DNA of 64,000 nt from positions 62,001-126,000 of the forward strand of contig PHCB01000004.1 in the NCBI GenBank assembly GCA_002842095.1. The letters run 5' to 3'. Position 1 is the stretch's first letter, and every line of letters begins with the position of its first letter. The stretch is from a candidate division BRC1 bacterium HGW-BRC1-1. Its GTDB lineage: Bacteria; Sumerlaeota; Sumerlaeia; Sumerlaeales; Sumerlaeaceae. Positions 1 to 64,000 of the stretch are shown here, piece after piece. The notes under the pieces were generated by a model. That model saw nothing but the letters and a program-made list of their open reading frames with translations. It was not told where the DNA came from and did not search any database. The translations under genes were made by a program, and so were the position numbers.

Positions 1-3000
1 TCACCGTCGGCGACGGGCACATACGAATCCTCGGCCACAACACCCGTGGTCGCAGAGTCCTTGCGCACGAGTTTCTCGTATTTGCGTTCCACGAAAATCT
101 CGTTGCCCGCAGACTTGATCCCCTCTTCCAGCGTGAAATACTCCGCGAAGATCGAGTGGAAGAACGTGCCGGTGCCCGTCCGCGTTATGCGCACCTTCAC
201 ATCGCCTTCCGGAACCGCGTCGCCTTCCAGCGTGAAGGTGCCGTCGAAGTTCCAGAAGTTGTCTGCATCGAGGTGGAACTTGAGCGGAAGCAGATCCCCC
301 ACCACCACCTCGAAATCGGCGTCAGCCGCTCGTTCGTTTTTGACCAGCATGTACTGGGTCAGCGCCAGCACCGATTGCGCGGTGTCCTTGGTCGACTTCC
401 ACCGGGGCACGGCCCGATCCACCGACCACGAGCTTTCGCGATTGAGCGCCAGCCACTTCATGGCGCGCGGTGTCATGGGGTCGTCGGGTGCGACTTCGAG
501 ATATGCCATCAAGCCCTGGGCCGTCGCCTCCACGGCGTCGTCCCACCAGTACCAACCGCGGCGCTCGTCGCCCCAATGAACCGTGTCATTCTCGGGAACG
601 ACAACCGCGAAGTTGTGCAGGTTACGCATCACCACGGCAGCATCGTCGTCGCGTCCGGCGCGCTTCAACGAGCGCGCAAGCATGGCCAACGATTGCGGCG
701 ACAGCTTGTCGCGGTGCGTCCAAAGCTCCTCAGCGGCCTCGGCGTTCGGCATGTCATTCAGTGCCAGCACCAACTGTTGCAGAGCCAGCGTGTTCAGCGC
801 ATTCTGGCGCCAATACCAGGCGGGATCTGGTTTTTCTTTATAGTCGCGCACCTGCTTGCGCAGCGCCTCCAGGCCCTGCTGGAACATGGTATTATCCACC
901 TCAAGACCCGCTTCGCGCGCGAGGGTCAGGCCGTGCATGGTCAGTGCGGTCATGTATGTATTGGCCGGTTCACCCTTCCACCAGCCCCAGCTACCATCGC
1001 CGTTCTGGAAGTCGGACAAGCGCGCGAGACCCGCCTTCGTTACCTCATCTATGCGCGCATCAAGCGAAGCATCTGCGGGCATGCCCAGCTTGCGGAATGC
1101 CGAGGCCGCCACCACTGCCGGCACAAACCGGTTCAGCGTTTGCTCCACGCAACCGTAAGGGTAATCAATCATGTAAGGCAGCGCCTGACGCACAATCGAC
1201 GCCAGCGAGGGGTTGATGATGACCGTGAGTTTCGATGTCGCCTCGACGCGCTCGAGCGGGACGGTGATCATCTGCTCGATCTCGACCCGGTCATTACTGC
1301 GCGTGACTTTGACCTGACTCGTGCCCTTGTCATCGCTGCTGCCCGTCCAGGCGACGAACTTATCGATGCCATGGGGCAGCACCGGGAAGCTCATCTCCAT
1401 GGCGTCGCTTTCCTCGTCGGTCAGGGCCGTGAGCTTGAGCATCGCCTCGCCCGGTGTGGTAACCTTCATGCGCCAATCGACGCGCTTCTCGCCACCCGCA
1501 GCTATCTCGACGACTGACTTCAACGAGGCGCTGGTCTCGGCCATTTCGAGACCCGAAACGTCGAGGGCCACCCGCACCGACTTTGTCGAATCGAGGTAAT
1601 TGTGGATCACGCCCGAGACAACAACCTCGTCGCGCTCGCGGAAGAATCGGGGGGCTTGCAACCGCGCAAGCAGCTTCTTCGTCACGGTGCGCCGGAGCTT
1701 GGTCTGACCCATAACCGAACCATTGCCCACACCGACCGCATCGGCCTGCCAGGTCGTGAGCGAATCCGGGAAAGTAACAGTAACAGAAGCCTTTCCATCC
1801 TCGCCGGTCATAATGGTTGGAGACCAGAACATGCTGTCCCGGAAATCCTTGCGCACGGTTACCGGCGCGTCCGGTGCAGGAAGGACCACCTCGTCAGACA
1901 TAAAGGCTTTATCCTCACTCGAAGCTTCTGCAAAGCTCCAAGCAAGATTCTCCGCGCTCGCTGCAGCAGGCGCGGCCATTCCCAAGGATCGTACAGCCAT
2001 CGCACCGGATGCCCGTTCCGACTTTAGGCGATAGACGTCTCCCTGTGAAACGGTCCCATCCGTGGAATACCACATCGACACCGGGGACTCACTGAAGCTC
2101 CAGAAGAGTCCGGGTGTCGAACGCTGGGGGTTATATTGGGCTGGAGCGTTCAGGCTCGTGAGCAACTGGGAGAACCCCTGACGCCGCTGCCCATAGAAGC
2201 TGCGCCGGATGTCCTCGCGGGTGTCCGCCGCGATGTAGAGCAACGAACTGTCGAACATGCTCAGGCTGAACTCACCCCTCAGCGGCTTGCCCTCCCAGTC
2301 GAACGCCGTCAGCGCAACCGCCGCGGTTTCTCCCGGACGGTATTCCGCCTTGTCCATTTCCAGCGATACCGTGGCCACCTGCCGCGTGGGCGGGACGACC
2401 ATGGATTTCTCATCACTATGGATTTTTTTGTCCCGCACGACCACGACATGGACCTGCACATTGGGCACTAGGGCCGCCGTAATGGGTATGTCGAGAAACG
2501 TGGACCGACTGTTTAGTTTTACAACCTGCTTCTCGGCACTGACCGGCCCGGCATCGATCCAGAACCACGCATCGGCACCTGGGAATTCGCTGAGGATCAG
2601 CACCCGCGCCGTGTCGCCCACGCGGTAAACCTCGCGATCGAGAATCAACTCCACGCCCTGATAACGGTAGAACAACTCGGGCGTGTTTTCATCGGCCACG
2701 GTGAAAGGCGCATAGGCGAAAGATTTCCCACCGAAGGGATCCTCGACTTCCATGAGGAAGCGCATCATACCCAACTCACCGGTGGGCGCTTTCCACGCAA
2801 ACTCCAGGCTGCCGCTTGCGGGGATGTCCACCCGTGTGGTGGTGAGCGTGGTCACCTGCTCGCCAAGTTTCTCACCCAGCCACTTCACTTTTTCCACGTA
2901 GACCGTTGCCGATGTCGCCGCAGGTTCATCATTGTAATTCATGCTGCGGAAGTCGGCCTTCACGGCATCGCCCGGCGAGTACAACGAATGCTTCGCGGAG

Positions 3001-5270
3001 GCTGAAATCTTAAGCGCCCGCTCGCTGACGATGATCACCTTCGACCCATCGATATTGCGGCGGCTCTTATCCGTAACAGTCGCTTCAACCTGAAAGTCGT
3101 AGGCCTTGACGGGCTGCGGCAAAAACCGGAACGAACGAAACCCACCCATGCTCATCGGCCAGTATGGAGTATTGGCCGGCTCATCAGCCTTTGCCTCGGC
3201 CTTGAAGGAGAATTCAAACTCTCCGTCTGCATTCGTGCGTCCCGTTCCCTCGGAGACGATATCGCCCGCCGAACCATGTCGCATTCCGGGGTCCTGTTCC
3301 GGCTGGTCGAACCAACCGAGATCCAATTCCGCCAGTGGGTTCATCATCCGCCACCAGGGGAAATAGTGAGCCCGGCGCCGCACCGTGTACTTCACTTCCG
3401 CGTCGGCCACGGGAGCGCCGAAGTAATACTTCGCAGCTATGCTCGCCTGCATCTCCGAGCCCAGCTTGGCCAGCGCCTTATCGCTCGAAACCGTAACCTC
3501 GTATTCCGGTTTTTTGTACTCTTCCACTCGGAACGAAGCACCACTCTGCCAGTTTCGTCCCGGCGCCATCAGCGTGATAGTATAGGGACCCAGAGGCGGT
3601 TGCGCGCCAAGGGTCAACTCACCGGAGAGGGATCCGAATTCCGACAACGTCATCCCGCTACTGGTGAAAAGTTCCTGGTTGCGGCTGTCGCGAATCTGGA
3701 CCTCGTAAGTTTCTTTCGGTATGATCAGGCCCGATTCGTTTCCAGAGCGAACAATCGCCCGCCAGTAAACCTTTTGTTCCGGACGATAGACCGGGCGATC
3801 TGTATATATATAAGCTTTTTTGAATTCATCTTTCCCCGACGGCCACCAATGGCCTGCGTCCGAAAAAGCTACGTTGTCCCCCGAACGGGCAACGGCCAGA
3901 TACATCCCGTTGGTTGGCTTTTCGAAATCCGCAAAACCCGATTCATTGCTGCGGATTTCAGAGAAGACGGTAAAACGTGAAATCGGCTTGCGCACGTTTT
4001 GATCGATGTTTTTGTAATCGTGCGCGATGATGATCTTCGCATCGTTACGGGGCGCACCGGTTTTCGAGTCCACTGCCCAAAACTCAAGCTGCTGGCCCGC
4101 CGGGTGGGTCACCAGGGCGAGGTCGCTAACCAACAATAAGGCGTCCTGTTTGAGGCTCTTCCCCTCAGCCCGCAGCACATACGCGCCCGCACTTTTCACG
4201 CGCAGCGTAACGCTCACACTTGTCGCGAGGTAATCCTTTCGCGGCTCGAAATCGACGGACTTCGTTTGGAGCGATGTTCCCTTAACTTCTGTCAAATCCA
4301 GCCTTCGGTCAGCCTGTTTGCGCATCAATTTTTCGAGATCGAAGGGAATGATGCTTAACTTCACCTGATCGAGATTGCGCGCCTCGAGCTGAAAGGTGAT
4401 GGGTTCGTCAGGCAGATAAGAGCCGTTAAGAGCGTAGACCACTTCCGCCTTCACAATCTGATCGATGAATCCCTGGGCCTGCTTAGCCTCCTCGGATTTG
4501 GGGAAATCGTCCGTAACGCGTCGATAATATTTCAGCGCGTCGACCAGTTTCGAATCGTTCTTTTTCCAATTGCCGAGTAGCATGAGTGCCCGACCAGCCG
4601 CATTGGTCTTGGGGAACTCCGCGACAACTTCCTCAATCTTGCGCCACATTTCATCCGTATTGCCTGTGGCCTCCACATAGTCCGCCCGCTGCGCGCGCAT
4701 GAGCGCCAGATCAGCTATGTTTTGCGGATGGATCGGAAGTGTGGCGATGCGGTCGAAGAACCCATAAAGATAGGCCCGGTCATCACGATGAGCCTTGTCG
4801 GCTGGTATGGCATTTAAGGCTCGTTGAAGCACCTCGTTGTAGAAATTAAAAAGATCCTTCGACTTGGCTTCCGTAAGAATGCGGTCGGCCGCTCGGAGAT
4901 GCTCCAGAGGCGCCGAGGTAGGTGGTTGGTAATAGCCCATCGCCAGGCTCGGCTCCAGTTGCCAATGGGCGCGCCCCGCCCAGACATCCTCGGTGCCGGT
5001 CGTGAGAGCCTCAAACTGTTCCCGGGCTTCTCTCATCTGGTGGTTACTCGCGAAGGAAAGTCCGAGTTGATAGCGCAACTCGCGCTTTGTTGCACCCTCG
5101 GGCGCGTCCTTCATCAGCGCGGCATATTGCTCCGCTGCCAGCGCATAGGACTTCTCCGCAAACAGGCGGTCCGCCTCCTCCCGCGTAGGCTGGGCCGCAA
5201 TGGCCAGCCAGGCTGAAAGGCAAAGTGTGATGATCAACAAAGAGATGGAACGGGCAGACCGATTGCGCAT
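1..5270 (-). CDS. Alpha-2-macroglobulin family protein (C-terminus beyond left edge)
   Basis: The minus-strand frame is open from an ATG at 5270 to the window edge, giving at least 1756 residues. A Sec-type signal peptide (about residues 1-26, cleavage near AIA-AQ, no lipobox) suggests a periplasmic or secreted protein. Residues about 28-300 look like helical TPR-type repeats. Macroglobulin-type beta domains follow, with the bacterial signature YTDRPVYRPEQKV and later TWQADAVGVG. The thioester motif PYGCVEQT is intact, with Cys1374 and Gln1377 (codons at 1140-1151), followed by the alpha-helical thioester domain. Bacterial members of this family (COG2373) are thought to trap foreign proteases covalently. 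A GGAGGA ribosome site lies about 8 nt before the ATG. The usual partner, penicillin-binding protein PbpC, is not on the upstream side; the other side is outside the window. The family call is secure and the protease-trap role is inferred. Confidence 0.93.
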   Translation of the reverse strand, partial: MRNRSARSISLLIITLCLSAWLAIAAQPTREEADRLFAEKSYALAAEQYAALMKDAPEGATKRELRYQLGLSFASNHQMREAREQFEALTTGTEDVWAGRAHWQLEPSLAMGYYQPPTSAPLEHLRAADRILTEAKSKDLFNFYNEVLQRALNAIPADKAHRDDRAYLYGFFDRIATLPIHPQNIADLALMRAQRADYVEATGNTDEMWRKIEEVVAEFPKTNAAGRALMLLGNWKKNDSKLVDALKYYRRVTDDFPKSEEAKQAQGFIDQIVKAEVVYALNGSYLPDEPITFQLEARNLDQVKLSIIPFDLEKLMRKQADRRLDLTEVKGTSLQTKSVDFEPRKDYLATSVSVTLRVKSAGAYVLRAEGKSLKQDALLLVSDLALVTHPAGQQLEFWAVDSKTGAPRNDAKIIIAHDYKNIDQNVRKPISRFTVFSEIRSNESGFADFEKPTNGMYLAVARSGDNVAFSDAGHWWPSGKDEFKKAYIYTDRPVYRPEQKVYWRAIVRSGNESGLIIPKETYEVQIRDSRNQELFTSSGMTLSEFGSLSGELTLGAQPPLGPYTITLMAPGRNWQSGASFRVEEYKKPEYEVTVSSDKALAKLGSEMQASIAAKYYFGAPVADAEVKYTVRRRAHYFPWWRMMNPLAELDLGWFDQPEQDPGMRHGSAGDIVSEGTGRTNADGEFEFSFKAEAKADEPANTPYWPMSMGGFRSFRFLPQPVKAYDFQVEATVTDKSRRNIDGSKVIIVSERALKISASAKHSLYSPGDAVKADFRSMNYNDEPAATSATVYVEKVKWLGEKLGEQVTTLTTTRVDIPASGSLEFAWKAPTGELGMMRFLMEVEDPFGGKSFAYAPFTVADENTPELFYRYQGVELILDREVYRVGDTARVLILSEFPGADAWFWIDAGPVSAEKQVVKLNSRSTFLDIPITAALVPNVQVHVVVVRDKKIHSDEKSMVVPPTRQVATVSLEMDKAEYRPGETAAVALTAFDWEGKPLRGEFSLSMFDSSLLYIAADTREDIRRSFYGQRRQGFSQLLTSLNAPAQYNPQRSTPGLFWSFSESPVSMWYSTDGTVSQGDVYRLKSERASGAMAVRSLGMAAPAAASAENLAWSFAEASSEDKAFMSDEVVLPAPDAPVTVRKDFRDSMFWSPTIMTGEDGKASVTVTFPDSLTTWQADAVGVGNGSVMGQTKLRRTVTKKLLARLQAPRFFRERDEVVVSGVIHNYLDSTKSVRVALDVSGLEMAETSASLKSVVEIAAGGEKRVDWRMKVTTPGEAMLKLTALTDEESDAMEMSFPVLPHGIDKFVAWTGSSDDKGTSQVKVTRSNDRVEIEQMITVPLERVEATSKLTVIINPSLASIVRQALPYMIDYPYGCVEQTLNRFVPAVVAASAFRKLGMPADASLDARIDEVTKAGLARLSDFQNGDGSWGWWKGEPANTYMTALTMHGLTLAREAGLEVDNTMFQQGLEALRKQVRDYKEKPDPAWYWRQNALNTLALQQLVLALNDMPNAEAAEELWTHRDKLSPQSLAMLARSLKRAGRDDDAAVVMRNLHNFAVVVPENDTVHWGDERRGWYWWDDAVEATAQGLMAYLEVAPDDPMTPRAMKWLALNRESSWSVDRAVPRWKSTKDTAQSVLALTQYMLVKNERAADADFEVVVGDLLPLKFHLDADNFWNFDGTFTLEGDAVPEGDVKVRITRTGTGTFFHSIFAEYFTLEEGIKSAGNEIFVERKYEKLVRKDSATTGVVAEDSYVPVADG

Positions 5271-5349
5271 GATGATTCCTCCGCGGAGTTTATGCTTTTG
5301 CCGCAGAAGACTCTCTGGCAAACCAGAAGGTTTGATGCAAGGAGAGAGA

Positions 5350-5389
5350 AAAGCGAAAAAGATACGGGAAAGGTCGGTTAAACCTTCCC
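5350..5389 (-). terminator. Possible intrinsic terminator after the SDR gene
   Basis: On the minus strand an imperfect stem (GGGAAGG pairing with CCTTTCCC, one bulge) overlaps the SDR stop codon and is followed by a T-rich stretch. It would separate the SDR gene from the alpha-2-macroglobulin gene about 100 nt downstream. The stem is short, so this is tentative. Confidence 0.35.
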
Positions 5390-6232
5390 GAGGATCTTTC
5401 GGTTGATCCCTTCCTCGAAGGAAATGGGATCAAAACCCAGATCACGGCGCGCATCGGAGATGTCGAAAACCTTGTCCTCGCGCAGGCGGTCAATCTGGTC
5501 TGAGGTCAGCAACGGCCGTTTGGAAACCAGCGCCATCAGCCCCATGGCTCCACGCACGAAGCTCAGCGGGATGGGCACCAGCAACCGCCGAACCTTCATC
5601 TCGCGCATCATGGTTCGCACCATTTCCGCATAGGTTATGGGTTCAGGACCGGCGATCGTGTAATCGCGCCGCACTGCATCGGCAGAATCCAGCGCCGCCA
5701 GCAAAGCCGCCACCACATCCCAGGTAAAAACCGGCTGCCACTTCATGCGACCACCATCCGGCAAAGGATGGATCGGCCACTTCTTCAAAGCCCGCTGCAA
5801 ATGGACGAGGTTATTATCGTCGCGGCTGCCATAGATCATGCTCGGTCGGATGATGGTCCAGTCCAACCCGCTGGCCCGCACAGCCTCCTCGCCCGCGATC
5901 ACCTGCCGGGCGGTGTCCTCCGGGAACTGCGTGAAGCGCCGCGTGGACGACATGAAAATAGCGCGCTTAACTCCGGCCGCTTTGCTTGCAGCAATCACGT
6001 GACCGGCTAGGCGGATATGCGTAAGAGCGATCACAGCCATCGCCCCCTTAAACGCTTCAGCAGCACTCTCCGGGTCGGTCAAATCACCGCGAACAACCTC
6101 AACTTGGCGGCGCAGGTTCAGATGCATCTTCGCGGGCTCACGTGTCAAAATGCGCACCTGCTCCCCCCTGTCCACCAATGCTCGCACCAATCTGTGCCCG
6201 GTATGGCCTGTTCCGCCAGTTACAATAATCAT
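5378..6232 (-). CDS. NAD(P)-binding atypical SDR / NmrA-like protein
   Basis: This 284-residue protein starts with a Rossmann dinucleotide-binding motif (TGGTGHTG, residues 5-12) and continues with the SDR pattern of a nucleotide-sugar epimerase or NmrA/complex-I-assembly (NDUFA9-like) protein: a VVRGDLTD acidic loop after beta-3 and a C-terminal substrate region containing DVVAALLAAL. The canonical YxxxK catalytic pair is not evident, which fits the atypical SDR subfamily whose members often act as redox sensors or assembly factors rather than dehydrogenases. The gene precedes the alpha-2-macroglobulin gene on the same strand by about 107 nt. The substrate cannot be told from sequence. Confidence 0.85.
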   Translation of the reverse strand: MIIVTGGTGHTGHRLVRALVDRGEQVRILTREPAKMHLNLRRQVEVVRGDLTDPESAAEAFKGAMAVIALTHIRLAGHVIAASKAAGVKRAIFMSSTRRFTQFPEDTARQVIAGEEAVRASGLDWTIIRPSMIYGSRDDNNLVHLQRALKKWPIHPLPDGGRMKWQPVFTWDVVAALLAALDSADAVRRDYTIAGPEPITYAEMVRTMMREMKVRRLLVPIPLSFVRGAMGLMALVSKRPLLTSDQIDRLREDKVFDISDARRDLGFDPISFEEGINRKILGKV

Positions 6233-6393
6233 GGTAGGCTAATGAGCTTGCTCATGGGAGGGAGCGCAACCGAATTTAAGTCACCGACTCGAGAATCCAA
6301 TAAATCTCAGCCACCATTCAGAGTTGCCCGTGCGCTTTCCAGTTGAGTGAGTTGTGCTATCAGGCAAGATAATCGCAACAAGGAGTCTTTACC

Positions 6394-7848
6394 ATGGCGC
6401 GCACTCTGATTGGCTTTCTTCTGTTATACTGGTTTTGCCCCGTTCTGAGCTTTGGTCAGGAAACCACCACCACGAGCCCCATCGAGTTCCGTGCCGACGG
6501 CGTTCTGGTGTTGCGGCTCGAAGACGAAAGCGTGAACCCGGTCACCGCGCGCTTCATTGTCGCGGCCATCGACCGCGCCGAGGCAGAAAACGCCATGCTG
6601 GTGCTGATGCTCGACACGCCCGGCGGGCTGGTGCAATCCACCCGCGAAATCGTTAAACGATTCCTCTCCAGTAAAGTTCCTGTGGTAACATACGTCGCTC
6701 CCGGCGGAGCGCGCGCCGCCAGCGCCGGAATGTTTATTACCATCGCCTCCCACGTGGCGGCCATGGCGCCCGGCACCAACATTGGCGCTGCCCACGTGGT
6801 GGACATCACCGGTTCGTGGCCCGGCGGCGGTGGTGGCGACGACCAGACCACCGGCCCCAATCGCCCCACGAATCCCTTCGCGAAGCCTCCGGCGTCCAGC
6901 GGCTCCATCATGGAGGAGAAGGTCATCAACGACATCAGCGCCTGGGCCCGCGGCATCGCTCAGCTTCGCGGACGCAACGTGGAATGGGCCGAGAAAGCCG
7001 TGCGCGAGAGCAACTCCATCAGCGCCGAAGAGGCCGTGCAGCTCAACGTGGTGGACTTCATCGCTAATGACCTCGACGACCTGATGACAAAGTTGGACGG
7101 ACGCGAAGTTGATCTGGCCGGGCACACGACGATTCTCCGCACGAGCGATCTTCCGCGAACGGAAATCCAAATGTCCCAGCGTCAGCGCATCCTGAACATG
7201 CTGGCCAGCCCCAATGTGGCGCTCATGCTGCTCTTCATCGCCTTCGCCGGCCTGGCCTACGAGGTGACCCACCCCGGTCTCATCATGCCGGGCACCATCG
7301 GGCTGATCTCACTGCTCCTCGCCGCCCTCGCGCTGAACATGCTCCCCACAAACTGGGCCGCTGTTCTGCTCATCATCGCGGGCATCGCCCTCATTATCGC
7401 CGAAATAAAATTCGTGAGTTATGGCCTGTTGACCGTCGCGGGCGCAGTGTGCCTGTTCTTCGGAGCGATTGCATTGTTCGATCAACCATTTCCCTTCATG
7501 GGGGTTCCGGTAATGACTGCCCTTGGTATGGTTATCGGCGTCACGTCCATCATGGCGTTGTTGGTATTTCTCATCCTTCGCACGCACCGGCTTCCACCCG
7601 CCATTGGCGTGTCTTCTCTCGTGGGGGGTCTGGCCGAAGTTAAACGCGAACTGTGCCCCGAGGGAAAGGTGTTTATGAACGGCACCCACTGGGATGCTGT
7701 TGCTTCCGAAACGATTCCCGTGGGCACCCACGTTCGCGTGGTTCAGGTGCGCGAAGGCATGCTGCTGGTTGTCGAAAGAACCAAGCTCGAACCCGCTACA
7801 ATCGCAGGGCCATCCGGTGGCGTCCCAACCAGCCGCTCAACAACGTAA
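6394..7848 (+). CDS. nfeD: NfeD family membrane-bound ClpP-class serine protease
   Basis: The 484-residue protein has a signal peptide (residues 1-21) and a ClpP/crotonase-type serine protease domain (about 30-240). The likely catalytic Ser110 lies in ARAASAGMF and Lys176 in the helix after a Gly/Pro-rich insert (about 141-170). Four or five membrane segments follow (about 265-400), then a C-terminal NfeD OB-fold domain (about 405-470). This is the full-length NfeD1b architecture. Such proteases cleave hydrophobic stretches of membrane proteins and work with flotillin/stomatin partners, but none is encoded next door. The start is supported by an AAGGAG site about 10 nt upstream. The 3' end overlaps the convergent acyltransferase-like gene by 53 nt. 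Confidence 0.93.
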   Translation: MARTLIGFLLLYWFCPVLSFGQETTTTSPIEFRADGVLVLRLEDESVNPVTARFIVAAIDRAEAENAMLVLMLDTPGGLVQSTREIVKRFLSSKVPVVTYVAPGGARAASAGMFITIASHVAAMAPGTNIGAAHVVDITGSWPGGGGGDDQTTGPNRPTNPFAKPPASSGSIMEEKVINDISAWARGIAQLRGRNVEWAEKAVRESNSISAEEAVQLNVVDFIANDLDDLMTKLDGREVDLAGHTTILRTSDLPRTEIQMSQRQRILNMLASPNVALMLLFIAFAGLAYEVTHPGLIMPGTIGLISLLLAALALNMLPTNWAAVLLIIAGIALIIAEIKFVSYGLLTVAGAVCLFFGAIALFDQPFPFMGVPVMTALGMVIGVTSIMALLVFLILRTHRLPPAIGVSSLVGGLAEVKRELCPEGKVFMNGTHWDAVASETIPVGTHVRVVQVREGMLLVVERTKLEPATIAGPSGGVPTSRSTT

Positions 7849-9028
7849 CAGCCAACGCCACGGCAGCCCACACCGCCAATGCCCCGTAACCGCTGGTGGC
7901 ATGGTTCCACAAGGGGTTCGATGGCCACAGCGCCAGGACGTAATACAACATGGTGGACAACAAATAAGCCAGCAGCGGATTTTCTCCCGCCGGCTGCACT
8001 ATGGCCGCCCAGCGTCGAACTCCCCACACATCCATTAACAGATATAACCCCGCGTAAATCCAGCAACTCCATGCCACGCTGTAAAGGCACCACGCGGGAG
8101 AGGCGGTGGTTTTGTTGATGCCGTGCAACGGTTCGAACATGACCGCCGCCGCGAAAGCCATCGCACCCATAATAACAATCCAACGCAGACGCGCCCAATG
8201 AGCCGTCGGAAATCCCGTCCCGCCGAGGAGCATCTGCCCCACAAGAACCCCCGCCAACGTGATGGCCCCATGGGAACCGAGTTGCGAGCCGTACCCGAGA
8301 CGGTCCTGCAACGGAAAGCCAGTGAACAGTCCGCGAGCGTCGGCCAGATAAACGAGATAGAGCATCGCCATGGCACCCACGAGGGCTGCCATCTGACGGC
8401 GCGCGAGAATGTTAATGACACTCGCCACGAGATAAGCCCAACCGATCAACCCGATAATGCCCCACCAGCTGGTGTCCATCCAGCGCAGCCCGTCAGGCGA
8501 TTTTGCCCTGTAGATATACGCCAACAACGCCAGCGCGACGAAACCGATTGCGCGCACGACGATATGAATGCGACGACCCCGTGCAGTCGTAACCGCAGCG
8601 TTATTGAACGCCGCCATCAACGCCAGAAAAGCCAGGATCGCCCAGACATTCCCGTTCAGTCCGGTGGCCACCGAATCCGGCGGCATGTTCACCATGAAAA
8701 AGCCTACGAAGAGCAGAGACGCCGTGCGAATGAGCACATGCCCCATTACCCTCAACGGATGTACACCCTTATCCAGCCACCGCCCGAGGGCGAACGGAAT
8801 CGCCATCCCCACGATGAACAGGAAGGCGGGAAAGACCACGTCCACGAAGGTCATGCCATTGGCGTCGGGCGCCATGTGTTTGAACCACGCGGGGATATTC
8901 TTAACGCCCGGGATGTTGTTGACGAAAATCATCACCAGAATGGTGAGACCACGGAAGGCGTCGATGGAAGCGATGCGGGGTGCCTGAGACTTGCTGGGCG
9001 ATAAGTCATTCGAAGCGACAGTGGCCAT
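7796..9028 (-). CDS. HGSNAT/DUF5009-like acyltransferase membrane protein
   Basis: The protein has 410 residues and ten or so predicted membrane segments. The N-terminal signature DAFRGLTILVMIFVNN, followed by WFKHMAPDANGMTFVDVVFP, matches the bacterial relatives of heparan-alpha-glucosaminide N-acetyltransferase (DUF5009, NagX-type). His51 in FKHM aligns with the acetyl-accepting histidine of the human enzyme, as I recall it. The family moves acetyl groups from cytoplasmic acetyl-CoA across the membrane to amino sugars, so a role in amino-sugar or peptidoglycan/glycan acetylation is plausible. The gene overlaps the 3' end of nfeD by 53 nt on the opposite strand. Downstream genes give no substrate clue. 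Confidence 0.87.
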   Translation of the reverse strand: MATVASNDLSPSKSQAPRIASIDAFRGLTILVMIFVNNIPGVKNIPAWFKHMAPDANGMTFVDVVFPAFLFIVGMAIPFALGRWLDKGVHPLRVMGHVLIRTASLLFVGFFMVNMPPDSVATGLNGNVWAILAFLALMAAFNNAAVTTARGRRIHIVVRAIGFVALALLAYIYRAKSPDGLRWMDTSWWGIIGLIGWAYLVASVINILARRQMAALVGAMAMLYLVYLADARGLFTGFPLQDRLGYGSQLGSHGAITLAGVLVGQMLLGGTGFPTAHWARLRWIVIMGAMAFAAAVMFEPLHGINKTTASPAWCLYSVAWSCWIYAGLYLLMDVWGVRRWAAIVQPAGENPLLAYLLSTMLYYVLALWPSNPLWNHATSGYGALAVWAAVALAVTLLSGWLGRHRMALRL

Positions 9029-9242
9029 GAAAAGATCCTGAAAAAGGGATAAGGCCGACAGTTGGTTAACGAAAACGAATCCAGTGCAAGAGAGGATTTC
9101 TGGAGAAATTTTACCTCAGGGTGTCAAAAATCTCCCCGCCCTTTGGTTTAAGGTTGCGCCTACCGCTTTTCCATTCTCTCAAGATATGTGGACCAATTGA
9201 TACCTCTCAAATAAAAGACCAAAGCCTTGAGGAAACAAGAAC

Positions 9243-10268
9243 ATGATGAAGGCTCATCAACTCGTTACGAAATCCACCGTGTGTGTTCTTATGATGCTTG
9301 CCGCAGGAGTTGTGGCGCAACCTTCCAAATCCCTTCAAGCCGATCTGGCCGGTGACAGTAAGCTCGAAAAAATAGAAGTGCGTTACTCGGGCAAGGGCGA
9401 GTCAGGCGATTTTTATCACATCGTCGTGCTCGATACCGAGGGTAATTCCATTTGGTCGGGACCCAAGGTGATGGACGAAAAAAATCCTCTCGTCTTTGGG
9501 TCATGGCATCATGGGGCCAGTCTGCCCCAAGCCATCGGCGACATCGACGGCGACGGCATGGCGGAACTGATTGCTCCCGCTCCACAAAGTGATGTTTCCC
9601 CCACGACCTTCCGCATTATCAGTTGGACCCCCAACGGGTTCGTGCCCGTGAAGACAGCAACTTATCTGGCGGTAGACGACAATCTCGATCGTTTCTCCAA
9701 TACCAAATCGGAAAAATATGAAGGGCGTTGGATCAGCGCCTTCGAGTCCGTTGAAGCAGGTGGCAAAGCCAAAGTGGATATCACAGAGTATCGCGGTGGT
9801 AGCGAAGTGAAAACCGGCAGGGCCGTTGTGACCTTCGACAAAGAAGGTGCGATGGTAAGCAGTTGGATCAAACAGCTTGATGGGGATTTCAAGGTCCCAA
9901 CGGTTTCCGAAAAAACCTCTGAACCATCTGAAACGGTCGAAGAAAACTATGGCGGTGATGATGGTCCCCTCGCCGTCTATGTCTGCCAGATCGGCATGGA
10001 AGACCTGAAGAATTCACAGGGCGGACAACTTATAGAGATGCAAGCGGTCCTCGCTCAGGACCGCGCCAATTACCACCGATTCAAGCTGCGCCACCGGGAA
10101 GACCGGCCTGATGAGCAATACTTCAAGTCCCCCGACAACCGGCTGCTTTTCGCGCGTGTTCCCATCAAGGCCACCGCAAAAGCACAGCAAATCTTTACCA
10201 GCGGCAGCGCCATCCTTCATGTCACAGTCTACTCGGATCGCGTAGAAGTAAAACTCAGTTCAGAATAG
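9243..10268 (+). CDS. Secreted protein with VCBS/FG-GAP-like calcium-loop motif, function unknown
   Basis: I do not recognise this 341-residue protein beyond its architecture. It has a signal peptide (about residues 1-25, cleavage after VVA), then a beta-rich region with the sequence DIDGDGMAEL, which is the calcium-binding loop of FG-GAP/VCBS repeats. The segment before it (ADLAGDSKLEKIEV) looks like another degenerate copy, so a partial propeller blade set is likely. An acidic linker (about 215-240) leads to a C-terminal beta domain. The ATG at 9243 follows a GAGG site about 9 nt upstream; a second ATG is immediately adjacent. It is probably periplasmic or surface-located. The next gene, 56 nt downstream, is also a secreted unknown and may be co-transcribed. 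Confidence 0.75.
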   Translation: MMKAHQLVTKSTVCVLMMLAAGVVAQPSKSLQADLAGDSKLEKIEVRYSGKGESGDFYHIVVLDTEGNSIWSGPKVMDEKNPLVFGSWHHGASLPQAIGDIDGDGMAELIAPAPQSDVSPTTFRIISWTPNGFVPVKTATYLAVDDNLDRFSNTKSEKYEGRWISAFESVEAGGKAKVDITEYRGGSEVKTGRAVVTFDKEGAMVSSWIKQLDGDFKVPTVSEKTSEPSETVEENYGGDDGPLAVYVCQIGMEDLKNSQGGQLIEMQAVLAQDRANYHRFKLRHREDRPDEQYFKSPDNRLLFARVPIKATAKAQQIFTSGSAILHVTVYSDRVEVKLSSE

Positions 10269-10324
10269 CCCTCAGCTTCCCAACATGAACTTCAGCTTCT
10301 TAGCTTGGACAGGAAGGATTCCTC

Positions 10325-11218
10325 ATGATCTCCCGATCAAAAAGCAGTTTTCAAAAAAACCTCGGATGCATCACCGTGCTTCTTCTGCTGGCCCCGCCGA
10401 CCCAAGCCTTGTCACTGAGTGACACGCCGCGCGACCCGCTCAAACCGTTTGTGGGCGAATGGGTGGTCGACAACGCCAACCCCTCTGGAACGAACCTTGT
10501 ACTTCGTCAAGAAGGGACACGTCTCATCGGCAGTTCTCCTTCCGGCGAGGAAAGTTTGGAATTCAAATCGACCGGTGAATTCGGTTTTCTGGAAGGAACT
10601 CTAATCGAAGAGGATGGCAAAGTTTCTGCGACAATCGAGCTTTCCCGTCGTGAAAACAGAATCATCATCGAACTGGCTCCGCCCCAGAGCGAGTATGTAA
10701 TTATGACCGCTCGCAAGGTTCAGGGTTCACCATCCGTTGAGGCCTCTGATGCCATTGAAAAAGCCAACGTTCGCGTCGAGAATGCCAAACAGAACCTGAC
10801 AAAAGCCCTCGCCAGCAAGGACGACGGTGCTCTTCAGAACGCGACAAACGAATTGCAGGATGCCCGTCTGGCGCTGGCCAAGCTGACTGAATCCGACACC
10901 AAGCAGAAGGTCGCCTCCAAGCAACCCGCCACCGACAAACAGGAAAAACCGTCCTTCGAAATTCGAACGGAAGAGGCAGCCATCAAACAGGTTTCCTCCA
11001 TGCCTGATATACGCGAATGGGTGAAAGACGTCGAGGCGGCCAATAAGAAAGGTGACCAGCCACGATCCGCCCGCTTTGAAGCAACTGAAGAGGGAAAACG
11101 GTTTGTGGTTCACGTCTTCGAATACGTGGGCACTGACGAAGAAGGCCACACGGCTACGCTGGGTTGGTACAACGTGGATAAAGCCACGGGCGGGGTGACC
11201 GAGGAAAAAATGTTTTAG
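10325..11218 (+). CDS. Secreted protein of unknown function with central coiled coil
   Basis: The 297-residue protein has a signal peptide (about residues 1-28). An N-terminal beta-rich, lipocalin-like domain (about 38-135) contains GEWVVDNANPSGTNLVLRQE. A charged alpha-helical, probably coiled-coil segment follows (about 145-195), then a Lys-rich linker. The C-terminal domain (about 220-297) ends with FVVHVFEYVG and GWYNVDKATGGV, a PepSY-like beta-hairpin pattern. A GGAAGG site sits about 7 nt before the ATG. I cannot name a family. Its position just after another secreted unknown gene suggests a shared envelope role. Confidence 0.7.
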   Translation: MISRSKSSFQKNLGCITVLLLLAPPTQALSLSDTPRDPLKPFVGEWVVDNANPSGTNLVLRQEGTRLIGSSPSGEESLEFKSTGEFGFLEGTLIEEDGKVSATIELSRRENRIIIELAPPQSEYVIMTARKVQGSPSVEASDAIEKANVRVENAKQNLTKALASKDDGALQNATNELQDARLALAKLTESDTKQKVASKQPATDKQEKPSFEIRTEEAAIKQVSSMPDIREWVKDVEAANKKGDQPRSARFEATEEGKRFVVHVFEYVGTDEEGHTATLGWYNVDKATGGVTEEKMF

Positions 11219-11388
11219 CCCCCGACCTCAATCTCGATGCAGGTCTCCAATCCCGCCAAACAAACCCGTATTTTTTCTTGTACCCCTCCGCCGACTCCTT
11301 GATGACCAAGGCTCACCTAACGACCACGATGGAAGGAATCGGCCTGTACCACTGCGATCTTCGGAGTTGCAGAGCCGACAGCTAACAC

Positions 11389-14079
11389 ATGAAAGCCCAG
11401 GATATCCGCCGCAGTTACACTCAATTTTTCACCGAACGCGGCCACCGCCACGTTCCCTCATCACCCATTGTTCCCCCGGACGACCCGACCCTTCTGTTCA
11501 CAACGGCCGGCATGGTGCAGTTTAAGCCCCTCTACACGGGCAATCAGGCTCTACCCTACACCCGCGCAACCAGCGTGCAAAAGTGCCTCCGGGCCGGCGG
11601 CAAGGGTAGCGACCTCGAGAACGTGGGCAAGACCCTTCGCCATCACACCTTTTTCGAAATGCTGGGCAACTTCTCCTTCGGCGATTATTTCAAACGCGAA
11701 GCCCTCGAATGGGCATGGGAATTCAGCACGCAAATCGTAAAGCTCGACCCCAAGCGGATCTACGCCAGCGTGTATGAAACCGACGACGAGGCCTACGAAA
11801 TCTGGACGCGCGAGCTCGGCGTGCCCGAATCGAATATGGTGCGCCTCGGAACGAAGGATAACTTCTGGGGACCCGCCGGAGACACGGGCGCATGCGGCCC
11901 CTGCAGCGAGTTGTATTACGACCGCGGCGAACAATATGGTTCGGGGCTTTCGTTCCAGGACGCCACCATCAATGATGACGACCCCGCCACCCGCTACATT
12001 GAATACTGGAACTGCGTGTTCCCCCAGTTTGATCAGCAAAAGGACGGCAGCCGCCCGCCCCTGAAAAACCGCGGTGTGGACACCGGTATGGGCCTCGAAC
12101 GCCTCTGCTGCATTGTGCAGAACGCCGCCTCGCCTTTCGAGACGGACCTGTTTCTTCCCATCGTGAGACACGTTTGCCAACTGATCGGACTGGCCGATTA
12201 CGCCACCCTGCCCATCGAAACCCGCCAGACGGTAAACGTGGTGGCCGATCACGTGCGAGCCCTCACCTTTGCCCTCACGGAAGGCCTGCTGCCCGGCAAC
12301 GAGGGGCGCGCCTACGTGCTCCGCCGCCTGCTGCGCCGTGCCGCGCGATACGCTCGCCACGCAGGGATGGAAAACCCGTTCATGTTCAACGTGGTGGACA
12401 GCGTGGTTGAAGTGATGGGCGAAACATATCCAGAAATACGCGAGTCGGTTCCCCACATTAAGAAAGTCATTCGCACCGAGGAAGAAGCCTATTCGCAAAC
12501 TCTCGGCGCGGGGCTTCAACGCCTCGAAGCACTGCTGGAGCGCGCCGACGGCAAGCTGCTAAGCGGTGCCGATGTCTTCATGCTGAGCAGCACCTATGGC
12601 ATGCCCTTCGATGACGTGCAGGAGATAGCCGCCGAGCGCGGATTGCAAATCGACACGGCGGAATATGAAGTACATGTGGCCGGCCACCGCGAGGAATCGC
12701 GCCGGGGAGTGAAGGGTTCCCAATTCGCCGGCTTGAAAGAAGCTCTGGCGTCTGTCCGCGAGGCAAACGGTCCCACCAAATTCCTCGGTCTGGACCATGA
12801 AGCCGACGGCACAAGCCCGGTCTTTGAAACCGACGCCACGATCCTTGCCATGTTCATCGGTGAAGAGCGAACCCCGAGCGCAAAGGTGGGCGACGAGATT
12901 ATCGTGGCCCTCGACCAGACCCCGTTTTACGCCGAGGGCGGCGGGCAGGTGGGCGACTCAGGTCTGCTCACCACCAACCAGGGTGCGACGCTGCGCGTAA
13001 CTGACACCCGCAAGACACCCGAGGATGTTTTCCTCCACCATGCCATTGTCGAGCACGGCACCGTCAGCGAGGGGGATGCCGTCAAGGCCGGTATCGACTG
13101 CGAGCGTCGCCTCGCAATCATGCGCAACCACACCGCCACGCACCTGCTGCAGGGAGCGTTGAAAACGGTGCTTGGCAAACATGTCGCGCAGCAGGGCTCG
13201 TATGTCGGCCCCGACCGCCTGCGATTCGACTTCACCACGCCGGAAGCACTCTCGCCCGATCAAATAGCGGAAGTGGAACGCCTGGTGAATCTCCAGATCA
13301 TGCGAAACGCCACCATCACCCGGCAGGTGATGGGACTTGAGGAAGCGCGGGCGACGGGTGCCATCGCCCCGTTTGGGGAAAAATATGGCAGCAGCGTGCG
13401 CGTGGTGGATGTGCCCGGTTGGGACACCGAGTTCTGTGGCGGCACCCACATGGATGCCACGGGTGGCATCGGCCCATTTCTTCTGGTCGATCAAAGCGCC
13501 GTTTCTGCCGGTGTGAGACGCCTTGAAGCAGTGACCGGTGAAAATGCGGTGCTGCTCATGCGGGCACTGATGCGCACACTTAAAGAAATGAGCGAGGAAC
13601 TTTCCGTCCCTCAAGACAAGGTCAAGGATCGCATCGTGGAACTGGCGATGGAATTGAAAGCCACACGGCGCCAGATGAACGATCTTCGCGTGCAAAGCAG
13701 TACCGGAGACGCCGGTTCGTTGCTCGACAAGGCGTCCGAAGTCGAAGGAATCAAAATCGTCATAGCCCGCCTCGACGAATTGGACGCCCAGCAACTGCGC
13801 CAGGTATTCGACAACCTCAAGTCACGTTGTCAGGAAAACCTGTTCGTCACGCTGGCGTCAGCCCTCGATGGGAAAGTCACCCTCATTGCCGGCGCCACGC
13901 CCGACGTGGTAAACCGCGGGGTCTCCGCCGGAGATGTCGTGAAGGCGATCGCCCCCATTCTGGGTGGCTCCGGTGGCGGACGCAAAGAAATGGCTCAAGC
14001 CGGTGGCAAAGACCCGTCGCGCCTCGACGAAGCATTAAACGCCGTAATCCCCGCAGTAACAAAGGCGCTCTCCAAATAA
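11389..14079 (+). CDS. alaS: Alanyl-tRNA synthetase
   Basis: This 896-residue enzyme charges tRNA-Ala with alanine in the cytoplasm. The class II catalytic domain opens the protein, with motif 1 near TTAGMVQFKPLYTG and motif 2 in HHTFFEMLGNFSFG. The tRNA-recognition region follows. The editing domain carries the zinc site HTATH (His581, His585) plus Cys683 and His687 in CGGTH. The C-Ala/DHHA1 domain ends with GGSGGGRKEMAQAGG. Length and domain order are those of a complete bacterial AlaS. The 170 nt upstream show no T-box or other leader that I can recognise. The next gene begins 148 nt downstream. Confidence 0.98.
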   Translation: MKAQDIRRSYTQFFTERGHRHVPSSPIVPPDDPTLLFTTAGMVQFKPLYTGNQALPYTRATSVQKCLRAGGKGSDLENVGKTLRHHTFFEMLGNFSFGDYFKREALEWAWEFSTQIVKLDPKRIYASVYETDDEAYEIWTRELGVPESNMVRLGTKDNFWGPAGDTGACGPCSELYYDRGEQYGSGLSFQDATINDDDPATRYIEYWNCVFPQFDQQKDGSRPPLKNRGVDTGMGLERLCCIVQNAASPFETDLFLPIVRHVCQLIGLADYATLPIETRQTVNVVADHVRALTFALTEGLLPGNEGRAYVLRRLLRRAARYARHAGMENPFMFNVVDSVVEVMGETYPEIRESVPHIKKVIRTEEEAYSQTLGAGLQRLEALLERADGKLLSGADVFMLSSTYGMPFDDVQEIAAERGLQIDTAEYEVHVAGHREESRRGVKGSQFAGLKEALASVREANGPTKFLGLDHEADGTSPVFETDATILAMFIGEERTPSAKVGDEIIVALDQTPFYAEGGGQVGDSGLLTTNQGATLRVTDTRKTPEDVFLHHAIVEHGTVSEGDAVKAGIDCERRLAIMRNHTATHLLQGALKTVLGKHVAQQGSYVGPDRLRFDFTTPEALSPDQIAEVERLVNLQIMRNATITRQVMGLEEARATGAIAPFGEKYGSSVRVVDVPGWDTEFCGGTHMDATGGIGPFLLVDQSAVSAGVRRLEAVTGENAVLLMRALMRTLKEMSEELSVPQDKVKDRIVELAMELKATRRQMNDLRVQSSTGDAGSLLDKASEVEGIKIVIARLDELDAQQLRQVFDNLKSRCQENLFVTLASALDGKVTLIAGATPDVVNRGVSAGDVVKAIAPILGGSGGGRKEMAQAGGKDPSRLDEALNAVIPAVTKALSK

Positions 14080-14214
14080 CGGTGTAGTTTCTAAATCCGG
14101 GACTGATGAAGACGCCTGTATCTTTCATCTCATGCTTGACGCCACTACTGTGTTTCCTGTTTCCTTCTAATCCGGCACTGGATTGTGAAGTCTTCAGATG
14201 CCATCATGTTGTTC

Positions 14215-14220
14215 GGAGGT
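14215..14220 (+). promoter_or_regulatory. Ribosome binding site deciding a TTG start
   Basis: A GGAGGT site lies 7 nt before a TTG at 14228. It supports TTG rather than the upstream ATG at 14198 as the start of the small lipoprotein gene. Confidence 0.65.
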
Positions 14221-14227
14221 TGTTCCT

Positions 14228-14500
14228 TTGCGTAGTCTCTTCCCGTTGCGTTTCATTGTTGCTGCCGCCCTCGCCATCGCTTTGGCGGGATGTTCTTCCC
14301 GCACTTCAAGCGTTTCGTCCTTTGGTCGCCCCGTCGACAAAGGATTCAAATCCGCTTCCGAGGTCGCGCCCCACTGCCGTGCCATGGTTGAGGGAAAGAT
14401 GTCGCTGGATCAGTGCATGGCGCTTCCCGAAAGCCGCCTCGACGGCGGACGCGCTTGCATCCAGGCGATAAACGACATGCCTGCCCGCGGCGTGCGGTGA
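14228..14500 (+). CDS. Small lipoprotein, function unknown
   Basis: Starting at the TTG preceded by GGAGGT, the product is 90 residues. It has a short basic N-terminus, a hydrophobic stretch and a lipobox LAGC, so it is predicted to be a lipoprotein with a mature part of about 68 residues. The mature part contains two cysteines (in HCRAMVEGKMSLDQCMALPE) and ends with ACIQAINDMPARG; the Cys pattern could allow a disulphide in the periplasm. I do not recognise the family. An alternative ATG at 14198 would add ten residues and spoil the compact signal peptide. The next gene starts 4 nt downstream, so the two are probably co-expressed. Confidence 0.7.
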   Translation: MRSLFPLRFIVAAALAIALAGCSSRTSSVSSFGRPVDKGFKSASEVAPHCRAMVEGKMSLDQCMALPESRLDGGRACIQAINDMPARGVR

Positions 14501-14504
14501 CACC

Positions 14505-15347
14505 GTGGGTGCCTTTGCCAGAGCCTTTTCCGCCATTTGGCTGGCTACGCTGGTGATAACGCCCGTATCTTCGTCAGCCGCTGATGACGGATGTTGCGTG
14601 AGTTCGGCACCCATCCGCGTCGCGTTATTCAGCGATCCGGCCTCCACGGACGAACGAAGTCGCGAAGGTGCCTGGCGGGTCATTAATGCCGAGCCGACAT
14701 TTCGCGCGGAACGCGCCACAACGGCCTCCCTCGCCTCCGGCCAACTTGGCCAAATCGACAGCCTCATCATCCCCGGTGGAACCGGGAGCGGCATCGGACG
14801 CGCCCTCGGTGTTGATGGCTGCACCTCGGTCACCGAATTTGTGAAAGCAGGAGGCGGACTTGTGGGCATTTGTGCTGGTGGTTACCTGATCGTCGAAGGG
14901 TGGTCCCCCACCACCAGGGCGCTCGAAGCCATCAATGCCCAAAGCTGGGATGACGACCATTGGGCCCGTGGTGAGGGCTTCATTTCGGTGGCTCTCGCTG
15001 GCGGCGGAGCAAACGATCCGGCCACATCGCGCACCATGTGGTTCGAGAACGGACCGATTTTCGTCCCCGGAAAACTTGATCTTCCGGCTTACACGCCACT
15101 GGTCCGCTACGTGAGTGACCTCGCCGCAGCCGACGCCCCCAAGGGCATGATGACCGGCCGCGACGCCGTGATCGCCGCACCGCTTGGAAACGGTCGGGTG
15201 GTAGCCTTCGGTCCCCATCCCGAACTGTCACCGGGCTTGAACCACTGGCTCGTCAACGCAGTGGCATGGAGCAGTGGCAGGCTCGGCGATGGCGAAACCA
15301 CGGCCACGCTTCAATCGGTGCTCGGTGAGGAAGAGTCCGGGAAATGA
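14505..15347 (+). CDS. Secreted BPL_N / class I amidotransferase-like protein
   Basis: The 280-residue product starts at GTG and has a signal peptide (about residues 1-25). The body matches the biotin-protein-ligase N-terminal-like (BPL_N) family of glutamine amidotransferase-fold proteins: SLIIPGGTGSG (about 87-97), then the nucleophile elbow GLVGICAGGYL with Cys near residue 124, and GRVVAFGPHPELSP near the end, where a His follows. In cytoplasmic relatives this fold hydrolyses glutamine or amides. Here the signal peptide predicts a periplasmic location, so a hydrolase acting on an envelope substrate or a non-catalytic binding role is possible. It lies 4 nt after the small lipoprotein gene and 42 nt before the TPR gene. 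Confidence 0.82.
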   Translation: MGAFARAFSAIWLATLVITPVSSSAADDGCCVSSAPIRVALFSDPASTDERSREGAWRVINAEPTFRAERATTASLASGQLGQIDSLIIPGGTGSGIGRALGVDGCTSVTEFVKAGGGLVGICAGGYLIVEGWSPTTRALEAINAQSWDDDHWARGEGFISVALAGGGANDPATSRTMWFENGPIFVPGKLDLPAYTPLVRYVSDLAAADAPKGMMTGRDAVIAAPLGNGRVVAFGPHPELSPGLNHWLVNAVAWSSGRLGDGETTATLQSVLGEEESGK

Positions 15348-15389
15348 TGAACCACCAACACGTTTCCATTTTCACAACCGGATAACGCC

Positions 15390-16517
15390 TTGCTAAATCG
15401 TCCCCAGAAAGCTTTCGACACGGCGCTACGACGAGCCCACGCCGGAGACCAACGCGCTGCTTTGCGTATTCTGGATGAGCTCCTCGACAACAATCCCTAC
15501 TATCTGGAGGCCCGCGCCCAACGGGCTTTGCTGCGCTATTTCCAGGGTTTGTACGCCGAAGCCGCCGCCGATGTCGCGGTGGTTTTGCAAGTGCACCCCA
15601 ATGACGATGACGCTCTTGCCCTCTCCGGCGACTGCCACCTTCAACTCGGCAATTCCACCGAGGCATCACGGTTTTATCTGGATGCCATCCAACGCAACCC
15701 GCGCAACAGACGCGCCATCGGCGGACTGGCCATGCTGGCCGAAAACGGCACGGCCACCCCATCCACCGGTCGGGCGGCGGAGTTTCCTGATCGCCTGACG
15801 GGGAATCTTATTAATGTCATTGCGCGTCTGGCTGCTTCGATCACTCCCGCCGGAGACGCACTACCGTCGCTTCTGCCGGGAGTAATCGCCTATTCTTTGG
15901 TACGATCAAGTCGTCCCGACTCTGTTCTGGATTTGGGTGTCCTCCACGGCTTCCTCGCTCTCGTAGCCGCCCAGGCCCTCGAACATGAAGCACACGGAAA
16001 AGCCCAATGCGTGAGCGATGGAACAACCGAATTTTTCGGCATCAATCCCGACGCTAATCTCCCCGGTGTTTTCGCCATTCGACAGGCAGTCCGTACCGCC
16101 GGGCTCGAGCATCGCGTTTCCATTCATCAGCGTCAGCAAGCCGAATCTGTTCTCATGGATTTTGTCCGGAAAAGTGACGAGCGACGCATCGTCTTCGCTC
16201 ACACGGATTCCCAATCCGGCGGGGCCTGGAACGATTTCATCACACTTCTGGAAGCGTCTCAGCCCGGCGTGACCTTTGTTATATGGGAAGAACTCGCTGT
16301 CGGTCCCAAAGAGGCGCACCCGTCGCCCATCGAGCGACTGCGAACCGGACCCATGGCCAGTCGGATTGCCTTTGTTTGCGTGGCGGATTTGCCCGGCTGT
16401 CGCATGTGGGTCGGCGACAAATGTGAGCGCGACATTCGTACGTCAATCCCCGCACCTCTCGATGACTCCGGGGTATGGCAGCGCTGGTTTCCGCGCACCC
16501 TTGCCCACCCGCGCTGA
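15390..16517 (+). CDS. TPR protein with C-terminal methyltransferase-like domain
   Basis: A TTG start gives 375 residues. Residues about 1-115 form three TPR repeats (for example AGDQRAALRILDELLDNNPYY and DDDALALSGDCHLQLGNSTEA). After a linker, residues about 165-345 have the alternating pattern of a class I methyltransferase fold. SVLDLGVLHGFLALVAAQAL stands in the position of the SAM-binding glycine-rich loop, but it lacks the usual GxGxG spacing (LGVLHG). A domain such as Methyltransf_24 is the closest I can suggest. No signal peptide is seen, so it is likely cytoplasmic. The stop is 10 nt from the convergent histidine kinase gene. Catalytic activity is uncertain. Confidence 0.7.
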   Translation: MLNRPQKAFDTALRRAHAGDQRAALRILDELLDNNPYYLEARAQRALLRYFQGLYAEAAADVAVVLQVHPNDDDALALSGDCHLQLGNSTEASRFYLDAIQRNPRNRRAIGGLAMLAENGTATPSTGRAAEFPDRLTGNLINVIARLAASITPAGDALPSLLPGVIAYSLVRSSRPDSVLDLGVLHGFLALVAAQALEHEAHGKAQCVSDGTTEFFGINPDANLPGVFAIRQAVRTAGLEHRVSIHQRQQAESVLMDFVRKSDERRIVFAHTDSQSGGAWNDFITLLEASQPGVTFVIWEELAVGPKEAHPSPIERLRTGPMASRIAFVCVADLPGCRMWVGDKCERDIRTSIPAPLDDSGVWQRWFPRTLAHPR

Positions 16518-16526
16518 TCGGATTTT

Positions 16527-17822
16527 TCATGGTGCGGCGGGCAGGCGCACCTCGAACGCCGTGCCATCCGCATCTGAACTCATCGTGATTTCACCACCGA
16601 GATCCCGCACAATATCCCGGGTAATATAAAGCCCGAGCCCCGTTCCCTTGTCGGCCGTTTTTGTGGTGAAAAATGGATCAAATATCTTCTCACGCATCTC
16701 CGGCGAAATGCCGGGACCAGAATCTCCGATGGTTGCCACCACCCACTGCTCCTCCACTCGTGTGCGAATGGACAGCCGACCCCGCCCTTCCATGGCCTGA
16801 TAGGCGTTCAGGATCAGGTTGGAAAAAACCTGCACCAAACGCACCGGCACAACCAACACCGGAGGAAGAGCCGACTCCAGACTCACTGTCTGCTCAACCC
16901 CACCCCGTTCATAACGCACGAGAGACAGTGCCCGTTCGAGCATCTCGTTAACGTCAACGTACTCGCGCTCCCCCTCGGCCCGCACAAATCGCTCGAGGCT
17001 CGCGTCGCGCAGAATCGCGAAGAAGGTGTCCACCTGCCCCCGCATGTCGCTGTTCGTCGCGGAGTCGTTGGCCTCCTCCAATTCATTCTTTATGTTCAGC
17101 ACCGGCTTCTTCAGATCGTGAAGAATGCCCGCCGACAACTGCCCCGCAAGGGCCAGACGCTCAAGACGCACCAGTTCGCGCCGCTTCTGTTCCAGTTCCA
17201 CCGTGGTTGCGCTGATGACCTGTTCCTGTCGGCGGAACTGAAAGCCGAGCAATCCCACCGATCCCACCAGCAACGCGCTGAGAAAACCGGTGGCCAGCCT
17301 CACGCGTGCGAGGTTGGCACCGTTGAGAAGCACAAACAACCGGCCCGCCGGCTCACCCTGCGCGCTCGTCAGTGGCAGTTCGCGCACGCCATCGCGTGCT
17401 TGCGGAAGAGGATGCCCGCGAAAACGACCCTGCTGAACATCCGCCGCCATTCCCTGACGCGGCCTGACCGAGGGCAAGTCTTCAAAAAAAGCCGAGTAAT
17501 AAAAAGGATACAGCACCCGTTCGCCGTCGGCAAAAAACTTCGTCACGGTGATGGCGTCCACGTAACCATTGCCACCGAAGCGTATATTTTCGTATTTCGC
17601 GGCGAGATCTTCGATCGTCGAGAAACGAACGGATGGATCACCCGGTGTTCGCAAAACGCTTTCGTCGGAGAACACCCTTTGCAATGCCTGCAAATTGCCT
17701 TCCATCTCCCGCGCAAAGTCTCGCTGCAGCAGCACCATCACCGCCAGCGCCGCCCCCAGCAACACGCTGGTGACCCCGTAAAACCACGTGGCCGAAGCCA
17801 CCCGTGGTGCGCGGCGATTCAA
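16527..17822 (-). CDS. Membrane sensor histidine kinase
   Basis: The 431-residue protein has TM1 (about 16-33), an extracytoplasmic sensor region (about 34-175), TM2 (about 177-194) and a cytoplasmic kinase core. The H-box is [12 protein letters not shown] with phosphoacceptor His235. The N-box is [14 protein letters not shown], followed by G1 IGDSGPGIS, an F-box with PFFTTK and G2 GTGLGL. The HDLKKP H-box resembles two-component kinases of the NtrB/ZraS type. No response regulator is adjacent, so it is an orphan here. Its start codon overlaps the rsmE stop by 4 nt, so it is translationally coupled to rsmE. Confidence 0.92.
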
Positions 17823-18556
17823 AAATCACCGGCCAGGGTTAACAACGCCGAGGCGGCCACCAAAGGCGCCGTTTCAGCACGCAGGATCCGGGGCCCGAGG
17901 GTGACTAACGTCGCCGCCCCCCGCAGGGAATTTAACTCTTCTTCGTCAAACCCGCCCTCAGGGCCGGTGATCAGAGTCCACGGCAGGGACGAAATTTCGT
18001 TTCCAGCGATCCGAATGGCTCCGGAGAGAGTCAGGGTGACGTCCCCCTCGAACAGGATCAAACTTCTGCCAACGGACGCCGCCCCTTCCCCGACCGCATC
18101 AGTAACCGAATCAGCTCCGAGAACCACCGGTACATCTGCCCGACCACACTGCTTGCACGCTTCCAATGCCACGCGGTTCAGCTTGGTCACGCGGGCAGAG
18201 CTACCATGGGCAACTTCGCGACGAGATCTGAAAACGATGATACGCGCTGCCCCCAACTCACAGAGTTTCTCCACCAGGAAGTCTGTATTGCCTCCCTTCA
18301 AAAAAGGAATGGCCGCTGTGAAACAGACCGAGGGGGGAGGTGGCGGCAGCAGTTCCGTTACCAATTCCAAAACCGCGCCCGAGGGAGAAGCCTCGCGCAG
18401 GACCGCTGAGAACTCGCGTCCCTGACCAAAGACGAATGCCTGATCGCCGGGCCGACTCCGCATCACTCGAACCAAATGATGGCTTTCCGCCGCATCCAAT
18501 ACCACGGTTTGTCCCACCGCAGGGTTATTGAGGTTCGCAAAGAATCGATCACTCAC
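17819..18556 (-). CDS. rsmE: 16S rRNA m3U1498 methyltransferase
   Basis: RsmE methylates N3 of U1498 in 16S rRNA using SAM and has a trefoil-knotted SPOUT fold. The N-terminal PUA-like part carries ESHHLVRVMR. The knot region shows GPEGGFDEEEL and LGPRILRAETAPLVA, which are diagnostic of the family. I choose a GTG at 18556, giving 245 residues beginning M(V)SDRFF, because that matches the family's usual length and N-terminus. An upstream ATG at 18628 would add 24 residues without family similarity. The 3' end overlaps the histidine kinase start by 4 nt. Confidence 0.94.
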   Translation of the reverse strand: MSDRFFANLNNPAVGQTVVLDAAESHHLVRVMRSRPGDQAFVFGQGREFSAVLREASPSGAVLELVTELLPPPPPSVCFTAAIPFLKGGNTDFLVEKLCELGAARIIVFRSRREVAHGSSARVTKLNRVALEACKQCGRADVPVVLGADSVTDAVGEGAASVGRSLILFEGDVTLTLSGAIRIAGNEISSLPWTLITGPEGGFDEEELNSLRGAATLVTLGPRILRAETAPLVAASALLTLAGDF

Positions 18557-18639
18557 AGCCGAAGATTCCCTTCCGGCCTGATAAGGATTCTTGTGAATGG
18601 TTAGACATCTGACAAGCGGTAGAGCCATGCGCTCCCTGA

Positions 18640-19941
18640 TTGCAAATGGGATTCGACGCCCCTCTTGTTGCTTCCATGCTGATCGCCCCGGAAAATACCG
18701 ATAAAAAAGCCGTCCCCTCGCCCCGTCGACTGCATCAAATCCTGCTGCTGTTAATCGTGCTCGCCGCCATTTATCAGGTTGTCGACAAATGGCTCATCGT
18801 CGCCTTTGGCATGCATGGGGTGGATTACTCGGTCCTGTGGGCAGCGGGTCGCAATGTCATCGAAGGCCACGGCGTTTACGCCGAGCGCGCAACGGCCCTC
18901 GGCAACGACCATTGGGAAGTTTTTAAATATCCCCAAGCCACCGCCCTGCTTTTTTTCTGGCTCGGTGCCTTGCCGGGAGAGATGGGCGAGGTCATCTGGA
19001 AGTCGCTCATGCTGGTGGCCCTGTTCGCATCCATCGCCGTGCTGGGAACCATCCGTCCACGCGCATCAAACGTCGATACCGACCAAATGCAAACTGCCCG
19101 TCTCTGGGTTGCCGACCATTGGTTGCTCGTGGTTTTTTTCCTTCTGGCCGCATGTTCTCCCGCAGCCATGGCGTTACGGTTGGGGCAAATAGGGCCATTG
19201 CTATTGTTGGTCATGAGCGCAGTCACTGCCTTGCTCTGGCAAAAACGCAACTCCGCCGCCGGAGTCATCTGGACCTGCGCCATCCTCATCAAGGTCTCTC
19301 CCGTTCTGTTGGCAGTACCCCTCCTCCTGTGGCATCGCTGGCGTGCGATCGCCACCGCTACGTTGGTCGGCTTGGGCTACCTCGCCATCCTGGCCGTGAC
19401 GGGCCGCTTGTCTGACGAATGGTATTACTTCACCAAGGTTCTCCCCCAGATCCCCTTCCTCGCCCGTTACGTTTCCCACTCCCCGTTTTCGGCGGTCATT
19501 GAACCCACCATCGGTGCGGGCTTGAGCGAGCTTGCTTACAATCGCCTTCAATCCACCTACGGGCTCGCCATGATCGTCGTATATGTTGTGGCGTTGTGGG
19601 CCATGCGCCGCCGTGGTGCAGATTTTGCCCGCGTTCTTCCGTTTGCGTTAATTGGAATCACGGCCGCGTCGCCCTTGGTGGAACACCACCACTTTGTGGC
19701 CTCGTACCCCGCGCTTCTGGTCCAACTCGCACTGTGGTGTGAAGGCCGCCATTCCACGCGCATGCTGGCACTTGCTATGGTCGGGTGGATTCCCATCATG
19801 CTCAGCGGTTCGGCCGCCCCCGAGCACCTCGGCCAGTGGGGATTATACATCGCGGGATGGGCGAACCTGTGGGTGTGGGGCGTTGCCGCCGCAGAAGGAC
19901 TTCGCAGCCCGAGCACATTGTCCTCGGCTCAATCAGAATAA
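18640..19941 (+). CDS. GT87/DUF2029-like multi-spanning glycosyltransferase
   Basis: The protein has 433 residues and about ten hydrophobic segments starting near residue 30. The first extracytoplasmic loop carries VDYSVLWAAGRNVIEGHGVY and, further on, FKYPQATALLFF, which is the recurrent pattern of DUF2029/GT87 polyprenyl-phosphate-mannose-dependent mannosyltransferases. The Asp in VDYSVLW is the likely GT-C catalytic acid. It should act in the cytoplasmic membrane with the active site facing the periplasm. A possible alternative start is the ATG at 18676 (MLIAPEN). The gene is divergent from rsmE. The acceptor is unknown. Confidence 0.8.
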   Translation: MQMGFDAPLVASMLIAPENTDKKAVPSPRRLHQILLLLIVLAAIYQVVDKWLIVAFGMHGVDYSVLWAAGRNVIEGHGVYAERATALGNDHWEVFKYPQATALLFFWLGALPGEMGEVIWKSLMLVALFASIAVLGTIRPRASNVDTDQMQTARLWVADHWLLVVFFLLAACSPAAMALRLGQIGPLLLLVMSAVTALLWQKRNSAAGVIWTCAILIKVSPVLLAVPLLLWHRWRAIATATLVGLGYLAILAVTGRLSDEWYYFTKVLPQIPFLARYVSHSPFSAVIEPTIGAGLSELAYNRLQSTYGLAMIVVYVVALWAMRRRGADFARVLPFALIGITAASPLVEHHHFVASYPALLVQLALWCEGRHSTRMLALAMVGWIPIMLSGSAAPEHLGQWGLYIAGWANLWVWGVAAAEGLRSPSTLSSAQSE

Positions 19942-19969
19942 CATCACATCCGAAAACAATCAGGGGCGA

Positions 19970-19993
19970 GCCAGGTGGCACCTTCCGCCTGGC
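19970..19993. terminator. Hairpin between convergent genes, possible bidirectional terminator
   Basis: GCCAGGTGG and CCGCCTGGC form a 9-bp stem with one G-T wobble and a 6-nt loop, between the end of the GT87-like gene and the end of the pilC-linked gene. Only a weak T-rich stretch follows on the minus strand. It probably insulates the two converging transcripts. Confidence 0.4.
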
Positions 19994-20011
19994 CCACCAC
20001 CCTTGAATCGT

Positions 20012-21031
20012 TTAGTTGTTACTCTTCTTGTCGTAGATGTTAACCTTCACAGCGTTCAGGAACCCACCGTTGGTGCTCGCCATAATCGTCAGCACGTTGA
20101 AGTTTCTCTTGTACTGAAAATCCGTCCCACCACTGCCAGCCGGCTGGGCTAAAGGCCCCGCAGCACTTTCCGCCGCAATTGCGGTTTCCACATCCGCAAA
20201 GCGGAAGGTATAAATCGTGGCTTCACCCTCTTGTCCCATGGCGGTGTTTTTGATCGTTTCTTCCCGGAACTGGATGGATTTATCCAGCGCAGCCTGCAAG
20301 CCGGGCGCACGACGAGCGAGGCCGTTGATCGCGCTCGCTTTGTCAGCACCACGTTTCTCTTCGAAGGGCTGCGTCGAGCCGGGCCAGGACCCTGCACTGG
20401 ATGCCAGACGGTCGTCATCGGTGGCAATAATGGAGCCCCATGGGGTGTCCTTGGCAAACATGCGCACGGCAAACATACCCATGCGGTAAGGGGTAACCAA
20501 GGCCGGAGTCGTAGAGAAGCTCTGCCAGGGAACAAAAATGCCCGCAAGGGTGAGGACCACGAGCACCGCAGCAACCTTTGTATAGGTGCTGAAAATGATG
20601 TTGTTAAAATGCTGACGGCCCGCCCCGGCCCATTTGCCGGCGCGCACCTGTGAGGCGCTCATCCCTGCCAACTCGGTGCGCCTCTCATCAAGCAAACCAA
20701 TGGTGTCGTTCAGCAGGAGATAACTCTCGTGCCACTCGATTTCCATCTTCTTAATATCAGCCACACTTTGACGGTTCAGGTGCTTGAGCGTGATGGAACG
20801 CGAGACGATGCCCAGCACCTCCTGACCAATATTCTGGTCCTTGGTAAGGGCGTCCATGAAGCTGTCGTGCAGCATGGCAATCTGGCTTTTGAGTTCCAGA
20901 AACTCCGCCTCTTTGTCGTGGGTAATCCCCTCGCCCTTTACGGCCATGGAGAAAAAATCATGAAATTCCCGCCACAATACGAGCAATTCCTGACAATCCG
21001 CAAACTGGCGTTCAACTTCGGGATCAATCAT
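20012..21031 (-). CDS. Single-pass membrane protein of unknown function linked to pilC
   Basis: I do not recognise this 339-residue protein. Residues about 1-140 are charged and alpha-helical, predicted cytoplasmic. A single transmembrane helix spans about 151-168 (VAAVLVVLTLAGIFVPW). The remaining roughly 170 residues are predicted periplasmic and end in a mixed alpha/beta domain. It starts 13 nt after the pilC stop on the same strand, so it is very likely in an operon with it and may be an accessory inner-membrane component of the type IV pilus or type II secretion machine. No PilN/PilO/PilP signature is evident; the bitopic layout is only loosely like GspL/PilN-type assembly proteins. Confidence 0.75.
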   Translation of the reverse strand: MIDPEVERQFADCQELLVLWREFHDFFSMAVKGEGITHDKEAEFLELKSQIAMLHDSFMDALTKDQNIGQEVLGIVSRSITLKHLNRQSVADIKKMEIEWHESYLLLNDTIGLLDERRTELAGMSASQVRAGKWAGAGRQHFNNIIFSTYTKVAAVLVVLTLAGIFVPWQSFSTTPALVTPYRMGMFAVRMFAKDTPWGSIIATDDDRLASSAGSWPGSTQPFEEKRGADKASAINGLARRAPGLQAALDKSIQFREETIKNTAMGQEGEATIYTFRFADVETAIAAESAAGPLAQPAGSGGTDFQYKRNFNVLTIMASTNGGFLNAVKVNIYDKKSNN

Positions 21032-21044
21032 GTAATACTACCCC

Positions 21045-22280
21045 TTACTTAGCTGGTTTGCCCACGGCCTCAAGCATCGTGAAGAGGGGCATGAACATGG
21101 CGATAACGATGCCGCCAATGGTGACACCGAGGAACATGATCAGCAGTGGCTCAATCAGTGAGGTCAAGCCCGCAACTGCGGAATCGACCTGATCTTCGTA
21201 ATATTCTGCAATCTTGTGAAGCATACTTTCCAGGGCACCGGTTCGCTCGCCCACTTCGATCATGCGGGTGACCATGGGGGGGAAAACGCCCGAGTCAACG
21301 AGGGGTTTTGTAATGCTGTCACCGCCCTGAATACTGACTTTTGTCTTTAATATGGCGTCTTCGATGACCACGTTTCCGGCCGTTTTTGCCACGATTTCCA
21401 GAGCACCGAGAATGTTAACGCCCGCCCGCATGAGGGTACCCAGGGAACGCGAAAACTTCGCCACCGAAACCTTCAGCAGCAGCGGGCCAAAAACGGGAAG
21501 TTTCAACTTCATGGCATCAATCCGCATGCGACCCACCTTCGTTTTGCCCCACTGAGTGAAGAGTACCACGATCCCAACTCCACCCGCCAGGACGATGTAC
21601 CAACGGTCACGAATGAAATTACTGATAGCGATAACGACCTGAGTGAGCAAGGGCAGCTCTTCGTCCAGTTGATCGAAGATCTCTTCGAAAACCGGCACCA
21701 CTTTCCACATGATGACAACCATGATGAGAGCCGCGAAAATCGACACAGCGGCCGGATACATAATGGCGGATTTTACTTTGCGGCGAATGGACGCTGATTT
21801 TTCCAGGTAGATGGCCACCTGATCCAGAATCGTATCGAGCATGCCCGCCGCTTCACCGGCTTTCACCATGCTGAGAAAGAACTGGTTAAAAACTTTCGGA
21901 TGGCGGGCCAGGGCCTCGTAAAAAGACGAACCGCTTTGCACGTCGCGCTCAATCTGGCGGATGGTGTTGCGCAAAACCAACTTCTCCACCTGCTCGCTCA
22001 GAATGTTCAGCACCTCGGTCAGCGGCAGGCCGGCGCGAATCATGGTCGCCAACTGCCGCGCAATAAGCACGAGATCTTCAATATTAGTGCGTCCGCGTTT
22101 CAGCTTCTGCTTGCGTGCTTTGCTTTTCGTTTCCGCCCCCGTGGAGGCGGTTTGGATAGAGGTGGGAACCAGACCCTGATCTTTCAAGGTCTTCAAAGCT
22201 ATTGCCTGAGTGGCCGCCTCTGTACGCCCTTGAACTAATTTCCCCTGAGGGTTGCGCGCTACATACGTAAATGAAGCCAT
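21045..22280 (-). CDS. pilC: Type IV pilus / type II secretion inner-membrane platform protein
   Basis: The 411-residue protein begins MASFTYVARNPQGKLVQGRTEA, the standard N-terminus of PilC/GspF. Two T2SSF domains (about 75-195 and 275-395) each carry the family pattern (GxxFxxALxxxPKxF, then GEAAGMLDTIL; second copy GERTGALESML). Three membrane helices lie near residues 175-195, 225-245 and 375-395. The platform protein couples the assembly ATPases to pilin insertion. The divergent gene 400 nt upstream encodes PilT, and a secretin lies at the right edge of the window, so a complete machine probably exists elsewhere in the genome. Confidence 0.95.
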   Translation of the reverse strand: MASFTYVARNPQGKLVQGRTEAATQAIALKTLKDQGLVPTSIQTASTGAETKSKARKQKLKRGRTNIEDLVLIARQLATMIRAGLPLTEVLNILSEQVEKLVLRNTIRQIERDVQSGSSFYEALARHPKVFNQFFLSMVKAGEAAGMLDTILDQVAIYLEKSASIRRKVKSAIMYPAAVSIFAALIMVVIMWKVVPVFEEIFDQLDEELPLLTQVVIAISNFIRDRWYIVLAGGVGIVVLFTQWGKTKVGRMRIDAMKLKLPVFGPLLLKVSVAKFSRSLGTLMRAGVNILGALEIVAKTAGNVVIEDAILKTKVSIQGGDSITKPLVDSGVFPPMVTRMIEVGERTGALESMLHKIAEYYEDQVDSAVAGLTSLIEPLLIMFLGVTIGGIVIAMFMPLFTMLEAVGKPAK

Positions 22281-22683
22281 ACTGAGAAATCCTTAAAAGA
22301 CATTGAGAGTTGTGCGATCCAGACCTCTGTAACGACTGAACCGGCGCAATCTTACACGTTCCTATTACAAGAAAGGTTTTATGCCAAGCAATAACTTCCT
22401 CATCTGAATCCGTGGACCTGCGGATACTTTCGGTTTCCCTGGGCGCAGTGCCGGGCTTTTTTTGTCCGGAACCGCCAAAGTCCGCTTCACGGCCATAAAA
22501 CGATCTGCGCTATCCGTGGATGAGTCGATTTCAGAAAAACAATATTTTGCCGCCTTTGCCCGTAATAGCAGTTTGCGCGACGGCAAACCGGCTCACCTCC
22601 CAATTCTTTCCCTTGCACACTCTATCTCACCGCCCATGTTTGCAGTCGACGCTTCACGAATCCCTTTTTCTGAAAGTTCCTGC
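22281..22683. other. Divergent intergenic region pilC / pilT (about 400 nt)
   Basis: I see no gene with family support here. The pilT frame stays open upstream to 22462, but that stretch reads as low-quality sequence without similarity. A small hairpin CCGGGC-T7-GTCCGG lies near 22451-22470; its T-run is in the loop, so it is not a classical terminator. Promoters for both pilC and pilT must lie in this region. Confidence 0.5.
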
Positions 22684-23772
22684 ATGAATTTCGACGCATT
22701 ACTAATGGGCGCGAAGAAAGTGAAAGCCTCCGACATCCACATGATGGAGGAGAGCGCCCCCTACTTCCGCATCCACGGCGACCTCAAAAAGGTCGAGCTT
22801 CCCCCCATTCAGAAAAAAGAACTAAACGACATTCTGATGAAGATCATGCCGCACCATCTCATGCGTGAGTTGGAAAGTCAGCGCGGCTGCGACTTCAGTT
22901 ATCAGCTCGGCAACGAAATCCGTTTCCGTTGTGTGGCCTTCTACGCCGAAGGGAAATTGGGCATCGTCATGCGTCTCATACCCATGACCATCCCCACCAT
23001 CGATGAACTCGAACTGCCCGACGTTGTTCGTGTCATCGCGGGAAACCAACGCGGCATGGTGCTCCTTACGGGCATGACCGGCTCGGGCAAAACCACCACC
23101 CTCGCCACCATGATCCATTACATCAACTCCATCGAGAGCAACCGCATCATCACCATCGAGGATCCCATAGAGTATGTCTACGAGAACCTCAAAAGCATTA
23201 TCAGCCAACGCGAGGTGGGCAAGGACGTCCCCGACTTTAACGTAGCCCTGCGCCAGGCCATGCGTATGGATCCCGACGTTATCCTCGTGGGCGAAATGCG
23301 CGACGTGGAAACCATCCGCGTCGGCATCAAGGCCGCAGAAACCGGCCACTTGGTCCTTTCAACCCTCCACACAACCAGCGCCGTCCATACCGTGCAGCGT
23401 ATGATCGGGTACTTCCCCGAAAACGAACACGATCTGCTGCGCGAGCAACTTTCGCTGAACCTGAAGGCATCCATCACCCAGCGTCTGCTGAAGCGCGCCG
23501 ATGGAAAGGGCCGCCTGGCTGCTCTGGAGATCATGGTCGTCAACGCAACCATCTCCAAGCTGATCAAGGATAACCGCATCCCCGACATCTTCGGCCTCCT
23601 CAAAGGTCGTGAAGACGGCATGATGACCTTCGACCAAAGCCTCGCCGATCTCGTGCGCGCCAACAAAATCACCTTCGAGGAAGGCACCCTTTACTGCGAA
23701 GACTTCTACGCTTACAAACGATTCATCGCCGGCATCGCCTCCACGGGCGACCGCGGCGCGATTATCGCATGA
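22684..23772 (+). CDS. pilT: Type IV pilus retraction-type ATPase
   Basis: From the ATG at 22684 the product is 362 residues beginning MNFDALLMGAKKVKASDIHM, the usual PilT N-terminus. An earlier in-frame ATG at 22636 is possible. Walker A GMTGSGKTTT has Lys136. The Asp box is EDPIEYVYENL, Walker B is DVILVGEMRD, and the His box is TGHLVLSTLHTTSAVHT. Hexameric PilT-family ATPases power pilus retraction at the cytoplasmic face of the PilC platform. The PilU-versus-PilT distinction cannot be made with certainty. It stands alone on the plus strand, divergent from pilC. Confidence 0.95.
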   Translation: MNFDALLMGAKKVKASDIHMMEESAPYFRIHGDLKKVELPPIQKKELNDILMKIMPHHLMRELESQRGCDFSYQLGNEIRFRCVAFYAEGKLGIVMRLIPMTIPTIDELELPDVVRVIAGNQRGMVLLTGMTGSGKTTTLATMIHYINSIESNRIITIEDPIEYVYENLKSIISQREVGKDVPDFNVALRQAMRMDPDVILVGEMRDVETIRVGIKAAETGHLVLSTLHTTSAVHTVQRMIGYFPENEHDLLREQLSLNLKASITQRLLKRADGKGRLAALEIMVVNATISKLIKDNRIPDIFGLLKGREDGMMTFDQSLADLVRANKITFEEGTLYCEDFYAYKRFIAGIASTGDRGAIIA

Positions 23773-24019
23773 CCCCCTGTTTTTCACGATTTTGATTTAC
23801 TGAGGTTGTGTCGCCCACCTCGTTCTGATGTGCGACGTGACTTTTTGTTGACTTGCCCCGGAAACGCCAAGGACTATCGGCGCGCTTTGAAAATCGGGGT
23901 ATTGCGGCCGATTGGTCTCTCAACGCTCAGGCGTTTAGTTGCCAGCGGCCCGGCATCGCGATATGTTCACGCATTCCGCGGGCCAAAACCCTCGTCATCC
24001 CTGGAGCCAGATTACCGCC

Positions 24020-26056
24020 ATGTTGAGACAACTTCGCTCGGAGAAGTTTAAGAAAGTCCTGCTCATCGGACTGCTGTTTATCGTCGTACCATCCTTCGTT
24101 GTGTTTTACGGCTGGCAAGGAGGCGGGGGTGCAGAAGCTTCGGAAGCCGTCTCTAAACCTGCTAAAATCAAATTCGGCCCCATGGACAAAGTGGAGATCA
24201 CCGCCACCGATTTATCCAACGCGCGCCGGATGCTCCGCATGAAATATAACAACTACGAGCGCATGACCGGCAATCAGGTCGATCCCGCCGCCATCGAGAA
24301 AATCATGGAACCGCTGGACTTGATCAACGCCGCCATCGATCAGAAGATTTGGGAAAATCTCGCCCATGAAAAAGGAATTTACGTCTCTCTGGATGACGCC
24401 ATGCGCGACATCACCGCCCAATTCCCCGACCCACGCCAGCGTGGCTTCCTGGTGCAGAACCTTATGGAACAGGGCCTGAACTTCGACCAGTTTGTTTTCC
24501 TGACACGCATGAGCATGCAGGAAGACCTTGCACGCCAAACCATCGCCTCCTCCGCCCGCGCCTCTTTCTTCGAAGCCTGGCTCGAATATGCGCGCCGCAA
24601 TGAAAAGCTCGTGGCGGAATTCGTACGGTTTAACGTCTCCGACTTCGCCCCCAAGGTGGAAGTGACCGACGAAAAGCTTGCCGCTTACTTCAAAGAAAAC
24701 GCCGAGGAGTTCACCATTCCCGATCAGGTGAAATTCCGCTACATCCTTGCGAACAAAGGCGATTTGCGCACCAGCGTCACGGTGACCGACGACGACGTTA
24801 CCTCCTATTACAACGGCAACCAGGATGCCTACCGCGTTCCGCCCGCCGTGGAAGTTCGCCAGATTCTCATTAACATTGCTGCTCCCCGCCCCGACGAGAG
24901 TGAAGATGCTCAGACCAGTGCTGTTCAGGTCGCCCAAGTTCAGGCACGCGAGATCTACAATCGGGTCGCCAAGGGCGAAGATTTCGCCACCGTGGCGACC
25001 TCTGCCACGCAGGAAACATTTTTCCCACCCCGTCAGACCGCGAAGCAAGACCCCGCCACCAGCCTGACGGCAGAAGACCCCAACACCACTGCGGGCGGCT
25101 ATCTCGGCTTCATCGCCGAAAACGACGCGAAAACCTTCTATGGCGACGACTGGACTTCAGCCGTCTTCAACGCCCAGGAAGGCGACATCATCGCGCCCCT
25201 CAACATCGGCCGGGCCTTCGCCATCGTCAGAGTGATGGGTCGCAAGGAAAGCGTCGTTCAGCCCCTCGACACAGTTCGCAACATGGTTGTGGAACGCGTA
25301 AAAGATGAAAAGACACAGCCCCTCTTCGAGGCTCTGAAGGATGAGATGGAAGAAAAATCCACTTCCATTCCCGACCTTGCCAAGCTTGCGGAAGCGACCT
25401 CGCAGACAGTTAAAACGACCGAGAAGGTCAACAAGAACTCGGAATTCATTCCGGGCATCGGCCTCATCGGAAACTTTCAGGATGCCCTCAGTATTCTCGA
25501 ACGCGGTGGGCGCAGCGATATGCTGGCCGATGACAACCGCGTGTTGATCGTGGAACTACAGGAAGACTTCCCCAGCCACATTCCTCCCATGGATGAAGTG
25601 CGGGCAGAGGTTGAAAGATCCTACCGCGAAAAAATGGGCCGTGAAGATGCTCGCAAGGCCGCCGAAGCAGTAAAGGCGAAGGCGACAACCCCCGATACTT
25701 TACGCACCGCAGTGGCCGATGCCAATCTCACCACAACCGTTTCATCGGATTTTGTGCGCGATGGATATGCCTCGGCGCTCGGCCCCGTGGTCGATTTCTC
25801 GAGCACCATTGATGGCCTGAAAGACAATCAGATCGAAATGTCATCGCTCGGCGACAAAGAAAACCCCACGGGTTTTGTGGTCTGGTTCATCGCAAGCCGC
25901 ACAGCCCCCTCGCGGGCCGACTACGCCAAGGCGCTCGACAAAATCGTACCCGAGCTATCAATGCGCAAAGCAAACGTACTCATGCAGGAGTACCTGCGTG
26001 ACCGCCGCAAGGAACTGGGCGACCGCATCGAGATCCACAAGGCGTATCGCAAATAA
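24020..26056 (+). CDS. PpiD/SurA-like membrane-anchored peptidyl-prolyl isomerase
   Basis: I select the ATG at 24020 (MLRQLRSEKFKKVLL), giving 678 residues with one N-terminal membrane anchor (about 10-30), as in PpiD. An upstream ATG at 23939 would add 27 unrelated residues. The SurA_N-like helical chaperone region covers about 45-225. A parvulin-type rotamase region follows (about 265-425; VRQILINIAAPRPDESED, then GGYLGFIAE and the later FAIVRVMG). A helical C-terminal region ends the protein. It should assist folding of outer-membrane proteins in the periplasm. Directly downstream lie a terminator and then bamA, which agrees with that role. Parvulin active-site residues are not fully conserved, so it may be mainly a chaperone. 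Confidence 0.85.
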   Translation: MLRQLRSEKFKKVLLIGLLFIVVPSFVVFYGWQGGGGAEASEAVSKPAKIKFGPMDKVEITATDLSNARRMLRMKYNNYERMTGNQVDPAAIEKIMEPLDLINAAIDQKIWENLAHEKGIYVSLDDAMRDITAQFPDPRQRGFLVQNLMEQGLNFDQFVFLTRMSMQEDLARQTIASSARASFFEAWLEYARRNEKLVAEFVRFNVSDFAPKVEVTDEKLAAYFKENAEEFTIPDQVKFRYILANKGDLRTSVTVTDDDVTSYYNGNQDAYRVPPAVEVRQILINIAAPRPDESEDAQTSAVQVAQVQAREIYNRVAKGEDFATVATSATQETFFPPRQTAKQDPATSLTAEDPNTTAGGYLGFIAENDAKTFYGDDWTSAVFNAQEGDIIAPLNIGRAFAIVRVMGRKESVVQPLDTVRNMVVERVKDEKTQPLFEALKDEMEEKSTSIPDLAKLAEATSQTVKTTEKVNKNSEFIPGIGLIGNFQDALSILERGGRSDMLADDNRVLIVELQEDFPSHIPPMDEVRAEVERSYREKMGREDARKAAEAVKAKATTPDTLRTAVADANLTTTVSSDFVRDGYASALGPVVDFSSTIDGLKDNQIEMSSLGDKENPTGFVVWFIASRTAPSRADYAKALDKIVPELSMRKANVLMQEYLRDRRKELGDRIEIHKAYRK

Positions 26057-26087
26057 AGCAAGATCGCACCAACTTAACCAAAGAACC

Positions 26088-26127
26088 AAATCGGCGGTCT
26101 CCTTTCGAGATCGCCGATTTTTTTATT
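26088..26127 (+). terminator. Intrinsic terminator after the PpiD-like gene
   Basis: A 14-bp stem (AAATCGGCGGTCTC with GAGATCGCCGATTT, one G-T pair) has a 5-nt loop and is followed by a run of Ts. It separates the PpiD-like gene from bamA, so bamA is probably transcribed from its own promoter between 26128 and 26335. Confidence 0.85.
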
Positions 26128-26335
26128 CAGGGAACGCCGATATGTCGCCGGGCAAACCAGAACACTTCACCCTCATCCCGCTTACATTTTCTGTTGCATC
26201 CCCGCCCTGTGGTGCTTACCCATCTCTTGAGGCTGAAGTGTATCATCGCGTAAACTGCGACTTGTGCGCTTCTGTTCTCAATTCAACAGAGGCACGGGAC
26301 CAGAACGCTGCTGAGCGTTTCCAAATCGTGACCCT

Positions 26336-26341
26336 GAGGAG
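26336..26341 (+). promoter_or_regulatory. Ribosome binding site deciding the bamA start
   Basis: GAGGAG lies 10 nt before a TTG at 26352. It supports this TTG as the bamA start, since translation from it yields a compact signal peptide. Confidence 0.5.
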
Positions 26342-26351
26342 CCGGCTGAAC

Positions 26352-28838
26352 TTGTTTACTTGCAGAAACCTGGTCCCACTATTGGCGTGCGTTGCGCTTC
26401 TGAGCGTAACGGGGACGCCCACTCTTGTCCACGCCCAACCCGCTTCTATTCCCACATCGGGGCAGGCAATGCCCGAAGCAGTTTCCTTCGTCAGCGAAAG
26501 CACCGCCCCCGCCGACGACATTGAAAACGTTGAAGATCACCCGAACCATCCGCTGACGCGCCCGCGCACCCTTGAGGATGACCAGAACATCGCCCGAAAG
26601 AGCCAGGCTTCTGTTGGCAACATGCCCGATGTCCCTGTCGTCAGGGAAGTAGAAATCGTGGGAGCGTGGGGCGACGACCTGCAGAAGGCCAAGCGCGTCG
26701 TGCAAAGCCGCCCCGACGAACCTCTTGATCCGACCCGCCAGCGCGAAGATATCCGTCGCCTCTATGAACTCGGAATCTTCTCACCCAACATTCAGGTTCA
26801 GGCAGAGCCGGTAGACGGCGGCGTTAAACTGCAATATCTCGTCGAGTCCAATCCGCGTGTGAGCGACATCCGCATCACGGGCAACCAGCGCATCGACTCC
26901 AATCGTCTTCTCGGCCAGGTGCCCGTGAAGAAGGGCGAGATTTACTCGATCCAGGCCCAGAACAAAATCAGTGACTCCATCACCCGCTATTACGAGGAAA
27001 ACGGCTTTACCGACGCCGTGGTTCGTGTGAGCGAACAACAGGCCGGACCCAATGGCGTGACCGTGGATATATCCGTGGACGAGGGAACGAAGATCAAAAT
27101 CAAGGATCTCGTCATTCGCGGGAACGACAACTACCGCGATATCGCCTTGAAGTTGCGCGTGACCAATCGCGGCTCCTGGGGCCCCTTCAAGCGCTACTAT
27201 AACGAATCCCGCTTCGGTCATGACCTCGACGTCATTCGCGTCCAGTACATGGCTCGCGGCTATCTCGACGTTATCGTCAACCGGGGCGAGTTCATCTACG
27301 CCGAAGACCAGAGCTGGGTCAGCCCCGTAATCGAAGTAACCGAAGGCCCCCGCTATCGTGTGGGGAACCTCGAAGCTCGCGGTTTCTCCCTCTACGGTCG
27401 CGAGGAAATCCTCCAACCCTTCCGTAGCCTTCAGGGCGATTATTACGACGCCAAGGCGTTTAACACCGCCTCTGTTCAGGTCACCAACATGTATGGTGAT
27501 GAGGGTTTCCTTCAGGCCAACGTAGAACCCGATTTCCACAAAGACCCCGCCCGGGGACTGGTGGACGTTGACGTGGCGGTGAGCGAAGGCCCCCGCATTT
27601 ATGTCGGCGATGTTCGCATTCTTTCCCAGGCCTACCCCGAAGATATGGAATCAGGCTGGCTGCGCCGCTTCTACAGCCGCTTCTCTCCCCCGGTGCAGGA
27701 TGAGGTTGTTCAGCGCGAAGTGCGTCTGCGCCCCGGACAAGTTTACCGCCGGTTCGACGAAGTCCGCACTCGCGAACGTCTCAAAGCCCTCAGCATTTTT
27801 GAAGACGTGAAGGTTCATGATCAACTTTCAGCCGACGCCAACGTGCGTGATTGCGTTGTGGAAGTAACCCAGGGCGACACCGCGAACCTGATCTTCGGCG
27901 TCGGCTTCGGCGACGTTCAGGGCGGCTTCGTTTATGGCAACTACGTTGAGCGCAACCTCTTCGGAATGGCCCGCGACCTGCGCGTTTCTGCACTCCTGGG
28001 TACCAAAGCCCTTAACTTCGAGGTCAGCTATCTCGACCGCTACTTCCTGGGCAATGATCTGGCTGCTCGTTTCAGCGCCTATCATAACACCTACAGTCGC
28101 CCCGGTGGTCTTCAGGCCACGACTACGGGCGGCAGCGCCGAGTTTACGCGTCCGCTGAACGAGTATCTGAAAGATTCTCTACGGGTGCGTTTGGATTCTA
28201 ATAGCTTTGATTTCGATAAAAAGAGCGACAGACCTGCCGCCAAGATTGACGACTACGTAGCTGCAACGCTGCGCTATCGCCTCTCCCACGATACGCGGGA
28301 CGATTTGTTCTTCCCCACCGAAGGTCACATCCTCGCGGGCGGAGTCGAGACCGGCATGGCCGATGGATTCCTCCTGAAGCTCGAAGGACAGTACGCGCAA
28401 TACACCGCACTGGGCGACCATTGGGTGTGGGCCTCTAACAACGTCGTTGGCCTGATGCCCTTTAACGCGGATGATATTGGCTACAACGATCGCTTCTTCA
28501 TGGGTGGCGCACAAGACATGCGCGGCTTCCGTCTCGCCGGCGCCGGCCCCCACGACCGTCGCAACGAAGATTTGGCCTTGGGCGGCTCAACCAAAATCCT
28601 GCTGCAGAATGAACTGCGCTATCCCTTCACCGACACCATTTCCGGTGTAGCTTTCGCCGACGTGGGTACCCTCGGTGCAGATGCATTCGACATCGGCAAA
28701 CCCCGCGCATCGCTGGGTGTGGGTGTCCGCATGCGTCTGCCCATAGCACAGGTTGCTCTCGACCTGGCCGTGCCGGTGGTGAAGAAGAAAGACGACCAAA
28801 CCCAGATATTCCACTTCACCCTCAGTTCCGCATTCTGA
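26352..28838 (+). CDS. bamA: Outer membrane protein assembly factor BamA (Omp85)
   Basis: Starting at the TTG preceded by GAGGAG, the product is 828 residues, the usual BamA size. The reading frame extends upstream to 25875 but without family-like sequence. A GTG at 26328 is an alternative start. The signal peptide ends near LVHAQ. After an acidic linker come five POTRA domains (about residues 95-500; for example VREVEIVGAW, VSDIRITGNQ, IKIKDLVIRGND, RYRVGNLEARG and PRIYVGDVRIL). The 16-strand barrel follows, with the loop-6 motif DMRGFRLAGAG. The C-terminus FHFTLSSAF ends in Phe, as expected for an outer-membrane beta-signal. BamA inserts barrel proteins into the outer membrane. Confidence 0.95.
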   Translation: MFTCRNLVPLLACVALLSVTGTPTLVHAQPASIPTSGQAMPEAVSFVSESTAPADDIENVEDHPNHPLTRPRTLEDDQNIARKSQASVGNMPDVPVVREVEIVGAWGDDLQKAKRVVQSRPDEPLDPTRQREDIRRLYELGIFSPNIQVQAEPVDGGVKLQYLVESNPRVSDIRITGNQRIDSNRLLGQVPVKKGEIYSIQAQNKISDSITRYYEENGFTDAVVRVSEQQAGPNGVTVDISVDEGTKIKIKDLVIRGNDNYRDIALKLRVTNRGSWGPFKRYYNESRFGHDLDVIRVQYMARGYLDVIVNRGEFIYAEDQSWVSPVIEVTEGPRYRVGNLEARGFSLYGREEILQPFRSLQGDYYDAKAFNTASVQVTNMYGDEGFLQANVEPDFHKDPARGLVDVDVAVSEGPRIYVGDVRILSQAYPEDMESGWLRRFYSRFSPPVQDEVVQREVRLRPGQVYRRFDEVRTRERLKALSIFEDVKVHDQLSADANVRDCVVEVTQGDTANLIFGVGFGDVQGGFVYGNYVERNLFGMARDLRVSALLGTKALNFEVSYLDRYFLGNDLAARFSAYHNTYSRPGGLQATTTGGSAEFTRPLNEYLKDSLRVRLDSNSFDFDKKSDRPAAKIDDYVAATLRYRLSHDTRDDLFFPTEGHILAGGVETGMADGFLLKLEGQYAQYTALGDHWVWASNNVVGLMPFNADDIGYNDRFFMGGAQDMRGFRLAGAGPHDRRNEDLALGGSTKILLQNELRYPFTDTISGVAFADVGTLGADAFDIGKPRASLGVGVRMRLPIAQVALDLAVPVVKKKDDQTQIFHFTLSSAF

Positions 28839-28973
28839 TTCCACAGGCCACCTGCGGTTCCCGGTGCCACGCGTCTGTGAATGCTGCGCGCTTGGTAATC
28901 GCACGAAGATGGGGCGACGTGACTTGATGTGCAATTCCCTGCATGGGCCTCAAAAACGAAAGGATTTACCCGC

Positions 28974-29654
28974 ATGATGAATCTGCGCTTTTCCCTGTTT
29001 GCCGTCTGTCTGTTGTGCCTGACGACCCTCGCCCCGGCTCAGTCAAAGGTTGGTTTCGTTGACATCGACCGGGTGACTGCCAAATCGAAATCCGTCAATT
29101 CGCTTATGAGCGGAATGCAGGGAGATTTTGAAAAGGTGCAGCAGGAACTCGATTCGCGGCGCCAGAAAATCGCCGACATCGAAGCCGACGTTAAACGCAC
29201 CGATGGTGTGTTGTCGAAGGATCAACAGGACAAAAAAAGGGGCGAGATCGCCAAGCTTCAGACCGAAGCAGATGACATCGAATTCAAAGCGCAGAAACAA
29301 GTGCGCGACGTACAACAAAAAGTCCTCGAACCTCTCCGACGCAAAATCGTGACGGCCATCGAGGAAGTCGCCCGCGAACAACGCTACGATTTAATTCTTA
29401 CCAAAGAAGCAGTCGTCTTCTTTCTGCCCACCAGCGACATCACCGACGACGTAATTAAAAAGCTCAACACAACCATCGGCGATGAGGGGAGCGACGCCCG
29501 GGCAACCAGCGAACCGGCCGCATCAACCAAACCCGCTGCCGCTGCAAAAACACCCGCAGAAGAAGTTAAAGCGGCCGTCAAAGCGGCCACCCCCGCACCC
29601 AAGGAAGAAGACACCACCACACGCCGACGCGCCGTCGATCGCCAGCCGGAATAG
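28974..29654 (+). CDS. OmpH/Skp family periplasmic chaperone
   Basis: An ATG at 28974, with AGGA about 9 nt upstream, gives 226 residues with a signal peptide ending near APAQS. The mature protein opens with KVGFVDIDRVTAKSK, the Skp/OmpH start, then a long charged coiled coil (about 45-140). The conserved C-terminal strand YDLILTKEAVVFFLP and helix DITDDVIKKLN follow. The last 60 residues are an Ala/Lys/Pro-rich tail ending in RRRAVDRQPE, longer than in Skp. Skp trimers hold unfolded outer-membrane proteins for BamA. Placement between bamA and lpxC is the conserved order in many Gram-negatives. Confidence 0.93.
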   Translation: MMNLRFSLFAVCLLCLTTLAPAQSKVGFVDIDRVTAKSKSVNSLMSGMQGDFEKVQQELDSRRQKIADIEADVKRTDGVLSKDQQDKKRGEIAKLQTEADDIEFKAQKQVRDVQQKVLEPLRRKIVTAIEEVAREQRYDLILTKEAVVFFLPTSDITDDVIKKLNTTIGDEGSDARATSEPAASTKPAAAAKTPAEEVKAAVKAATPAPKEEDTTTRRRAVDRQPE

Positions 29655-29667
29655 CGGTCTCTCCAAC

Positions 29668-30513
29668 TTGCCCAACCGTTTCCAACAGACCATCACCGAA
29701 CCTGCTGAAATCAGCGGCAAGGGACTGCACTCTGGTCTTGCAGCGACACTGCGTTTCCTACCAGCCCCCGCTGGGCAGGGCGTCGTATTTCGTCGGATCG
29801 ACCTGCCCGGCGCGCCCGAGATTCCGGCACGCTCAGAAAACCTCGTTCACACAGACCTCATGCGCCACACCACCCTGGCCGCCGGCGAAGCACGGGTCTT
29901 CACCATCGAGCACCTCATGGCAGCAACCGCGGCCCTGGGCATCGACAATCTAATCGTGGAGATCGACACGGAAGAACCGCCCTTCCTCGATGGCAGTTCC
30001 CTGCCCTTCGTGGAGCTTCTCACACGGGCCGGAATCAAAGTCCTCGAAGCACCCACCACACCTCTTGTTGTTTCCCGCCCTCTCGCTTTTCGCGACGGCG
30101 ACGCCGAAATTACAGCTCTTCCCAGCGACGATTTTCGGGTCACCTTTTTCTACTCTTCCGACGAACCGCTCCTGCCCAATCAGCAGGGTGACTTTGTTAT
30201 AACACCCGAAACCTTTACTCGCGAAATTGCCCCGGCCCGCACCTTCTGTTTCTTCCACGAAATCGAGCAACTGCGCGCCAGGGGCCTCATACGCGGAGGC
30301 AACCTTTCCTCCTCCGTGGTCATCGGACGCAAAGCGATCATCAACTTATCTCTGCGATTTGAGGACGAACCCGTCCGCCACAAAATTCTCGATTTCATCG
30401 GCGACATTGCCCTTCTTGGTCGCCCCCTTCAGGGTCATTTCATGGCCTCAAAATCAGGCCACCGCGTACATGCGGCATTCTGCAACTTCCTCCGAAAGGA
30501 ACTTGAATCATGA
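29668..30513 (+). CDS. lpxC: UDP-3-O-acyl-N-acetylglucosamine deacetylase
   Basis: I place the start at TTG 29668 (281 residues, M(L)PNRFQQTIT), 13 nt after the ompH stop. The frame is open further upstream but only as an out-of-frame copy of the ompH tail. LpxC catalyses the committed step of lipid A synthesis. Zinc ligands His82, His238 and Asp242, catalytic Glu81 (EHLMA) and His265 (KSGH) are all present, as are HSG near residue 21 and FLDGSSLPF. Its presence shows the organism makes lipid A. The end overlaps fabZ by 4 nt, so they are translationally coupled. The ribosome site is weak. Confidence 0.96.
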   Translation: MPNRFQQTITEPAEISGKGLHSGLAATLRFLPAPAGQGVVFRRIDLPGAPEIPARSENLVHTDLMRHTTLAAGEARVFTIEHLMAATAALGIDNLIVEIDTEEPPFLDGSSLPFVELLTRAGIKVLEAPTTPLVVSRPLAFRDGDAEITALPSDDFRVTFFYSSDEPLLPNQQGDFVITPETFTREIAPARTFCFFHEIEQLRARGLIRGGNLSSSVVIGRKAIINLSLRFEDEPVRHKILDFIGDIALLGRPLQGHFMASKSGHRVHAAFCNFLRKELES

Positions 30514-30977
30514 GCGAACCGAAAATCTACACTCCCCCCTTTGGAGTCGCCGAAATCTGCGAAATCCTTCCCCATCGCTGGCCCTTCATGCTCGTCGATC
30601 GCATCGTTGAAGTCGGCGAAAAATCGATCGTCGGCATCAAGGCCGTCACCAACACCGAGTGGTTTTTTCCCGGCCACTTCCCGGGAAACCCCGTCATGCC
30701 GGGTGTGCTTCAGCTTGAAGCAATGGCCCAGACCGGTGCCGTGCGCACCCTGATGAAACCGGAATCACGAGGCATGATCGCTGTGCTGGCCGGTGTTGAT
30801 GATGCGCGTTTCCGCCGCATGGTCCGCCCCGGAGATCTGCTCCGCATCGAAATCGAGGAGATCTCCATCCGTCGCACCATCGGTAAGGTTCGCGGACGCT
30901 GCCTGGTCGACGGTCAGTTGACCAGCGAAGCCACCATTACCTACATGGTCGTTTCTCCCGACAAGCAAAACGGCTAA
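30510..30977 (+). CDS. fabZ: 3-hydroxyacyl-ACP dehydratase
   Basis: This 155-residue hot-dog-fold enzyme dehydrates 3-hydroxyacyl-ACP in fatty-acid synthesis. The signature GHFPGNPVMPGVLQLEAMAQ contains catalytic His56 and Glu70, and LPHRWPFMLVDRI opens the domain. It overlaps the lpxC stop by 4 nt. FabZ and LpxC compete for the same hydroxyacyl-ACP pool, and in several phyla the two are fused or coupled to balance membrane lipid and lipid A supply. The gene ends 3 nt before the convergent ubiE stop. Confidence 0.96.
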   Translation: MSEPKIYTPPFGVAEICEILPHRWPFMLVDRIVEVGEKSIVGIKAVTNTEWFFPGHFPGNPVMPGVLQLEAMAQTGAVRTLMKPESRGMIAVLAGVDDARFRRMVRPGDLLRIEIEEISIRRTIGKVRGRCLVDGQLTSEATITYMVVSPDKQNG

Positions 30978-30980
30978 AAA

Positions 30981-31754
30981 TTATCTCTCCGCAACAATCG
31001 AGAGATACAATGTCGCGACGCCAAATGTGAGTGGGTGACGGGTGACTTCCCCCCCCGTCGCCTGGCTCAACAAACGCGAAAATTCCTCACCGTCGGGAAA
31101 TTTTGCCACGGACTTCGGCAGGTAAGTATACGCCCGACTGCCCGAGATGAGCCGCCCCACCCAAGGTAGCACGCCAAAAAAGTAGCGGTTGTAACACCAC
31201 GCAATAAGCCGATTGCGAGGCTGCGAAAACTCTAGCACCGCGACCCGGCCACCCACACGACAGACACGCGCCATCTCTGCAAGCCCGGCCCCCACATCCG
31301 TCACGTTGCGAATGCCAAAGGCCACCGTGGCGAGATCGAAAGTTCCGGTGGAGAAGGGCAACCGCATCGTGTCGGCCACCATCGCGCGCGGGATTTCATC
31401 GCCCCCCTCCATTTGTTCAAACTTGTTTTTTCCCCGCCGCATCATCGACGGCGTGAAATCGCTGGCGGTAACCTTGGTCGCGAAACCACAACGTCGCGCC
31501 TCGTTGGTCAGTTCGATTGCCAGATCACCGGTGCCAGCGCAGACGTCCAACACACGGGCGGGATTGCCGGTCATCACGTTCCGGGCAACGAATCGCCGCC
31601 AGCGGCGGTCGATGTTCAGACTCAGCAGATGGTTGAGGAAGTCATACGTGGGTGAAATGTCATGGAACATCCCGCGAATGTCGCTCGGTCGTTTTGACCC
31701 CACAAAGCGTTCCTCGCCAACACCCTGCTCCGGATTTCCACCTTCCACCGCCAT
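30981..31754 (-). CDS. ubiE: Quinone-biosynthesis C-methyltransferase (UbiE/MenG)
   Basis: I take the ATG at 31754 as start (257 residues). The frame is open beyond it, but that stretch is an out-of-frame reading of the end of xseA. Family signatures are MFHDISPTYDFLNHLLSLNI near the N-terminus, the SAM loop VLDVCAGTGDLAIEL and VAFGIRNVTD. The C-terminus has YTYLPKSVAKFPDGEEF. The enzyme methylates demethylmenaquinone and/or a ubiquinone precursor; which quinone is made here cannot be told from the window. The start lies 1 nt after the xseA stop, so translation is coupled. The stop is 3 nt from the convergent fabZ stop. Confidence 0.94.
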   Translation of the reverse strand: MAVEGGNPEQGVGEERFVGSKRPSDIRGMFHDISPTYDFLNHLLSLNIDRRWRRFVARNVMTGNPARVLDVCAGTGDLAIELTNEARRCGFATKVTASDFTPSMMRRGKNKFEQMEGGDEIPRAMVADTMRLPFSTGTFDLATVAFGIRNVTDVGAGLAEMARVCRVGGRVAVLEFSQPRNRLIAWCYNRYFFGVLPWVGRLISGSRAYTYLPKSVAKFPDGEEFSRLLSQATGGEVTRHPLTFGVATLYLSIVAER

Positions 31755-31755
31755 G

Positions 31756-33264
31756 CTATACCTCATCCTTCTTGGGCGATTCCTCGCACTCCATGCCAAA
31801 CCACTCGATGGCAGTCGCCGCCGATTGACGTCGACGACGAGGCTTTCCGGATGGTGACCCGCTTCCTGCAGGCGGTGCTCCGTCCACATGCACGTCGATG
31901 TTACCGTCGTGCAACAGAACGCGCAAACCCTGCCCCGCAGACGCCTCCGTGGCCGCCCGCAAAGCCCGCCCCGTTGCGGGATCAATCGTTATGGAATAAC
32001 CTCGCCGCAAAACAGAACGCGGATTAAGCGCAGTAAGCTGCGCTGAAAGTCGCTGCAGTCGGTTTCCCCCTGTTTCAGTGCGACGCTTCACATCGCGCAT
32101 CAATCTTTGATCCAGATCATCCAGACGTTGCCGACGCTCGTTAACCCGCTGAAGCGGTCGCACCAAACCGAGGTTCGCATCGAAGCTCCGCACAAAGGAG
32201 CGCAGCAGTTCCAGTCGGGGCAGAAAGGCGCGTTGCAATCGGGCCGGGGCGTGGCGGGCAATGTCGAACCGTGTCAGCCTCGCGCGCATCGCTGCTTCAG
32301 CCCTCGCCCGCAAGTGCGGTGCCCCACTCAGAAACGCCAGACGCCCTTCAAGCGCCGATTTCAAACGCACGACCCGATGCGCCAGTTCGCGCAATTGCTC
32401 CTGTCCGTCGGGCACCACGAGTTCCGCAGCCGCCGACGGGGTTGGCGCGCGCAAATCCGCGACAAAATCCGCAATGGTGAAATCCACCTCATGGCCCACT
32501 GCTGAAATCACCGGAATCGCCGATTCGAAAATGGCCCGCGCCACAACCTCTTCGTTGAAAGACCAGAGGTCTTCCATCGATCCCCCACCGCGCCCCACAA
32601 TCAACACGTCGCACAATCCCGCCGCGCTCATGCGACGGATAGCCGCGGCAATCTCCCCCGCCGCGCCCTCACCCTGCACCCGCACGGGCGCTATGAACAC
32701 CGGAATCTGCGGTGCCCGCCGCGCGAGGATGTTCAGAATATCACGAACCGCAGCCCCCGTGGGTGAAGTCACCACTCCGATCGCATGCGGGATCCGCGGC
32801 AATGCCCGCTTGCGCGACGACTCAAAAAGTCCCTCGGCCTCAAGCCTGGTTTTCATTTCCACAAACGCCTGAAACAGCCGACCCACACCTGCCGGTCGCA
32901 TACTCGAAACAACCAGTTGGTACTGCCCCCGTGGTTCGTACACCGCCATGCGACCGCGAAGTTCAACCATCTCGCCCTCGCGCGGCATCGCTTTCAACCG
33001 CGCCGCATCGCTGCTCCACATAACACAACTCAGCGTGGCCCCGGCATCCTTCACCACGAAATACAAATGACGCCCCCCGGCGGGCCGAAAGTTCGACAGT
33101 TCCCCCTCCACCAGCACCGTTGCAAAGGATCGCTCGAGGAGATGCTTCAGTCGCCCCGTTAACTCAGAAACCGTGAGGGGCTTCTGCGCTTCCTCCTTCG
33201 GGGCGTCGTCTTGTGGCCCGGAACTCCAGGCGAGAAAATCGGGATTGTCAGACAAGCGATCCAT
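31756..33264 (-). CDS. xseA: Exodeoxyribonuclease VII large subunit
   Basis: The start at ATG 33264 gives 502 residues; a TTG two codons upstream is an alternative. An OB-fold nucleic-acid-binding domain (about 30-130, VEGELSNFRPAGGRHLYFVVKD) is followed by the XseA catalytic region. It includes IGVVTSPTGAAVRDI, VGRGGGSMEDLWSFNEE and ISAVGHEVDFTIADFVADLRAPTPSAAAE. A long coiled coil and the NPRSVLRRGYSI segment follow. Residues about 455-502 form a basic, Pro/Gly-rich extension beyond the usual end. The small subunit gene xseB, usually adjacent, is not found; ubiE follows directly. The enzyme degrades single-stranded DNA. Confidence 0.95.
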   Translation of the reverse strand: MDRLSDNPDFLAWSSGPQDDAPKEEAQKPLTVSELTGRLKHLLERSFATVLVEGELSNFRPAGGRHLYFVVKDAGATLSCVMWSSDAARLKAMPREGEMVELRGRMAVYEPRGQYQLVVSSMRPAGVGRLFQAFVEMKTRLEAEGLFESSRKRALPRIPHAIGVVTSPTGAAVRDILNILARRAPQIPVFIAPVRVQGEGAAGEIAAAIRRMSAAGLCDVLIVGRGGGSMEDLWSFNEEVVARAIFESAIPVISAVGHEVDFTIADFVADLRAPTPSAAAELVVPDGQEQLRELAHRVVRLKSALEGRLAFLSGAPHLRARAEAAMRARLTRFDIARHAPARLQRAFLPRLELLRSFVRSFDANLGLVRPLQRVNERRQRLDDLDQRLMRDVKRRTETGGNRLQRLSAQLTALNPRSVLRRGYSITIDPATGRALRAATEASAGQGLRVLLHDGNIDVHVDGAPPAGSGSPSGKPRRRRQSAATAIEWFGMECEESPKKDEV

Positions 33265-33407
33265 GTCCAACAGATACGATCACGAACGGCGGGTCATGCA
33301 CACAAGAATTCCGCTTCCTGTGGTTTTCGTTTCCTGCTGGTCTTCTGCGGGGATGACATGAGAGTCTTTGCCCTGACCAACGTCATATCTTCGAGGCGCT
33401 CTTTTCC

Positions 33408-34067
33408 ATGATCGCATGTCCTGCGCTTTATGTCATCACTGACGACAAACCGTCCCGTTCTTCGGATGATTTGATAGCCAGCGTTTGCGATGCCATCACC
33501 GGCGGCGCGACGCTCATCCAGTTTCGCGAGCGGTCCCTCCCGCCCGACGACCTTCCACGCCTCATCTGCTCCCTATCGGCTGCCTGCCGCGCTGCAGGCG
33601 TCCCGCTTCTCCTGAACGGGGGCGTATGCGAAAAACTTCGCGAGCCGGTTCAGGCCGACGGCATTCATCTACAGGCACACAATCTGGACCGGGTTGATGA
33701 ATTGTCCGGAAATATAATCACCACGCCCGGCCATCAGCTCATGCTTGGTTATTCTGCCCACAGTGTGGAGGAACTCGTGGAAGCCCTCCAAAAGGTTCCG
33801 CTCGATTTCGCCACCCTCAGCCCTATCTATGCGACACCATCCAAGGAGGGAATCATCGCACCCACAGGGCCGCATATTTTGACCGACTGCCGCAACACAT
33901 TGCCCGAATTTCCAGTGTTGGCGTTGGGCGGCATTGACCAGAGCCGCGCTTCCGAATGCATTGCCGCCGGTGCGTCGGGCATTGCCGTCATGAGAGCGGT
34001 CATGAGCGCGCAGTCGCCTCGTCTTGCAGCGAGAGAGCTGATCGAATCCATGCGGATCACCCATTAA
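33408..34067 (+). CDS. thiE: ThiE/TenI family thiamine-phosphate synthase-like protein
   Basis: This 219-residue TIM barrel belongs to the ThiE/TenI family: ALYVITDD at the first strand, ATLIQFRERSL, GYSAHSVEEL, SPIYATPSKEG and LALGGID. ThiE joins the pyrimidine diphosphate and thiazole phosphate to make thiamine phosphate. Two positions where ThiE normally has magnesium-binding aspartates look altered: the usual ND after strand 4 reads LLLNGGV, and the region after GIHLQ lacks the expected ED. A TenI-like thiazole tautomerase is therefore a real alternative. No TPP riboswitch is recognisable in the 140 nt upstream. The gene is divergent from xseA. Confidence 0.8.
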   Translation: MIACPALYVITDDKPSRSSDDLIASVCDAITGGATLIQFRERSLPPDDLPRLICSLSAACRAAGVPLLLNGGVCEKLREPVQADGIHLQAHNLDRVDELSGNIITTPGHQLMLGYSAHSVEELVEALQKVPLDFATLSPIYATPSKEGIIAPTGPHILTDCRNTLPEFPVLALGGIDQSRASECIAAGASGIAVMRAVMSAQSPRLAARELIESMRITH

Positions 34068-34229
34068 GCAAAATACTCTGAAAACTTTCTGTGTTATCCT
34101 GATGAAGGGCTCGAAAAAGGGATTGCACCCCTCACTGCTCCCCTTCACGATTCGCCATTGTTAGGGATCAAACCTTATTCGATTTCTTTGTTTCGCTTCA
34201 AAATTCAACCATAGGCAGGTTTCTTCAGC

Positions 34230-35324
34230 GTGCATTGGCGTGGTCTTATCGATCGTTATCGTGAGTATCTTCCCGTTACTGAAGCGACACCGGTGGTTAG
34301 TCTTTGCGAGGGCAACACGCCTCTCATCCCCGTGGATTCATTGTCACGCGAGGTTGGAGACAACGTTGAAGTTTTCGTGAAGTTTGAAGGGTTGAATCCA
34401 ACCGGGTCGTTCAAGGACCGCGGCATGACGATGGCCGTCAGTAAAGCCCGCGAAGAAGGCTCCACCGCCGTCATGTGTGCCTCCACCGGCAACACGTCTG
34501 CCAGCGCAGCCGCCTATGCCGGACGAGCCGGGATGAGTTGCATCGTCATCATCCCCGACGGCAACATTGCCATGGGCAAGCTGGCCCAAGCTCTCATGCA
34601 CGGTGCCCAAGTGTTTGCGGTGCAGGGAAATTTTGACGACGCCCTGACCATCGTCCGCGATATCACCGACAAGCATCCCATCACCCTCGTAAACTCCGTA
34701 AATCCATACCGCATCGAAGGCCAGAAAACCGCTTCCTTCGAAGTGATCGACGCCCTCGGCGACGCACCCGATTACCACTTCATCCCGGTCGGGAACGCGG
34801 GCAACATCACCGCCTACTGGAAAGGATACGTCGAGTATCACAACGCGGGCAAATCCACCCGACGCCCCCGCATGATGGGCTTTCAGGCAGCCGGGTCGGC
34901 CCCCATCGTTCTGGGCCACGTGGTCGAAAAACCCGAAACCCTCGCCACCGCCATCCGCATCGGCAACCCCGCCAGTTGGAAACAAGCCGAAGCCGCCCGC
35001 GACGACAGCGGAGGCATGATCGACATGGTGACGGATGACGAAATCGTTTCAGCCTACCAGCACCTTGCGCGGGTTGAAGGCATCTTCGTGGAACCCGCCA
35101 GCGCCGCCAGTGTGGCCGGGTTGATTAAGTTGATTCAGTCGGGCTTTTTCAAACAGGCGAAAAACGCCCCGCCCACCGGGCGTAAAACCCGCATCGTCTG
35201 TGTGTGCACGGGCCACGGCCTGAAGGACCCCGACAACGCCCGCAAATGTTCCTCCGTTCCCATCTCAGTTCCGGCGTCCATTGAGGCCATCATGGAACAT
35301 GTTTGTCTTGATTTAAGTCGATAA
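34230..35324 (+). CDS. thrC: Threonine synthase
   Basis: A GTG start gives 364 residues ([15 protein letters not shown]). This is the short, B. subtilis-type PLP-dependent threonine synthase that converts O-phosphohomoserine to threonine. PLP-binding Lys62 is in GSFKDRGM, preceded by CEGNTPLI. The [17 protein letters not shown] substrate and phosphate loop and [15 protein letters not shown] also match. The C-terminus has [11 protein letters not shown]. The enzyme is cytoplasmic. The gene stands alone: no homoserine kinase or homoserine dehydrogenase lies nearby. The 162-nt upstream region shows no recognisable leader or riboswitch. Confidence 0.96.
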
Positions 35325-35413
35325 TCAGTAAAGAATCAAAAGTCCCTCGTTGGCTAAATTGGTGGGGGTATGGGCAAGATTTGATATAGACTTCCCCTTG
35401 GAGAAGCGAACTT

Positions 35414-36289
35414 TTGAGCAAAAAAATTCTGATAGTCGATGATGACCGCGAGATCGTTGAATTCATCAAGGCCATCCTTAAGACGAAGAACTACGACGCG
35501 GTTGGTGCCTACGACGGTGAGGAAGCGCTGCGATTGATGGAAACCTTGCAGCCTGATCTGGTTATCACGGACCTGCGTATGCCAAAGATGAGCGGCTTGG
35601 AATTTTGTCGTGCCGTTAAAACCAACCCGGCCACCGAGAACACGCCCATACTTGTTGTGACATCTCTCGCGGCAGAAGTCGACAAGCCCGAAGATTTTTG
35701 GCGTCAGGGTTTGGGTTGCGACGAATTCCTCGCCAAGCCCTTTGATCCCCTCGCGCTGCTTGGCCGCGTGGAATATCTACTTCGCCGTTCACGGTATGTT
35801 TCTCATCAGAATGGCCATACCGAGTCACCGCCCGCTATTCCCGAAAATCCAAGCTCCGATTCTGCCAGCTCAACTGCACAGCCTGATGTTAGTTCTCATG
35901 CGAGTTCCCCCACCGCCCCCAGCGAGTCCCAGATAAAAACTCCGGAAGAGGTCGTAAAGGATTTCATCGAGAGTTGGAACAGTCGCGACTTCGCCCGTGA
36001 GTATGATGCCATGGGCTCCGAGATGCTTGGCGGATTATCGCGCAACGATTATGTGCAGCGCCGACTGCAGCTATACGCCGATGAACTTGGCGATTTGACC
36101 CAATGCCGTGTCATCGATATCGACGGAAAAATTCGAAACCAGATGGCAGACGTCTCCTGCCTGCGCGAGGACACCGTAAAGGGCGTCCCGAGGCGAAAGG
36201 ACGAACGCTACACGCTGCGCAACACGCCCAATGGATGGAAGATTATAAACGTCCGTTCCCGCCCTCTGACCTTCACCATCGAAAGCTGA
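35414..36289 (+). CDS. Receiver domain fused to an NTF2-like (SnoaL-type) domain
   Basis: A TTG start gives 291 residues. Residues 1-125 are a CheY-type receiver: acidic pocket DDD at residues 9-11, phosphoacceptor Asp53 in VITDLRMPKMSG and the conserved Lys in LAKPFDPLALL. Residues about 128-172 form a Ser/Pro-rich linker. The C-terminal part (about 174-291) has the helix EEVVKDFIESWNSRDFAREY and then beta strands (ADVSCLREDTV, RYTLRNTPNGWKIINVRSR), the pattern of an NTF2-like SnoaL/DUF4440 domain. This is not a DNA-binding output, so the protein may act by binding a partner or ligand. The stop directly abuts the GTG of the next gene. No histidine kinase is adjacent; an orphan one lies at 16527-17822. 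Confidence 0.82.
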   Translation: MSKKILIVDDDREIVEFIKAILKTKNYDAVGAYDGEEALRLMETLQPDLVITDLRMPKMSGLEFCRAVKTNPATENTPILVVTSLAAEVDKPEDFWRQGLGCDEFLAKPFDPLALLGRVEYLLRRSRYVSHQNGHTESPPAIPENPSSDSASSTAQPDVSSHASSPTAPSESQIKTPEEVVKDFIESWNSRDFAREYDAMGSEMLGGLSRNDYVQRRLQLYADELGDLTQCRVIDIDGKIRNQMADVSCLREDTVKGVPRRKDERYTLRNTPNGWKIINVRSRPLTFTIES

Positions 36290-39094
36290 GTGTCGGGCGT
36301 GATTCGACTCCCCTTCGGGCGAGAATTCATGCTCGCGGTGGTGGCACTCTCGCTGTTGACCGGGTGTCTCCGCGACGATGAGGTTCTCGGCTTGGCGCCG
36401 CATCCCGAAAATAAAGATTTGGCGGTTGTGATCACCGCCCGACGTGGTCTTGCGCTGATAGATCTTCCCACCGGCGACCGAACTCCGTTGGCAACGGATC
36501 GTCTGGCACCGGAGCCGCCCGTCTGGACAGCTTCCAACCAGGTTGCTGTAACTCTCGCCGGCCCGCCTTACGAAATTCTGTTGGTGGCCCGTGATGGACG
36601 GACGACCACATTCCCAAAGACCCTCGAGAAAACATCAAACGCCATCAACCTGCCCGACCAGGGACTGCTGGCTTTACGAACCTCGCACGGCGTCGCTTCC
36701 TTCACGGCCCTCACGTCCAACACCGTCACCCCACCAGGCCTTCAAGCTTCGTCATCCATCTTCTCTCCCCGGCTTTCACCGAACGGCAAACTGCTGGCGT
36801 GGACCGAATTCGACGGACTGAAACCCGTTGTCATGCTCGCGAATTCAGGCTCCTCCCAGACAATCCTCCGTTCGGTTCTCCGTCTTCAAAGTCCCCTCGA
36901 CATCAAGCCTTCATCCCTGGCCTGGATGCCCGGCGGAACCTCTCTCGCGTTCCTCTCCGCCTCGGAAACCAAATCCAAACTGATGGAATTTCCCATCGGG
37001 GATAACTCCGGAAAGACCACGCTTTCCCCTAAGACAAGAATTGTCGATCTCCCTCTCTCCGCGAAACAAATCACTCCATGGGGCATTGGACGGCAGATCA
37101 TAATCGAAACCGACGAGACTCTCTTGCTCGGCAATATCGCCACCGGTACCCACTCCCCTCTGCGAGCCGAAACGCTGCGTCTCTCAAACCAAGGACTCTG
37201 CGCAGACGGATCTCTTCTGGCCGTTGCCGAGGATCAAATTTTGGTACTTCTGCGCCACCCCTTCAAGACACCCCAATGGATTCTTCCCACGTTTGAATCT
37301 TCCCTCGTCCTGGCCGATGATCTTTTTCGCGCCGGCCAGCGCAAGGCCAGTGCCCGCATCTTTGAAAAACTGCATCAGAGTGTGCGCAGTGCTGAAGACC
37401 CAAGATTGCTCGAACTGCTTGACGCCGCTAACATGGCGCGCCTCGGCAATCCCCACGAGGCCGCCGTGCGCCTTCAGGAAATGATCGAAGGGCGCAGGAC
37501 ACCCTTGAACGTACCCGAGGCAGACATCTGGAAACTGCTCGGAGTGACGCGCCTCGTTGCGGGTGCACCCGAGGCATCCATCCTTGCGGCACTGGATCGC
37601 TATGCAACCCTGCGCAATGCAGCCTACGCAGCCGACGGCTCCGCCCCGCCCATCTCCCCTGACGACATCGCTCTCAACACTTTCGAAATCCTGAAAACGG
37701 GCGACGAGACCGCTGTCAATCTCTTCACTTCGGCGCTCCGCGCTCGCCTTCAGGGCGGTCTTGCAGAGACCATCAACGCATACACCCAACTGCTTCAGCG
37801 GCGCCCCCACATGGTTTCTGTGCAGACAGAATACTTGCGGGCGCTGGGAAATGTCGAACGTGACATCTTTCGCCTGGGCCCATCGCAGGCCCCCTTCGAG
37901 GTGCCTGCCGCTACGCAGATTGCCTACCTCGAATTGTTCAACCGTCTCTGCCCCGACTCACCCCACGGGACGGAGGTCGTTGCGCTCCTTCTGCAGCTCC
38001 ACTTCGAAAACGCTCGTTTCGCGCCCGCTCGCGCATTGGTTGCACGCGAGCTTTCCAGCGAACGCGCCGAGGATATGGTAACCCAACTAACCGCCCACCT
38101 TGAGAGCTTTCTTGAAACACCCGAGTCAATGCCCTGGCTACCATCGGCCGTGAACCAGGTCCTGCTCGATCCGGCCCTTCGTGAATCGGCACAGGGCATT
38201 TCACCCGACCCTCATATCCAACTGGTCTGGGCCACTGCCGCCCTTCATACTGCCATCGCCAATGGTAACCTCAAAGCCTCGGAAGCAGAGATGGCTCAAG
38301 CACGGGCCGCGATAAATCAACTCCGCGATGACCAGTCCCTCGCACCCGATGAGACCGCTGCCCTCCGTGCGCATGTGTTGACGCTGGAGGCCGCTGTCGG
38401 ACAACTCCGCGGCGACCGCCCGTCTCTCAATGCCCGTCGCTTACGACGCGCAGCGGCGTTGCTTGCCACCGCCGGTGACTTCGATTTTGAGGTTCTGGCT
38501 GAAACAACTTTTCAGGCCGACATGCTCGAACACTTTCACCAGCACGCTCCCAGCCTCCTGTCCGATTTCCATGAGGCTCAACGGCTATCCGGCAACGATC
38601 TTTTTTCCCCCACATGGGAGAGGCATCGTTTGCTTCAAGGGTTGGACGCATTTCTCAGGCTCTCTGCCCAAGCCGCCACAACACCTGCAACGGCAGCCAC
38701 CACGCCCACCCTCACGCTTCTTGCAGGCGTCAATCTCGCAAAACTGAAAAACCACGAAGCGGCCCGTGCCGCCTTTCTTCTTGCGTCAGCCACAAGCTCA
38801 CCCGCCTTCGTCCGACAAAAAGCGCTCATTGAACGAGCCGCGCTGGATGAACTGGAAAACGATCCATGGAGCGCGGCACAAGCCTATGAAGAAATTTCGA
38901 CGCTGCCCACGTGCGATGTTAGGTTGATGGAGTGGGTTCGTTTCCAACACGCCCGGCTTCACCTGAGTCTGCATCATGCCACCGCAGAAGCCACCTCCAC
39001 TCTGGAGGCTCTTACCCGTCGCAATCCGCACTCAACCCTTGCGGTACGCGCACAACAATTACTTGATGAAGCGTCGACCAAAGACGACGAGTAA
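36290..39094 (+). CDS. Large lipoprotein with N-terminal beta-propeller-like and C-terminal TPR regions
   Basis: The GTG at 36290 directly follows the upstream stop. Later starts such as the ATG at 36329 are possible. The product is up to 934 residues with lipobox LLTGC (Cys26), so it is predicted to be a lipoprotein. Residues about 35-340 contain repeated propeller-blade motifs of the TolB/WD40-like type (SPRLSPNGKLLAWTEFDG, SLAWMPGGTSLAFLSA). Residues about 345-930 are helical and TPR-like (RAGQRKASARIFEKLH, LAETINAYTQLLQRRPH, ATSTLEALTRRNPHSTLAVRAQQLLDEA). I cannot name its function. Coupling to the receiver-NTF2 protein suggests a shared signalling or envelope process. Confidence 0.78.
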   Translation: MSGVIRLPFGREFMLAVVALSLLTGCLRDDEVLGLAPHPENKDLAVVITARRGLALIDLPTGDRTPLATDRLAPEPPVWTASNQVAVTLAGPPYEILLVARDGRTTTFPKTLEKTSNAINLPDQGLLALRTSHGVASFTALTSNTVTPPGLQASSSIFSPRLSPNGKLLAWTEFDGLKPVVMLANSGSSQTILRSVLRLQSPLDIKPSSLAWMPGGTSLAFLSASETKSKLMEFPIGDNSGKTTLSPKTRIVDLPLSAKQITPWGIGRQIIIETDETLLLGNIATGTHSPLRAETLRLSNQGLCADGSLLAVAEDQILVLLRHPFKTPQWILPTFESSLVLADDLFRAGQRKASARIFEKLHQSVRSAEDPRLLELLDAANMARLGNPHEAAVRLQEMIEGRRTPLNVPEADIWKLLGVTRLVAGAPEASILAALDRYATLRNAAYAADGSAPPISPDDIALNTFEILKTGDETAVNLFTSALRARLQGGLAETINAYTQLLQRRPHMVSVQTEYLRALGNVERDIFRLGPSQAPFEVPAATQIAYLELFNRLCPDSPHGTEVVALLLQLHFENARFAPARALVARELSSERAEDMVTQLTAHLESFLETPESMPWLPSAVNQVLLDPALRESAQGISPDPHIQLVWATAALHTAIANGNLKASEAEMAQARAAINQLRDDQSLAPDETAALRAHVLTLEAAVGQLRGDRPSLNARRLRRAAALLATAGDFDFEVLAETTFQADMLEHFHQHAPSLLSDFHEAQRLSGNDLFSPTWERHRLLQGLDAFLRLSAQAATTPATAATTPTLTLLAGVNLAKLKNHEAARAAFLLASATSSPAFVRQKALIERAALDELENDPWSAAQAYEEISTLPTCDVRLMEWVRFQHARLHLSLHHATAEATSTLEALTRRNPHSTLAVRAQQLLDEASTKDDE

Positions 39095-39208
39095 TTGATT
39101 GCCATCGTAACCCTTCACTTAGAAAAACGTAACAACATGACACCGGTAAAAACGCGACAGCGCAATAGAACCGCGTAAATAACACTGACAAAGACGGACT
39201 CCAACACC

Positions 39209-39802
39209 ATGATGAAACTCCTCGGAGTAAACGGCAGCATGAGCAATAAATCCCGCACCCTGGTGCTTGTAAAACAGGTGCTCGATGTTGCCGGCGAGCA
39301 GGGTGCTTCCACCACTTTGCTCAACCTGTCGGATTATCCCCTGCCCATTTTCGCCCCCCAGGCCGATTACAGCGAAAACGAAGTCGTGTTGGAGGTTCAG
39401 CGTCTCGTGGAAGAGGCCGACGCTCTTATAGTTGGTACTCCCGAATATCACGCGTGCATGAGCGGTGCCACCAAGAATTTCTTCGACTTTCTTTACCGCC
39501 AGATATCGGGCAAACTCTTCGGTCTGGTGGCCGCTTCCGGCGGTGGCAATGGGGCGAGTGCCTTCACAAACCTGCGCGCAACCGTGCTCTGCTGCCATGG
39601 CTGGGTGATGCCATACAACGTGGGTGCCACCGGCACGGACTTTGACAAGGAAGGTCAGTTGGTCAATTCTCGCGTGGATGAAAGACTGCGCCGCATGGCC
39701 CGCGACCTGATCGTTTATGGTCCGTTACTACATCAACAATTTCAGGACGATCTCGCGCAACCCGCCGACGCCCCTCCCGGTTTTGCACACTGGATTGGTT
39801 GA
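39209..39802 (+). CDS. NADPH-dependent FMN reductase family flavoprotein
   Basis: The 197-residue protein has a flavodoxin-like fold: phosphate-binding loop GSMSNKSRT (residues about 9-17), the central LIVGTPEYHACMSGATKNFFDFL and a glycine-rich ASGGGNGASA loop that packs on the flavin. This is the NADPH_dep_FMN_red family (quinone or azo/chromate reductases such as YieF). Two ATG codons are adjacent at the start. It is followed by a glycosyltransferase gene whose possible TTG start overlaps the stop codon. The physiological substrate is unknown. Confidence 0.87.
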   Translation: MMKLLGVNGSMSNKSRTLVLVKQVLDVAGEQGASTTLLNLSDYPLPIFAPQADYSENEVVLEVQRLVEEADALIVGTPEYHACMSGATKNFFDFLYRQISGKLFGLVAASGGGNGASAFTNLRATVLCCHGWVMPYNVGATGTDFDKEGQLVNSRVDERLRRMARDLIVYGPLLHQQFQDDLAQPADAPPGFAHWIG

Positions 39803-39812
39803 TCCCCCTTCC

Positions 39813-40526
39813 GTGGAAAATCTCCCAACCGCCATCGTCATAGCCGCTTACAATGAGCTGCCCAACTTGCAGCAACTCATCCCGCAATTGCGCGAGCTTC
39901 TCCCTCACGCTTATATTGTGGTTGCGGATGATAACTCGCCGGATGGCTCTCCCGCTTTCCTGCACGAAAGCGCTGAAAAAGATCCCCTGATTATTCCACT
40001 CATCCGCCCGCAAAAAGCAGGCTATGGGCTGGCGGTCCTGGCGGGGTTTCGTCGCGCTCTGGAACTCGGGGCTCAACGGATCGTCAGCCTCGACGCCGAT
40101 TTCAGTCACGATCCCAGGGACGTGCCGCACCTTCTCGCAGCTTTGGATCAAGCCGATGTCGCCATTGGATCAAGATACTATCAGGGTGTCCGCGTCCTTA
40201 ACTGGCATCCCACGCGACTGCTCCTCAGCCTATTTGCGAACCGCTACGTCGGGATCATCCTCCGCATACCCGTGCTTGATGCGACGAGCGGGTTTCGCGC
40301 CTATCGACGCAATGCGGCGGAGATTATTATCCAAACGCCCATTCAATCGCGTGGGTATTCGTTTCTCGTCGAACTCCTCTTTCGTGTTCACAGCCACGGC
40401 ATGCGCATTGTGGAGGTCCCCATTATTTACAGCGAACGGCGCGAGGGGCAAAGCAAGATGAGCAAGGGCGTGATAGCTGAAGCCATGATCCGTCCGTGGC
40501 TCCTTCGGTTCGGCAAAAAGCGCTAA
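39813..40526 (+). CDS. GT2 polyprenyl/dolichyl-phosphate mannosyltransferase-like
   Basis: I choose the GTG at 39813 (237 residues). A TTG at 39795, overlapping the preceding stop codon, is possible, and the frame runs further upstream without similarity. The GT-A glycosyltransferase family 2 pattern is clear: AIVIAAYNELPNLQQLI, VVADDNSPDGS, GYGLAVLAGFRRALELG and SLDADFSHDP (the DxD region). YSFLVELLFRVHSHGMRIVEVPIIYSERREGQSK is the signature of the dolichol/polyprenol-phosphate mannose synthase (Dpm1) group. It probably makes a polyprenyl-phosphate sugar donor for GT-C enzymes such as the GT87-like and tandem membrane proteins elsewhere in the window. The enzyme should sit on the cytoplasmic face of the membrane. 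Confidence 0.9.
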   Translation: MENLPTAIVIAAYNELPNLQQLIPQLRELLPHAYIVVADDNSPDGSPAFLHESAEKDPLIIPLIRPQKAGYGLAVLAGFRRALELGAQRIVSLDADFSHDPRDVPHLLAALDQADVAIGSRYYQGVRVLNWHPTRLLLSLFANRYVGIILRIPVLDATSGFRAYRRNAAEIIIQTPIQSRGYSFLVELLFRVHSHGMRIVEVPIIYSERREGQSKMSKGVIAEAMIRPWLLRFGKKR

Positions 40527-40616
40527 GCTCCCGCTCATGCCGAATTCCATCCCAAAGAAATTGTTTGTCCGAACTGTCCCCGTCCATCCCATTCCCTTAC
40601 CCGGAGCACGTCGACA

Positions 40617-41453
40617 TTGGTAACCATCTCACAGGCAATTGCTCTCGGTATTGCCCAGGGCGCCACAGAATTCTTGCCCATCAGCAGCTCTGCCCATCTG
40701 GTGCTGATCCCCTGGCTTCTCAAATGGGAAACGCCGGACAACATAATGTCGTTCGACGTGGCCCTCCACCTTGGCACCTTATTTGCCGTGCTCATCTACT
40801 TCTTCTTCGACTGGCTGATGATCGTCGCATCCTACATCGGCGATCTGCGCATGAAAAAATGGAAGGGTGGTGCCCGCGGCTCCCTCCTTCCGAAAATCAT
40901 CCTTGGTTGCATCCCCGGAGCGGTCGTCGGCTGGCTGCTGGAGGAGCGAGTCGAGGCCCTTTTTTATAATGATCCGCGCAGTATCTGGATGCTGGCCGTC
41001 ACCCTGTCGGTGTTCGGTTTGGCGCTGCTTATATCGGAACGCGTCGGCAAACAGAAATACGAAGAAACCCAGATGTCCTACAAACACGCTCTCCTCATCG
41101 GGTGCGCTCAGGCCTTCGCAATAGTTCCCGGTGTATCGCGCAGTGGTGTCACCATTTTTGCCGGACTCATGCTCAGTCTTACCCGTCCTGCGGCCGCGCG
41201 GTTTTCATTCCTTCTCGGAACACCAATCATTGCCGGTGCAGCCATCCTGAAAATCGGAGAACTTCACGCATCGGACTTCAACGCATCTCTGTTTCTTGGC
41301 GTTCTCTCCGCAGCCATCACGGGCATCCTCGCCATAAAACTTCTTCTGACCTGGGTGCAGAATCGCTCCTATGGCATTTTCGTCTATTACCGGTGGCTTC
41401 TTGCTGTCGTGGTGTTGGTCGTCTATTACCTCCGCGCCACGGCCATTGCTTAA
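40617..41453 (+). CDS. uppP: Undecaprenyl-diphosphatase
   Basis: A TTG start with a GGAG site about 11 nt upstream gives 278 residues (MVTISQAIALGIAQG). UppP/BacA recycles the lipid carrier undecaprenyl pyrophosphate for cell-wall synthesis. The diagnostic motifs are GATEFLPISSSAHL (Glu18, His27) and PGVSRSGVT (catalytic Ser/Arg region), with about eight membrane segments. It follows the polyprenyl-phosphate glycosyltransferase, which suits shared lipid-carrier metabolism. It overlaps the convergent grpE stop by 4 nt. Confidence 0.95.
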   Translation: MVTISQAIALGIAQGATEFLPISSSAHLVLIPWLLKWETPDNIMSFDVALHLGTLFAVLIYFFFDWLMIVASYIGDLRMKKWKGGARGSLLPKIILGCIPGAVVGWLLEERVEALFYNDPRSIWMLAVTLSVFGLALLISERVGKQKYEETQMSYKHALLIGCAQAFAIVPGVSRSGVTIFAGLMLSLTRPAAARFSFLLGTPIIAGAAILKIGELHASDFNASLFLGVLSAAITGILAIKLLLTWVQNRSYGIFVYYRWLLAVVVLVVYYLRATAIA

Positions 41454-41980
41454 TTCCCCTCGGAATAAACCAACACCTGCGCCGGACGCAGTAGCAGATC
41501 GTCCATCGCGAACCCAATCTGCACAAGGTGTGCAACCATTCCCGCATCTTCATCGCTAATCGCCGGCACCACTCCCGCCGCTTCATGCATGTTCGGGTCG
41601 AATTCCTCACCTATAGCAGGACAGATTGCCAGTGCCCCCTGCTCGCTGAAAAACCGTTCGAAATGCTCACGGATCATTTCCAGACCCTGCATATATGGCA
41701 CCACTTCTTCATGGGTCTCAGCACTGTCGAGGGCTCGCACAAAATTATCATATACGGGAAGAAGCGCCTTCAGAACAGAGGCCTTCTCCTCCCGACGAGC
41801 GTCTGCCGAAGCCGTCGCATTACGCCGTCGGTAGTTCTCAAAATCCGCACGCATACGCAGGAGCTGTCCCTGCATTTCTGCCAGTGCCGGACCTCCAACT
41901 GATTCTTCTCGATCGACAGTCAATGGCTCCCCGTTACCTTCTGCCTCGGAATCATCTTCCCAATCTTCACGTTCGTTCAT
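41450..41980 (-). CDS. grpE: Nucleotide exchange factor GrpE
   Basis: The 176-residue protein has an acidic disordered N-terminus (about 1-30). A coiled coil follows with QLLRMRADFENYRRRNATASADARREE, the GrpE signature. The C-terminal beta domain carries GEEFDPNMHEAAGVVP and DLLLRPAQVLV. GrpE releases ADP from DnaK. dnaK, dnaJ and hrcA are not in the window, so grpE is separated from its usual partners. It lies 52 nt downstream of htpX on the same strand, which suggests a shared stress-induced transcript. Confidence 0.96.
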   Translation of the reverse strand: MNEREDWEDDSEAEGNGEPLTVDREESVGGPALAEMQGQLLRMRADFENYRRRNATASADARREEKASVLKALLPVYDNFVRALDSAETHEEVVPYMQGLEMIREHFERFFSEQGALAICPAIGEEFDPNMHEAAGVVPAISDEDAGMVAHLVQIGFAMDDLLLRPAQVLVYSEGN

Positions 41981-42032
41981 CAGTTCACCAACTCCGCTTT
42001 ATTAAATTTTCCGTTACAATCGTGCAGTTGCT

Positions 42033-42932
42033 TCAGGTTCGCACCCCGCTGCGGGCATATTCCATCAAGCGGGCAACACGTTCTTCCGTGGGCGGATGCG
42101 TCGAGAAGAGCTTCGCGATTCCGCCTCCCGAAATGCCCGACAATGGGTTCACGATAAACATGTGCGAGGTCGCCGGGTTCACCTTCATGTCGGGAGGATT
42201 TCCCCGCGCGTAACCTTCCAGCTTCCGCAGCGCACTTGCCAGCGCCGCAGGGTTGCCCGTATATTCTGCTGCTGCGCGATCGGCCCCGAACTCCCTCGTG
42301 CGCGAAATACTCATCTGCACAATAGTCGCCGCCAGCGGGGCCAGAAACATCATCAGGAGCATGACCATCATGCCGCCGGGGCCACTGTCCTCGCTGTTGC
42401 TGTCGCGACGCCCTCCGCCGAACAGCATGCTCATCTGGGCACCCTGGGCCAGCATCGCGATGGCTCCCGCCATGGTCGCCGCCACAGTCTGGATAAGCGT
42501 ATCGCGCCGCTTCACATGACCGATCTCATGCGCCATCACGGCCTCCACCTCGTCGCGGCTAAGAAGATTCAACAACCCCTCGTTGGCAGCCACCACTGCA
42601 TGCTCGGGGTTGCGACCGGTCGCGAACGCATTGGGAAGCTCCGAAGGGACGATATAGACCTTCGGCTTCGGAATACCGGCGCGTCGCGACACATTTTCCA
42701 CGATCGTGTGGAGTTCCGGTGCCTCACTTTCGCTCACTTCCCGCGCGTGGTACATTTTCAGAACAATCTTGTCCGAGTAAAAAAAACTAACCCAGTTCAT
42801 GACCAATCCAAAACCCAGGGCAATTATCATGTAGGTGCCGCCGGTTCCCATAACCCGGTCCAACGCAAAGCCAAACGCGCCGAACAAGGCCAACATGCCC
42901 ATCAAAAGCAGAAAAGTCTTGCCGCCGTTCAT
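42033..42932 (-). CDS. htpX: Zinc metalloprotease HtpX
   Basis: The 299-residue protein has two N-terminal membrane helices (about 5-25 and 31-50). The zinc-binding motif AHEIGHVKRRDT contains His135, Glu136 and His139. Two further membrane segments lie near residues 145-165 and 180-205 (the latter follows a Gly/Ser loop), and the downstream third zinc ligand region is SISRTREFGADRAAAEYTGN. HtpX degrades damaged inner-membrane proteins. A GGAGGA site lies 9 nt before the ATG. A perfect inverted repeat and a direct repeat upstream look like regulatory sites. The gene is probably co-transcribed with grpE. Confidence 0.96.
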   Translation of the reverse strand: MNGGKTFLLLMGMLALFGAFGFALDRVMGTGGTYMIIALGFGLVMNWVSFFYSDKIVLKMYHAREVSESEAPELHTIVENVSRRAGIPKPKVYIVPSELPNAFATGRNPEHAVVAANEGLLNLLSRDEVEAVMAHEIGHVKRRDTLIQTVAATMAGAIAMLAQGAQMSMLFGGGRRDSNSEDSGPGGMMVMLLMMFLAPLAATIVQMSISRTREFGADRAAAEYTGNPAALASALRKLEGYARGNPPDMKVNPATSHMFIVNPLSGISGGGIAKLFSTHPPTEERVARLMEYARSGVRT

Positions 42933-42953
42933 CGGTCATTTCCTCCGGAAATA

Positions 42954-42977
42954 ATCAGGATTCAGTTCAATCCTGAT
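42954..42977. promoter_or_regulatory. Perfect inverted repeat upstream of htpX
   Basis: ATCAGGATT and AATCCTGAT form perfect 9-bp arms around a 6-nt spacer, ending 21 nt before the htpX start codon. No T-run follows on the minus strand, so an operator for a dimeric regulator or a 5'-UTR hairpin is more likely than a terminator. It does not match the CIRCE element. Confidence 0.55.
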
Positions 42978-42985
42978 AGACGCTG

Positions 42986-43004
42986 TTTAACTACAATTTA
43001 ACTA
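42986..43004. repeat. 8-bp direct repeat with 11-bp period upstream of htpX
   Basis: TTTAACTA occurs at 42986-42993 and 42997-43004 (TAGTTAAA twice on the minus strand, 3-nt spacer). One helical turn of spacing suggests a tandem protein-binding site. It is reminiscent of, but not the same as, the CtsR direct-repeat operator, which has a 10-bp period and a GTCAAA core. Confidence 0.4.
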
Positions 43005-43057
43005 TCAGCATCTTGCGTGCCATGACGGCGATTCCGGCCGATTTTCCGGCGAAATTC

Positions 43058-44011
43058 TTACTCCGCAGGGTCATCTAAACCGGGCAGGACCAACGGCTCC
43101 TTCGAGGGGAAAATCAGCGACGCCAAAATGGAAGCTGCCATCACCCCGGCTATCACCCCCAACGACCATCCCACCGGGATATGATAGAAATTGGAAATGA
43201 GCATCTTTCCACCCACAAATAAGAGCACAATGGACAAGCCCACACTGAGGAAACGGAACAATACCATGATCCCGGCCAGTGCGAAGTATAAGGCCCGCAG
43301 CCCGAGGATCGCGAACACGTTGGACGTGTACACAATAAAGGGGTCCTTCGAGATGGACAGAACCGCCGGGATCGAATCCACAGCGAAAATGAGATCGCTC
43401 ACTTCCACAAAAATCAGAACGATGAAAAGGGGCGTAACCAGCCACGCGCCATTTCGCTTCACGAAGAACTTCGATCCCACAAATTCGTCCGTGCAGGGTA
43501 ACCAACGCCGAGCCAACTTCATAATCGGATTTTTTTCGGGTTCAAGCTGCTGTCCGTGCTGGAAGAGCATCTTGATGCCCGTATAAACCAGCATGATGCC
43601 AAATACATAAATGATCCAATGAAAGCGCGTGATGAGCGTGATACCCGCAGCAATAAAGATCGCGCGCATCACCAGAGCCCCGAGAATCCCCCAGAAAAGA
43701 ACCTTGTGCTGCAACGCCACGGGAACGTGGAAGTAGCTGAAAATCATCAGAAAGACGAACAGGTTGTCGAAGCTGAGGCTCTTCTCCACGATGTAAGCGG
43801 TGAGGAATTCCAGCGCGGGCTCGCTACCATGCCACCAATAAACCAGCACATTGAAAGCCAGAGCCAGCGAGATCCAAACGCCGCTCCAGATGAGCGCCTC
43901 GCGCAAACCCACCTGATGGGTTTTCCGGTGGAAAACACCCAGATCGAGAAACAGCATCCCCAACACAACAACGTTGAAGGCAATCCACATAAGCACTTGG
44001 GATGATTCCAC
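43058..44011 (-). CDS. TerC/Alx family integral membrane protein
   Basis: The 317-residue protein has about nine hydrophobic segments. TerC family signatures are ALIWSGVWISLALAFNVLVY, the conserved acidic membrane motifs YIVEKSLSFDNLFVFLMIFSYF and VEVSDLIFAVDSIPAVLSIS, and NVFAILGLRALYF. Members export or balance manganese or other metals (Alx, MntP-like function) or contribute to tellurite resistance, and some supply Mn to exported proteins. It lies upstream of htpX on the same strand, 125 nt away, with the inverted and direct repeats in between. Confidence 0.93.
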   Translation of the reverse strand: MESSQVLMWIAFNVVVLGMLFLDLGVFHRKTHQVGLREALIWSGVWISLALAFNVLVYWWHGSEPALEFLTAYIVEKSLSFDNLFVFLMIFSYFHVPVALQHKVLFWGILGALVMRAIFIAAGITLITRFHWIIYVFGIMLVYTGIKMLFQHGQQLEPEKNPIMKLARRWLPCTDEFVGSKFFVKRNGAWLVTPLFIVLIFVEVSDLIFAVDSIPAVLSISKDPFIVYTSNVFAILGLRALYFALAGIMVLFRFLSVGLSIVLLFVGGKMLISNFYHIPVGWSLGVIAGVMAASILASLIFPSKEPLVLPGLDDPAE

Positions 44012-44167
44012 GACACCACCGGATAATTACAGAATGAGGGACTCACAATGGAGACCCCTGGAAGGGACCTACATTCCTTCGCATCGGTTCCATCGAATGT
44101 TCCGCCAGAAACCTCTCAACATCCCTCCGTTTCTGCGGTATGATGCTGCGGCGCGAGTCGACCAAAC

Positions 44168-45292
44168 ATGAAAATCCTCGGCATAGAAACTTCCTGTGAT
44201 GAAACCTCGGTGGCCCTCGTGGAAGATGGCCACGTCGTTCTATCCAACCTCATCGCGTCGCAGGTGCGCATTCATGCGCGCTTTGGTGGGGTTGTGCCGG
44301 AGGTCGCCTCGCGCGCCCATTTGCAGCAGTTGCTGCCCATGGTGGACGAATGCCTCTCACGCCACGACATGTCCCTCGCCGAGGTCGACGCACTTGCCGT
44401 AACTCGTGGACCGGGTCTTGTGGGGGCACTTCTGGTTGGGGTCGAAACGGCGAAGGCATTAGCCTGGGCCACCAGAAAGCCCCTCATCCCGGTGCACCAC
44501 ATTGCCGCCCATTTGTATGCGCCATTTCTCAAGGGCGATCCCTCCGCCAGCCAAACGACGATGATGGGAAACTCCCCAACAGACCAATCAGTTCATGCCG
44601 CGCACGCGGCGGCGGATATCCCCGCTCCCCACACGTCCGGCCCCACACCTGACCCTCTGACATATCCCTACATGGGTCTGGTCGTCTCGGGCGGGCACAC
44701 AAGCCTCATCCACGTTCACTCTCCCCTGCGCCACACGGTGCTGGCTGAAACGGTCGACGACGCCGCCGGTGAGGCGTTCGATAAAACCGCCAAGTTACTT
44801 GAACTGGGTTATCCCGGAGGACCCCTCGTGTCAGCCCGGGCAAGAGGTGGCGACCGCGCCCGCTTCAAGTTGCCACGCCCCATGCTTGCCGGGTCTGGCA
44901 TTCAGTTCAGTTTCAGCGGATTGAAAACCGCCGTTGGAAAAATTATCCGCGAGGTGGGTCTGGAAACCATCCGCGCCGATGAAGAGATGCTACGCGACCT
45001 CTGCGCCTCCTTTGAGGAGGCCGTCGTGGAAACGCTGCTGCGCAAAGCGCACCGCGCGCTGCGCCAGACCGGTGTGCGCCAATTGGCGGTCGTCGGCGGG
45101 GTGGCTTCCAACCAACGGCTTCGTGAGGCTGCCACCGAATATCTGCCCGGTCATCAGGCCATCTTTCCCCCGCCGATCTTCTGCACCGACAACGCCGCCA
45201 TGATCGCCGGGCTTGCATACCACCACCACGAAACCTCTGCAGACACCGCCGATTTAACCATGAACGCCCGCGCGGATCTCCCCATCACCTGA
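44168..45292 (+). CDS. tsaD: tRNA N6-adenosine threonylcarbamoyltransferase
   Basis: TsaD transfers threonylcarbamoyl to A37 of ANN-decoding tRNAs, with TsaB and TsaE. The N-terminus MKILGIETSCDETSVALVED, metal-binding His111 and His115 in VHHIAAHLYAPF, VSGGHTSL, and VGGVASNQRLRE with CTDNAAMIAGLAYH near the C-terminus all fit a complete enzyme. Between residues about 124 and 165 is an insert of roughly 40 residues rich in Ser, Pro, Thr and Ala that most TsaD proteins lack; it sits just before PYMGLVVSGGHT. The total of 374 residues is correspondingly longer than usual. The gene is divergent from terC. Confidence 0.96.
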   Translation: MKILGIETSCDETSVALVEDGHVVLSNLIASQVRIHARFGGVVPEVASRAHLQQLLPMVDECLSRHDMSLAEVDALAVTRGPGLVGALLVGVETAKALAWATRKPLIPVHHIAAHLYAPFLKGDPSASQTTMMGNSPTDQSVHAAHAAADIPAPHTSGPTPDPLTYPYMGLVVSGGHTSLIHVHSPLRHTVLAETVDDAAGEAFDKTAKLLELGYPGGPLVSARARGGDRARFKLPRPMLAGSGIQFSFSGLKTAVGKIIREVGLETIRADEEMLRDLCASFEEAVVETLLRKAHRALRQTGVRQLAVVGGVASNQRLREAATEYLPGHQAIFPPPIFCTDNAAMIAGLAYHHHETSADTADLTMNARADLPIT

Positions 45293-45368
45293 AACCCTTT
45301 AGCCCGCCCGCAAAATACGCACCGACCCATTTGTGTAGGGGACATTAGCTGCTTCATAAGGGAAACTA

Positions 45369-45902
45369 ATGCTCGGCAAACACCAAATTTGCATGCAATG
45401 TCAGCTGAACCAGGCCGCCGTCAAATTGACCAAGCTCGTCAAGGGTACGGTTGAGGAGCTGTGGCTATGTCCTGACTGCGCTGCGCGCCACAGTCCCTTT
45501 CAGAAAAAGAATCCCACGATTAACCTCAACGCCCTCCTCAGCGGCATTCTCTCGCAGGCAGGCGAGGAGGCGGAAGCCGCCATCGAACAGCCCGACCTGA
45601 CCTGTCCCACCTGCGGCATGCCCTATGCATCCTATCGCACGACGCTCCTGCTGGGTTGCAGCGATTGTTACGAGGCATTCGAAACGCATCTCGTCAATGA
45701 CTTGCGAAAGTTCCACGGCGAGACCGTGCATCTCGGCCGTTCCCCCCGCGACCCGGCCATGCCCGTCACCCCGCAACGCAACGCCGCAGAACTACGCCGT
45801 CGTCTGGACAACGCCATCGCAGCAGAAAATTTTGAATTGGCCGCGAAACTTCGCGATGAAATTCGTCTCATCACCGATTCTGAAGTTCCCAACCAATCAT
45901 GA
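45369..45902 (+). CDS. mcsA: McsA-like zinc and UVR-motif activator of McsB
   Basis: The 177-residue protein has four Cys pairs forming two zinc modules: CMQC with CPDC (residues about 11-37) and CPTC with CSDC (about 77-100). A C-terminal UVR motif ELRRRLDNAIAAENFELAAKLRDEI (read in two parts, about residues 139-163) completes the architecture. This is the layout of McsA, which activates the protein-arginine kinase McsB. The gene overlaps mcsB by 4 nt. In Firmicutes the operon is ctsR-mcsA-mcsB-clpC; neither ctsR nor clpC is next to it here. Confidence 0.92.
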   Translation: MLGKHQICMQCQLNQAAVKLTKLVKGTVEELWLCPDCAARHSPFQKKNPTINLNALLSGILSQAGEEAEAAIEQPDLTCPTCGMPYASYRTTLLLGCSDCYEAFETHLVNDLRKFHGETVHLGRSPRDPAMPVTPQRNAAELRRRLDNAIAAENFELAAKLRDEIRLITDSEVPNQS

Positions 45903-46966
45903 CCACCGACAAGCGTTTCGCTCTGAGTGACCAGTGGATGGATCGCGAAGGCCCCGAGCAACACGTTGTCGTCTCGAGCCGGGCGCGATACGCCCGCAAT
46001 TTGCCCCGCATCCCCTTCCCCGCCCGGGCCAGTGCCGAGGAACTACAGACCGTCGTCAAGCAGGTCACCAATGCGGTCGACACCATCCCCATTCTAAAAG
46101 ACGGAATGCATTTCAGCATCAATGACCTGGTCAGCCTGGAGAGAAATTATCTCAAGGAAAACCACCTTATCTCGACCGAGATGGAAAAAGGTGGGCAGGG
46201 CCGTGCGATGTTTTTGTCGTCGGATATCACCGTCGGCATGATGGTAAACGAAGAGGATCATCTTCGTATTTTCTCGCTGCTGAGCGGCTTCCAACCGTTC
46301 GACGCCTTGAACGCCCTCATCGAACTGGAAGCCCAATTGAGTGAGGCCATCGATTTCGCCTACTCGACCCACTACGGCTACCTGACCGCCTGCCCCACGA
46401 ACACCGGCACCGGCTTGCGTGCCAGCGTGATGCTCCACTTGCCGGGCCTGAGTGCCACCAAGCAACTGCACTCCATCCTCAAAGCCATGCCACGCCACGG
46501 GCTGACCATGCGCGGCTTTTACGGCGAAAACTCCGACAACATGGGCGACTTCTATCAGCTTTCCAACGAAGTCACTCTGGGCATTACCGAACAGCAAATT
46601 GTCCAGCGCATCCATGAAGTGATCGAAGACCTCGTGAAGAAGGAGGAAGCTGTTCGCTCCAAGCTTTACGGCGTTCGCATGGGCGCGGTGGAAGATGAAA
46701 TGTGGCGGGCCTTTGGCCTGCTGACCAATGCCCGCGCCATGAGTTCACAGGAGGCGGTAATCCTTCTGGGCAAACTGCGCTACGGTATCGACCAGGGCAC
46801 CTTTGCCTCGCTTACGCATCAGGCGCTCAATCGGCTGATCATAGAAGTCCAGCCCGGGCATCTCCAATATAGCCGTGGCGGCGAAGTGGGAGAGCAGGCC
46901 CGCGACTGGCTGCGCGCAGACTATCTGCGCCGCACCCTCACCGACCTGATCACACCGTCCGAATAA
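45899..46966 (+). CDS. mcsB: Protein arginine kinase McsB
   Basis: This 355-residue protein is related to phosphagen kinases but phosphorylates arginine residues in proteins, tagging them for ClpCP degradation. Key segments are VVVSSRARYARNLP, NEEDHLRIFSLLSGF, the conserved Cys165 in YLTACPTNTGTGLRASVMLHLPG and RGFYGENSDNMGDFYQLSN. The C-terminal domain retains GAVEDEMWRAFGLLTNARAMSSQE. Length and motifs match functional McsB. Translation is coupled to mcsA. Its stop lies 27 nt from the convergent tal-pgi stop. Confidence 0.95.
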   Translation: MTTDKRFALSDQWMDREGPEQHVVVSSRARYARNLPRIPFPARASAEELQTVVKQVTNAVDTIPILKDGMHFSINDLVSLERNYLKENHLISTEMEKGGQGRAMFLSSDITVGMMVNEEDHLRIFSLLSGFQPFDALNALIELEAQLSEAIDFAYSTHYGYLTACPTNTGTGLRASVMLHLPGLSATKQLHSILKAMPRHGLTMRGFYGENSDNMGDFYQLSNEVTLGITEQQIVQRIHEVIEDLVKKEEAVRSKLYGVRMGAVEDEMWRAFGLLTNARAMSSQEAVILLGKLRYGIDQGTFASLTHQALNRLIIEVQPGHLQYSRGGEVGEQARDWLRADYLRRTLTDLITPSE

Positions 46967-46993
46967 TTTTAAGCAGGGAGTCCGTCGCGCCGC

Positions 46994-49840
46994 TTATTTG
47001 CCAAGCCAGCCGGCGACGGTTTTCAGCCCCTTCTCCACATTGCTGCCCAGGTGGATCAAGACTGCCCGCCGTCCATGCTGGTTCAGGCTGCGGAAATCGC
47101 CGAGGGCCTGTGCATGGAACAACGTCGCGAAGTCGAACTCCTCGCCGGGAATGGCCACATCGGCTGATGTGTCGGCCATGAACATGATGAACACGCCATT
47201 ATCCGCGCCGCCTTTGTGAAGTTGGCCGGTGCTGTGGAGATATCTGGGCCCAATGCCAGCCGTGGTGGCGCACTCACTGATACGACCCGCCGAGGCCCTG
47301 ATGGTTGCCATGGCACTCATCACGCGCGAAGTGGGCGCGAGGAACCCGAGCAGTGCCACATAGTCGTTCGCCTGCGTCTCCTGTAATATGCTCTGCAGCA
47401 GCCGTGCCGCTTTGGCTTTGGAATTTTTTCCGGGCTTCACAGCATCCGAAAAAGTTATCTTGATGCCGGCCTCTTCCAGATCCGACTTCGGCATAGGCAA
47501 CCGGCCCGAAGCCTTTTTTGCCTCCGCCAGAATGTCGCCGGTGTTCTGCTTGCTCTCAGAGACGTTCGGCTCGTCGAACGGATTGATATCCATCACCATG
47601 CCCGCGGCCGCCGTTGCCGTTTCCCAACGGAGGAACTCACGCCCGAGGTCATACGCGTCGCGCAGGTGAATGCGGATCACCGGGAAGTCGGCCTTTTCCA
47701 ACGCCGCCAGAGTCGGTTCAATCTCGCGATCGCCTTCCAGTTGCATGCCCACGAAGACACGGTCGCCGATATAGTCACTCGGGCGCCGCACCCGCTCCCC
47801 TTCCACGGGCACAATGCCCATGCCCTGCTTGCCGGTGCTCTCCGCTATCAACTGCTCGACCCAGAAACCAAAGGCCGATACACCCGGCGAAATAATAAAC
47901 GTCAGCTTGTCGCGCCCTTCGCGCTCCATGGCGCCCAGCGCCACACCCAGACGCACTGCTTCATGGGCCTGAAGAGATGCAACCTTCGCGCCAGCTTGTG
48001 AAATTTCCCGCGCACGATTCAGAACCTTGCGCACGTCCAACCCCATGAGCGCCATGGGTAGCAGACCGAACAGTGACAACGCGCTGTAACGGCCACCAAT
48101 ATCCGGCGGGTTCAGGAAGACGCGACGGAAACCATGTTCCTCGGCCACTTCGATAAACGGTGAACCGGGGTCGGTGATTGCCACGAAATGCTGGCCGGGA
48201 TTTGAAACCCCCACGGCATCAAGGCGCTCATAAAAATACTGAAAGAAGCAGTTGGTCTCGATGGTCGAACCCGACTTGCTGGCGGGCACAAAAAGGCTCC
48301 GTCGCAGATCGATCTTGCGCTCCAGCGCAGCCACGGCGTCGGGCGACGTACTGTCCAGCACCAGCAGCACGGGCCAGCCTTCCTGCTGCCCAAAGGTGGT
48401 GGCGCATACCTCCGGACAGAGGCTGCTGCCGCCCATTCCCAGCAACACAACATGCTTAAAGCCAGCCTTGCGAATCTCACGCGCAAAGCTTGTAATCTCA
48501 GGCACACACTCCAGCATCTGATCTGCCACGTCGAGCCAGCCAAGACGGTTTGAAATCGACTTGAAGACGGAACCATCGGCCTTTTCATTGGTCCAAAGAG
48601 TCGAGTCTTTGGACCACAACCGCTGCACCAGGCGCGCCGTTTGAGCAGACTTTTGCATCTCCTCGACCACATCTTCCGCAGTCCCCCAGGCCTCGCTCTG
48701 GCTGGAACCAACGCCCGTGGTCTCTGCGCGTTTTTCCGCGATGGCGGCCAGTAACTTATCGAAAGGCTTCTGAAACTTTGCGACCCCTTGTTCCTGCAAC
48801 TGGGTCACGGCGGCGTTCAGATCGATGCCAACCTTCTTGAGGGTTTTCAACACAAGACGAGCGTCCTCAACGTCCTGCGCAATGGAGGAGTTCGCCCCGG
48901 GCATAATATCGCGAGCAAGAAAAGCCGCAACGGTTTCCGGCGGCATCGTGTTCACCGTGTCCGGGCCCACGAGGGGCTCAACATACTTCCACGCCGGATA
49001 AAGGGCGTTCTTCGTGCTGGTGCTGGCCCACAGCGGGCGCTGCATGCGTGCCCCGGCCTTGCTCAACTTTTTGAAACGGTCGCTGTTTTTAACCGTCAGG
49101 AAATTCTGGTAAGCGACCTTCGCCGAGGCAATTGCCACGCGCCCCATTAATCGCTGGGCGTCTCCCGAGCCAACACCCACTCGCGCCGCGAGCTGACCAT
49201 CCACCAGTTTATCAATGCGACTGAGGAAAAAACTGGCCACCGAGGCGATGTGGTTCAGCTTGCCTCCCTTTGCCTGACGCGCTTCCAGCCCTTTCAGGTA
49301 TGCCGACATTACGTCTTCGTGAACTTCGAGGGAGAAGATCAGCGTCACGTTCACATTGATGCCCTCCGCCGTGAGGGTTGTGATGGCTCCCAATCCTGCA
49401 CGGGTGGCGGGGACCTTGATCATCAGGTTTGGCCGCCCCACCGCCGCCCATAACCGCCGGGCCTCCTCCACCGTGCCCGCCGTGTCGTGCGCCAGCGCCG
49501 GGCTTACTTCCAGCGAAACGTAACCATCCTCGCCCTTTGAACTCTTGTAAACGCCCGCCAGCACATCGGCCGCCTTGCGAATGTCCTCAACCACCAAAGC
49601 CTCATAAATCTCAAAGACCGACTTGCCTGCCTTGGCCGCTTTGACGATCTGCGCGTCATAGGCCGAGCCACCCGAAATGGCCTTCTGAAAAATGGCGGGG
49701 TTCGACGTGACCCCACGCAACCCATACAGATTAACCAACCGCTTAAGGTCGCCGCCGGAAATCATTTCGCGACTGATTGAATCCAGCCAAAAGCTCTGGC
49801 CCACGTCATGAAGTGCTTTCATAGGGTTTGTGGAAGTCAT
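46994..49840 (-). CDS. Bifunctional transaldolase / glucose-6-phosphate isomerase
   Basis: The 948-residue fusion has an N-terminal transaldolase (about 1-370) and a C-terminal phosphoglucose isomerase (about 385-945). The transaldolase shows GVTSNPAIFQKAI, Schiff-base Lys142 in LMIKVPATRAG and NVTLIFSLEVHEDVMSAYLKG. The isomerase part has VVLLGMGGSSLCPEV, FVPASKSGSTIETN and the late SGRLPMPKSD region. This known fusion (Tal-Pgi) occurs in several non-proteobacterial phyla and links the pentose phosphate pathway to upper glycolysis. It lies 76 nt downstream of tkt on the same strand, so the two form a carbohydrate-metabolism operon. Confidence 0.95.
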   Translation of the reverse strand: MTSTNPMKALHDVGQSFWLDSISREMISGGDLKRLVNLYGLRGVTSNPAIFQKAISGGSAYDAQIVKAAKAGKSVFEIYEALVVEDIRKAADVLAGVYKSSKGEDGYVSLEVSPALAHDTAGTVEEARRLWAAVGRPNLMIKVPATRAGLGAITTLTAEGINVNVTLIFSLEVHEDVMSAYLKGLEARQAKGGKLNHIASVASFFLSRIDKLVDGQLAARVGVGSGDAQRLMGRVAIASAKVAYQNFLTVKNSDRFKKLSKAGARMQRPLWASTSTKNALYPAWKYVEPLVGPDTVNTMPPETVAAFLARDIMPGANSSIAQDVEDARLVLKTLKKVGIDLNAAVTQLQEQGVAKFQKPFDKLLAAIAEKRAETTGVGSSQSEAWGTAEDVVEEMQKSAQTARLVQRLWSKDSTLWTNEKADGSVFKSISNRLGWLDVADQMLECVPEITSFAREIRKAGFKHVVLLGMGGSSLCPEVCATTFGQQEGWPVLLVLDSTSPDAVAALERKIDLRRSLFVPASKSGSTIETNCFFQYFYERLDAVGVSNPGQHFVAITDPGSPFIEVAEEHGFRRVFLNPPDIGGRYSALSLFGLLPMALMGLDVRKVLNRAREISQAGAKVASLQAHEAVRLGVALGAMEREGRDKLTFIISPGVSAFGFWVEQLIAESTGKQGMGIVPVEGERVRRPSDYIGDRVFVGMQLEGDREIEPTLAALEKADFPVIRIHLRDAYDLGREFLRWETATAAAGMVMDINPFDEPNVSESKQNTGDILAEAKKASGRLPMPKSDLEEAGIKITFSDAVKPGKNSKAKAARLLQSILQETQANDYVALLGFLAPTSRVMSAMATIRASAGRISECATTAGIGPRYLHSTGQLHKGGADNGVFIMFMADTSADVAIPGEEFDFATLFHAQALGDFRSLNQHGRRAVLIHLGSNVEKGLKTVAGWLGK

Positions 49841-49899
49841 GATATTTGAGGTCTCTTTCTTGGGGTGTTTGGATTAAAGATGCTCACTTCGGACGGCGC

Positions 49900-49918
49900 G
49901 ATTCCCATGTCGGGAATC
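49900..49918 (-). repeat. Short hairpin at the end of tkt
   Basis: GATTCCC and GGGAATC form perfect 7-bp arms around a 5-nt loop, immediately at and after the tkt stop codon. No T-run follows, so it is not a standard terminator. It may stabilise or partly attenuate the transcript between tkt and tal-pgi. Confidence 0.4.
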
Positions 49919-51773
49919 AGACGAGATCTTTAACCCGCTTCACGATGGCCTTTGCATCAATGCCGTAATGCGCGAGCAACTCGTCGGGGGCACCCGACCG
50001 TGGAACCTGCGTAACGGCAATGCGGCTGACCTTGATATCTGTTTCCGAAAGAGCTGCCGCGACGGCCTCGCCGATGCCTCCCTCGGAGTAATGGTCTTCC
50101 ACCGTAAGAATCAGATTGTTGGTCTGCTTTGCGTTCTCTTTCAGCCCGGCAGCATCGATGGGCTTTACGCAGAAGATGTCGACGACGCGGACAACAACGC
50201 CCTCGCCCTCCAGTTCCTTCGCGGCCTTGAGGGCCTCCCAAAGGGTCACGCCGCCAGCCACGATGGTCAGACGATCCTCATCGCTCTTGCGAACCACTTT
50301 CAGCTTCCCGATGGAGAAGGTCTCATCGTTGCCATACACCAGCCCGGTCTTGGGCCGCGACGTGCGGATGTATGCCATGCCCTTGTGATCGGCTGCCAGT
50401 GCAACGGCCCGCTCGGCGGAGACGCCATCGCTGGGATAGAACACGGCGCAATTGGGGATCGAGCGGAAAATGCCGAGATCCTCCAGACCCATCTGCGACG
50501 GGCCGTCTTCGCCAATGCTCACACCCACGTGGGAGCCGCACAGCTTGATGTTCGACTTGGAAACGCCCGCCATGCGAATTTGGTCCATGCCGCGCGAAAG
50601 GAAGACCGAGAAGGTGGAGGCGAACGGAATCTTTCCGCGCCCCGCCAGCCCCGCCGCCACGCTGATCATGTTCTGTTCGGCAATAAAACCCTCGAAGAAG
50701 CGGGCGGGATACGCCTTCTTGAACTTCTCGGAGAACGTCGAGTTTTTGGTGTCGGCGTCCAGCGCCACGACCAGCGAGTTGGCCGCACCGAGTTTCACCA
50801 GCGCATCGCCATAGGCCTCGCGCGTGGCGATCTCGTCGCCTTCTTTATAGGACGGCGCTTCCATGGGCTTGATCTCAGCGGCGCAGAGTGTGCACTCGGC
50901 AACCGCAGGAATGTGAAGGACACCCTCGGGCACGTCCACACCCGCCGCTGTTATCTCATCAATGGCCTTCTGGGCTTCCTCGCCCTTCTTGAAAGGCCTG
51001 CCGTGCCAGCCATCTTTGTCCTCGGCAAAACTGACACCCTTGCCCTTGAGCGTTTGCGCCAGAATGACGAAAGGTTTGCCCTTGGTGTTTTCGGCCTTCT
51101 CAAACGCCGCCACCACCGCAGCCATGTTGTGACCATCCACAACTTCCGCCGCCCACCCAAAAGCCTCAAAGCGCGCTTTGTAAACGTCCATGTCATGCTG
51201 AAGCATGGTAGCCTGACTTTGCCCCAGGCGGTTCACGTCCACGATGGCGCAAAGATTATCGAGCTTGTTGTAAGACGCGATCTCCGCAGCCTCCCAGACC
51301 GAACCCTCCGCCGACTCGCCGTCGCCCATGAGCACGTAGGTGCGATAGTTGCTCTTGTCGAGCTTGCAGGAATTCAGCGCGAGCCCGATGCCCACGCCCA
51401 GGCCCTGACCCAGCGAGCCGGTGGCCACGTCAACATAAGGCAGCCGCGGCGTGGGGTGACCTTCCAGATCGCTGTCAATGCGGCGCAGGGTCAGCAGATC
51501 GGCCTCGGTGTAATAGCCGGCCTCGGTCCACGCGGCGTAAAGGATCGGCGCGGCATGACCCTTCGAAAGAACAAAGCGGTCGGCGCAGGGATTGGATGGG
51601 TTCTTCGGGTCATAGTGCATGACGTGGAAGAACAGAGCCGACATAATTTCTGCGGCAGACAAACAAGTTGTGGGGTGTCCCGAACCCGCAGCCGTGGTGG
51701 CGCGGATCGAGAGAATGCGGAGACGATTTGCTCTGGCGCTGAGCGCTGAAATTACTTCCGGGGTGGCCGTCAT
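49917..51773 (-). CDS. tkt: Transketolase
   Basis: The 618-residue TPP enzyme transfers two-carbon units in the pentose phosphate pathway. N-terminal ATTAAGSGHPTTCLSAAEI and the TPP-binding GDGESAEGSVWEAAEIASYNKLDN (residues about 151-174, read in two parts) lead into the central pyrimidine-binding domain with FIAEQNMISVAAGLA. A C-terminal domain follows. The length corresponds to the shorter animal-like/archaeal-like transketolase group, not the roughly 660-residue E. coli type. It is the first gene of the tkt, tal-pgi operon. A 12-bp perfect palindrome lies upstream. Confidence 0.95.
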   Translation of the reverse strand: MTATPEVISALSARANRLRILSIRATTAAGSGHPTTCLSAAEIMSALFFHVMHYDPKNPSNPCADRFVLSKGHAAPILYAAWTEAGYYTEADLLTLRRIDSDLEGHPTPRLPYVDVATGSLGQGLGVGIGLALNSCKLDKSNYRTYVLMGDGESAEGSVWEAAEIASYNKLDNLCAIVDVNRLGQSQATMLQHDMDVYKARFEAFGWAAEVVDGHNMAAVVAAFEKAENTKGKPFVILAQTLKGKGVSFAEDKDGWHGRPFKKGEEAQKAIDEITAAGVDVPEGVLHIPAVAECTLCAAEIKPMEAPSYKEGDEIATREAYGDALVKLGAANSLVVALDADTKNSTFSEKFKKAYPARFFEGFIAEQNMISVAAGLAGRGKIPFASTFSVFLSRGMDQIRMAGVSKSNIKLCGSHVGVSIGEDGPSQMGLEDLGIFRSIPNCAVFYPSDGVSAERAVALAADHKGMAYIRTSRPKTGLVYGNDETFSIGKLKVVRKSDEDRLTIVAGGVTLWEALKAAKELEGEGVVVRVVDIFCVKPIDAAGLKENAKQTNNLILTVEDHYSEGGIGEAVAAALSETDIKVSRIAVTQVPRSGAPDELLAHYGIDAKAIVKRVKDLV

Positions 51774-51813
51774 GACACTTTCCTTAAGCGATCGTTATTT
51801 AAGCGTTTCGTAA

Positions 51814-51825
51814 ATGCGTACGCAT
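51814..51825. promoter_or_regulatory. Perfect 12-bp palindrome upstream of tkt
   Basis: ATGCGTACGCAT is fully self-complementary and lies 41 nt before the tkt start codon, in the divergent region between tkt and the aldehyde dehydrogenase gene. Two TTAAGCG copies lie between it and tkt (about 51784 and 51799). It is a candidate operator. Confidence 0.4.
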
Positions 51826-51985
51826 ACATTTGTTAAGCCTAACCCTACAGCCGGTCAACGCATGAAATGGCGAAAAATGAAATCCAACGCTGAAAAACCT
51901 GTGGTTCGTCGGGAAAACCATTGAATCCTCGCGACGCCGGGCAGATAAAGCCTGTCTCATCCCATCAGCCGAGGCGGCGCTTCCC

Positions 51986-53440
51986 ATGGACGATCGCACC
52001 ATTTCTCAAATAGTGGACGAAGTAACGCGTCGCTTGCAGTCGGGTGCACCCACACCAGCACCCACCGCCGGCGCTTCCTCGCCGATTACGGCGCTGTCGG
52101 GAGTATTTGACACCGTCGACGAGGCCGTGGCCGCTGCCGACGAAGCTTTCGTCGCATGGGGAAGCGCACCCATGGCGGCCCGCAAAGCCGCTTGCGACGC
52201 TATCCGCGCGACAGCCCACCAACTGAAAGAGACTATCGCCGCGCGCACGGTGGAGGAAACGAAACTGGGGCGCGTGGATCACAAAATTTTGAAGATCGCC
52301 GGGGCAGCCAAGGATACGCCGGGTATCGAAGATCTCGTAACCCGCTGCTGGTCGGGCGACTTCGGCCTGACCATTGAAGAGTACGCGCCATACGGAGTCA
52401 TCGCGGCGGTTACCCCTGTCACGCACCCCGTCCCGACGCTCATCAATAACGCCATCGCCATGCTGGCCGGTGGCAACACCGTTATGTTCAATCCGCACCC
52501 GGCGTCGAAACGCATCTTCGCGTGGACGCTGGACCACTTCAACCGCGCTATTGAAACCGCCACGGGTTACCGCAACCTGCTCACAACCCTCGCCGAACCG
52601 ACCATCGAAACCACGCGGCAAGCCTTCAATCACCCCAAGGTGCGACTGATCCTCGTCACCGGCGGACCCGGCGTGGTGAAGGAAGCGCTGAAGACTTCGA
52701 AGAAATCCATCACCGCCGGACCGGGTAACCCACCCGTGGTGGTAGATGAAACAGCCCTGCTGCCCCAGGCCGCCGAGCACATCATCACGGGCGCATCCTT
52801 CGATAACAACATGCTGTGCATTGCCGAGAAGGAAGTTTTTGTGGTGGCCTCCGTGGCCGACGGACTCATGCGCGAGATGATACGCCGGGGCTGCGTCGAG
52901 TTGAACGCTGCGCAGATCGACGCGCTCGCCGCGAACATGTTTCAGTGCTCGGGCGCCCACGCCGGCGCGACCGGCAAAAGCTGCGGCGGAACAACCCTCA
53001 ACCGCGATCTGGTTGGCCGCAGCGCCGCCGTCCTTGCCGCGACCATAGGCCTCACAGTCCCCCACGACACGCCCCTTCTGATTGGCGAAACCCCGTTCGA
53101 CCACCCCTGGGTTCAGCACGAACAGATGACCTGCTTCCTGCCCTTCGTGCGCGTTGCCGATGTGGACGAGGGAATCGATCTGGCCCGCCGCGCCGAACAC
53201 GGCTACCGCCACACCGCCATCATGCACTCCATGAACGTCGCCAACATGACCCGCATGGGCAAAGCGATGGATTGCTCCATCTTCGTGAAAAACGGCCCAT
53301 GCCTTGCGGGCCTCGGGATCAGTGGCGAGGGGCCGGCATCGTACAGCATCGCCAGCCCCACGGGCGAAGGCATTACCACAGCGCGCCACTTCTGCCGCGT
53401 GCGGCGCTGCACCATGCGCGACTACCTGCGCGTCGTGTAA
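51986..53440 (+). CDS. CoA-acylating aldehyde dehydrogenase, EutE/PduP-like
   Basis: The 484-residue protein oxidises short aldehydes to acyl-CoA. The core has APYGVIAAVTPVTHPVPTLINN, GGNTVMFNPHP, VTGGPGVVKEAL and catalytic Cys278 in FDNNMLCIAEKEV. This is the EutE/PduP signature of bacterial-microcompartment aldehyde dehydrogenases. The first 18 residues (MDDRTISQIVDEVTRRLQ) form an amphipathic helix followed by an Ala/Pro/Thr/Gly-rich linker, the layout of an encapsulation peptide. No shell protein, alcohol dehydrogenase, phosphotransacylase or aldolase gene is in the window. The gene is divergent from tkt. Confidence 0.93.
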   Translation: MDDRTISQIVDEVTRRLQSGAPTPAPTAGASSPITALSGVFDTVDEAVAAADEAFVAWGSAPMAARKAACDAIRATAHQLKETIAARTVEETKLGRVDHKILKIAGAAKDTPGIEDLVTRCWSGDFGLTIEEYAPYGVIAAVTPVTHPVPTLINNAIAMLAGGNTVMFNPHPASKRIFAWTLDHFNRAIETATGYRNLLTTLAEPTIETTRQAFNHPKVRLILVTGGPGVVKEALKTSKKSITAGPGNPPVVVDETALLPQAAEHIITGASFDNNMLCIAEKEVFVVASVADGLMREMIRRGCVELNAAQIDALAANMFQCSGAHAGATGKSCGGTTLNRDLVGRSAAVLAATIGLTVPHDTPLLIGETPFDHPWVQHEQMTCFLPFVRVADVDEGIDLARRAEHGYRHTAIMHSMNVANMTRMGKAMDCSIFVKNGPCLAGLGISGEGPASYSIASPTGEGITTARHFCRVRRCTMRDYLRVV

Positions 53441-53456
53441 TTCAGCGCTTCCCCGA

Positions 53457-55310
53457 TCACGGTATGGGCGGTGCTGTCTCCCCATCCCATGGGAGCATGA
53501 TTACACGATTCAATGCTGCCCCCAATGCGGCCGGCGACGTTTCGGGATAATAAACCCGGCTCACGCGAACCTCCATGGTGTTCAAGCCGGGATGTACCAG
53601 CCGCGCCGGCACATGGAAAAACGGGATGTTCCGGAACTCTGTGTCGCCATGAAGAATGACAAGCTGGGCGAACTCCTCACCGTTCCAGAAATAGCGAATT
53701 TCGGTGGGATCGAATTGAAAAGCCTGCGTGGTCAATTCCACGCGCAGCTTCAAGTCGACGCTTTCATCCAGATAAACAACCATGCCCGCTTTGGGCGGCA
53801 TGAGCCACGGCCCCCACGGGGCTTGTATGCTCAGACCATAGCGGAAATATCGAACATCCGGCGGATTCCCTTTGGGGTCGATAATGCCCGTGGTGGGCAG
53901 TCGATATTGGCTCGCATCCAACATGGGGCCCCGAGTTGACTCGCCATAAGTCAGGCAATGCATGATCTGGTTCTTCCGCCATGCCCAAGCGTTCTTCTCC
54001 ACGTTCATCCCCATGATGCCATTCCACGACTCGAAGTCGCGCGCCACGCCCAGATACTGAATGCCCGCCGAAAGCAGCAACAGGCCCACGGGCACCAACA
54101 TCTTCCACCGGGCACCCGTCAGCAAGAAGTGGATCACCGGCGCAGCGGCCAGCAGAAGAAACAGCGATGAGTCGAGCATGTAGCGCGAGCCGTACGAATG
54201 CCCCCCGAACCAGCCCGGAGTAAACCCGCGCATGAGAATTCCGATCAATGCGCACACCGCGAAAATCGCCTCGCGGGGATGAGTCTTCCAACGCGCCAGA
54301 ACCCATGGAACCGCCGCGAAACCCATCAGAAGCACCGGCGCGAAAATCAACATGCCGCGATTGGGCGAAATGAGACTACCGGCCAGAAAACGCGGGTAAT
54401 TCGCGAACAGATCCACCGCAAAGGCTTTCGAAGAAACGTAAGTTCCGAGCGGGTTTCCCACGGCGTACAGATTATAGCCCATCCACATCAGGAAACCAAC
54501 AAGCGCCACGCCCGCCCCCACCAGTGCGGTGCGACGGCTGCGCATGAATTCCGCGAGAAAAATAACCGCGCATGCCGGCCCGACAAACGGTCGGCACCAA
54601 ACCGCCAGCGCCAACATGCCCGCAGCGCCGGCCAGACGCAGCAAGCGCCCATGTCGATCCTGCAAGAGAACAAGGGCAACCAGCAGGGAAAATTGAGCGC
54701 CGGTGTGTTGCCACAGGCAACGGCTGGCCACCGCCCAGCTTGCGGTTCCAAATGCAAACGCAAGGGCGATGAACCAGGCCGTTCGGTCGCCGTAGCGAGG
54801 ACGTGTCAGCCTAAACATCATCGCCGCGCCAAGTGCGGTGAGTAACGCCGCTGCAAGAGAATCGAGGAACACTACATTTTCCGCAGTGAACTCGGCTCCC
54901 AAAATCCGCGCCGCCATAAACACCGGCGCACCCAGAAACGCTGTTCCGATCGGCGTATGCGATCGGATGCTGCCATCGGGCATGGTGCGCAGGGAATAGA
55001 ACCTCGAAGCATCAATGCCGAGGTACGAGAAATCGAGCGTTCCCTGCGAGGCCAGCAGAGTGGCCCCCCAGCGAATCGGTTGGTTGTCCATGCTGCTCTG
55101 AATGTAAGGCCGATAACTGTAGGCCGTGAAACAAAGGAGAAATACCCACCAGAAAGGCGAAATCCGTCGTGTCCAGGCAGCTACACGCCCAGCGCGTTGA
55201 CGACACGCCCCGAGAAACGAGGAGCGCTCCGGGGTTGCAGCTTTTTCTGCCGGACCCATTACACTGGTCGCATCAGTCTCGGGAGCTTCGTGGATTTTTT
55301 GACGTTTCAA
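53457..55310 (-). CDS. GT-C-like multi-spanning membrane protein, paralog 1
   Basis: The 617-residue protein has about ten membrane segments between residues 55 and 430, then a roughly 180-residue beta-rich, probably periplasmic C-terminal domain. After TM1 the loop SSMDNQPIRWGATLLAS and then FYSLRTMPDGSIRSHTPIGTA are conserved with the next gene; the Asp in this loop is a likely GT-C catalytic acid. Later shared motifs are SPNRGMLIFAPVLLMG, GWFGGHSYGSRYMLDSS and RDFESWNGIMGMNVEKNAW. I infer a lipid-linked-sugar-dependent glycosyltransferase (GT39/PMT-like fold). The donor and acceptor are unknown. It is 27 nt downstream of its paralog. Confidence 0.78.
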   Translation of the reverse strand: MKRQKIHEAPETDATSVMGPAEKAATPERSSFLGACRQRAGRVAAWTRRISPFWWVFLLCFTAYSYRPYIQSSMDNQPIRWGATLLASQGTLDFSYLGIDASRFYSLRTMPDGSIRSHTPIGTAFLGAPVFMAARILGAEFTAENVVFLDSLAAALLTALGAAMMFRLTRPRYGDRTAWFIALAFAFGTASWAVASRCLWQHTGAQFSLLVALVLLQDRHGRLLRLAGAAGMLALAVWCRPFVGPACAVIFLAEFMRSRRTALVGAGVALVGFLMWMGYNLYAVGNPLGTYVSSKAFAVDLFANYPRFLAGSLISPNRGMLIFAPVLLMGFAAVPWVLARWKTHPREAIFAVCALIGILMRGFTPGWFGGHSYGSRYMLDSSLFLLLAAAPVIHFLLTGARWKMLVPVGLLLLSAGIQYLGVARDFESWNGIMGMNVEKNAWAWRKNQIMHCLTYGESTRGPMLDASQYRLPTTGIIDPKGNPPDVRYFRYGLSIQAPWGPWLMPPKAGMVVYLDESVDLKLRVELTTQAFQFDPTEIRYFWNGEEFAQLVILHGDTEFRNIPFFHVPARLVHPGLNTMEVRVSRVYYPETSPAALGAALNRVIMLPWDGETAPPIP

Positions 55311-55337
55311 TTCCTCACCTCTCCTTGCGGGCCTGGC

Positions 55338-57236
55338 TCATTGAGCCATCACCGGACGAACAACAATCTTACCGACTTTCACCCCAAAGGGCGACGCTGA
55401 TGCAGACGGATAAAAGACCCGATCCGTGCGAAATTCCAGCACGTTAATTCCTTCCACGAAGTATTCCCCCGGGACTTCCTTCACCATACTCCGTCGGAAT
55501 TCCCAATTCACATACCTCATGACCTCTGTATGGTAAAGGTGTCCGTTCAAGAGGCATTCGACCCGGACCGGATCGAAGGGATAAACGGGCCCGGCAAGTT
55601 GCAACGAAATGTGACCGGCCATGGGCTTGGGTGTAAAGAAAACCATGCGAGCCTCGGGCGGCAAAATCTGCGCGCCATGGGGCGGCTGAAAGGTAACACC
55701 CCCGCGCACGTAAGGCGTCGTGAAGTTTCCCGAGACATTTATAACCCCATCGCGCGGCAGGATGTAATTCACCGGATTACCCAGGGGGCCGCGCGTGCTG
55801 ACACCGTTAGTCAGGCAATGCATGATCTGAGATTTCTCGTAATTCCAGGCGTTCGTGTCCACGTTCATGCCCATCAGCACATTCCACGATTCAAAATCCC
55901 GCGTGGCCCCAAGATACTGGATGCCGGCCGACAGCAGCAACAACACAACCGGAATGGGTGCCAGCCATCGGCGAACTTCGAAAGCGTAACGTACAAAGGG
56001 AGCGGTCATGATGAGCAGGAAGGGGGCAGAATCGAGCATGGTGCGCGATCCGTATGTGTGCCCGCCGAACCAGCCATGGAACGCACCACGCGGCAGGATG
56101 ACCGCCAGCGATGCCACGGCAAGCACCGCCATGGCCGGCGACTTCCGCACCCGGATGAGCCACCAGAACAAAGCTGGCACAGCCATTAACAAGACCGGCG
56201 AGAAGACGAACATCCCCCGATTCGGCGAGGCCAGCGTTCCCCACAGGTTCACAGCGTAGGTGTCCCAGAATTGGTGTTCCAGCACCCGCGCGGAGAGGTA
56301 AGTTCCCAACGGATTGCCCGTGGTCGTCAGGTTGTAAATCCCCCACGCTCCCATCAGCAGCGCAATGGCCGCCCCACCCGCAGCGAAAACTTTCCAGCCG
56401 CGCCTCATTTCCCAAAGAACAAGGATTCCCACGGCTGGCAATATATAGGGGCGACACCAGATTGCAAAACCCAGTGCGGCCAAGCCTGCCACCGTGCGAC
56501 GAAGAGACCGCCGTTCGCCATCGAGCAGACACATGCCGACCAACAGCATGAAGACTTCCCCAGTGTGTTGCCACAATGAGCGACTCGCCACGGCCCAGGC
56601 TGCGGTGCCCAGACCAAAGGCCAGCCCTATAAAAAACGCCGTGCGTCGCCCCTCACGCCGCACCAGCCACGACATCATTCCCGCCGAGGCCGCCATGAGC
56701 AGCGTCGCCAAAACGCTATCGAGTAAAACAATGTTCTCGTCAATAAACGGCGCGCCCAAAGCGTGAGCCACCGCAAAAAAAGGCGCCGCAAGCACCGCCG
56801 TTCCCACCGGCGTGTGCGATCGAATGGTCCCATCGGGCATGTCGCGGAACGAATAATAGGAGTTCCCCGGCAGACCCAACAGCGCATAGTTCAGCGGTCG
56901 CCCCGTGGCCAGCAACGCCGCCCCCCACCGGATCGGTTGATTGTCCAGACTGCTCTGAACGAATGGCTTATAAAGATAGACCCCGAGACAAAACAGCGCC
57001 GTTATCATGAACACCGGCATGCGCGCGATCCACCATCCCGGTGCCCGGAAAGCACTCGCGACCGCCTGTTTGAAATCCTTATAGTTGTACAGAACCACGG
57101 TCGCAAAAGAAACAAACTGCGCGGCATCGTCCATGAGAAAATCCCACTTCAATTGAAGGGTTGCAATGGGGGCGGGTACATGACCGTGATTATGATCGTA
57201 AAGACAGATGCTCCTCTCGGGAACATTGAGTCTCAT
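55338..57236 (-). CDS. GT-C-like multi-spanning membrane protein, paralog 2
   Basis: The product is up to 632 residues. An ATG at 57134 (MDDAAQFVSF) is an alternative start and gives a product closer to paralog 1. The layout is the same as paralog 1: about ten membrane helices, then a C-terminal beta-rich domain of about 180 residues. Shared motifs include SSLDNQPIRWGAALLA, DMPDGTIRSHTPVGTA, ASRSLWQHTG, SPNRGMFVFSPVLLM, GWFGGHTYGSRTMLDSA and RDFESWNVLMGMNV. The pair clearly arose by tandem duplication. Function is inferred to be glycosyl transfer across the membrane but is not established. The gene is divergent from rpsP. Confidence 0.78.
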   Translation of the reverse strand: MRLNVPERSICLYDHNHGHVPAPIATLQLKWDFLMDDAAQFVSFATVVLYNYKDFKQAVASAFRAPGWWIARMPVFMITALFCLGVYLYKPFVQSSLDNQPIRWGAALLATGRPLNYALLGLPGNSYYSFRDMPDGTIRSHTPVGTAVLAAPFFAVAHALGAPFIDENIVLLDSVLATLLMAASAGMMSWLVRREGRRTAFFIGLAFGLGTAAWAVASRSLWQHTGEVFMLLVGMCLLDGERRSLRRTVAGLAALGFAIWCRPYILPAVGILVLWEMRRGWKVFAAGGAAIALLMGAWGIYNLTTTGNPLGTYLSARVLEHQFWDTYAVNLWGTLASPNRGMFVFSPVLLMAVPALFWWLIRVRKSPAMAVLAVASLAVILPRGAFHGWFGGHTYGSRTMLDSAPFLLIMTAPFVRYAFEVRRWLAPIPVVLLLLSAGIQYLGATRDFESWNVLMGMNVDTNAWNYEKSQIMHCLTNGVSTRGPLGNPVNYILPRDGVINVSGNFTTPYVRGGVTFQPPHGAQILPPEARMVFFTPKPMAGHISLQLAGPVYPFDPVRVECLLNGHLYHTEVMRYVNWEFRRSMVKEVPGEYFVEGINVLEFRTDRVFYPSASASPFGVKVGKIVVRPVMAQ

Positions 57237-57242
57237 TCGTGA

Positions 57243-57259
57243 TTGTTCGTCATGAACAA
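57243..57259. promoter_or_regulatory. Palindromic site between rpsP and the GT-C-like gene
   Basis: TTGTTC and GAACAA are perfect 6-bp arms around a 5-nt spacer in the short divergent intergenic region. It could be an operator affecting rpsP, the membrane-protein operon or both. I cannot assign a regulator. Confidence 0.4.
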
Positions 57260-57312
57260 ATCACAATAACTGCGATATAAATTGCGGGTTTTTATCACAG
57301 AAGGAGAACCAC

Positions 57313-57606
57313 ATGTCTGTTCGTATTCGGTTGACGCGGGTTGGTCGCAAGAAGGATCCGTCGTACCGTGTTGTTGTGGCGGACTCACGCAGCGCGCGTG
57401 ATGGACGCTTCATCGAGATCCTTGGCTACTATCATCCGCTCACCAATCCGGTGGACGTCAAAGTGGATAAGGACCGCGTGCTTAAATGGCTTAAAGACGG
57501 TGCCGTTCCTTCGGATACCGTCCGTTCCATCCTGCGCAAAGAAGGAATTCTCAAAGAATTCCACTTGCTGCGCAAGCCGGCACCTAAAGTTGCAAAAAGC
57601 GCCTGA
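57313..57606 (+). CDS. rpsP: 30S ribosomal protein S16
   Basis: The 97-residue protein begins [26 protein letters not shown] (about residues 1-26, quoted as the family start), followed by [17 protein letters not shown] and the C-terminal VSDTV-like [14 protein letters not shown]. This is a complete S16, which stabilises 16S rRNA folding. An AAGGAG site lies about 7 nt upstream of the ATG. An intrinsic terminator follows, partly separating it from khpA and rimM. Confidence 0.98.
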
Positions 57607-57638
57607 ATCGGGTAATCGATTCAGCGTTCAGGATTTTC

Positions 57639-57676
57639 GACGGCGTCTGCTCTTGGGCGGACGCCGTCGCTTTTTT
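57639..57676 (+). terminator. Intrinsic terminator after rpsP
   Basis: A 12-bp stem (GACGGCGTCTGC with GCGGACGCCGTC, one G-T pair) and a 6-nt loop are followed by GC and a six-T run. It should end or attenuate rpsP transcripts before khpA. Confidence 0.85.
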
Positions 57677-57738
57677 GTTGTTGTTCCCGTTTCCCGTCCT
57701 TAGCAAGGGTCACTAATGTTCGAGCGGAGCAATCTGGA

Positions 57739-58005
57739 ATGAGCGATCAGCAGACGAAGACCGAAGGCCAAATCATGAGAGATTTGGTGCAATACATCTC
57801 CGAGGCGCTTGTGGACAAGCCCGACGAGGTGAAAGTCCATGTGGTGGAAGGCGAAAACTCAATTATCCTTGAGCTTAAAGTAGCCGCCGACGACGTGGGT
57901 AAAGTGATTGGCAAGGGCGGCCAGACGGCAAAAGCCATGCGCAAAATCCTGAGCGCGGCCGCAACCAAGCTCCGGAAAAAGTCACTGCTCCAAATCGTCG
58001 AGTAG
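57739..58005 (+). CDS. khpA: KH-domain RNA-binding protein KhpA
   Basis: The 88-residue protein has a single type II KH domain. The GxxG loop is GKVIGKGGQTAKAMRKIL (residues about 54-71), preceded by the conserved LVQYISEALVDKPDEVKV. KhpA (YlqC) binds RNA, often together with KhpB/Jag, and affects cell division and translation. It sits between rpsP and rimM, its conserved position in many bacteria. Confidence 0.94.
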   Translation: MSDQQTKTEGQIMRDLVQYISEALVDKPDEVKVHVVEGENSIILELKVAADDVGKVIGKGGQTAKAMRKILSAAATKLRKKSLLQIVE

Positions 58006-58048
58006 CGCCACCAAAGCGCAACTCCCCATTTTTTAATTCGAGGCCCTC

Positions 58049-58645
58049 ATGAACAATCCCGACGACCTCGTCGCGATAGGTATTATCACGCGCACCCATG
58101 GAAACGCCGGAGCGGTGCGCATGTCTCCCCTGTTCGAACCCATCGAACGTTTCGAGCAACTTCCATCCGATGAAATCATCCTCCGTCTGCCACGCCGGTT
58201 GGCGCTGGATTTGGGGATGCAGCCCGCCAGTGTTCCTCCTCCGGAGGGACGCGCTGACTTGATCCATGCGACGGCACACGTTGAGGATTATTTTTTCCAT
58301 CAACAGCACGTCATACTCACCCTCGCAGAAATCCCCGACATGACCAACGCAGAAAAATTGCGGGCCATAGAAGTACTCCTGACGCCGGCCGACCTCTGGC
58401 CTCTGGAACCAGGTGAGTTTTATCACTGGCAATGGATCGGGTGCGCCGTGCTGGACGACAGCACAGGCGAGAAGATCGGTGAAGTGCTGAAGATCGACGC
58501 CGGTTCTGCACACGATTTCCTCCGCGTACAGCCGGCCGAGGGCAAAGCGTTTCTGGTGCCGATGGTAAAACAAATGGTCGTGAGCACCGACATGAACGCC
58601 CGCACGGTACGGGTGGCCATCCCTCCCGGTCTCACCGATCTGTAA
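58049..58645 (+). CDS. rimM: Ribosome maturation factor RimM
   Basis: The 198-residue protein has the N-terminal RimM beta-barrel (IGIITRTHGNAGAVRMSPL). After an unusually long middle segment (about residues 45-100) come the PRC-barrel parts WQWIGCAVLDDSTGEKIGEV and the closing FLVPMVKQMVVSTDMNARTV. RimM assists 30S head assembly through S19. The gene lies 43 nt after khpA. trmD and rplS, which normally complete this operon, do not follow. Confidence 0.95.
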   Translation: MNNPDDLVAIGIITRTHGNAGAVRMSPLFEPIERFEQLPSDEIILRLPRRLALDLGMQPASVPPPEGRADLIHATAHVEDYFFHQQHVILTLAEIPDMTNAEKLRAIEVLLTPADLWPLEPGEFYHWQWIGCAVLDDSTGEKIGEVLKIDAGSAHDFLRVQPAEGKAFLVPMVKQMVVSTDMNARTVRVAIPPGLTDL

Positions 58646-58731
58646 CAACGCGGCGGTGGTCCCATCGAATGATGGGGGGTGCGGACCGTAGATCATTGAG
58701 ACAAGAATCTAATCAGAGACCTCATTAACCC

Positions 58732-59490
58732 ATGAAACCACTCGATCTGGAATCAACCAATCCACAACTCGCGTCGCGCTCGCCCGAGCAGATTTTGCAA
58801 TGGGCTGTCGACACTTTCGGTGAGCGCCTCGCGGTGCAAAGCTCCATGCAGAAATCCGCCGGGATGATCATGCACTTGATCAGTCGCATTGCTCCGGACA
58901 CAGAAATCGTTTTTATCGACACCGGCGTCCACTTCCCCGAGACTCTTGCCGTGCGCGATGAGTTCATCCAGCGGTTCGGCGTGAACATCCGAACCTACGC
59001 CCCCAGCCTCTCCTTCGAGGAGCAACGGTTGGAGTTCGGTCGCGACCTTTACAAGTTCGATGGCGAGGTGGACGGGCCCGGTTATCAGAAGTGCTGCGAA
59101 CTCCGTAAAGAGATGCCTTATCTTGCAGCTGTAAAAGGGCGCTTCGATGCCGTCGTGGGCGGCCTGATGCGTGGCGAAGGCGGTGCCCGCGGCGACGTGA
59201 AAACCATTTCACCAGACCCGCGCATTGACGCATACAAGATCTACCCCCTCGCCTTTATCACCGAGGAAGAAGTGGATGCGTATAACGCGGAACACAATCT
59301 CCCGGCGCATCCGCTATACGCCCGCGGCTTCACCAGCATCGGTTGCAGCACCTGCACAACCCCCGTGGCTCCCGGCGAGTCACGTCGCGCAGGCCGTTGG
59401 CGGCACATCCGTGAAGCCAACCCCGAACTGGCCGGGCGAGATCTGTATTGTGGGATCAACTTTGACGACAAGAATCAGACCGATAAGTAG
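58732..59490 (+). CDS. cysH: CysH-family adenylyl-sulfate / PAPS reductase
   Basis: This 252-residue PP-loop enzyme reduces activated sulfate to sulfite in assimilation. AVQSSMQKSAGMIMHLI matches the SSF...S PP-loop, followed by VFIDTGVHFPETL. Cys121-Cys122 (KCCELRK) and Cys205/Cys208 (GCSTC) are the four ligands of a [4Fe-4S] cluster, pointing to the APS-reductase type rather than the cluster-free PAPS reductase. The usual C-terminal catalytic ECGLH motif reads YCGIN here (Cys240). The usual substrate-loop RRDQS...TRA is also changed (MRGEGGARGD). The exact substrate is therefore uncertain. No other sulfur genes are nearby. Confidence 0.88.
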   Translation: MKPLDLESTNPQLASRSPEQILQWAVDTFGERLAVQSSMQKSAGMIMHLISRIAPDTEIVFIDTGVHFPETLAVRDEFIQRFGVNIRTYAPSLSFEEQRLEFGRDLYKFDGEVDGPGYQKCCELRKEMPYLAAVKGRFDAVVGGLMRGEGGARGDVKTISPDPRIDAYKIYPLAFITEEEVDAYNAEHNLPAHPLYARGFTSIGCSTCTTPVAPGESRRAGRWRHIREANPELAGRDLYCGINFDDKNQTDK

Positions 59491-59523
59491 GCCACCCGTT
59501 TTCGGGCAAACAATCTGCCACGC

Positions 59524-59925
59524 TTAGAAAGGCTTGGCCTTAAGTTCCGCCAGACTACCCATCTCGCGCACCACCACCACGCGAAAGCGGATGTGGCGTC
59601 GGGCCAGACGCAGTGCTTCCTGAACCGTGCGCCCCCCCACTTCCACGCGCAAGCTGTTGGTGCCAGTAATAGTCCAATTGCCGGGCACACCCATTACCTT
59701 GACGAACCTCACCACACCCTTGCGCCCCAAGCCCTCGGCGCGAAAGTAACGAAACGGCTCGGTGGGTGGCGTTGGAGGAGCACTGACAGCTGGTTTCCCG
59801 GAAGCACGGGGTGACGCTGCCTGCGGTTGCCTGCGCTCCCGCTCACGACTATTTTCGCGCGAAGATGAATCGTTGGTTCGAGATTCCCTTGATGGTCGCG
59901 ATTTGATGTTCTTGTCTTCAGTCAT
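59524..59925 (-). CDS. Small protein with disordered N-terminus, function unknown
   Basis: I do not recognise this 133-residue protein. Residues about 1-55 are Ser/Arg/Glu-rich and likely disordered. Residues about 57-133 form a compact domain with regular alpha/beta pattern (FRYFRAEGLGRKGVVRFVKV, then WTITGTNSLRVEVGG, a helix TVQEALRLARRH and strand FRVVVVREMG). No signal peptide is seen. It is convergent with cysH and divergent from namZ, with about 60 nt to the namZ start. The compositional contrast and ordered C-terminus make it a plausible real gene. Confidence 0.6.
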   Translation of the reverse strand: MTEDKNIKSRPSRESRTNDSSSRENSRERERRQPQAASPRASGKPAVSAPPTPPTEPFRYFRAEGLGRKGVVRFVKVMGVPGNWTITGTNSLRVEVGGRTVQEALRLARRHIRFRVVVVREMGSLAELKAKPF

Positions 59926-59974
59926 GTCCCATGTGCACAGCGGAGCAGGATCGCACTTCTGTTACCAAACATTC

Positions 59975-59980
59975 GGAGGA
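59975..59980 (+). promoter_or_regulatory. Ribosome binding site deciding the namZ GTG start
   Basis: GGAGGA lies 6 nt before a GTG at 59987. It supports this codon over several upstream in-frame starts that would place extra residues before the lipoprotein signal. Confidence 0.7.
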
Positions 59981-59986
59981 TATCAG

Positions 59987-61642
59987 GTGAACTACAAGAT
60001 AATCGCAACAGCTTTTGCCGCACTCTGGCTCATCACGGGCTGCGGGCAGACCGAGAAAAAATCTGAGATGGTCGCAGAGACGCCCGAACCCATGGCTACG
60101 GCGTCGGTCGAAGTCACCACGGCGACCGAGAGCTTCGCTCCCCCTGCAACCGCCCCCGCTGCACTCGAGTCCACCGCCCCCATGGCAACACCCGGCGCAG
60201 TAAACATGATGGCACCATCCACGGCGGAAACAACCAATCCCATGGCGCGGCTTGAGGCTCCTTACGAAGCAAACCGCTCTGTGTACACCCAGATCAAAGT
60301 GGAAGTAATCCCCGACAAAAAAGGACCCGCGCAGAAAACCACCGCAACCAGTGCAAAGGAACCTTTGATCAAAGTCGATTCCCACCCCATGGGCGACGGC
60401 CCGGTGCTGACGGGACTTGACGTTATGAAACGGGAACAGTTTTCCAGCCTTAAGGGCAAAACGGTTGCGCTTCTGACCAATCACTCGGCCATCGACCGCG
60501 ACGGCAACCACGTTCTGGACCTCATGATGAATCAGCCCAACGTGAACATCGTGAAGCTCTTCTCCCCCGAGCACGGGCTTTATGGCAACGTGGACACGAA
60601 AACCCCCGACGTAAAGGACCCCGCCACGGGCCTGATGGTGCACAGCCTTTACAGCACGAAGCCCGATAACCCCAAGAAGCCCCACCACCCCCGTGCAGCA
60701 ACTCTCGAGGGTGTGGACGCGGTGATCGTGGACCTGCAGGATATCGGTGCCCGTTACTACACCTACTGCTCCTACATGGGCTACATGATGGAAGTCTGCG
60801 CCAAACTGGGCATCGAAGTGATCGTGCTGGATCGCCCGAATCCCGTGGGTGGCGTGTATGTGGACGGCCCCATCATGGACGAGGACCTGGAAGGCATGGT
60901 GACGGGCTACTTCCGGATGCCCATCGCCCATGGCATGACAATGGGTGAATTGGCGCGCATGTTCAACACGGAGAAAAAGATCGACTGCAAGTTGACGGTA
61001 GTCCCCTGCGAGGGGTGGAAACGCGACATGTTCTTCGATGAAACCGGCCTGCGCTGGGTGAACCCGTCGCCGAACATTCAGGACCTCGACGCAGCGCTGG
61101 TTTATACGGGCATCGCGATTCCGGAAAGCATCGTCAGCATGGGCCGCGGCACCGATGAACCCTTCCACATCTTTGGGGCTCCCTATTTCGAGGATTCGCA
61201 AAAGCTGGTGGACGAATTGACCACGGGCGGACTGCCGGGCATTCGTCTTGAAGCGGCTGATTTCACCCCGACCGGCACCCTCAGCCGCGACCACGTGGGC
61301 GAGGGGCGCGTATGCCACGGCGCGCGCATGCACATCACCGACCGCAAAACCATGCGGCCTGTGCTGTTGGGTGTGCGGCTCATGGATTATCTCCAGCGCC
61401 ACCATGGCACCGAGATGATCGATGAGATGAAATGGAATGCTGCCGCGAAGAAATCTCTCCCCACTGGAAAAAAGGTTCCCCGCATCGACCTGATGAAGCT
61501 ACGGGGCGCTTCCAGCGCCATCCTTTGCGCCCGCATTCGCGAGGGCAAATCTCTGGATGACACGATGAAATTCATCGACGAGCAGGTCGCTGGCTTCATG
61601 CCCATGCGGGCGAAGTATCTGCTGTATCCATCAGAGAAATAA
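59987..61642 (+). CDS. namZ: NamZ-type exo-beta-N-acetylmuramidase lipoprotein (DUF1343)
   Basis: From the GTG at 59987 the product is 551 residues with signal peptide and lipobox ITGC, so it is predicted to be a lipoprotein. A low-complexity Ala/Thr/Pro/Met-rich linker (about 22-130) leads to the DUF1343 domain: TGLDVMKREQFSSLKGKTVALLTNHSA, VKLFSPEHGLYG, VDLQDIGARYYTY, VLDRPNPVGG and the later WVNPSPNIQDLDAALVYTG. NamZ proteins release N-acetylmuramic acid from the non-reducing end of peptidoglycan fragments. A role in wall turnover or recycling is thus likely. The stop directly abuts the ATG of the PolX-like gene. Confidence 0.92.
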   Translation: MNYKIIATAFAALWLITGCGQTEKKSEMVAETPEPMATASVEVTTATESFAPPATAPAALESTAPMATPGAVNMMAPSTAETTNPMARLEAPYEANRSVYTQIKVEVIPDKKGPAQKTTATSAKEPLIKVDSHPMGDGPVLTGLDVMKREQFSSLKGKTVALLTNHSAIDRDGNHVLDLMMNQPNVNIVKLFSPEHGLYGNVDTKTPDVKDPATGLMVHSLYSTKPDNPKKPHHPRAATLEGVDAVIVDLQDIGARYYTYCSYMGYMMEVCAKLGIEVIVLDRPNPVGGVYVDGPIMDEDLEGMVTGYFRMPIAHGMTMGELARMFNTEKKIDCKLTVVPCEGWKRDMFFDETGLRWVNPSPNIQDLDAALVYTGIAIPESIVSMGRGTDEPFHIFGAPYFEDSQKLVDELTTGGLPGIRLEAADFTPTGTLSRDHVGEGRVCHGARMHITDRKTMRPVLLGVRLMDYLQRHHGTEMIDEMKWNAAAKKSLPTGKKVPRIDLMKLRGASSAILCARIREGKSLDDTMKFIDEQVAGFMPMRAKYLLYPSEK

Positions 61643-63421
61643 ATGAGACGTTTCAATAAGCAGCAAATCATCGAACAACTGGGGCTGTTCTCCGCGCTGT
61701 TGGAATTTCACGGGGCGAACAAGTTCAAGGTCCGCGCCTTTGACAACGCCGCAGCGGCCCTGGGGTCTGACCCGGCTTCGATGGAAGAATTAACCGCAGA
61801 ATCCCGCCGCCTGGAGGAGCTCGAAGGTATCGGCCCCTCCACGGCGGCTCTGATTCGTGAACTGTACGAGACCGGGAAATCTCACGATATCGAGAAGATG
61901 CTGGAGGCAGCGCCCCGGGACATTGAGGTTCTGATGACGGTGCCCCAGTTGGGACCGAAAAAAATCCGGGTGCTCTATGACGCCCTTGGCATTGAGAGCA
62001 TCGCAGACTTGGAAGTGGCTCTGTCCGATGGCAGAGTGGCAGAGGTGCCGGGCTTCGGGGGGAAAACCGTTGAGAAAATACTGAACGCTCTCGAGCTCTT
62101 CCGCGAATCCCTGGGACTGCACCTGCTCAGCACCGCCGAAGAGACCGTTGCGCCTGTTATGCTCGCTCTGCGCGATATGGGGGAAGTTATCCGGGTAGAA
62201 GTGGCGGGCAGCCTGCGGCGCAAGTGCGAGACTATCGGCGACGTGGATCTGGTGGCCAGCTCCGGTAATCCCGCCCAAGTCATTTCGAATTTCACAGAGT
62301 TGCCTCACGTTCTCGAGGTTGTCGAACTTGGCAGGACCCAAGCCACCGTTTTTCTGAACGGTGCGGTGAAGGCCACATTAAGAGTGGTCGGTGACGACGA
62401 ATTTGCTCCGGCATTGTTTTGGCATACGGGCAATGGCGAGCACGTGGCCGAGTTTATCTCGCGCGCTGGAGAAAAAAATCTGCGTGTGGAAGAATGCGGC
62501 ATATTTCGAACGGGGCCAGCTGGTTCCGATGACAACAGGCTGGTTATCAAAACAGAGCAGGAAATCTATGCGCTGCTCGAGATGGACACCATCGAGCCGG
62601 AATTGCGCGAAGGACGCGGAGAGCTTAATGCCGCCGCGGCCCACGCGTTGCCGACGCTGGTAACCCGGGAAGATTATCGCGGCGTACTCCACGTCCACAG
62701 CACCTGGAGCGATGGGCAAAAATCCATACGCGAGATGGCTCGCGCCGCTCTTCAGGAACAAAACTGCAGTTATCTCGGCATTTGCGATCACAGCGAGGTT
62801 GCGGTTTATGCGGGGGGTGTTAAACGTGAAGACATTGCCCGGCAGCACAAAGAGATCGACGCAATAAACGAGGAAATGCATGGCGATGCGTTTCGAGTCT
62901 TGAAGGGTTGTGAATGCGATATTCTTGCGGATGGGTCACTGGATTATTCTGACGAGATCCTTTCACGCATGGATTTCGTGGTAGCGTCCGTTCACAGCCG
63001 TTTCAACATGTCCGCCGAGGAGATGACCGAGCGCCTGCTTGCTGCTGTAGAGAACCCCTATACGACGATTCTGGGGCATCTGACAGGACGCCTGCTTCTT
63101 TCAAGATCACCTTATGCTTTTGATATGAATGCTGTTCTGCAACGTTGCGCTGACACAGGTACCATCGTCGAGATCAATGCCGATCCCCACCGTCTCGATC
63201 TGGACTGGTCGCACATCCACGCCGCTGCTGAGATGGGCGTGCGCTTCGCGGTAAACCCCGACGCTCACAGCACTGAGGGGCTGGACAATATCCACTACGG
63301 TATTTCCATCGCACGCAAAGGTTGGCTCGCCGCTGACCAGGTGATCAACACCCTGTCAGCAGAGGAGTTTCTTAAACTGGCGGCCGAAATACGTGCGGAA
63401 AAGATGAAGTCTAAGAAGTAA
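61643..63421 (+). CDS. polX: PolX-family protein with PHP domain, third catalytic Asp replaced
   Basis: The 592-residue protein has the bacterial PolX layout. Helix-hairpin-helix motifs (EELEGIGPSTAALI and VPGFGGKTVEKIL) are followed by the polymerase palm with GSLRR at 189-193 and Asp200/Asp202 in IGDVDLV. The PHP nuclease domain starts about residue 345. Where PolX enzymes have VDLRVV with the third catalytic Asp, this protein has KATLRVV, with Thr245 (codon at 62375-62377) in the Asp position. All PHP metal ligands appear kept: His350/His352, Asp382/His383, Glu424, His451, His479, Asp540/His542. It may therefore act as a nuclease rather than a polymerase. It starts on the base after the namZ stop. 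Confidence 0.92.
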   Translation: MRRFNKQQIIEQLGLFSALLEFHGANKFKVRAFDNAAAALGSDPASMEELTAESRRLEELEGIGPSTAALIRELYETGKSHDIEKMLEAAPRDIEVLMTVPQLGPKKIRVLYDALGIESIADLEVALSDGRVAEVPGFGGKTVEKILNALELFRESLGLHLLSTAEETVAPVMLALRDMGEVIRVEVAGSLRRKCETIGDVDLVASSGNPAQVISNFTELPHVLEVVELGRTQATVFLNGAVKATLRVVGDDEFAPALFWHTGNGEHVAEFISRAGEKNLRVEECGIFRTGPAGSDDNRLVIKTEQEIYALLEMDTIEPELREGRGELNAAAAHALPTLVTREDYRGVLHVHSTWSDGQKSIREMARAALQEQNCSYLGICDHSEVAVYAGGVKREDIARQHKEIDAINEEMHGDAFRVLKGCECDILADGSLDYSDEILSRMDFVVASVHSRFNMSAEEMTERLLAAVENPYTTILGHLTGRLLLSRSPYAFDMNAVLQRCADTGTIVEINADPHRLDLDWSHIHAAAEMGVRFAVNPDAHSTEGLDNIHYGISIARKGWLAADQVINTLSAEEFLKLAAEIRAEKMKSKK

Positions 63422-63520
63422 AAGCGAGCTGGAGAGAGGTGGATCCCAGGCACGTCCACGAGGCAACCATCTCAGCCTTTGCCTCCAAACGGATTAATCC
63501 TTCCCGGCAAATCTCGATAT

Positions 63521-63567
63521 ACAAAAAAACAACCCCCGGCACTACCGCGTGAGCGGCGGTGCCGGGG
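63521..63567 (-). terminator. Intrinsic terminator after the secretin gene
   Basis: On the minus strand a strong GC-rich hairpin (CCCCGGCAC pairing with GTGCCGGGG at its base) is followed by GTTG and a seven-T run. It lies 32 nt past the secretin stop codon. Confidence 0.85.
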
Positions 63568-63598
63568 ATCGGCATTTCTGATGGGTTGCCCCTGAACG

Positions 63599-64000
63599 TC
63601 AGGGCTTGATGATGTTACAAGTCAGGAAAATCAGTAGTGACGACTTCTCCATCGTGTCGCTCGTGCGGTTGAAGAGCAATTTGCCGATGTATGGCAACTT
63701 GCGGAGGATCGGCACACCGCTCTCGCTCTCACGGGAACGTTCACCAGTCCAACCACCGAGAACGATGGTTCCACCATCACTGCAGCGAGCAACAGTGTTC
63801 AACGAACGACGACGGGTTTCGAAGACCAATGAGCGTGCGATAGCGGTCGGTTCGAAATTGTCGCTGGCGTTGTTACCATTGATATCCACGGTAGCAATTC
63901 CGCCACCCTCATTGCCGTAATCCTGCAATTCGAGGTCCTGAATATCGAGCCGGATTTCGCCCGTCTGTGTAATCTGGGGCGATACCGACAGCGACACCTG
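63599..64000 (-). CDS. Secretin (type II/IV/III secretion outer-membrane channel), 3' end only
   Basis: The minus-strand frame is open to the right edge, so only the last 133 residues are visible. They contain the secretin core signatures: LSVSPQITQTGEIRLDIQDLEL, then GGTIVLGGWTGERSRESESGVPILRKLPYIGKLLF (about residues 74-108), and the C-terminal SSLLIFLTCNIIKP. Secretins form the outer-membrane ring for type IV pili or type II secretion. With pilC and pilT in the same window this is probably PilQ or GspD, but the distinguishing N-terminal domains are outside the window. Confidence 0.92.
   Translation of the reverse strand, partial: QVSLSVSPQITQTGEIRLDIQDLELQDYGNEGGGIATVDINGNNASDNFEPTAIARSLVFETRRRSLNTVARCSDGGTIVLGGWTGERSRESESGVPILRKLPYIGKLLFNRTSDTMEKSSLLIFLTCNIIKP

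What the first reader, a model, noticed from the sequence alone, without database searches (positions are those of the whole stretch)
61643..63421. PolX-family protein that may have lost polymerase activity but kept its PHP nuclease
The palm domain keeps GSLRR and Asp200/Asp202, but the position of the third metal-binding Asp (VDLRVV in PolX enzymes) reads KATLRVV, with Thr245. All recognisable PHP metal ligands are retained. This predicts a phosphodiesterase/exonuclease with a DNA-binding palm rather than a repair polymerase. The gene directly abuts namZ, an odd partner.
Basis: partly seen in the sequence, partly recalled or inferred. Interest (0 to 1): 0.6.

Follow-up and report, generated by a model that had tools for sequence, protein, structure and literature searches.

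The report
DNA repair polymerase turned nuclease
This gene encodes a bacterial family-X DNA polymerase whose polymerase site has decayed while its nuclease site is intact, so it probably trims DNA ends instead of filling gaps; such enzymes are already known, and this one looks like a separate, recent case within a lineage whose other members still look like working polymerases.

Summary
The 592-aa ORF (61643-63421) is a full-length bacterial PolX with 8 kDa, thumb, palm, fingers and PHP domains. Thr245 sits exactly at the third catalytic Asp (Thermus PolX Asp243); Asp200 and Asp202 are kept. GDDEF is no substitute, because canonical relatives carry acids in those columns as well as the real Asp. 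The dNTP pocket is also degraded: Tyr/His260 to Trp, Phe261 to His, Ser264 to Asn, Lys265 to Gly, Asn268 to Val, Arg272 to Ile, Tyr285 to Cys. All nine PHP metal ligands and six residues of the PHP DNA path are kept. All 29 readable PolX homologues from the same phylum, five of them in the same family, are fully canonical, so the loss occurred on this one lineage. Its polymerase region evolved about four times faster than its PHP domain, the highest ratio of 49 sequences. This is a 'noncanonical PolX' (Prostova et al. 2022: polymerase-dead 3'-5' exonucleases), arisen independently, still without the usual deletions, in a genome where no Ku or LigD-polymerase was found. It is a new member of a known kind. 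Activity is inferred, not measured.

The parts
61643..63421 (+). noncanonical PolX (polymerase site lost, PHP nuclease kept), 592 aa
61643..61882 (+). 8 kDa domain (aa about 1-80), HHH_8
   Evidence: Pfam HHH_8, aa 6-79
61883..62137 (+). thumb (aa about 81-165), helix-hairpin-helix
   Evidence: Pfam HHH_5, aa 95-150
62138..62410 (+). palm (aa about 166-256); GSLRR and D200/D202 kept, third Asp replaced by T245 (codon ACA at 62375-62377)
62411..62632 (+). fingers (aa about 257-330) with degraded dNTP pocket: W260 H261 N264 G265 V268 I272 C285
62675..63376 (+). PHP nuclease domain (aa about 345-578): ligands HHHEHHEDH complete; DNA-path residues F454 R483 R488 N512 R517 K559 kept
   Evidence: residue roles from PMC6616362
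59762..61642 (+). namZ (exo-beta-N-acetylmuramidase), immediate upstream neighbour; the listed GTG start is probably too far upstream. Context only
   Evidence: Pfam NamZ_N and NamZ_C; neighbour also in L048 and L049

Best explanation
The gene is a vertically inherited bacterial PolX that lost its DNA polymerase chemistry on its own lineage and now most likely works only through its C-terminal PHP domain, as a Mn2+-dependent 3'-5' exonuclease, AP endonuclease and 3'-end cleaner in DNA repair. SHOWN by sequence: the third metal-binding Asp is Thr; the steric gate, the cis Gly-Ser, the dNTP-contacting Lys and Asn and further conserved residues are replaced; every PHP metal ligand and the PHP DNA path are kept; all close relatives are canonical; the polymerase region evolved unusually fast. 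INFERRED: the two catalytic metals cannot be held properly, so no nucleotide transfer occurs; the 8 kDa, thumb and palm parts serve at most to hold gapped or nicked DNA for the PHP site; another polymerase fills gaps. It probably acts outside non-homologous end joining, since neither Ku nor a LigD polymerase domain was found in the genome.
For: Third Asp = Thr by pairwise and multiple alignment. The window is the only altered site among 51 loci plus Tth. Of columns at least 93% conserved in the others, the window breaks 8 of 34 in palm+fingers and 0 of 49 in PHP (Fisher p = 0.0005). Terminal branch 1.03 for the polymerase region and 0.26 for PHP: ratio 3.99, the highest of 49; the two nearest sisters are 0.85 and 0.92. 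The window sits inside its own family clade (support 0.999), apart from Deinococcus and rhizobial noncanonical PolX. Intact fold: AlphaFold mean pLDDT 92.9, best PDB match Thermus PolX 3au6, Z 46.9, rmsd 2.4 over 560 residues. Precedent: Deinococcus noncanonical PolX enzymes and B. subtilis PolX D203A have no polymerase activity but keep Mn-dependent exonuclease (PMC9226535). No Ku and no LigD-Pol found in the genome; Nfo found.
Against: No assay was possible. Two of three Asp, GSLRR and the full palm length are kept, so weak activity with Mn2+ cannot be excluded from sequence. Only one genome carries the change, with no second strain or species of the genus to show that it is fixed. The genome is about 95% complete, so absence of Ku or LigD, or of a second PolX, is not certain.
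Confidence: 0.88

Rival explanations
1. It is still a DNA polymerase: Thr245 with another acid (for example Asp251 or Asp252 of GDDEF), or one metal alone, supports slow gap filling.
For: Asp200, Asp202, GSLRR and Arg247 are kept and the palm has no deletion.
Against: Asp251 and Asp252/Glu253 columns hold acids in many canonical relatives that also have the true Asp (L002 has SDDQF plus ADLRVV), so they are not the catalytic site. In the model Thr245 lies in strand 242-249 and residues 251-262 form the next helix. Steric gate, Gly-Ser, Lys and Asn of the dNTP pocket are lost too, which a working polymerase would be expected to keep.
Confidence: 0.07
2. The gene is on its way to loss: a decaying pseudogene, with polymerase decay as the first sign.
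For: PolX was not found in some genomes of the phylum, such as G012 (94% complete), and only a doubtful PHP fragment in G003 (92% complete).
Against: Open frame of 592 aa without stops, PHP branch of ordinary length (0.26) with 0 of 49 conserved positions broken: purifying selection still acts on the nuclease half.
Confidence: 0.04
3. The unusual palm is a sequencing or assembly error.
For: Single draft genome.
Against: Nine changed conserved positions spread over residues 233-285 with the frame intact on both sides; Asp to Thr needs at least two base changes.
Confidence: 0.01

Closest known systems
Noncanonical prokaryotic PolX (Prostova et al. 2022, NAR 50:6398, PMC9226535), e.g. Deinococcus radiodurans and D. 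gobiensis PolX
   Same: Altered Asp triad; Asn279-equivalent replaced by a hydrophobic residue; GS changed to GN; basic dNTP residue lost; steric gate lost; PHP HHHEHHEDH intact.
   Different: Only one triad residue changed (DDT); palm and fingers of full length; arises inside a canonical family, not with the Deinococcus/rhizobial altered PolX; no NHEJ genes found.
Canonical bacterial PolX (Bacillus subtilis, Thermus thermophilus)
   Same: Domain order, fold (3au6 Z 46.9, 36% identity) and PHP active site.
   Different: Third catalytic Asp and dNTP pocket lost.
PolX-like proteins without a polymerase region (PMC12926913), and YcdX-type stand-alone PHP proteins
   Same: PHP nuclease as the likely only active centre.
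   Different: Those lack the polymerase region altogether; here it is present but degraded.

Membership tests
Bacterial PolX (family X with PHP) | 8 kDa, thumb, palm, fingers and C-terminal PHP in one protein of about 570-590 aa | tested here: met
   NF006375 465.7 bits over cut-off 426; Pfam domains; model matches 3au6 over 560 residues, rmsd 2.4
Canonical (polymerase-competent) PolX | three acidic residues of the catalytic triad | tested here: not met
   D200, D202, T245
Canonical (polymerase-competent) PolX | dNTP pocket: steric gate Y/H-F, Gly-Ser, Lys/Arg, Asn | tested here: not met
   W260-H261, G263-N264, G265, V268
Noncanonical PolX (Prostova 2022) | at least one triad acid replaced by a non-acidic residue | tested here: met
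   T245
Noncanonical PolX (Prostova 2022) | substituted dNTP-binding residues | tested here: met
Noncanonical PolX (Prostova 2022) | complete PHP motif HHHEHHEDH | tested here: met
Noncanonical PolX (Prostova 2022) | deletions in palm and fingers (common in the class, not required) | tested here: not met
   100 residues between 186 and 285, same as Tth
Noncanonical PolX (Prostova 2022) | no polymerase activity, Mn-dependent 3'-5' exonuclease | not testable with these tools
   needs purified protein
Noncanonical PolX, main phylogenetic cluster | groups with Deinococcus/Bacteroidetes/rhizobial altered PolX | tested here: not met
   nests in its own family of canonical PolX, support 0.999; no Bacteroidetes sequence was included

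The most novel reading that the evidence does not exclude
An independent, recent loss of PolX polymerase activity, caught before the usual deletions, in a phylum almost without Ku: polymerase loss in PolX would then not depend on a LigD polymerase taking over, and the main role of bacterial PolX would be nuclease-based end cleaning outside NHEJ.
Probability: 0.45. Interest if true: 0.45.

Novelty: new member of a known kind. Interest (0 to 1): 0.3.

Why it matters
It adds an independent origin of polymerase-dead PolX, with five same-family genomes whose PolX is still canonical. Such a pair allows a direct test of which residues must change, and whether the nuclease improves, when a repair polymerase becomes a nuclease. 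It also warns that automatic annotation ('DNA polymerase/3'-5' exonuclease PolX', over the NCBIfam cut-off) calls a probably dead polymerase a polymerase.

Tried and rejected
GDDEF as the source of the third acid: rejected by column comparison. Horizontal origin from the noncanonical PolX of Deinococcus or rhizobia: rejected by tree and synteny. Functional link with namZ: the neighbour is present in two sister genera (L048, L049) and not found beside polX in the other three genomes (L050-L052), whereas cysH is kept near polX in all five and rimM in the four stretches long enough to show it. NHEJ partnership: no Ku in the own genome, Ku in 1 of 40 genomes of the phylum; no LigD-Pol in the family. 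IQ-TREE with bootstraps timed out; FastTree was used. Model coordinates are not exposed, so distances in the metal site could not be measured; the structural point rests on secondary structure and alignment. A first alignment used the wrong strand for some loci and was discarded. Promoter and terminator scan gave nothing above chance.

Full report
What was checked. The ORF at 61643-63421 (+) is 592 aa, begins with an ATG directly after the namZ stop codon, and is a full-length bacterial PolX. It is the only PolX found in a genome estimated 94.8% complete.

The catalytic triad. phmmer against the PDB aligns the protein with Thermus thermophilus PolX over residues 4-578. Tth 'VDLRVV' faces window 'ATLRVV', so Thr245 takes the place of Asp243; Asp200 and Asp202 face Asp198 and Asp200. 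The multiple alignment gives the same columns. The column of D251 is D in 14 and E in 5 of the other aligned sequences, and the next columns are also often acidic, although all of these except Dra have the true third Asp. L002, from the same family, reads 'ADLRVVSDDQF'. In the AlphaFold model (mean pLDDT 92.9) Thr245 is in strand 242-249 and D251/D252 are at the start of the following helix.

Decay beyond the triad. Using the residue mapping of Prostova et al. (PMC9226535), the pocket 'Y-F-T-G-S-K-x-H-N' of relatives reads 'W-H-T-G-N-G-E-H-V'. The steric gate (Tth Y258, Pol beta Y271), the cis Gly-Ser serine (Pol beta 274-GS-275), the dNTP lysine (Tth K263, Pol beta D276) and the base-contacting Asn (Pol beta N279) are replaced. 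By offset, R272I and Y285C correspond to Pol beta R283 and Y296 (inferred from numbering, not from a direct alignment). GSLRR, including the R183 equivalent R193, is kept. Prostova et al. report exactly these trends for noncanonical enzymes: Asn to hydrophobic, GS to GN, basic residue and steric gate not conserved.

The nuclease half. All nine metal ligands are present: H350, H352, H383, E424, H451, H479, E510, D540, H542. The residues which Rodriguez et al. 2019 (PMC6616362) showed to be needed for nuclease but not polymerase activity in B. subtilis PolX (F440, R469, R474, N498, R503, K545) map by offset to F454, R483, R488, N512, R517, K559, all kept.

Is it the phylum's habit? No. All 29 readable homologues from the same phylum (5 in the same family), plus 10 Verrucomicrobia, one Acidobacteria and 11 other bacterial sequences, carry D-D-D and the canonical pocket. 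For the phylum genomes a whole-protein search was used, so selection on the palm does not bias that set. The 11 named genome-contig loci used here (10 Verrucomicrobia, one Acidobacteria) were found through short peptides of the query and are a less fair sample.

Rate evidence. On a fixed tree, the window's terminal branch is 1.03 for palm+fingers and 0.26 for PHP, ratio 3.99, the highest of 49 sequences; its nearest sisters L002 and L003 have 0.92 and 0.85. Among columns conserved in at least 93% of the other sequences the window breaks 8 of 34 in palm+fingers and 0 of 49 in PHP (Fisher p = 0.0005). The conserved columns are not fully independent, so p is indicative. This pattern means relaxed constraint on polymerization with continued constraint on the nuclease.

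Origin. The window groups inside its own family with support 0.999, far from the Deinococcus and rhizobial noncanonical proteins, although support for its exact sister within the family is low (0.37). Gene order agrees. cysH lies close to polX in all five family genomes examined. rimM precedes cysH in the four whose stretch extends far enough (in L048 the contig ends there). A secretin gene follows on the other strand in three (L048, L049, L050). namZ sits directly before polX in two (L048, L049). The namZ contact is therefore inherited local order and not a functional clue. The taxon is probably Sumerlaeota; this is an inference of mine from a family relative held as one contig of 3.29 Mb, reminiscent of 'Ca. 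Sumerlaea chitinivorans', and was not tested.

How it most likely works. By precedent, B. subtilis PolX with one triad Asp changed to Ala lost polymerase activity entirely and kept the exonuclease, and natural Deinococcus enzymes with altered triads behave the same. The window protein should therefore be a Mn2+-dependent 3'-5' exonuclease / AP endonuclease / 3'-phosphodiesterase on gapped or broken DNA. The role in the cell is inferred: Nfo was found, and Xth, Ku and the LigD polymerase domain were not, so end joining of the Ku/LigD kind is unlikely to be its pathway. Ku was found in only 1 of 40 genomes of the phylum.

Comparison with the known. The class is published, in two studies (Prostova 2022: 27.5% of prokaryotic PolX have altered triads; PMC12926913, 2026: polymerase site conserved in 75% and PHP in 95% of PolX1). 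Prostova et al. already state that losses happened several times. What this case adds is one more independent loss, at a stage without palm or fingers deletions, with canonical relatives in five genomes of the same family.

Verdict. Observation confirmed; interpretation supported; new member of a known kind; moderate-to-low interest.

Noticed in passing
59762-61642 (+): The namZ ORF as listed starts at GTG 59762, but a lipoprotein-like signal (VNYKIIATAFAALWLITGCG) lies inside it, so the real start is probably near residue 77. The residues before it are then not coding, or belong to the opposite-strand ORF 59524-59925.
   Followed up: no
59524-59925 (-): A 133-aa ORF with a basic, probably disordered start, overlapping the 5' end of the listed namZ ORF on the other strand; no Pfam match.
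   Followed up: partly
63599-64000 (-): C-terminal part of a secretin (Pfam Secretin), running off the window end; conserved downstream of polX in three family genomes.
   Followed up: partly
58049-59490 (+): rimM (58049-58645) and a PAPS reductase gene (cysH-like, 58732-59490) upstream. cysH stays near polX in all five family genomes examined, and rimM in the four whose stretch extends far enough.
   Followed up: yes
L043 (G003): One family member (G003, 92% complete) has no PolX found, only a weak PHP-like fragment with stops, so PolX may be lost outright in this family. Nfo was also not found there.
   Followed up: partly
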